Notes under the pieces: generated by a model | Seen by the model: the letters and a program-made list of their open reading frames with translations, nothing else | What the model was told of the DNA's origin: nothing | The model's database searches: none | Virus record (IMG/VR): IMGVR_UViG_3300027668_000102 | Location: 1 to 23,705 of that record | Reading direction: 5' to 3' (one strand) | Length of the DNA: 23,705 bases | DNA from: a virus | Translations under genes and position numbers: made by a program | Shown: positions 1-23,705 of the stretch, piece after piece | Layout: each line of letters opens with the position of its first letter | Position numbering within the stretch: position 1 is the first letter of the stretch

Positions 1-653
1 TACCTCTTCCTTGATGGTCCGCCCACACCTTTATATTTCACTAGCCTACGAACCCCAAGATCTCCACCCCGTGCTTTTAGTTCAGCTTGTTTAACTTCTT
101 CATTAAAAAGTGCAAAGTATTCATTTGCTGCTCTAGGGTCACTCCAATCTCTTTGTGGGATACGTAACAATCTATACAAAGCTCCATATATAATCCCATC
201 CCTGTATGTATTAGAAAAGTTGGTGTCTATATTACTAGTGGTTCTTGTGGGTTTTAAGGCAACGCTGGCTAATATGCCATTGCTTAATGTAGAACCCGGT
301 ACGGGCACTAGCCAAAAAGTACTTGGTGTTTTTTGTAGATAAACATTTGGCCTTCCAGTCCTGTCTCTCCAATCTGTAAAATTTAACTCTAGACTACGTG
401 GGCTGATGGGATCCATGTCGTTGCCATCAAAGGTCATCCATAATATTTGATGTACTTCAGTGCCGGTTGGGGCATCAAAATCGTACTCATACACACCTGA
501 TACTGTAGTTATAGGGTCTAAGTCAAATACGAACGCTTTAGAACGCTCTGCAAAATCTATTGTAGCGGAACGTATGTGGTTCTCTACTAGGGTATCGGGA
601 CATCCCGGTACATATGGTAGGACTTCTTTTACTAAAGAATCAAAACTAGCCAT
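1..653 (-). CDS. Neck/tail structural protein (partial, C-terminus missing)
   Basis: I translated this reading frame by hand. It opens with MASFDSLVKEVLPYVPG and stays open for 217 codons to the window edge, so the C-terminus is not seen. The start lies 2 nt after the stop of the preceding gene, and a GGAGG Shine-Dalgarno is embedded in the last codons of that gene. The product looks like the small head-completion or tail proteins that follow DUF6682-type connectors in podovirus-like phages. It has a helical N-terminus (about residues 1-40), a beta-rich middle with WMTFDGND and FWLVPVPGS strands, and a C-terminal helical part containing YRLLRIPQRDW. No catalytic motif is visible. Its position in the late minus-strand operon supports a virion or assembly role. 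The exact role, such as adaptor or tail tube, is inferred from position only. Confidence 0.72.
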   Translation of the reverse strand, partial: MASFDSLVKEVLPYVPGCPDTLVENHIRSATIDFAERSKAFVFDLDPITTVSGVYEYDFDAPTGTEVHQILWMTFDGNDMDPISPRSLELNFTDWRDRTGRPNVYLQKTPSTFWLVPVPGSTLSNGILASVALKPTRTTSNIDTNFSNTYRDGIIYGALYRLLRIPQRDWSDPRAANEYFALFNEEVKQAELKARGGDLGVRRLVKYKGVGGPSRKR

Positions 654-655
654 TG

Positions 656-1360
656 CTAGCCTCCAGCACCGCTGATAGGTAAAGCACCTGTAGGGTTGTT
701 AGGGCTCACTAAGGCTTGAGATTGGCCACCTTGGCCTACGCTGCCTGTGAACAGTTGGTAATGAGTAGCAGCTCTTTGGCCGTTACCTGCATATTCTGCA
801 TCTTTCATGTACGCTCTATATAAAACAAAATCTATAATGGCATTGCCAAATATATCATCTACTGAAATAGTTGCGCTAGTATTACCTAAATTTGTAGGAG
901 AAGCTGAAAAAACAATTTCTACAAAGGCAGTTCCGGCGACGCCTGGGTACACGTAGTACTTTCTAGGATCATCTTCGTCAAATATGTAATGTTTTGGTAT
1001 GGTTCCGTGCGCAGCATCCCCACTTACAGAGGGGTTGTGCCAGTCTGGTTCTTGTGTATTTAAGATGTCTACATCTACTATTCTAATTGCCCTTTTGCCT
1101 GTAGCATTTGCGGCAGTAGCACTCATTCCTCTGACAACTTTAATAAGTCGTAGTCCAGCGGTAGGTAAAGTTTGTTCAGTACCCGTAGCTAATTGTACAT
1201 TTTGATGAGTTGAGGAAGCTTCAGGTCTGAAATTTACAATCTCTCTTTGCGCATCGTTTATATATCTAAGCAATTCTGCTTCCGGCCATCTAACACTTGT
1301 TGTGTCTTGTAGAGTATCTTGAACTCTAGAAATAATATTCGCGCCCGTTAATGTTCCCAT
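656..1360 (-). CDS. DUF6682-like phage head-tail adaptor protein
   Basis: The 234-residue product begins with a helical region containing RVQDTLQDT and the WPEAELLRYINDAQREIV segment at about residues 12-42. That pattern is characteristic of the DUF6682 phage adaptor family as I remember it. The middle is beta-rich (KHYIFDEDDPRKYYVYPG) and the C-terminus is Gly/Gln-rich (GSVGQGGQSQ). In this family the protein is expected to sit at the portal vertex, joining head to tail. The gene lies 12 nt downstream of the 116-residue gene and is followed 2 nt later by another neck or tail gene, a late operon order that fits. The ribosome site is weak (AGGGT about 9 nt upstream). The family call rests on motif memory, without a search. 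Confidence 0.68.
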   Translation of the reverse strand: MGTLTGANIISRVQDTLQDTTSVRWPEAELLRYINDAQREIVNFRPEASSTHQNVQLATGTEQTLPTAGLRLIKVVRGMSATAANATGKRAIRIVDVDILNTQEPDWHNPSVSGDAAHGTIPKHYIFDEDDPRKYYVYPGVAGTAFVEIVFSASPTNLGNTSATISVDDIFGNAIIDFVLYRAYMKDAEYAGNGQRAATHYQLFTGSVGQGGQSQALVSPNNPTGALPISGAGG

Positions 1361-1372
1361 TAGTTACCCTAT

Positions 1373-1723
1373 TTAAATGTCTTGTGCAGCTATTATTTCT
1401 TCAATTAAGTCTGCTTTCTTTTTTCGTCTATCGAGTTCAATGCCCAATGTACGACCGTGTCCTTCTAGTTGTTCTTTAGTCATATCTTCTAAAACTATCG
1501 TGGTTTCTTGTTCCACAGCTGCTTCTTCCTCTATAACTACTTCTTCTATAACTTTTACTTCTTCTATAACTTTTGGTTGTTCATCTGTTTGTACGCAACC
1601 GTTTTGTAAGCACAATAGTGCTAAATCTCTACCAACCTCTTTCGGTACACCCTGCTGTAGTCTTACAGATGCGCCCCAAGTTGACGAGATATACTTGTCT
1701 TCATTTTCTGATACTATCCACAT
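1373..1723 (-). CDS. Small acidic capsid-module protein with C-terminal HeH/SAP-like domain
   Basis: The 116-residue product has three parts. An N-terminal domain (about 1-50, MWIVSENEDKYISSTWGAS) is followed by a very acidic linker (about 50-77) built of VIEEV repeats. The C-terminal helix-extended-helix-like segment (about 79-114) contains MTKEQLEGHGRTLGIELDRR followed by KKKADLI, which resembles HeH, SAP or LEM-type nucleic-acid binding folds. It starts after a strong AGGAG site directly downstream of the capsid gene and its terminator. Small proteins with HeH domains are common just after phage capsid genes, but their function is not established. A role in head completion or DNA contact is inference. 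Confidence 0.7.
   Translation of the reverse strand: MWIVSENEDKYISSTWGASVRLQQGVPKEVGRDLALLCLQNGCVQTDEQPKVIEEVKVIEEVVIEEEAAVEQETTIVLEDMTKEQLEGHGRTLGIELDRRKKKADLIEEIIAAQDI
1539..1574. repeat. Perfect 18-bp tandem duplication inside the 116-aa gene
   Basis: The 18-nt unit ACTTCTTCTATAACTTTT occurs at 1539-1556 and again, without gap or mismatch, at 1557-1574. A degenerate third copy lies just before it (around 1521-1538). On the coding strand it encodes the repeating acidic KVIEEV units. The unit is a multiple of three, so gain or loss of copies keeps the frame open. Confidence 0.9.
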
Positions 1724-1740
1724 AATTTACTCCTAAAATT

Positions 1741-1775
1741 TAAAAAGTTACGGGCAGCTCGTTAAAGCCACCCGT
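1741..1775 (-). terminator. Intrinsic terminator after the major capsid gene
   Basis: On the minus strand the arms are ACGGGTGGC (1775-1767) and GCTGCCCGT (1758-1750). They form a 9-bp stem with two G-U pairs around an 8-nt loop, followed by AACTTTTTA. It lies 15 nt after the capsid stop codon and before the strong ribosome site of the next gene. It probably gives partial termination, so that capsid mRNA exceeds downstream mRNA. Confidence 0.7.
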
Positions 1776-1789
1776 AAAATATAACACAA

Positions 1790-2935
1790 TTAGTAACTTA
1801 CATCTAATCTTATTACACCAAAGTCTTCAACCTGACCAGAAATGTCAGAGTTGTAAACTGGTTTCTTAAGACCAAATATTTTACCAATTGAAATACCGTT
1901 TTGGTTGCCATAGTCAAAGCTGTCTTCAACTATTTCAGGAATACCAATGTCGGCCATAGCTAAGGCTTGAGCACCTGCAAAAATACTTGCAGATCCATTC
2001 ACGTTAGCGTTTGCGCCCCATTTGTATCCAGCTGAACCAGCATTAGCTGATGCACCCGTTGTAGCTCCAGTAGTGTTAAACACATGTCTAAACTCATGAA
2101 CCATAACTCCGTCAACCATTAAGCTTGAAGAACCAGAGAATAAGCTTGAGCTTGGTCCTCTAACACCAGCATTTCTTACGTTAGCAAGAAAATCTGTATC
2201 AAGTTTAAGACTTGCCATTACTTGTGGAGTAACAAATAGATGATACATCTCTTCATTACCAGCACCTCTTAGGCCTCTAATGTAGTTGTCTTTAGCAAAA
2301 GCTTTAAGAGCTACAATAGTGGAGTATTCCATTTTGTCAGCTGCAGCAACTGCAGTAACATCACCAGCTACTAGACCATTAGTTGCGTCCCATCTTCTAT
2401 GTCTGTTAGACGTAGGAGCTGTAACATCACTTGAGAAAGCTAGATCGCCAAGATTCTGTCCTGAATTCATTACAGGTCTTAGTCCTCCATTATTCTTTAG
2501 TGTATAGCCTATACCTGCTAGAGATAAAAACGCTAATTGATCCATTCTGTCGGCCATTGCATAAGCAAGAGCGTCTCTTGAATGTTCTCTAAAGTTCACA
2601 ACTGACTTTTGATCAGCAAGTCTGCCTGAAAGTCTGTTAGCGAATCTTAGTTGATCCAATTGTACATTAATGTCGAAAGCTCTTAATGACTCTTCATTAC
2701 CCTCTAAAGTATTGTCTCCAACGATACCGTCACCAGTCATATCGGCTAAAAGCGTTAAAACGGCTCTAGCTCCTTTTTCTGATTGAGTAAGTTCAGATAT
2801 TCTCTGAACCATTGCGTTAGATCCGCTACCTGCGAATTGGTTAATGAAAGACATATTTCTTGCGACACGCCAAAAATCACGCGACCAGATCGTTAATTGT
2901 TCACTGGTAAGCGCAGCAAAGTTTGTGTTTGCCAT
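1790..2935 (-). CDS. Major capsid protein, N4-gp56 (DUF4043) family
   Basis: The 381-residue product starts MANTNFAALTSEQLTIWSRD, and the LTIWSRDFWRVARNM segment is typical of the N4-gp56-type phage coat family. Further family-like segments are LADMTGDGIVGDNTLEGNEE (about 63-82) and a DQLRFANRLSGRLADQ stretch around 94-109. A C-terminal portion ends in DFGVIRLDVSY. The length fits the roughly 350-400 residues usual for this family. The start has an AAAGGA ribosome site 8 nt upstream. The gene follows the scaffold-like gene after a 209-nt spacer and is followed by an intrinsic terminator, both fitting strong separate expression of a coat protein. The product should assemble the icosahedral shell as an HK97-fold subunit. 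Confidence 0.92.
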   Translation of the reverse strand: MANTNFAALTSEQLTIWSRDFWRVARNMSFINQFAGSGSNAMVQRISELTQSEKGARAVLTLLADMTGDGIVGDNTLEGNEESLRAFDINVQLDQLRFANRLSGRLADQKSVVNFREHSRDALAYAMADRMDQLAFLSLAGIGYTLKNNGGLRPVMNSGQNLGDLAFSSDVTAPTSNRHRRWDATNGLVAGDVTAVAAADKMEYSTIVALKAFAKDNYIRGLRGAGNEEMYHLFVTPQVMASLKLDTDFLANVRNAGVRGPSSSLFSGSSSLMVDGVMVHEFRHVFNTTGATTGASANAGSAGYKWGANANVNGSASIFAGAQALAMADIGIPEIVEDSFDYGNQNGISIGKIFGLKKPVYNSDISGQVEDFGVIRLDVSY

Positions 2936-3144
2936 GATAAATATCCTTTAAAAAAATTTAATAACCAGTCGACTTTTGGAGCGACCATTTATCCGTATAC
3001 CCTTTGTCGTTGGGGAAACGTATTCATACTTTTACGAGGTGAACTCAGCCAGATTAACGTCAAGACAGACGAATACGAGTTTTTAGCTGCACGACCAGCA
3101 CTGACTATCGTATCAGTAGACGAATACTTATGTTATATCACAGT
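2936..3144. other. Non-coding spacer upstream of the capsid gene
   Basis: No minus-strand reading frame with a usable start fills this spacer, which is unusual in an otherwise gapless late operon. It holds a short imperfect inverted repeat around 3101-3118 and the 10-mer AGACGAATAC twice (3067-3076 and 3118-3127, 51 bp apart). I cannot identify a convincing minus-strand promoter: a TTGACG at 3063-3058 has no -10 partner at usual spacing. A leader or promoter for capsid expression is possible. Confidence 0.5.
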
Positions 3145-4206
3145 TTATCCGAAATCTCCACGCATTCTTCTTAAAGTCTCTGCGGGAAGTGCGTCGAATT
3201 CATCAGTTGATAACACTTTTAAATCTATTTTCTTGTCTGCTTTAAGAGCAGCCCCTTCTCCTGACATAGTAGGTGGTTGGGAGTCTGCTGCTTGTAGTTT
3301 TTTAGCTACAGTAGCCGTTTTTCTCTTTTCTTGAGCCACTTTTGTCTGCGGATTAATACTAGGAACGCTTTGTTGTGCTTGAGATGTGGGTGCAACTACA
3401 TATTTAGCAGCTTTATCTAGCGCATCCGCCCCAGTAAAGCCTTGGATCATAAATGCATCGCGTAAATCCATAACTTCTTGAGTAACTTCCGCGTTGTAAA
3501 CGTCACTATTCTCATCTAGTTGAGGAAATGATGTTTGTAACTCTAAAGCTTTAGCTTGTAGGGCTGTATTTTCCTGACTTTGCTGTACTGTCTCTCCCAT
3601 TTTAGATTGCACTTCAAACATAAACTGTTCTTTCTCTGCATTCCTTATTTCATTCCTAAGTTCGACGGCTTTTTCGGCTTCCCCGTCTAATACTAAGTTT
3701 TGGTACTCCAATTCTCGAGTAGTAAAGTCATATTCTGGCGCATTCTCTAACACTTGCTTGTTAGCGGCGTTAGATTCGTCTAATTGTTTCTGTAAAGCTT
3801 TTTGTTTAGCTAAAACTTCATCTAATCTAGATTTAGGTACCATAGGAGCCTTGTCTTCTACTACTGGCTCAGTAATTTCTCCTTCATCTGATTGTACAGG
3901 TTGCTGTGTATCGCTTTCGCTTTCATCATCCAGCTCTTCTTCTGTTTCAACTTGTGTTTCTGCAGTGTCTGCTGTTTCTTCTTGCTCTCCTGCTTTCTCT
4001 TCCATTTCTTCAGGAGTAGTCGTGAGTTCATTTTCTGAGATTTCTTCAATTTCATCCTCCTTGGGAAATTCTACCTCGTCGGGTATGTCGAAGTTTAAGT
4101 CTACTTCAAATGGTGCGGCGTCCGCGTCAGATATAGGATCTGCTCCGGGCATAGCGTCCAGTATTAGTTTATCGTCAGCGTTAGCTGTAGTTTCTTTTTT
4201 AGCCAT
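3145..4206 (-). CDS. Capsid scaffolding-like protein
   Basis: The 353-residue product has an extremely acidic, low-complexity N-terminal third (about 1-120, many DE, EE and TAETQVETEEELDDES segments). A long predicted coiled-coil follows (about 125-230, with RLDEVLAKQKALQKQLDESN and ELRNEIRNAEKEQFMF). The C-terminus is basic and flexible and ends in LRRMRGDFG. This composition, together with its place between portal and major capsid genes, is the usual sign of an internal scaffolding protein. The start overlaps the last 8 nt of the portal gene and has a strong GGAGGT site. Sequence identity in scaffolds is poor, so the call rests on composition and order. There is no protease motif. Confidence 0.75.
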   Translation of the reverse strand: MAKKETTANADDKLILDAMPGADPISDADAAPFEVDLNFDIPDEVEFPKEDEIEEISENELTTTPEEMEEKAGEQEETADTAETQVETEEELDDESESDTQQPVQSDEGEITEPVVEDKAPMVPKSRLDEVLAKQKALQKQLDESNAANKQVLENAPEYDFTTRELEYQNLVLDGEAEKAVELRNEIRNAEKEQFMFEVQSKMGETVQQSQENTALQAKALELQTSFPQLDENSDVYNAEVTQEVMDLRDAFMIQGFTGADALDKAAKYVVAPTSQAQQSVPSINPQTKVAQEKRKTATVAKKLQAADSQPPTMSGEGAALKADKKIDLKVLSTDEFDALPAETLRRMRGDFG

Positions 4207-6310
4207 TGTTGTTACCTCCTGTAGGTTTCATAGCTGCGGTAGCCATTTTAACTGCTGCCGCGGTGTCACTTTGATTCTTACGCATATCGTTAGTAAGCGA
4301 AGAAAGTTTTTCACGTAAATCGAGCTCTTCTCGTTTAGTCTGTATCTTACTCTGTAATTCAGCAACCTTCAACTGTGGATCCTGTTCGGCTGCTTGTGTC
4401 TTAGCAACATTGAGTGCTGATTCGGTTTGAAGTCTAGTTACTTCAGCTTCTAGCTTAGCTATCTCAAGCTGCGTACTTCTGATTTGTGATTCCATTTGGA
4501 ACTGTTGTAATTGTATTTGTTCTTCTGTTGGAGGAGCTGTTCCTTCCTGTTGTCTAATTCTTTGAGCCACATCTGCCTTACGTGAAAGATGTGAATACTC
4601 TACTATTAAGTCATTAGGTATTGGAACGCCTGCGCTACGTAAAGCAATAGCTTCAGCAAACTGCATCTCATCAAAGTTATCTCTAGCAGGAGCTGTTCCT
4701 ATTATTACATCATACTCGCCCAAAGTAAGGTCATTTATAACTTCCCCTTCTGGTGTCATTTGATTTACTGCCAATGGAACTCTAGGTTTGTATGGGTCTG
4801 ATTCATCTGTTATTTGTAATACTCTTTCTTCTGTGTAATAAGCCTGAACCAAATTTAAAATTTTCTCTGCTAGGTATTGCCTAGTTTTTTGTAAATGATC
4901 TAAAGGAACTTGTATCATCAATGTTCCTCTGTTTTGTTTTGCCTGTATAGCAACGCCTGAAACTTCTGCGCTATCTGTGCCCAACATAGAATCTGATATA
5001 CCACTAATTGCTTTTATATTGTTTGCGGCTTTTTGCCCTATTCTATCTAACCCGGTTGGTATTTGATTAGGTTGTATTTTTGAAGGTGGAGTTGAACCCC
5101 TGTTGTACTCTAGTACTAACCCTGTTTGGGCTCCGTGTTCTTCTAAATCATCTGCTGTCATACCAGACAGCGATCCGCCCTCTACTACCCAACCGCTGTT
5201 GGCAGTTGTGTTAACTATATGTAGTTCTTGCGAAGTAATTTTGTTTAGTTGTTCTTGTGGTGATAGTAGGTTACGAACCATTCCAAAAGGTTTCCCTCTT
5301 CTAAAATATGGGAAGTAAGGCACCAATGTAAAATGATCATAAGGAGACCAGTCATCAAACAATACAACTGTGTCGGCTGTTACAGTCCAACGTACCTTTC
5401 GCATTTTTTTCTCTACTATGTCAAGGCCATACTGATCTGCAAATTGTTCTCTCTTTCTTTTGCTCCAGTTATATGGAACCTGTCGTTGGTCGCCTGTTAC
5501 AGGATCTACATAAAACGTGCAATCTTTTAATCTGTAGTATTGTCTTTCTATAACTCTAATAGATCTAAGTGCGCGGGCATTATCAGGGTCCCCTGGGTAA
5601 TCTTGTCCGTACTCATTTTCGTCTAGATCCCCATACCTTTCTTCTTCGTACTCCATAGAGTCCGCGCCTAAGGTACTGCCCATCTCGGCTATCATTCTTA
5701 ACTTGTCTGCTTGTTTTTGGTCGTACAGTTCTTCTATCTCATCTAAACTCATCCACTTGCTTTCAAATATCTCGTTCCAAGTTTTTGGGTCGTAATCTTT
5801 GGCTGAAGGATCTATGAGAATATCTAAAGGGTCTTTGGCTGTTACTCTTACTTCTCCATTTACGTGATCCGCAAAATCTATACGTACGTCGAACCATCCC
5901 CTATCTTGAATAAGTCCATCAGAAAAAACTGACGACTCTAACCAGTCCAACTTGTTGTTGTCTGCTATTTGTCTGTATACTTTAGTTAGGACGTCGGCTA
6001 TGTCTTGTTTGCCGCCACCCCTTGGTTTGAATTCTACATCTGCTCTTCTTTGACTTTGCTCACCGAGCACTGCATTAATAGTAGGAAGAATAGTATTTAC
6101 AGTTAGAGCTGGTCGCCCTTGATCATCCAACACGCTCATGTCGGCTTCATCCCATTGGTCGCCCCTGTAAAAAGCGTCGCATTTTTTGGCCATGTCTATA
6201 TAGTCATCATGCCCGTTATCTCTAGCTCTTGTATAAGAGTTCCATTGTTGTTTGGCTAGTGTAAGTTCTTCACCTTTTGATAGATTCTTTTTTACTTTCT
6301 TATATGCCAT
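4199..6310 (-). CDS. Portal protein, P22-like
   Basis: The 703-residue protein is the dodecameric DNA gate at one capsid vertex. The N-terminal region (about 20-60, WNSYTRARDNGHDDYIDMAK then FYRGDQWD) and the RPALTVNTILPTINAVLGEQ segment (about 67-86) are typical of P22-type portals. So are VRVTAKDPLDILIDPSAKDY and the GISDSMLGTDSAEVSGVAIQ segment in the second half. The C-terminus (about 580-690) is a long Gln/Glu-rich helical region like the barrel of P22 portals. Length matches the family (about 700). The start shares one nucleotide with the terminase large-subunit stop (TAATG), implying coupled translation. The ribosome site is weak, which fits re-initiation. Confidence 0.92.
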   Translation of the reverse strand: MAYKKVKKNLSKGEELTLAKQQWNSYTRARDNGHDDYIDMAKKCDAFYRGDQWDEADMSVLDDQGRPALTVNTILPTINAVLGEQSQRRADVEFKPRGGGKQDIADVLTKVYRQIADNNKLDWLESSVFSDGLIQDRGWFDVRIDFADHVNGEVRVTAKDPLDILIDPSAKDYDPKTWNEIFESKWMSLDEIEELYDQKQADKLRMIAEMGSTLGADSMEYEEERYGDLDENEYGQDYPGDPDNARALRSIRVIERQYYRLKDCTFYVDPVTGDQRQVPYNWSKRKREQFADQYGLDIVEKKMRKVRWTVTADTVVLFDDWSPYDHFTLVPYFPYFRRGKPFGMVRNLLSPQEQLNKITSQELHIVNTTANSGWVVEGGSLSGMTADDLEEHGAQTGLVLEYNRGSTPPSKIQPNQIPTGLDRIGQKAANNIKAISGISDSMLGTDSAEVSGVAIQAKQNRGTLMIQVPLDHLQKTRQYLAEKILNLVQAYYTEERVLQITDESDPYKPRVPLAVNQMTPEGEVINDLTLGEYDVIIGTAPARDNFDEMQFAEAIALRSAGVPIPNDLIVEYSHLSRKADVAQRIRQQEGTAPPTEEQIQLQQFQMESQIRSTQLEIAKLEAEVTRLQTESALNVAKTQAAEQDPQLKVAELQSKIQTKREELDLREKLSSLTNDMRKNQSDTAAAVKMATAAMKPTGGNNNG

Positions 6311-7956
6311 TATGCGCCCATTGCGGTTTTCTTCTTGTTATCCTTAACTACGTGCCTAAGTTTATCTCTCCACGACGGAGCGTAATCTATCCCTTGAAAA
6401 TTTACCGCAAACTCAGTCATCATTAATCCTATCCATGCTATAGCGTCAACTTGGTCATCATGTGTACCGTTTGGGAAACGCAAAAGTTCCGCAACTAATG
6501 GGCCCGTCCAAATAGCGTCTTTAGGAAAGTATACCATGCCTTGTTGCATTCTACCCTGTATCGCTCTTGCCCTTGCTTCTTTATCTCGCCTACCTACTTT
6601 TAAGTCCTTAAAGTATGCTTCATGAAGGCCCCTCTCGGCAACCCTTTTCTGCAAAAATGGTCCAATGGCCATTTCGATATGTCCTCTTTCTATACCCACG
6701 ATTCCCGGTCGCCACGTTTCATACAGATCTAAAATCTTTTCTACTATTTCAAAACCGTCATACTTACCACGGACAACATCGACAATATACATATTATCAT
6801 ACTCATCTACGCCAACTACAATACCTACCGTATAATCATTTCTATCTTTCTGCCCGATGGCCAAATCCCACGCACAGTAGAAACGTAATTGGTCTTGTTC
6901 TATATCATTCCTGTCGTAATACTGAATCATCTCCCGGGTGAAGTAATCGCCGTCATCGGATACCGGATTTTGTTGATATAAAGCTGACCAGTCTCTAGGA
7001 CCAATGGCTTTTCGTATTCTATCTAAAGAAGGTACGTCGTAGCGGTCTTCATGTAATGCTTGGCCTTCTTCCCTAAATTCTTCGTCCATTTCAGCGATTG
7101 CGGGGTACTTAACTACTTCCCAGGCATCTGCTCCATTTGCTTCTGCCGTAAGTAGTTTGCCCGCTAAGTCATCATCGTGCCAACGCGTAAGAATAACTAG
7201 TATTCCTCCACCGGGGGCCAAACGTGTATAGGCGGTAGATGTGTACCAATCCCATGTTGATTCTCTATTGTTCTCGGACTCTGCATCTTCTCTGTTTTTT
7301 ACTGGGTCATCGATAACTAAAACGTGGGCACCTTTACCTGTAATACCACCACCAACACCGGCCGCAACATACCCGCCGCCGGACGTGGTCAACCACGACT
7401 CAATTGACTGCGAATCAGCATCTAGTCTGGTATTCTCGAACACTTTCTTATACAATGGTTCTCTTAAAAGTTGACGTACTTTTCTAGAAAAAGTCATTGA
7501 TAAGGACCCAGAATAAGAACAACTAATGAACTCTTGATTCGGATGTCGACCTATATGCCAAGCAGGGAACGCTATACTGGCTAACGTGGATTTACCATGA
7601 CGAGGCGGCATAAAGAGCATCAACCGTGGTGACTTTTTATTAGCTACATCATCGCTGAATTTTTCTAACCTTTTGCATATGTCCTTGTGGACCCAACCTG
7701 CTTGATAATCTGGATTAAATTTTTCTACAAAAGGGAGCAAACGTTTACGTGACAAAATACGACTGGCTAATTCTTGCTCTGCTTTTATATTTAAAGATTC
7801 TTGGACTTGCTTATGCTGAACTTCCGCTTTTTGTTTCGGAGAATCCGGGAGCTGGTCAGATTCGTCAGCCGCACAATACACACACAACCCTTTCGGCAAC
7901 ACTAGGTTATCCGCTAAAAGTTTAAGGCATTTATAACATTCTACTTTTTGTGTCAT
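6310..7956 (-). CDS. terL: Terminase large subunit (packaging ATPase-nuclease)
   Basis: The 548-residue motor cuts and pumps DNA through the portal. Motifs in order are Walker A MPPRHGKST at 116-124, Walker B VLVIDDP at 212-218, coupling motif LTRWH at 256-260, and RNase H-like nuclease acids D364 (CAWDLA), E423 (GIER) and D500/D501 with D504 (HDDQVDA). The order fits the Terminase_6-type large subunits. An unusual N-terminal extension carries CYKC (7-10) and CVYC (25-28), a four-cysteine zinc-ribbon-like knuckle before a Lys/Glu-rich linker. The start overlaps the upstream 80-residue gene by ATGA. All catalytic residues appear present. Confidence 0.96.
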   Translation of the reverse strand: MTQKVECYKCLKLLADNLVLPKGLCVYCAADESDQLPDSPKQKAEVQHKQVQESLNIKAEQELASRILSRKRLLPFVEKFNPDYQAGWVHKDICKRLEKFSDDVANKKSPRLMLFMPPRHGKSTLASIAFPAWHIGRHPNQEFISCSYSGSLSMTFSRKVRQLLREPLYKKVFENTRLDADSQSIESWLTTSGGGYVAAGVGGGITGKGAHVLVIDDPVKNREDAESENNRESTWDWYTSTAYTRLAPGGGILVILTRWHDDDLAGKLLTAEANGADAWEVVKYPAIAEMDEEFREEGQALHEDRYDVPSLDRIRKAIGPRDWSALYQQNPVSDDGDYFTREMIQYYDRNDIEQDQLRFYCAWDLAIGQKDRNDYTVGIVVGVDEYDNMYIVDVVRGKYDGFEIVEKILDLYETWRPGIVGIERGHIEMAIGPFLQKRVAERGLHEAYFKDLKVGRRDKEARARAIQGRMQQGMVYFPKDAIWTGPLVAELLRFPNGTHDDQVDAIAWIGLMMTEFAVNFQGIDYAPSWRDKLRHVVKDNKKKTAMGA

Positions 7957-8195
7957 TTAAGGTGCTCTATGTCAAACTTTACCGGAGCTTCCGATTCATG
8001 TTTGACGGTGTTAATCCCCAACTTTATAAAATACTCTGCCAACAACTCTGGATCGAGACCGTGGACCGTGGCTAATTGTTGTAGCTCGGTACGCACATCT
8101 TCGTACACCCAGATTCTTTTTCTCCCGACTTTAACCTGTAACTCTTCAGTCATGAAGTCTTTAAACTTAAATTCTTTAATCGTCGTCTCTGTCAT
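7953..8195 (-). CDS. Unknown 80-aa protein between the terminase subunits
   Basis: I do not recognise this small protein. It has a basic segment (KVGRKRIWVYEDVRTELQQL, about 22-41) followed by helical sequence (GLDPELLAEYFIKLG). This could be a small ribbon-helix or helix-turn-helix fold, but no family is evident. The chosen start overlaps the end of the small terminase gene by 20 nt. The stop overlaps the large-subunit start by ATGA. Its location between the two packaging genes suggests an accessory role in packaging or simply regulated co-translation. There is no strong ribosome site, so expression probably depends on coupling. Confidence 0.7.
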   Translation of the reverse strand: MTETTIKEFKFKDFMTEELQVKVGRKRIWVYEDVRTELQQLATVHGLDPELLAEYFIKLGINTVKHESEAPVKFDIEHLK

Positions 8196-8700
8196 TTGAA
8201 GGCTCTAAATATTTCTGGTCCACGCCCGCCATCTTCAGCAACTCCCCATCGGATAGTTGTTCAAGTTGCTTAACGTTTTCCACATTAATATTTATTTGGG
8301 TGGCGTTCTCTGGGGTAAATAACCCGTGCAATTTACAGAGCGAATCAACTACGTTCTTTTCTTCTGTAGCATTCGCCGATTTTCTATGCGCTTCTAAGTA
8401 CATACTTGTAGCTGCAACTCTGTCGAACTTCACTTCTTCTCGCATCTCTCTTCTCAAGTATTCGAGCGCTAGTTCCATTTTTGGTCGTTTAAAAGCAGCG
8501 TAAACATTATCCATATCAGAGTAGCCGGCCGCACGGCCCGCGGCTGCTTTTGACATCCCCCTTAGGTGGAATAACAGTAGTCTTTCTTCCTGTACCGAAA
8601 GCTCGTTTAGCTTTACCCCGGCATATGGAAAGTGAGATTGTAGGTCCGCCCTTTCTTCAGGCGTTACCGTTTGTGATATTTCTTCATGTAATAATGACAT
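8176..8700 (-). CDS. terS: Terminase small subunit
   Basis: The 174-residue protein should recognise phage DNA and load the large subunit. Residues about 32-60 hold LNELSVQEERLLLFHLRG and SKAAAGRAAGYSD, a helix-turn-helix arrangement usual in small terminases. The middle is helical and charged (EYLRREMREEVKFDRV), a typical oligomerisation region. The tail contains LSDGELLKMAG and an acidic end SNDRDDD. It lies directly ahead of the large-subunit region in packaging-gene order. No Shine-Dalgarno is visible upstream of the ATG; the upstream bases are AT-rich. Family assignment is by motif and position. Confidence 0.83.
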   Translation of the reverse strand: MSLLHEEISQTVTPEERADLQSHFPYAGVKLNELSVQEERLLLFHLRGMSKAAAGRAAGYSDMDNVYAAFKRPKMELALEYLRREMREEVKFDRVAATSMYLEAHRKSANATEEKNVVDSLCKLHGLFTPENATQININVENVKQLEQLSDGELLKMAGVDQKYLEPSNDRDDD

Positions 8701-8716
8701 ATAAGTTATGATTATA

Positions 8717-9196
8717 TTAGTATTTCTCTTTGTTTGTCACTATATTTTTACACCACCAATATAATTCGTCTTCTGGTAGGGTGTGTTTTATTAGATTTAC
8801 ACGGTGACAAACTAGCTGAACGTTGACAATTGTATAGGGTCCTTGGGGATCTATTCTATCTAAAGAGACATTTAGATCTCGCTTATCTCCTCCTTTATGC
8901 CATGTCATATATAAACCGGTGGTGGCACATAGTCCTTCTTGTTGATCCCATAATGATGATACTTGGTCCACGGTCAACGTCCATTTGATACCTTCTTTCT
9001 TACGGGAGTATTTTAATTGGCTATGTAGATTTTTGAGATAATATTTTGGGTCGGCACTTCTGGCTTTGTTAATTTTGTCCATGTGACACGTTTTACAAAC
9101 AGTTCTCGTGTACTCATTTCCAGCAGTTGTTTTTCGTTTTTCAAACTCTTTTATGGGGAGTTTTACCTGGCATCTTTTACAGGTCTTGTTCGACAT
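8717..9196 (-). CDS. HNH endonuclease with N-terminal zinc knuckle
   Basis: The 159-residue protein has an N-terminal CKRC (6-9) and CKTC (34-37) zinc-binding knuckle. Its C-terminal HNH-like nuclease contains C80, the SLDRID motif at 101-106, the GPYTIVNVQLVC segment ending at C120, and N124 with K127 (HRVNLIK). This DRID...N...LVC...N..K pattern is a familiar phage HNH subtype. HNH enzymes next to terminases often assist DNA packaging in tailed phages, and that is the likely role here. A free-standing homing nuclease is the alternative. It is the first gene of the minus-strand block and lies beside the divergent control region. No ribosome site is visible. Confidence 0.85.
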   Translation of the reverse strand: MSNKTCKRCQVKLPIKEFEKRKTTAGNEYTRTVCKTCHMDKINKARSADPKYYLKNLHSQLKYSRKKEGIKWTLTVDQVSSLWDQQEGLCATTGLYMTWHKGGDKRDLNVSLDRIDPQGPYTIVNVQLVCHRVNLIKHTLPEDELYWWCKNIVTNKEKY

Positions 9197-9284
9197 AAAA
9201 ATTTAAAATAATTTTTTTATGAAAAATACTATACCATATCGCCCTCGCATCTTCTCCCCTCCCGTTCTCAGAGTAGCCCCTCCC

Positions 9285-9318
9285 CCTTTTTCCGTTTTCC
9301 ATATACCTTTTTCCGTTT
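9285..9318. repeat. 13-bp direct repeat spaced 21 bp apart
   Basis: CCTTTTTCCGTTT occurs at 9285-9297 and 9306-9318. The start-to-start distance of 21 bp is two helical turns, so both copies face the same side of the DNA. It lies within the polypyrimidine tract of the divergent spacer. A binding site for a dimeric regulator is plausible. Confidence 0.7.
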
Positions 9319-9376
9319 CGACCATTGGAACCTTGTTTTGATTTTTATCAGATCTTGACTCGCAGACTCGTCGCTA

Positions 9377-9431
9377 GGTCAGTCGGCCATGAGCCAAGGC
9401 TCATTGACCGTTGTTCTTGTATAAGTATATT
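9377..9431 (+). promoter_or_regulatory. Early rightward promoter overlapping a hairpin/operator
   Basis: A -35-like TTGACC (9404-9409) and a -10-like TATATT (9426-9431) are 16 bp apart and lead to the first rightward gene at 9460. The perfect inverted repeat ATGAGCC-AA-GGCTCAT (9389-9404) ends on the first base of the -35. It is flanked by GGTCA (9377-9381) and TGACC (9405-9409), which extend the symmetry. This looks like a repressible sigma70-type promoter with an operator over the -35. The transcript start would be near 9438. Confidence 0.6.
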
Positions 9432-9459
9432 AATTATACGTACTAGGAGTACATAGAAC

Positions 9460-9705
9460 ATGAAAATATTAAATACAACTACCAGACTAACAGGTAGAGC
9501 AACAGGCGCAAGTGTTAGAACAATGGGTACTATTATCAACATCATAACAGCTAAGGCTACACCAAGACTCAATGCTATCGCTAAAGAATTCATGGCAGGC
9601 TACGAAGGACAGCAAACTAAGTTCACTGTCGAGCAATGGCAACAGATCCAAGAGGTACAAGATATGAACAAGGTATCACCTAGGCAAGCAGAACTAAACA
9701 TATGA
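9460..9705 (+). CDS. Unknown 81-aa early protein
   Basis: I do not recognise this protein. It is the first rightward gene, with an AGGAG site 10 nt upstream and a good promoter just before that. The N-terminal half is basic and hydroxyl-rich (TTTRLTGRATGASVRT). The C-terminal half is helical and polar (FTVEQWQQIQEVQDMNK). There is no membrane segment or known motif. Early small phage proteins in this position often modify host functions, but nothing here shows a target. The stop overlaps the next start by ATGA, so the two are probably co-translated. Confidence 0.72.
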   Translation: MKILNTTTRLTGRATGASVRTMGTIINIITAKATPRLNAIAKEFMAGYEGQQTKFTVEQWQQIQEVQDMNKVSPRQAELNI

Positions 9706-9899
9706 GTAAGATAATATCTAACGCACTAACACTAACTATATTCACAGTATCGTTAGTGTTATTCACAGTCTTGACATTAGACTTCATAAACTACCAAGGA
9801 CAGCAATCACTATTCGAGATGGCGCTTTGGTTATTGTTTGGGTTCATAACTTTAGGATTCGGTAAGATTATTGTACTACTCAATACAACGATTCATTAA
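9702..9899 (+). CDS. Small membrane protein, two predicted helices
   Basis: The 65-residue product has two hydrophobic segments, about residues 8-27 (ALTLTIFTVSLVLFTVLTLD) and 40-60 (MALWLLFGFITLGFGKIIVL). They are joined by a polar loop containing YQGQQSLFE, so it should sit in the inner membrane as a hairpin. The start overlaps the upstream stop by ATGA, and there is no clear ribosome site of its own. Size and topology match holins and also superinfection-exclusion proteins; the early position favours the latter or an unknown membrane role. No family is recognised. Confidence 0.68.
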   Translation: MSKIISNALTLTIFTVSLVLFTVLTLDFINYQGQQSLFEMALWLLFGFITLGFGKIIVLLNTTIH

Positions 9900-9905
9900 C
9901 AATAT

Positions 9906-9921
9906 AGGGGCTTCGGTCCCT
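9906..9921 (+). terminator. Stable C(UUCG)G tetraloop hairpin after the membrane gene
   Basis: AGGGGC-TTCG-GTCCCT forms a 6-bp stem (one G-U pair) closed by the very stable UUCG tetraloop, 6 nt after the stop codon. There is no following U-run, so it may act as an mRNA 3' end stabiliser or Rho-assisted stop rather than a classical intrinsic terminator. Confidence 0.55.
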
Positions 9922-9935
9922 ACACCTATGTCCTT

Positions 9936-9966
9936 ACTATCATCAACTACTATCATTACTATCATC
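9936..9966. repeat. Three direct ACTATCAT repeats
   Basis: ACTATCAT occurs at 9936, 9949 and 9958; the first and third copies continue with C. Spacings are 13 and 9 bp. The group is immediately followed by a CATCGAT (9963-9969) / ATCGATG (9985-9991) inverted repeat. It lies at the left edge of the gene-free region that also holds the TGGAACC array. Confidence 0.7.
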
Positions 9967-10018
9967 GATTGCGTGCGTGCATGCATCGATGTGCGTGGTC
10001 ACTACGCAATGTTCCATC

Positions 10019-10311
10019 GGTTCCACGGCTTTTCCCCAAGTGGAACCAACTAATGGAACCATGCTTATCCTATTATCTATATAGGTTTGCATGCGTTTAG
10101 ACCACGAATGGTTCCACGGTTCCACGTCAGGAGAGTTGTACACTTACAAATCGACCGTGGACCGTTGTTATAGGATATCTTTTCTTTAACATAATTTTAA
10201 TGGAACCAATGGAACCAAGACCAATGTCTTCGTACAACCCGCATTCCTATGCTATTCCCACGGTTCCACGACTTTCACATTTAGGTGGAACCAAGTGGAA
10301 CCAGTGGAACC
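10019..10311. repeat. Iteron-like array of eleven TGGAACC motifs; candidate replication origin
   Basis: Direct-orientation TGGAACC starts at 10041, 10054, 10201, 10210, 10286, 10296 and 10305. Reverse-orientation GGTTCCA starts at 10019, 10110, 10118 and 10262. One more copy lies upstream at 9326. Most extend to GTGGAACCA, and neighbouring copies are often 8-10 bp apart. The array fills most of the 9900-10405 gap, the largest gene-free stretch in the window. Such clustered sites fit an initiator or regulator binding array. Between clusters is AT-rich DNA (10165-10200) that could be an unwinding element. Whether it is an origin or a promoter control site is not shown by sequence alone. Confidence 0.75.
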
Positions 10312-10332
10312 AAGCTCGGATAAGACACAAGA

Positions 10333-10384
10333 CGTCGCAAGCCAAGGCATAGCGACGATGTTTTTATGTAGGTGTATTAATTAT
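10333..10384 (+). promoter_or_regulatory. Hairpin plus AT-rich leader upstream of the 75-aa gene
   Basis: CGTCGC (10333-10338) pairs with GCGACG (10352-10357), with an inner GCC-AA-GGC pair, and is followed by ATGTTTTTATG. It therefore resembles a terminator or attenuator. Just after it comes TATTAATTAT (10375-10384), the same 10-mer found at 9428-9437 at nearly the same distance from the first gene's start (31 against 32 nt). This may be a shared -10/leader element. Confidence 0.5.
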
Positions 10385-10405
10385 CTTTACCTTAGGAGGT
10401 ACAAC

Positions 10406-10633
10406 ATGGATATAGGATTAAACAACGAAGGGAACGCTAACCCACAAGATAGCATGGTGGCATTGACAGAAGAAATAGCATCATTGCAAAGTCTAATAGA
10501 TATGGCACATGAGAGATACTGGAGACCATCAGGCGCTCCAATATTTAACAACAAGAACGAATACACAGCTTACGTATGTAGGTTGGAGTTATCAATCAAA
10601 GACTTAGAAACACAGATATGGTCATCATGTTGA
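10406..10633 (+). CDS. Unknown 75-aa early protein
   Basis: I do not recognise this protein. The ATG at 10406 is chosen because a strong AGGAGGT site lies 6 nt before it; an in-frame ATG further upstream lacks one and would read through the repeat array and hairpin. The product is soluble and acidic, with a predicted helix SMVALTEEIASLQSLIDMAH followed by a Trp/Tyr/Pro patch (RYWRPSGAPIF) and a second helix (LELSIKDLETQIW). This resembles small helical-hairpin phage early proteins, without a recognised family. Confidence 0.75.
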   Translation: MDIGLNNEGNANPQDSMVALTEEIASLQSLIDMAHERYWRPSGAPIFNNKNEYTAYVCRLELSIKDLETQIWSSC

Positions 10634-10648
10634 TACAACAAACAATTA

Positions 10649-10676
10649 AAAATTGCAATTAAGCAATTTTATATAT
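10649..10676 (+). promoter_or_regulatory. AT-rich perfect inverted repeat in the leader of the 79-aa gene
   Basis: AAAATTGC (10649-10656) and GCAATTTT (10663-10670) form a perfect 8-bp stem around AATTAA, followed by ATATAT and then the AGGAGG site of the next gene. The U-rich 3' arm allows weak termination, and the ATATAT could serve as a -10. A clear -35 is not seen. Confidence 0.5.
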
Positions 10677-10693
10677 ACCTAGGAGGTATTACC

Positions 10694-10933
10694 ATGGCTA
10701 AATACATAGCTAAAGTGAGCAGAGGCACTTTCAAAAACTCTGAAGGCGTTGAGAAAACAGCATTCGTTCAGATCGGACGAGCAGTTGATCATTCAACGGG
10801 CGGAGGACAGGATCTATATCTTGACTTTCAACCTGCGATTATCAATGGCATTGTAGAAAAGGTTAACCTATTCTTAGATGCTCCGAGACAGAGAGAAGAT
10901 TGGGATGGTTCAAGTCCAGCCAACAAAGCCTAA
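10694..10933 (+). CDS. Unknown 79-aa early protein
   Basis: The product begins MAKYIAKVSRGTFKNSEGVE and is predicted to be mostly beta strand, with FVQIGRAV and LYLDFQPAIINGIVEKVNLF segments. It could be a small OB-like or SH3-like fold, but I cannot place it in a family. It has a strong AGGAGG site at the expected distance. A good intrinsic terminator begins 4 nt after its stop, so it is the last gene of its transcription unit. The strong start, terminator and early position suggest an abundantly made early product. A role in single-stranded DNA binding is possible but unsupported. Confidence 0.76.
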   Translation: MAKYIAKVSRGTFKNSEGVEKTAFVQIGRAVDHSTGGGQDLYLDFQPAIINGIVEKVNLFLDAPRQREDWDGSSPANKA

Positions 10934-10936
10934 ACC

Positions 10937-10973
10937 AAAGGGAGTTCTAGTTTATCTAGTTCTCCCTTTTTTT
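10937..10973 (+). terminator. Intrinsic terminator after the 79-aa gene
   Basis: AAAGGGAG (10937-10944) pairs with CTCCCTTT (10962-10969). An inner CTAG/CTAG stem lies across a TT/TT internal loop, and the 3' arm runs into a TTTTTTT tract (10967-10973). It is placed directly after the stop codon. Confidence 0.88.
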
Positions 10974-11013
10974 ATGTTGTAACGCTCGCATGCATGCTCG
11001 TCAGCATTGACCT

Positions 11014-11045
11014 CGCCCAGTCGCAAGCGACTACGGGCGTTGTTT
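11014..11045 (+). promoter_or_regulatory. GC-rich hairpin in the leader of the 47-aa gene
   Basis: CGCCC-AGTCG (11014-11023), CAAG loop, CGACT (11028-11032), AC bulge and GGGCG (11035-11039) form a strong stem-loop followed by TTGTTTGT. It stands in an otherwise gene-free gap (10974-11107). It may be a second terminator or a leader structure. No convincing promoter hexamers are seen between it and the gene. Confidence 0.55.
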
Positions 11046-11107
11046 GTATATGAGTGAGTTTGTAATTTCGCAAGCTTAGTTTGTGTACATTTCATAAGGA
11101 GGAATTT

Positions 11108-11251
11108 ATGGAAGAAGTAATCATAAGTGAGTCTATACGACAGGAAGCTGTTGTTAACTCGCAAGTAGAATTTGTGTCCAATACGCAAGTGTTGAGGCAG
11201 TTAATAGAACGTAGTCATTTAACTAATAAGGAGTTTAATTATGACAAATAA
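11108..11251 (+). CDS. Small 47-aa early protein overlapping the next gene
   Basis: I read this short frame directly. ATG at 11108 follows a strong AAGGAGG site by 5 nt, and the frame runs MEEVIISESIRQEAVVNSQV... to a TAA at 11249. Its last 11 nt overlap the start of the following gene at 11241, and that gene's AAGGAG site lies inside this frame. Translation of the two is therefore probably coupled. The product is acidic and helical with no recognised motif. It could be a genuine small protein or a leader peptide setting expression of the 256-residue protein; the strong ribosome site favours real translation. Confidence 0.62.
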   Translation: MEEVIISESIRQEAVVNSQVEFVSNTQVLRQLIERSHLTNKEFNYDK

Positions 11252-12011
11252 AACAGCAGATATATTTAACGATTCAGTAGACGAGAACATGGCTAGCCCA
11301 GAGCTTGTGTACGGATTAAAAACAACTGAGGATATGTATTCAACAGATACTTCAGGAGATCCTGTTGGCACAGAGGAGAGAGCAAAACCTGCTGTCATCC
11401 AATTGCCAGATCATTACTACAGGAAGTATGACGTAGACGGTAATGGTAAACCAATGTTCAGCGTAGGTCGTGTACAGGGTATCAAGGATGTTCTAATGTC
11501 CAAGAAAGATACAGCTTATACACCGTTGGGCAAGAACGATGAAGAAAAGACGATGAACGAGACACTCTTTCAGCAAGAAGTAAATGCTTTAGCTTTGGCT
11601 TTCCAGCCTTTACTACTTATTGACCCTCAGACTACAGGGATTAACTTCCTGCAACTGACCACTAGAACATGGGCAGAGTTTGTAAGCATAGCGTATGAGT
11701 ACAACGAGGCAGTTATGTCTCTAACTCAAGACCAAGAGATGCCAACATGGTTAATAGATAGAGAAGATAGGATGTTTGACTTAGGTCGTAAATCAAGATT
11801 ACTAAGCGCAGTTGTCAATAATATAGACAATGACTTTGGTCTTAAAGACGTCAAGTTAAATATCGACAGAGTAATGACGGAAGTAGAAAGACGTCAGCAA
11901 AGACTAGCAGAATGGAATTACAACCAATCAGCAGATGCTTCTAGAAAAGTATCAGAGTCTCTTAATACTGCAACCATTGCGCACTGTCAAAACGTTTTCG
12001 CTTCGGCGTAG
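11241..12011 (+). CDS. Unknown 256-aa early protein
   Basis: I do not recognise this protein. It is soluble and acidic. An N-terminal disordered region (1-50) is followed by LPDHYYRKYDVDGNGKPMFSV, where DVDGNGK loosely recalls a calcium-binding loop but no paired EF-hand exists. The C-terminal half is helical, with EVNALALAFQPLLL and TRTWAEFVSIAYEYNEAVMS. The start has a TAAGGAG site and overlaps the preceding small gene. An intrinsic terminator begins 8 nt after its stop, closing a two-gene transcription unit just before the MoxR/VWA operon. Its size and own transcription unit suggest a significant early function that cannot be named from sequence. Confidence 0.75.
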   Translation: MTNKTADIFNDSVDENMASPELVYGLKTTEDMYSTDTSGDPVGTEERAKPAVIQLPDHYYRKYDVDGNGKPMFSVGRVQGIKDVLMSKKDTAYTPLGKNDEEKTMNETLFQQEVNALALAFQPLLLIDPQTTGINFLQLTTRTWAEFVSIAYEYNEAVMSLTQDQEMPTWLIDREDRMFDLGRKSRLLSAVVNNIDNDFGLKDVKLNIDRVMTEVERRQQRLAEWNYNQSADASRKVSESLNTATIAHCQNVFASA

Positions 12012-12018
12012 ACACCCT

Positions 12019-12053
12019 AAGGAGCTAGTGTTAATTCGCTAGTTCCTTTTTTT
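12019..12053 (+). terminator. Intrinsic terminator before the MoxR/VWA operon
   Basis: AAGGAGCTAG (12019-12028) pairs with CTAGTTCCTT (one G-U pair) around an 8-nt loop, and the 3' arm runs into TTTTTTT. It ends the transcript of the 256-residue gene. A short ACAGG/CCTGT inverted repeat (12062-12079) and ATATATT follow in the next leader. Confidence 0.88.
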
Positions 12054-12105
12054 GTTTTAACACAGGTTATGTGCCTGTATCTATATATTTAGCATAGGAG
12101 GAATT

Positions 12106-13128
12106 ATGCATTCAATTAGTCCAAACAACCTTGTATTAGAAATCAAATCTAATATGAGAGCAGAACTTAATACAATGATATGGGGCGGACCAGGTATTGG
12201 TAAGTCAGACATACCACAACAAGTAGCCGATGATCTTAATATGACACTATTAGATTTTCGTGCTAATTTGTTTGATCCCGTAGATGTGCGTGGCATACCA
12301 CACATACGACAGGTCAAAGAGTCCGGCAAAAGATTTACATCATGGGCCACACCAGATGTATTTCCAATCGTAGAACGTGACGGCGAACGTGGACTTTTGT
12401 TCATTGACGAATTACCTACTGCACCACCAGCAACACAAAATGCATTCTTGCAGTTGTTGCTAACCAGACAGGTTGGCGACTACAAAATGCCTCCCGGCTG
12501 GTCTATCGTTAGTGCAGGTAATAGACTAACTGACTCCGCAGCTGTATATCAGATGCCTAGCCCAGTTAGAAACAGACTAGCGCATTACGAACTAGAACCA
12601 ACACTCGATGACTGGGTAGAATGGGCTTTCAAAAATAACATAGACCCATCAGTCATTGCGTTTATACAATACAGACCTAACTTGCTTAACGCATTTAATG
12701 CAGATGAGTATGCCTTTGCTACTCCAAGATCCTGGTCGTTTGTAAGTAAAAAGCTTAGCGTTTACACAGATGATGTGTCAGAAGAATTAATATTCTATGG
12801 CGTATCAGCACTAGTAGGCGACGGCGCAGCTGGTGAGTTTGTAGCATTCAAACAAATAGCCGACAAGCTACCAGATATAGACGCTATTATAGCTGACCCA
12901 AATCTCTACAAGAAAGATGACAACCCAGCCTTGTTGTACGCACTAGCCAACGCATTAGCGTCTAGAGCTACAGAAGACAAGATGGAAAACATCCTCAAAG
13001 TCACTAAAAAGATGCCTATCGAATTTCAAGTTGTCCTTGTCAAAGGATGTCTTGCAAAAGATAAGAGTCTTAAAACCCAAAACGATCTACGTAAATGGAT
13101 CGTAGATAACGCAAACGTAATAATATAA
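12106..13128 (+). CDS. MoxR-type AAA+ ATPase
   Basis: The 340-residue ATPase carries Walker A GGPGIGKS at 27-34, Walker B LLFIDEL at 97-103 with the catalytic acids D101/E102, and sensor-1 N139 in SAGNR. The PVRNRLAHYEL segment just after is typical of the MoxR/RavA group, and the DPVDVRGIPH segment at about 57-66 also recalls MoxR proteins. MoxR ATPases act as chaperones with a VWA-domain partner to remodel or load cofactors into target complexes. A VWA protein is encoded three genes downstream in the same operon, a classical pairing. It starts with AGGAGG a few bases upstream and heads the operon after a terminator. The target is unknown. Confidence 0.9.
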   Translation: MHSISPNNLVLEIKSNMRAELNTMIWGGPGIGKSDIPQQVADDLNMTLLDFRANLFDPVDVRGIPHIRQVKESGKRFTSWATPDVFPIVERDGERGLLFIDELPTAPPATQNAFLQLLLTRQVGDYKMPPGWSIVSAGNRLTDSAAVYQMPSPVRNRLAHYELEPTLDDWVEWAFKNNIDPSVIAFIQYRPNLLNAFNADEYAFATPRSWSFVSKKLSVYTDDVSEELIFYGVSALVGDGAAGEFVAFKQIADKLPDIDAIIADPNLYKKDDNPALLYALANALASRATEDKMENILKVTKKMPIEFQVVLVKGCLAKDKSLKTQNDLRKWIVDNANVII

Positions 13129-13138
13129 GGAGTACATT

Positions 13139-13819
13139 ATGTCTACAGTAAGATTATCAGATAAGTTGTTATACGATATAAGCAAAAATGCTTACAAGAA
13201 ATTTGACAACATTAACCCAGAGAAAACCTACGCAGAAGGATTGGGAGACCGTATAGTGCAAGAGTTCGATTTAGTATCTAAAGCTAACAAAGCATTAGCG
13301 TCTGTCAATTCTATACTAGAAGGTGTGCATGAACAAAAAATGTACAGCTACAATCAAATAGAACTTAACGCAGTAGAAGAATACGAAGACGAAGACGATG
13401 ATTACAACAGAGGCAAACGTCATTCGTATACATTGCCGTTAACAACAATGCAACAGGCGCCTGGTTTCTTATGTAAACAAAGATACAGCGATACCGGTTA
13501 TATAAAAATAACAGTGCCGTTCAGCAATCCAATACTTGCAGAATGTATAGCTATAGCAAAGCACAACGACGATCTTAGGATCAAAAGACGAGAGTTCGAA
13601 AGAAATCTTATGTCTACGCTAGCTAATTTTACTACCTTAAATCAAGCACTTAAGGCTACTGACGGTGCGATTTCAGATCTAGTACCTCAAGAATACCTAG
13701 ATAAATCACAGAAGAAAGAGGATCGTAAAGCTCGTCAAATAGAACTAGCTCAGATAGCAACTGACGAACTAAAAGATCTTAAAGAAATATTATTAACTGA
13801 CTCATTATTAGGAGATTAA
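13139..13819 (+). CDS. Nmad5-like protein, paralogue A
   Basis: The 226-residue protein begins MSTVRLSDKLLYDISKNAYK, has an acidic middle (EYEDEDDDYNRG), and ends with a helical region. That region holds LANFTTLNQALKATDGAISD, LVPQEYLDK and the terminal LLTDSLLGD. The same plan recurs in the 280-residue protein at 16312, so these are paralogues. The N-terminal helix and the TTLxxxL...VP pattern recall the Nmad5 domain (putative nucleotide-modification-associated) as I remember it. This is a tentative match without a search. The gene sits between the MoxR ATPase and further small genes. Its LLGD codons also supply the AGGAG site of the next gene. Confidence 0.72.
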   Translation: MSTVRLSDKLLYDISKNAYKKFDNINPEKTYAEGLGDRIVQEFDLVSKANKALASVNSILEGVHEQKMYSYNQIELNAVEEYEDEDDDYNRGKRHSYTLPLTTMQQAPGFLCKQRYSDTGYIKITVPFSNPILAECIAIAKHNDDLRIKRREFERNLMSTLANFTTLNQALKATDGAISDLVPQEYLDKSQKKEDRKARQIELAQIATDELKDLKEILLTDSLLGD

Positions 13820-13822
13820 CTA

Positions 13823-14038
13823 ATGGACGCAAAAATAGAAAACAATATTCCAATACCTTTTGGCCGTAGAACAAGCCAATATGGTCCAATAGCACGACAA
13901 ATGAAAATAGGCGATTCCGTTAAAGTTCCTTCCCAAGAAGCTCGGAATAGTCTGTATTCTTATTTAAGAGCGTTAGCTTGTGAACCTGTAACAAGAAAAC
14001 TTAAAGATGGCACTTATAGAGTATGGAGAACTGTATGA
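13823..14038 (+). CDS. Small basic phage protein, 71 aa
   Basis: The 71-residue product has an IPIPFGRRTSQYGPIARQMK start, a KIGDSVKVPSQEARNSLYSY centre and a basic C-terminus ending GTYRVWRTV. Small proteins of this plan, with a GDS.xVP loop, a helix and a terminal RVWR strand, are widespread in phages and have no established function. A winged-helix or arm-repeat-like DNA-binding fold is possible. The start follows AGGAG by 8 nt, and the stop overlaps the next ATG (ATGA). It probably travels as part of the MoxR/VWA operon. Confidence 0.75.
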   Translation: MDAKIENNIPIPFGRRTSQYGPIARQMKIGDSVKVPSQEARNSLYSYLRALACEPVTRKLKDGTYRVWRTV

Positions 14039-14475
14039 ACAGAATAATAAAAAACGGATTCAAATTGCCTGCAACTAACAGGAGCGTACAATACTCAGAA
14101 GTATTAACAGTTATTGATCCATCTAATAAACATCACCCTTACTTTACAATATACAACCCAATGCCTATTTCTTTAGAACTAGGAGCTGTGTTTAAACTAC
14201 GGTTTTGTGGTGGCGAAGGCGGATTTATAGTAAATGAAATAGGTATAGATACAAAACAAAACCCTTACATAAAAGGGTGCAGATGGTTTGGCATTAATCA
14301 ACCTATACACAAAAGAACTTGGGGCAAAAACCCCATGTTAAAACTTCATCTTTCAGAAATAACTGATTGGAACGGCGAATATAAACCTATAGAACTTCAT
14401 GCTTTAGAAAAACTACAACGGTTTAGCAGAATCTTATCAGCTCCGGCTGTACAACATTTGGAATCAAAAATATGA
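14035..14475 (+). CDS. Unknown 146-aa protein
   Basis: I choose the ATG at 14035 because it overlaps the previous stop as ATGA and has a GGAG site 6-7 nt upstream; a start at 14023 would place the ribosome site inside the gene. The product is beta-rich with aromatic residues (HPYFTIYNPMPISLELGAVF, then FKLRFCGGEGGFIVNEIG) and ends in a helical ELHALEKLQRFSRIL. No family is recognised. A single-domain beta-barrel is possible. It directly precedes the VWA/metallopeptidase gene with another overlapping ATGA, so the two are likely produced together, perhaps as partners. Confidence 0.74.
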   Translation: MNRIIKNGFKLPATNRSVQYSEVLTVIDPSNKHHPYFTIYNPMPISLELGAVFKLRFCGGEGGFIVNEIGIDTKQNPYIKGCRWFGINQPIHKRTWGKNPMLKLHLSEITDWNGEYKPIELHALEKLQRFSRILSAPAVQHLESKI

Positions 14476-15575
14476 ATAACGAATTATTTACAAAAGCAAG
14501 ATCTAGACTTGTACTAGACAACCCTTTCTTCGGCACCCTGTGCTTACGCTTAAAACCTGTTGAGCGTGACGACATAGATACCGGTGCTGTAGACGGTGTT
14601 AATCTGTTCTACAATCCTAAATGGTTTGCAAAACAAGGACCTCTAGAACGCGTTGGCTTTTTGGCTCACGAAGTTATGCACGTAGTACTGCTACACATAA
14701 CTCGTAGAGGCGAACGCCATCCAAAGAAATGGAACGTAGCAGCAGATTACGCTATCAATAATCACCTAATCAAAGAAGGTTTCTTCTTGCCTAAAGGTGG
14801 TCTTCTTGACTCTAAGTACGATGACATGTCCACCGATGCTATATACAACATGCTACCTGAACCTCCTCAAGGTTGGGATGGTGTATCAGATGACTCTGGT
14901 GGATGTGGCGGCGTGCTCGATCACCCAACAGCTAACACTGCAGAATCGACCGGGGCTATAGAAGCGGCACTAAATGTCGCTATCAACCAAGCTGCAGAAG
15001 CAGCCAAAGCCCAAGGTAAATTGTCTGGCAATCTAGCTTCTTTAGTATGCGACATAACAGAAGCTAAAGTCGATTGGCGAGCTGTGCTTGGCAGATTCTT
15101 ACGAGCCAATAACAAATCAGACTTTACATGGCAACGTCCTAACAGACGATTCATAGCGCAAGGCATGTACTTGCCGTCTATGCACAACCCATGCTTAGAA
15201 GAGATTGCTATTGTCCACGATTCATCTGGCTCAGTAAGCGAAAATGAGTTGTCTCAGTTTCTTACAGAAACCTCATTTATACTGCATGAGCTCAACCCAG
15301 AAAAAGTACATCTAATACAATGCGATACCGAAGTTACTAGCGATGTCGAGTACACAAGAGAAGCATTGCCTTTACAAGTAGAATACAAAGGACGTGGCGG
15401 GACTATGTTTAGTCCAGCTATAGACTATGTAAACAAAACCCATCCAAACGTGGCCGCACTTATATATCTTACAGATTTAGAATGTGACGACTTTGGAGAT
15501 AAACCCAGTTATCCAGTTCTTTGGATAACTACACAACCAGGAGAAGCCCCTTATGGAGAAGTCATCAAAATGTAA
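14472..15575 (+). CDS. Metallopeptidase-like / VWA-domain protein (DUF2201-type)
   Basis: The 367-residue protein has two domains. The N-terminal half carries a zinc-binding HEVMH motif at 66-70 and a nearby AADYAIN (D92 is a possible third ligand), typical of the putative metallopeptidase domain of DUF2201 proteins. The C-terminal half is a VWA-like domain with metal-site residues DSSGS at 250-254, T311 in GGT, and D335 in LTDLE. The VWA domain is the usual partner of MoxR ATPases, and that ATPase heads the operon. Similar AAA+/VWA pairs occur in N4-like phages, as I recall. Protease activity is plausible but not assured, since many relatives are uncharacterised. Confidence 0.88.
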   Translation: MNNELFTKARSRLVLDNPFFGTLCLRLKPVERDDIDTGAVDGVNLFYNPKWFAKQGPLERVGFLAHEVMHVVLLHITRRGERHPKKWNVAADYAINNHLIKEGFFLPKGGLLDSKYDDMSTDAIYNMLPEPPQGWDGVSDDSGGCGGVLDHPTANTAESTGAIEAALNVAINQAAEAAKAQGKLSGNLASLVCDITEAKVDWRAVLGRFLRANNKSDFTWQRPNRRFIAQGMYLPSMHNPCLEEIAIVHDSSGSVSENELSQFLTETSFILHELNPEKVHLIQCDTEVTSDVEYTREALPLQVEYKGRGGTMFSPAIDYVNKTHPNVAALIYLTDLECDDFGDKPSYPVLWITTQPGEAPYGEVIKM

Positions 15576-15732
15576 ACATCTCATGAAAGAATTTGGTGTA
15601 TCAGTACTTACAGGTACCACTATAATTCTTATTTTATTCGCGCTCGCAACTTCAATGCAAGCATTCTTAATGTTACTGTGCCTAGGACTAGGTATAGGTG
15701 CAATTTTATTTTTATTATGGAGAATTATATGA
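15553..15732 (+). CDS. Small membrane protein I, 59 aa
   Basis: I translated this frame directly. The start at 15553 has an AGGAG site 9 nt upstream and lies inside the end of the VWA gene. An internal ATG at 15583 would give 49 residues but lacks a ribosome site. The product has a short Lys/Cys-rich cytoplasmic start, then two hydrophobic segments, VLTGTTIILILFALATS and QAFLMLLCLGLGIGAILFLL, so it should be a membrane hairpin. It overlaps the next ATG. It is the first of three consecutive membrane genes. Holin-like topology is noted, but the function is unknown. Confidence 0.68.
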   Translation: MEKSSKCKHLMKEFGVSVLTGTTIILILFALATSMQAFLMLLCLGLGIGAILFLLWRII

Positions 15733-15881
15733 ACGCAAGTGTAGTATCAGGTATTACAACAGCACTATGGATTTTAATCGAGGCCATTCAGTTCGCTTAT
15801 ATGGCTTATTTAATGTGGAGGAACAAGCATGTTACTGGTAGGCATATTCAGCGCGCTCGGTCTGCTTTTGCTAGCGCTTAA
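15729..15881 (+). CDS. Small membrane protein II, 50 aa
   Basis: The start at 15729 forms ATGA with the previous stop and has GGAG 6 nt upstream. Longer in-frame starts exist but overlap the previous gene without better sites. One hydrophobic segment (about residues 6-27, SGITTALWILIEAIQFAYMAYL) is followed by a basic, cytoplasmic tail (WRNKHVTGRHIQRARSAFA). It is therefore a likely single-pass inner-membrane protein. Its tail codons overlap the next gene by 53 nt in another frame. No family is recognised. Confidence 0.6.
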   Translation: MNASVVSGITTALWILIEAIQFAYMAYLMWRNKHVTGRHIQRARSAFASA

Positions 15882-16152
15882 AGCAGGTGGACGTAAAACA
15901 ATAGGTAATGACATTTTTGTCGACGTACTAATTACCGTCACACTCATGGTGTGTTTCTACGGTACGTTTAGCGGCATGGCTGCTGCTATGGTGGGTGGCT
16001 TAGCTGCTTCTATTACTTTGTTTGTACTTAAAAAAACTATGGTACATCAAGTGTTAGAAGTAACTAAACAACCTAAAACTATATATAAAAACTTCAAAGT
16101 TCACACGCCTAAAGTGCAGTGGGTAGAAGTAAAACCTCAATGGAGAAAATGA
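15829..16152 (+). CDS. Membrane protein III, 107 aa
   Basis: The product has three hydrophobic stretches: about residues 1-18 (MLLVGIFSALGLLLLALK), 29-46 (VDVLITVTLMVCFYGTFS) and 49-67 (AAAMVGGLAASITLFVLKK). A basic soluble tail (about 68-107) follows, containing TPKVQWVEVKPQWRK. The start has GGAGG 7 nt upstream although it lies 53 nt inside the previous frame, so both are probably expressed. Membrane topology suggests an envelope role alongside the two preceding small membrane proteins. Whether this trio is a lysis module, an exclusion system or a partner of the MoxR/VWA pair cannot be told. Confidence 0.72.
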   Translation: MLLVGIFSALGLLLLALKAGGRKTIGNDIFVDVLITVTLMVCFYGTFSGMAAAMVGGLAASITLFVLKKTMVHQVLEVTKQPKTIYKNFKVHTPKVQWVEVKPQWRK

Positions 16153-16153
16153 T

Positions 16154-16312
16154 ATGAGTAAAAACTTAGACGACTTTAACAAAGCTCTTAAAGCTAAACT
16201 ACAAGATAAGTTTGGTGAAGAATTTATTAACGACAAAGTAATTATTATGGGTTTAGATGACGTTGACGACAACGACGAACAACCAACTAATAAACATCAA
16301 GGAGAAACATAA
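16154..16312 (+). CDS. Small acidic protein, 52 aa
   Basis: I read this short frame directly: ATG at 16154, one nucleotide after the previous stop, with GGAGA 8 nt upstream. The product starts MSKNLDDFNKALKAKLQDKF, contains a short strand VIIMGLD and then an acidic stretch DDVDDNDEQP. Its TAA shares a nucleotide with the ATG of the next gene (TAATG), and the last codons contain the AAGGAG site for it. It is a soluble, acidic, possibly helical peptide without a recognised family. Coupling suggests an accessory to the following protein. Confidence 0.66.
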   Translation: MSKNLDDFNKALKAKLQDKFGEEFINDKVIIMGLDDVDDNDEQPTNKHQGET

Positions 16313-17154
16313 TGGCTAGTGTATCAATGTCAGAAACCCTAAGAGAACAAATAACTAAAAACTATGAGACCTCATTAGAAAATGCGTATAGAACTTCTTA
16401 TAATGTACAGCCCGCAATAGATGCGTTACGCCATGCATTTGAGAGCAATTCTACTTTTAAACAAGCAATTGCTTTACAAAAAGAATGGCTTGCTCTTAGG
16501 CCTTTGTTAGAATCTACATACGATGTAACTCTATCAAATGCAGGTTACGCTTCTTATACTAATGTATTTGCAAGCAATTTAGTAGAACCATTAGAATCTG
16601 TAGGTATTGTGTGCAACCCAAATAGACCCGCAGATCAACATCTTACACCTGTAGATCAATGGAATACAGCATATACTTATAAAGATTGGAACGATAAATC
16701 AGTATCAAAAGAAGCATCTAAAAATCATGTAAAAGGTGATACAGGCGTTCAATTAAACGATCTAGAACCCTTCTATATGCCTTATCAATCTTCTGTTTCT
16801 TATACGCAATATCGTGCAGGTGAGCATTCTCCTAATGCTACTCGTGCCATACTCGTTACAGATCCTAAGTTATGCGCGTTGTTAACACCAATAAGTGATA
16901 TAGAGAAAAAAATAAAAATAGATCTTAATAAGTTTCGTGATTATTTAAAACATATAACTACACTTAAAAAGTTCTTAACCGAAATGCCAGGAGCTTTAGA
17001 CTTTGTACCTAAAGAATACAAAGACAGAATGAATAAAGCAGTAGTTAAAAGACCTACTGGCAACAGATTGACTCCAGAACAAATAATGCCAGAAGAGTTA
17101 AAAACTCAGATGAGCGAAGTTATACTAGAGAACAAACTATTAGGAGATTTGTAA
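16312..17154 (+). CDS. Nmad5-like protein, paralogue B
   Basis: The 280-residue protein starts MASVSMSETLREQITKNYET and ends with a helical region (HITTLKKFLTEMPGALDFVP, then KEYKDR) and a terminal VILENKLLGDL. The matching parts of the protein at 13139 are TTLNQALKATDGAISDLVPQ and LLTDSLLGD, which makes duplication and divergence likely. The middle is longer and Tyr-rich (LEPFYMPYQSSVSYTQYRAG). As with paralogue A, an Nmad5-type relationship is suggested by the TTLxxxL...VP pattern but is unconfirmed. Its LLGDL codons also carry the AGGAG site of the next gene. Confidence 0.72.
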   Translation: MASVSMSETLREQITKNYETSLENAYRTSYNVQPAIDALRHAFESNSTFKQAIALQKEWLALRPLLESTYDVTLSNAGYASYTNVFASNLVEPLESVGIVCNPNRPADQHLTPVDQWNTAYTYKDWNDKSVSKEASKNHVKGDTGVQLNDLEPFYMPYQSSVSYTQYRAGEHSPNATRAILVTDPKLCALLTPISDIEKKIKIDLNKFRDYLKHITTLKKFLTEMPGALDFVPKEYKDRMNKAVVKRPTGNRLTPEQIMPEELKTQMSEVILENKLLGDL

Positions 17155-17342
17155 TGGATAAAACGGCTGAAAGAAGCATAGCTTTAAAAAGAGCTATGAA
17201 AAATGCCAAAGACCCAGAATTTAAAGCAGTCTGGGCAATGAAACTTAAAGAATTAATAGGGAGAGCTGAAAGAGGTTTGCCAACTTCTAAGGCTTATGCT
17301 AAATTTAATAAATTAGTGTATAAACTTATTAGGAGAAAATAA
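17154..17342 (+). CDS. Small basic protein, 62 aa
   Basis: The 62-residue product is strongly basic and mostly helical (MDKTAERSIALKRAMKNAKD, ending LVYKLIRRK). It starts in a TAATG overlap with the preceding stop, with AGGAG 7 nt upstream. Size and charge fit a nucleic-acid-binding peptide or a helical scaffold, but no motif decides. It is followed immediately by the next gene, whose AGGAG lies in its last codons. Function unknown. Confidence 0.7.
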   Translation: MDKTAERSIALKRAMKNAKDPEFKAVWAMKLKELIGRAERGLPTSKAYAKFNKLVYKLIRRK

Positions 17343-17534
17343 ATGGGCTCACTTAAATCTGCTATGTTCGATATCGGTTACCATGCCGAAGAACATGGCG
17401 TTGCACAAACAGCAGATCAATACATGATGTCAGAAGACGATGTAAAAGTGTGTATATTATTTGTAAACAGTTTTGATGGGACCTGGGAAGATTATTTAGC
17501 ATATAGTGCTAAAAATGGACCAGTAATTCATTAA
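17343..17534 (+). CDS. Unknown 63-aa protein closing the accessory operon
   Basis: The 63-residue acidic product is MGSLKSAMFDIGYHAEEHGV followed by a helical, aromatic segment (FDGTWEDYLAYSAKNG). The start directly follows the preceding stop with AGGAG 7 nt upstream. It is the last plus-strand gene before a convergent minus-strand gene, and hairpins follow it. I recognise no family, although small phage proteins with an AEEHGV..TAxxYMMSEDD layout look like modulators of transcription or translation. That is an impression, not evidence. Confidence 0.7.
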   Translation: MGSLKSAMFDIGYHAEEHGVAQTADQYMMSEDDVKVCILFVNSFDGTWEDYLAYSAKNGPVIH

Positions 17535-17540
17535 CTAAAA

Positions 17541-17610
17541 CATACCATGGATGGTATTAGCAAGGGCTAGGTAGCAAGAGTCTCCACTCACTACCTATCC
17601 TTTGTGCCTT
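17541..17610. terminator. Two hairpins between convergent genes, probable bidirectional terminator
   Basis: Hairpin one is ATACCA-TGGA-TGGTAT (17542-17557). Read on the minus strand it is followed by GTTTTAG, giving a terminator for the minus-strand gene at 17677. Hairpin two pairs TAGGTAG (17568-17574) with CTACCTA (17591-17597), extended by AAGG (17562-17565)/CCTT (17599-17602). It can serve the plus strand, although its U-tract is weak. Together they separate the accessory operon from the reverse gene. Confidence 0.6.
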
Positions 17611-17676
17611 TATCTAGATTCAGTCTTCTTAAAATTTAACTAAGTTATATTTTCTGAACCTGTCTAAACAATCAAC

Positions 17677-18087
17677 CTACGATACGTATACCCACATTTC
17701 AAGTGTACCAACAGCTACGTCTGTAGCAGGATCTACTTGAACAAGAATATCAATAGTATCATCAACAGTATATAACTGAGGTACTAAATCAGCAGCTTCG
17801 TGGTCTACACCACCAGCTTGTCCAATTGTTGAACCATCAATATATCTGTCAGTATCACCACCATCACCAATATCAAACACTAGTTCAGTACCAGCATCTA
17901 AATCAGATGATTTTACTTTAACGTCATGAACAGTTTCACCAGCGAAAACTTGTACTAATTGGTACACATCGTTAGTGTTACATGCTGCAGTAACATTTAA
18001 TTTAGCATATCTAACTGCTACCATTCCACTTGGAAAAGGTTTAAAAGATGAATTGCTATCTACTTGGCCACTTTTAAAAATTGCCAT
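17677..18087 (-). CDS. Putative virion/capsid-decoration-like protein, isolated on the minus strand
   Basis: The product is 136 residues when started at the ATG at 18087, which has a GAGGA site 8 nt upstream; a longer in-frame start lacks one. It begins MAIFKSGQVDSNSSFKPFPS and is beta-rich throughout, with AVRYAKLNVTAAC, VYQLVQVFAGETVHDVKV, the glycine-rich DIGDGGDTDRYIDGSTIGQA segment and a VGTLEMWVYVS end. Proteins with this GDG.DTD.YIDGST.GQAGG pattern are, as I remember, common virion-associated proteins of marine phages, often near capsid genes. Here the gene is embedded alone inside the rightward early block, on the opposite strand, with its own promoter, palindrome and terminators. 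A decoration or fibre role is inference. Confidence 0.7.
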   Translation of the reverse strand: MAIFKSGQVDSNSSFKPFPSGMVAVRYAKLNVTAACNTNDVYQLVQVFAGETVHDVKVKSSDLDAGTELVFDIGDGGDTDRYIDGSTIGQAGGVDHEAADLVPQLYTVDDTIDILVQVDPATDVAVGTLEMWVYVS

Positions 18088-18117
18088 AATATTATCCTCA
18101 CTTGTCATATTACACAA

Positions 18118-18164
18118 AAGTATGTAATACTTAATGTTTTAAAGACTAATATTAGTCTTGTCAA
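18118..18164 (-). promoter_or_regulatory. Regulated promoter of the isolated gene: TTGACA, palindromic spacer, TAAAAC
   Basis: On the minus strand a consensus -35 TTGACA (18164-18159) is followed after exactly 17 bp by TAAAAC (18141-18136, four matches to TATAAT). The spacer is nearly all one perfect 18-bp palindrome, AAGACTAATATTAGTCTT (18142-18159). A second inverted repeat, AAGTAT-GTA-ATACTT (18118-18132), lies just downstream around the expected transcript start. Two dyads covering spacer and start are typical of a repressor-controlled promoter. The same dyads lie between this gene and the divergent plus-strand gene at 18191, so both could be affected. Confidence 0.7.
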
Positions 18165-18190
18165 GTTTAATTCAAGGAGGAGTGAACTTA

Positions 18191-18394
18191 GTGATATACG
18201 TAAAGCGTAACCCCCGCCATCCCTACAGAAGATATAATCACCCCGATGATCTCCCATACATACAATGGAAGAGAGTATCGAGGTCTATTGCTTACAACAT
18301 GGTTGTGTCTAAGCAGAAAGGTTGGGAACAAGCATCACTAAAACAGTATCTTAATTGGAAACAAAACATGCTCAATGCTGGGCACAACATTTAA
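18191..18394 (+). CDS. Unknown 67-aa basic protein, GTG start
   Basis: I prefer the GTG at 18191 because AAGGAGG (18174-18180) lies 10 nt before it; an ATG at 18158 would lie inside the palindrome and ahead of the ribosome site. The product is basic and aromatic (IYVKRNPRHPYRRYNHPDDL, then IQWKRVSRSIAYNMVVSKQK) and ends QYLNWKQNMLNAGHNI. The charge suggests nucleic-acid contact. No family is recognised. It is the first gene of the replication block, 19 nt before the DNA polymerase. Confidence 0.7.
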   Translation: MIYVKRNPRHPYRRYNHPDDLPYIQWKRVSRSIAYNMVVSKQKGWEQASLKQYLNWKQNMLNAGHNI

Positions 18395-18413
18395 TTAACC
18401 CAAGGAGGGATTA

Positions 18414-20210
18414 ATGCAAAAGATATACTTAGATTTTGAAACTTACTACGACGTACAAGTTTCCCTGACAAAAATGTCTACTGTACAATACGTCAATCAC
18501 CCAGACTTTAAAGTGTGGGGCGTAGGTATAAAAGTAGACGAAGGCGATACGGAATGGTTTAACGAAGAAGAAACACCTGACATACTTGCACAAATAGATT
18601 GGGATAACTCAGCTATTGTATGCCACAACACTTTGTTTGACGCTTACATACTAACTCAATACTTTGGCCATAGACCAGCATACTACTACGACACCGCAGC
18701 TCTTAGCCGTGGTTTGTACCCAAATATGTCAGCAAGACTTAAAGATGTAGCTGTGCGGTTGTTTCCAAATGACGCTGCTATGCGTAAGGGCGACGAGCTT
18801 GTAAACGCTAAAGGCGTACAAGATTTAGATCCAGAGCTTGACGCACAAATAGGAGGCTATTGTATTCAAGATGTAGATTTAACTTATGCATTGTTTTGGA
18901 AAATGTCGGTAGGCTACCCGCAATCAGAATTTGATCTTATTGACCTCACAGTCAGAATGTTTGTAGAACCAAAACTAATACTCGACCGTGGACGGTTGAC
19001 CACATACAAAGAAGAAATATCTAAAAACACTGCTGAAGCTATACAAAATAGTGGTACTACAAGAGAAGTACTTGCTAGCCAACAAAAGTTTAAGTTGCAC
19101 TTAGAAAATTTAGGCATTACTGTACCGACAAAGAAAAGTCCTACAACAGGCCAAAAAATACCAGCGTTTGGCAAAAGCGATGCTGCGTACACACAACTTT
19201 GCCAAGCATACCCTGAGTACGAACACATATGGAAAGCTAGAGAAGCAGTAAAATCGCGAGTAGAAGAAACAAGAGCAGAAAGGTTCTTAGAATCTGTTAA
19301 TCCAGACGGTACATTTTCTGTGCCTTTACGGTATTACGCAGCCCACACAGGCAGGTTCGGTGGTTCTGATAAAATAAATATACAGAACTTACCTAGGGGA
19401 TCTACTTTGCGTACTGCAATCATGGCACCCGAAGGACAAAAACTATTCATATCAGATTTATCAAACATAGAAGCTAGGATGTTAGCGTGGATGGCTAAAG
19501 AACACGATTTAGTACAAGCATTTGCTACAGGCAGAGATGTTTATTGCGAATTTGCTAGTCAAATATACGGTCGTACAATTACAAAGAAAGATAAATTAGA
19601 AAGGTACGTAGGCAAAACTGCCATCTTAGGATTAGGATACGGTATGGGTGCAGAACGATTTAAACTTACATTAAAAACAGGCTCTCCATCTGTAGACATA
19701 ACAGAACATACTGCACAAGCAATTGTTGCTCAGTACCGAGGCATGTACCCAAACATACCAAAACTCTGGTCAGGTATGAAGGACAGCTTGTTTCAAATGA
19801 TTAACCCTAGAAGTGTAGGTATGAAATACGGTCCTTTATCTATAGAATCGCGAGCTTTAAAATTACCTAATGGTATGTGCTTAAGCTATCCAAATCTTTC
19901 GTACGAACACGGTAACTTTATATATAAAACAGAAAGAGAAGTTATTCGTACGCATGGCCCAAGAATAACAGAAAACGTCATACAAGCATTAGCACGTATA
20001 GTTATCACAGATCAAATGTTAGACATACAAAAAATGCCTCAAGTAGATATTGTTATGCAAATACACGATGAAATAATAGCTATTGGATCAAATCAAGATG
20101 CAGAACAGACAATGGCCCAAATAATTGATATCATGAGAACTCCCCCATCTTGGTGTAGTGATCTACCTCTTGATGCTGAAGGTGGAGCAAGCCAAGTTTA
20201 TGACAAATAA
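18414..20210 (+). CDS. Family A DNA polymerase with 3'-5' exonuclease
   Basis: The 598-residue replicative polymerase has an N-terminal proofreading exonuclease: Exo I DFE at 7-9, Exo II N72/D76 in HNTLFD, and Exo III Y149...D153 in YCIQD. The polymerase domain follows: HTGRFGG at 311-317, INIQNLPR at 321-328, motif A DLSNIEAR at 348-355, motif B from R397/K401 to Y409, and motif C QIHDEI at 549-554. No 5'-3' exonuclease is present, and the short length is usual for phage enzymes. In motif B the residue equivalent to E. coli Phe762 is Leu405 (KTAILGLGYG). The start has AAGGAGG 5 nt upstream. Confidence 0.96.
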   Translation: MQKIYLDFETYYDVQVSLTKMSTVQYVNHPDFKVWGVGIKVDEGDTEWFNEEETPDILAQIDWDNSAIVCHNTLFDAYILTQYFGHRPAYYYDTAALSRGLYPNMSARLKDVAVRLFPNDAAMRKGDELVNAKGVQDLDPELDAQIGGYCIQDVDLTYALFWKMSVGYPQSEFDLIDLTVRMFVEPKLILDRGRLTTYKEEISKNTAEAIQNSGTTREVLASQQKFKLHLENLGITVPTKKSPTTGQKIPAFGKSDAAYTQLCQAYPEYEHIWKAREAVKSRVEETRAERFLESVNPDGTFSVPLRYYAAHTGRFGGSDKINIQNLPRGSTLRTAIMAPEGQKLFISDLSNIEARMLAWMAKEHDLVQAFATGRDVYCEFASQIYGRTITKKDKLERYVGKTAILGLGYGMGAERFKLTLKTGSPSVDITEHTAQAIVAQYRGMYPNIPKLWSGMKDSLFQMINPRSVGMKYGPLSIESRALKLPNGMCLSYPNLSYEHGNFIYKTEREVIRTHGPRITENVIQALARIVITDQMLDIQKMPQVDIVMQIHDEIIAIGSNQDAEQTMAQIIDIMRTPPSWCSDLPLDAEGGASQVYDK

Positions 20211-20394
20211 AAATTTAATATTAACTAGAAAACAAGGAAACAAAATCATCATCCACGATGGTGATAACGTTTTATGTACTCTTACGGTCGTAGCCCTGGG
20301 ATCTGGGCAATGTAAGTTAGGCTTCCAAGCTGACGCTAACATTAGAATAGATAGAGAAGAAATATATAAAACAAAACTATTAGAGGAGGAATAA
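20200..20394 (+). CDS. csrA: CsrA-family RNA-binding regulator
   Basis: I choose the ATG at 20200 because the protein then begins at the canonical CsrA position (MTNKNLILTRKQGNKIII). The 64-residue product keeps the hallmark residues: L8 and R10 (L4 and R6 in E. coli CsrA) in LILTR, the G-rich turn before the third strand, and R52 in IDREEIY (R44 in E. coli). CsrA dimers bind GGA-containing mRNA leaders and block or alter translation. The gene overlaps the polymerase stop by 11 nt and is followed by TAATG with the primase gene, so it belongs to the replication operon. Likely targets are host or phage mRNAs; which is not shown. Confidence 0.88.
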   Translation: MTNKNLILTRKQGNKIIIHDGDNVLCTLTVVALGSGQCKLGFQADANIRIDREEIYKTKLLEEE

Positions 20395-22844
20395 TGGAAG
20401 TAATATTTTTACAAGGAAAGAAACCGTTATGCAAAGAAATAAGTGATCAAGGTACTAAACCTTATCCATTAGCTAAAAACTTTACATCACACCATCACGA
20501 GGTTAACCCTGACCAAAAAGGTCTTAATCAATTTTACAAATTACTAACTAAGTATGCAGACCAAGGGTTTTGTTTACATAAAGGGGCGTTAAAACAACCC
20601 TTACAAGATGAGCCCAGAGCATTCATGTCTGACCGTAACGCATCTACTCAACTACTTGTATTAGATATAGATGGACTGCCTTACAAGAGCAGTAACGTTG
20701 GCATAGCCACTATTGCAGAAATGATAATCCTACAGTTACCTGACATCTTCCATGATGTAAGTTACGTAGCACAAGCTAGCGCATCGCTTGGCTTTAAGAA
20801 AGACAAGTTATCTTTACACTTATTCTTTTTTATGGACATGCCAGTACATCCTAAAACACTAAAAGATTGGTTGCGTATGGTAAATTACGACAGTGATTTC
20901 TTAGCAGAACAAATAGGACTGTCAGCTAATGGTCAAAGTTTATCTTACATAGTTGATCCATCTGTAGCAGACAACAGCAAATTAATATACATTGCCCCAC
21001 CTACATTCAAGAACGTACAAGATCCTCTTCCTGACGGCAGGTTTGTAAAGATCGACCGTGGTTCGGCGACCTTAGAAATATCTAGATCATTACTGACCGT
21101 TAACCCAGAACGTACTCATTCATTAGGCTTAAAAATTAAAGATAATCTTAGAGTCAAAATGAACTTACCTAAAAAAGCAGGTAAAGTAGCAACTGTTAAT
21201 GTATCAGGTGACATAGAAGAAGTTTTACAGAACCCAGATAAAATGACTATACAAGTAGCTCGGGTAGCAGAACCTTACGTAAACTGTAATATAAACAATG
21301 GCGACAGCGGAGGTTATTACTTTTTATTAACTAACCCTCATTATATGTTTAACTTTAAAGGCGAACCTATATGGGAAATAGAAAAAGCAGATGCAGATTT
21401 CTACAAAAGTATATTTGAAATCTTTGCAGATCAAATAGATTCAGAAGAAAAGAAAAAACCAATAGCGTTACGTGACTTCTATACAGATACTTATTACAAC
21501 GGAATATATGATGAATCATTACAACAATTCAGCGACAGCTATCCCCTTACTCCAACAACTAAAAATTCTATTAACGATTTTATGCGGTCTCATGGCAGGC
21601 CTAATATGGATTACGTTCCTGACGCTAGGGTTGTCTTTGATCCTAGTAACGACAAAGGCGTACAACTGGACGAAGTTCCCTACTACGTAAACTTGTTTCG
21701 TCGTACAGAATACATGTTAGCAGCTAACGAAAATGTAAAAGAATTAGAATATGGAACAGCAATAGAAATGCAAAAGATTGCGCCTAATTTTTACAAATTA
21801 TTAATGCACGTACTTGGAGATGGCAAACCAGAGTTTGAACACTTTGTTAATTGGTTAGCGTACATATATCAAAACAAACGCAAAGCAATGACCGCGTGGA
21901 TATTTACAGGCATACCTGGTACAGGTAAAGGATTATTTATACACAAAATACTTAAACCTTTATTTGGTGATGCACAAACTCCTATGAGAGCTTTAGAAAA
22001 TATAGAAGAACAATTTAACTTATACATGAGAACAGCATTGTTCTTAGTAGTTGATGAGTTCCGTATGGCAGATTCAGGCAATGCAGGGCGTATGGCCGAT
22101 AAGCTTAAACATCAAATTACAGAACCTACTCTTACAGTTCGTGCGATGCGTACAAACCAAATAGAGCTGCCATCTTTTACAAACTTCTTATTCCTTACAA
22201 ACAGAGGAGACGCAGTTAAAATAGAAGATAGCGACAGACGGTACAACGTAGGACCTCGACAAGAAGTTAAGATAGACATAGCTCACCCAGAGCTAATAGA
22301 AAATTTAGATTCATTAGATGCAGAGTTGTATATTATTGCAGGCGTATTAAAAAAGTTTAAAGTAAACGAACGTATGGCACACACCGCATTAGAAAACGAT
22401 GCTAAAAAAGAAATGAAACAAATATCTATGTCAGTCTTAGAAGAATTTGCTAACGCTATACGAACTAGAAATTTAGATTACTTTACAGAAATACTAGACA
22501 TACCACTTACAAACACTTTTGACGCCGGCGGTATAGGTACTGCACAGAGATACTTAAAAGATTGGGTTGCTACTGTAGGCCAAGAAACGGTTATACCATT
22601 AGCGCACTTTAAAATTGTGTACGATGCTTTAACAGACAGTCGTAACAAACTTTCTACAAGAGACTTTGCAAAGGCTATGTCAAGATTAAACATACATACA
22701 GCACGTAAACGTATAAGTAAAGACAGAACTGCAAGCGTCCCAAGAGGGGTTGTAATGACATGGAAATTAGATAATACTATTCGAGAAGATTTAATTAAGG
22801 AACATTTTGAAGAACGAGATCTTCAGCTTATTAACAATCAATAA
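20394..22844 (+). CDS. Primase-helicase fusion (AEP primase plus SF3-type helicase)
   Basis: The 816-residue protein joins two activities. The N-terminal third resembles an archaeo-eukaryotic-type primase: LLVLDIDG at 87-94 with D91/D93, H142 in LSLHLFFF, and D178 in YIVDPS. The C-terminal half is a DUF5906-like helicase with Walker A GIPGTGKG at 496-503, Walker B VVDEF at 542-546, sensor N593 in FLTN, and R605/R606 in SDRRYNV as a likely arginine finger. It should prime and unwind DNA for the adjacent polymerase. It starts with AGGAGG in a TAATG overlap with csrA. All motifs appear intact. Confidence 0.9.
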   Translation: MEVIFLQGKKPLCKEISDQGTKPYPLAKNFTSHHHEVNPDQKGLNQFYKLLTKYADQGFCLHKGALKQPLQDEPRAFMSDRNASTQLLVLDIDGLPYKSSNVGIATIAEMIILQLPDIFHDVSYVAQASASLGFKKDKLSLHLFFFMDMPVHPKTLKDWLRMVNYDSDFLAEQIGLSANGQSLSYIVDPSVADNSKLIYIAPPTFKNVQDPLPDGRFVKIDRGSATLEISRSLLTVNPERTHSLGLKIKDNLRVKMNLPKKAGKVATVNVSGDIEEVLQNPDKMTIQVARVAEPYVNCNINNGDSGGYYFLLTNPHYMFNFKGEPIWEIEKADADFYKSIFEIFADQIDSEEKKKPIALRDFYTDTYYNGIYDESLQQFSDSYPLTPTTKNSINDFMRSHGRPNMDYVPDARVVFDPSNDKGVQLDEVPYYVNLFRRTEYMLAANENVKELEYGTAIEMQKIAPNFYKLLMHVLGDGKPEFEHFVNWLAYIYQNKRKAMTAWIFTGIPGTGKGLFIHKILKPLFGDAQTPMRALENIEEQFNLYMRTALFLVVDEFRMADSGNAGRMADKLKHQITEPTLTVRAMRTNQIELPSFTNFLFLTNRGDAVKIEDSDRRYNVGPRQEVKIDIAHPELIENLDSLDAELYIIAGVLKKFKVNERMAHTALENDAKKEMKQISMSVLEEFANAIRTRNLDYFTEILDIPLTNTFDAGGIGTAQRYLKDWVATVGQETVIPLAHFKIVYDALTDSRNKLSTRDFAKAMSRLNIHTARKRISKDRTASVPRGVVMTWKLDNTIREDLIKEHFEERDLQLINNQ

Positions 22845-22855
22845 AGGATTTATAA

Positions 22856-23611
22856 TTGTCTGAATTAACCCAGTCTAAAAGACCCGATTTAATTAACGCC
22901 ATTGAAGTTAATGATGACACTGAGCTAGGACTTGTTCCAGCTTGGTCTCATTCAGCACTTAAAGTGTTTGAATCCTGCGCTTACAAAACATACATATCAA
23001 AAGTAAAACGTGTCAAAGAAGACTTTGGCCCAGCAGCTGCACGTGGAACAGACATTCACCAACAAGCAGAAGATTATGTAAGAGGTACTCTAGCAGAAAT
23101 GCCAGTTACTCTTAAAAAATTTCAGAAGCAATTTGACTTTTTAAAACAAGAATATGCTAACGCAGCTGTAGAATTAGAAGGAGATTGGGGGTTCACTCGC
23201 AAGTGGGAAATATGCGATTGGATGGCACCTGATGTATGGGCAAGAGTAAAACTCGATGCCCTAGTAAACGAATCAGAAACATCAGCTAGAGTCATTGATT
23301 ATAAAACAGGTAAACAATTTGGTAATGAGATATCGCATTCACAGCAAGCTCTTACTTACGCAATCGGAAGTTTTTTTAGGTATCCGAATTTAGAAATTGT
23401 TAAAACAGAATTGTGGTATTTAGACCACGGCACTGTAATGGAACAAGTTTATACAAGAGATGAAGCTATGGTATTTATGCCTAAGCTACACGAACGAGCT
23501 ACAGAAATGACTACAGCTACTAAATTTCCTCCTAACCCTTCTACAATAGCTTGTAGATGGTGCTCATTTGGCAAAGGAGAAAGTCCCTATTGTGAATGGG
23601 GTATTAATTAG
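22856..23611 (+). CDS. PD-(D/E)XK nuclease, Cas4/RecB-like with four cysteines
   Basis: The 251-residue nuclease starts at a TTG with AAGGA 7 nt upstream. Motifs in order are the helix C41 (VFESCAYKTY), GTDIH at 64-68, LD at 133-134 (D134), D148-Y-K150 in VIDYKTGK, and the Q164...Y168 motif in SQQALTY. It ends with CRWC (233-236) and C246. C41 plus these three cysteines is the arrangement that holds a 4Fe-4S cluster in Cas4 and AddB-type nucleases. No CRISPR array or other cas gene is nearby. In phages this family acts in replication or recombination as an exonuclease, and the replication-module position agrees. Confidence 0.9.
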   Translation: MSELTQSKRPDLINAIEVNDDTELGLVPAWSHSALKVFESCAYKTYISKVKRVKEDFGPAAARGTDIHQQAEDYVRGTLAEMPVTLKKFQKQFDFLKQEYANAAVELEGDWGFTRKWEICDWMAPDVWARVKLDALVNESETSARVIDYKTGKQFGNEISHSQQALTYAIGSFFRYPNLEIVKTELWYLDHGTVMEQVYTRDEAMVFMPKLHERATEMTTATKFPPNPSTIACRWCSFGKGESPYCEWGIN

Positions 23612-23673
23612 GTACAATAAATACTTGGTATTCACCCAACTAACACCGAATATCAAACAACGAAGGAAGAAAC

Positions 23674-23705
23674 ATGAACAACGAACGAAAAATCCCGGAG
23701 CCGTA
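23674..23705 (+). CDS. Start of an unknown gene (partial, right edge)
   Basis: An ATG at 23674 follows GAAGGAAG by about 6 nt, and the frame reads MNNERKIPEP before the window ends. The 62-nt gap after the nuclease gene shows no terminator, so this is probably the next gene of the replication operon. Too little is visible for any functional call. Confidence 0.5.
   Translation, partial: MNNERKIPEP

Follow-up and report, generated by a model that had tools for sequence, protein, structure and literature searches.

An array of twelve short repeats (iterons) in a marine bacteriophage is likely to be a replication origin which is read by the primase-SF3 helicase of the phage via the C-terminal domain of that protein. 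The window analyzed here is a 23.7-kb IMG/VR fragment of this phage (23,705 nucleotides). The array had been taken, from the sequence alone, for either a replication origin or a multi-site operator; this reading is supported, and the origin is favoured over the operator because of the link to D5-type primase-helicases which have short-repeat arrays beside their genes. By anatomy and enzyme, the best reading is that the array works like the origin of PICI/SaPI elements.

In the proposed mechanism the helicase would bind, through its C-terminal domain, the iterons that flank a central spacer in two groups of six, probably as one hexamer per array half, with which the six sites per half are consistent. 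The two hexamers would melt the spacer and load onto opposite strands, bidirectional replication would start from the array, and primers for the family A DNA polymerase would come from the N-terminal primase-type domain or from host enzymes. We infer the iteron binding, the melting of the spacer, the number of hexamers and the direction of replication.

Layout of the array and its gene setting

The eleven exact copies of TGGAACC that had been reported within 293 bp (10019-10311; seven on the plus strand and four on the minus strand) were all recovered, and two further sites were found which had been overlooked. The first is TGTTCCA at 10010-10016 (TGGAACA on the minus strand), which is the twelfth member of the array and completes a layout of 6 + 6 sites (Table 1), and the second is a 13th exact copy at 5474. 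The copy at 9326, which had been counted as the twelfth, is real; it is isolated and lies outside the 12-site layout. The array is beyond chance level, as had been proposed: 1.5 copies of TGGAACC are expected in the whole window, the densest 293 bp of 200 simulated windows never held more than two of them, and in 30 simulations no 7-mer of any kind exceeded five copies in the densest 293 bp. Neither the rest of the window nor the genomes of the relatives hold the word at an equal density.

Table 1. Coordinates of the array, its elements and the proposed replication proteins in the window
Feature	Position	Strand	Basis
Near-invariant 11-mer ACTACTATCAT	9946..9956	+	1-2 copies beside most fetched arrays, while iterons vary
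Iteron 1, variant TGGAACA	10010..10016	-	one mismatch to class motif, conserved slot of 12-site layout
Iteron 2	10019..10025	-	exact TGGAACC
Iteron 3	10041..10047	+	exact TGGAACC
Iteron 4	10054..10060	+	exact TGGAACC
Iteron 5	10110..10116	-	exact TGGAACC
Iteron 6	10118..10124	-	exact TGGAACC
Central spacer, 76 bp	10125..10200	.	64% AT, composition
Conserved spacer element GACCGTGGACCGTTGTT	10153..10169	+	alignment of 23 arrays
Iteron 7	10201..10207	+	exact TGGAACC
Iteron 8	10210..10216	+	exact TGGAACC
Iteron 9	10262..10268	-	exact TGGAACC
Iteron 10	10286..10292	+	exact TGGAACC
Iteron 11	10296..10302	+	exact TGGAACC
Iteron 12	10305..10311	+	exact TGGAACC
Family A DNA polymerase	18414-20210		
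Primase-SF3 helicase, DUF5906/D5 type, 816 aa, proposed initiator	20394..22844	+	Pfam DUF5906 1.3e-17
Helicase C-terminal domain, residues 731-800, proposed iteron reader	22584..22793	+	G008 vs G005 divergence

The two halves of the array are approximately mirror images, each having an inner pair of sites 8-9 bp apart, then an interval of 52-56 bp, and outward of this one or two opposite-sense sites, an interval of 22-24 bp and two or three outer sites. The central spacer is the probable melting region; its AT content is slightly above the window average (64% against 61%), and the AT peak of the array (78%) lies at 10171-10210, in the right part of the spacer. The conserved spacer element reads AACAACGGTCGACGGTCG on the other strand in relatives. 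In the aligned arrays the 11-mer lies on the same side, and it is adjoined by a short inverted repeat whose sequence differs between relatives. Hairpins flank the array at 9905-9922 (TAGGGGCTTCGGTCCCTA) and 10333-10365 (CGTCGC..GCGACG, then TTTTT); they could shield the array from transcription, and neither of them scored as a terminator.

The search of the region against known phages gave no DNA similarity, the Rfam search gave no match and the tRNA search found none. A DnaA-dependent origin was rejected, as DnaA boxes (TTWTNCACA) form no cluster and occur at chance level, with three in the window against 3.2 expected and none in the array.

Among the gaps that separate credible genes, the one holding the array (9899-10406) is the largest, in agreement with the earlier description. 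The late genes, including HNH-like, TerS, TerL, portal and capsid genes, run leftward from about 9.2 kb, and the early genes, including MoxR, VWA metallopeptidase-like, family A polymerase, CsrA, primase-helicase and PD-(D/E)XK nuclease genes, run rightward from 9.46 kb. The CsrA-family gene (20200-20394; Pfam 1.3e-11) is directly 5′ of the primase-helicase gene and is kept in relatives, and the pair of MoxR-type ATPase (12106-13128) and DUF2201 VWA/metallopeptidase (14472-15575) is kept throughout the family.

Conservation across the phage family

The window comes from a family, related to Pseudomonas phage KPP25 (Kochitakasuvirus) and Aeromonas phage phiA008, whose phages are autonomous and about 57-64 kb in size. 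The TerL of the window is 42% identical to that of KPP25 and 50% to that of phiA008, its helicase is 30% identical to that of KPP25, the polymerases of the window and KPP25 are homologous, and so are the TerL, portal- and capsid-like genes, which lie on the minus strand of the window. Searches with terminase and MoxR provided 94 loci. The array was found in 29 of 29 terminase loci with 3.7 kb or more of sequence upstream; taking together the 41 loci that carry one, the distance between TerL and the start of the array is 1.6-3.7 kb. The position is thus conserved, and at this constant position the sequence of the array drifts coherently between relatives, which had been proposed as a check.

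Four iteron words were obtained by de novo counting in the family, TGGAACC, TGGAACA, TGTAACA and TGGTACA (the last class includes TGTACC forms), and additional complete or long genomes fit this four-word picture. Each array uses essentially one word, the spacing and orientation of the sites are nearly constant between arrays, and most of 51 arrays have 6 + 6 sites, or nearly so, around a spacer of 66-92 bp. Since the twelve sites switch together while the geometry is kept, a single protein reading all of them is suggested. No recognisable array was found in the sequence examined of phiA008 and of two 41% relatives (L228 and L229). A 60.8-kb phage-like Neomarinimicrobiota contig (L227), binned into a bacterial MAG, encodes a helicase with 71% identity and has, near 1392, a cluster in which TGGAACA and TGGAACC are mixed. 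In eight genomes or fragments of the family, the detrended cumulative GC skew, which had been recommended as a check, reaches its minimum no more than about 1.5 kb from the array; gene orientation also gives this pattern.

Candidate initiator and rival explanations

The helicase domain of the 816-aa protein is DUF5906/VapE-like. Its profile matches PDB 6k9c/6k9e, the C-terminal region of the NrS-1 primase, at 3.5e-45, and Foldseek with the predicted model retrieved the same NrS-1 region at 2.6e-19, followed by poxvirus D5/E5, ASFV PrimPol and SaPI5 PriRep with dsDNA. Residues D91, D93 and H142 are invariant and are presumably the DxD and SxH motifs of archaeo-eukaryotic primases. The model made without an alignment reached pLDDT 32; a second model, built from 38 sequences, was good at residues 1-250 and about 440-670 and poor in the C-terminal domain, whose fold is therefore unproved. 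The NrS-1 C-terminal region forms a hexameric ring (PMC7102993).

As to the protein that would read the word, close pairs of genomes tell more than the family-wide tests, such as G008 (TGGAACC) and G005 (TGTAACA). Between these two the helicase is 89% identical over residues 1-730 and 63% over residues 731-800 (Fisher p 1.3e-7, the region having been chosen after looking at the data), and residues 731-800 of G005 resemble those of G015, a genome that shares the word of G005, in RLNITTAVKRI and a shortened loop. The C-terminal domain of the helicase thus apparently changes along with the iteron word. Other proteins of the pair diverge too (HNH-like 21%, 226-aa protein g226 46%, scaffold-like 48%), so the pair is support and not proof. 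Whole-protein permutation tests of association with the word class did not single out the helicase (z 3.6), the largest value being that of TerS (z 5.5), and in a permutation scan along the whole helicase in all genomes no segment exceeded z 2.4; with this family-wide scan weak, the claim for the C-terminal reader leans mainly on one pair. A match of helicase residue 778 (R/K) to the word's final base was abandoned, as the T class breaks it. The 256-aa gene beside the array was rejected as a reader, since G002 has the array and no homologue near it.

The array may also be an origin whose iterons are read by a separate initiator, such as the 226-aa protein (13139-13819), which would recruit the primase-helicase; we regard this as unlikely. 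Lambda O and the plasmid Rep proteins are separate initiators of this kind, and the 226-aa protein is fast-evolving and occurs in 31 of the 36 genomes examined. Against it, KPP25 has arrays and no detectable homologue of the 226-aa protein, the iterons of the SaPI/Cch2 relatives are read by the helicase itself, and the G008/G005 pair shows a changed C-terminal domain in the helicase.

The operator, through which a phage regulator would control the divergence of early and late genes, is very unlikely. The array does lie near the point where the two gene blocks diverge, as had been described, but this point is at 9196-9460, to the left of the array, and two small rightward genes lie between them, neither of which is conserved in relatives. 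The array yielded no sigma-70-like promoter, and twelve sites with a fixed spacer are origin-like.

Slightly less credit still is given to a packaging (pac) site bound by TerS. The TerS gene is about 1.3 kb from the array, its class association is the largest, and in NrS-1 and DLP4, too, the sequence following the primase gene leads up to TerS. TerS is, however, 95% identical between G008 and G005 despite their different words, and its helix-turn-helix is nearly unchanged across the classes; on this near-identity TerS was rejected as the reader, and its association with the word class is probably due to linkage. Moreover, the second array of KPP25 is 32 kb from the first and far from the terminase genes, and plasmid pMP1 has repeats and no annotated terminase. 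Finally, short repeats can act in partition or recombination, yet a site of that sort, or a functionless repeat, is scarcely credible here, because the window proteins searched included no recognisable partition gene and a functionless repeat would not change its word coherently and yet preserve the spacing and orientation of its sites.

Likeness to known origins and significance

The reading of the array as an origin served by the primase-helicase draws on several known systems. In every PICI origin an AT-rich region is flanked by two sets of iterons (PMC6092414). The present array, with its 6 + 6 sites, 76-bp spacer and 78% AT peak, is like the PICI/SaPI origin, and its proposed initiator is like the pri-rep proteins of SaPIbov1, SaPI5 and EcCICFT073 in joining a primase to a D5/SF3-type helicase; iteron reading by the C-terminal domain is known or has been proposed for the PICI/SaPI initiators. 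The differences are that the PICI origin is directly 3′ of the rep gene whereas the phage array is about 10 kb upstream of the helicase gene, that the phage is autonomous and itself encodes a terminase, a portal and a capsid, and that four iteron words occur in one phage family. On account of the autonomy and of the distance between array and initiator gene, the array is kept apart from PICI origins. The window was also rejected as a PICI element itself, that is a satellite which depends on a helper phage for capsids, as it has its own TerL, portal- and capsid-like genes.

Phage NrS-1 has a homologous helicase and a similar word adjoining its gene, TGTAACC against TGGAACC in the window. Its AAGTGTAACC repeats start about 10 bp 3′ of the primase gene; unlike the window, the NrS-1 array is directly behind gp28 and lacks the 6 + 6 layout, and NrS-1 has an integrase gene. 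Repeats are likewise found 3′ of the homologous helicase gene in phage KT1 (TAACCA) and plasmid pMP1 (TGGAAA), and the short-motif repeats of all three are accompanied by AT-rich stretches. In Stenotrophomonas phage DLP4 the noncoding region behind the homologous primase gene (L230, 16278-16907) has, by eye, CTTAGA/TCTAAG-like repeats and an AT-rich part.

KPP25 (NC_024123; L101, L124) carries two TGTTACG/TGTCACG arrays which flank AT-rich cores, at 26394-26824 and 58257-58541; they differ from the window in being two and in having differing site numbers per side instead of 6 + 6. These arrays are 31.9 kb apart on a genome of 64.1 kb, almost opposite each other, and a core sequence is common to both. 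One paper on a related phage does not mention an origin. In the lambda-type origin the O iterons lie inside gene O, beside an AT-rich region; unlike this, no O-like gene was seen here and the array is intergenic with 7-bp sites of mixed orientation.

The NrS-1 polymerase prefers GTGG/GTGA and TTTGGTTA, and the NrS-1 repeats contain TAACCAAA, the complement of that known primase recognition sequence; the window iteron reads GTGGAACC. It is conceivable, although we consider it rather doubtful, that the iterons have two roles, first docking a double hexamer and then, after strand separation, serving the N-terminal primase domain as preferred sites for priming. If this were true, the words for docking and for priming would be forced to change together across the family.

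A PICI-like organisation is thus found in a family of autonomous phages, separated from the initiator gene. Within the family the twelve sites switch their word jointly, which provides a natural series, and close pairs such as G008/G005 localise the change in the initiator; with KPP25 as a cultured relative the evolution of origin specificity and the model of one hexamer per half are open to direct test.
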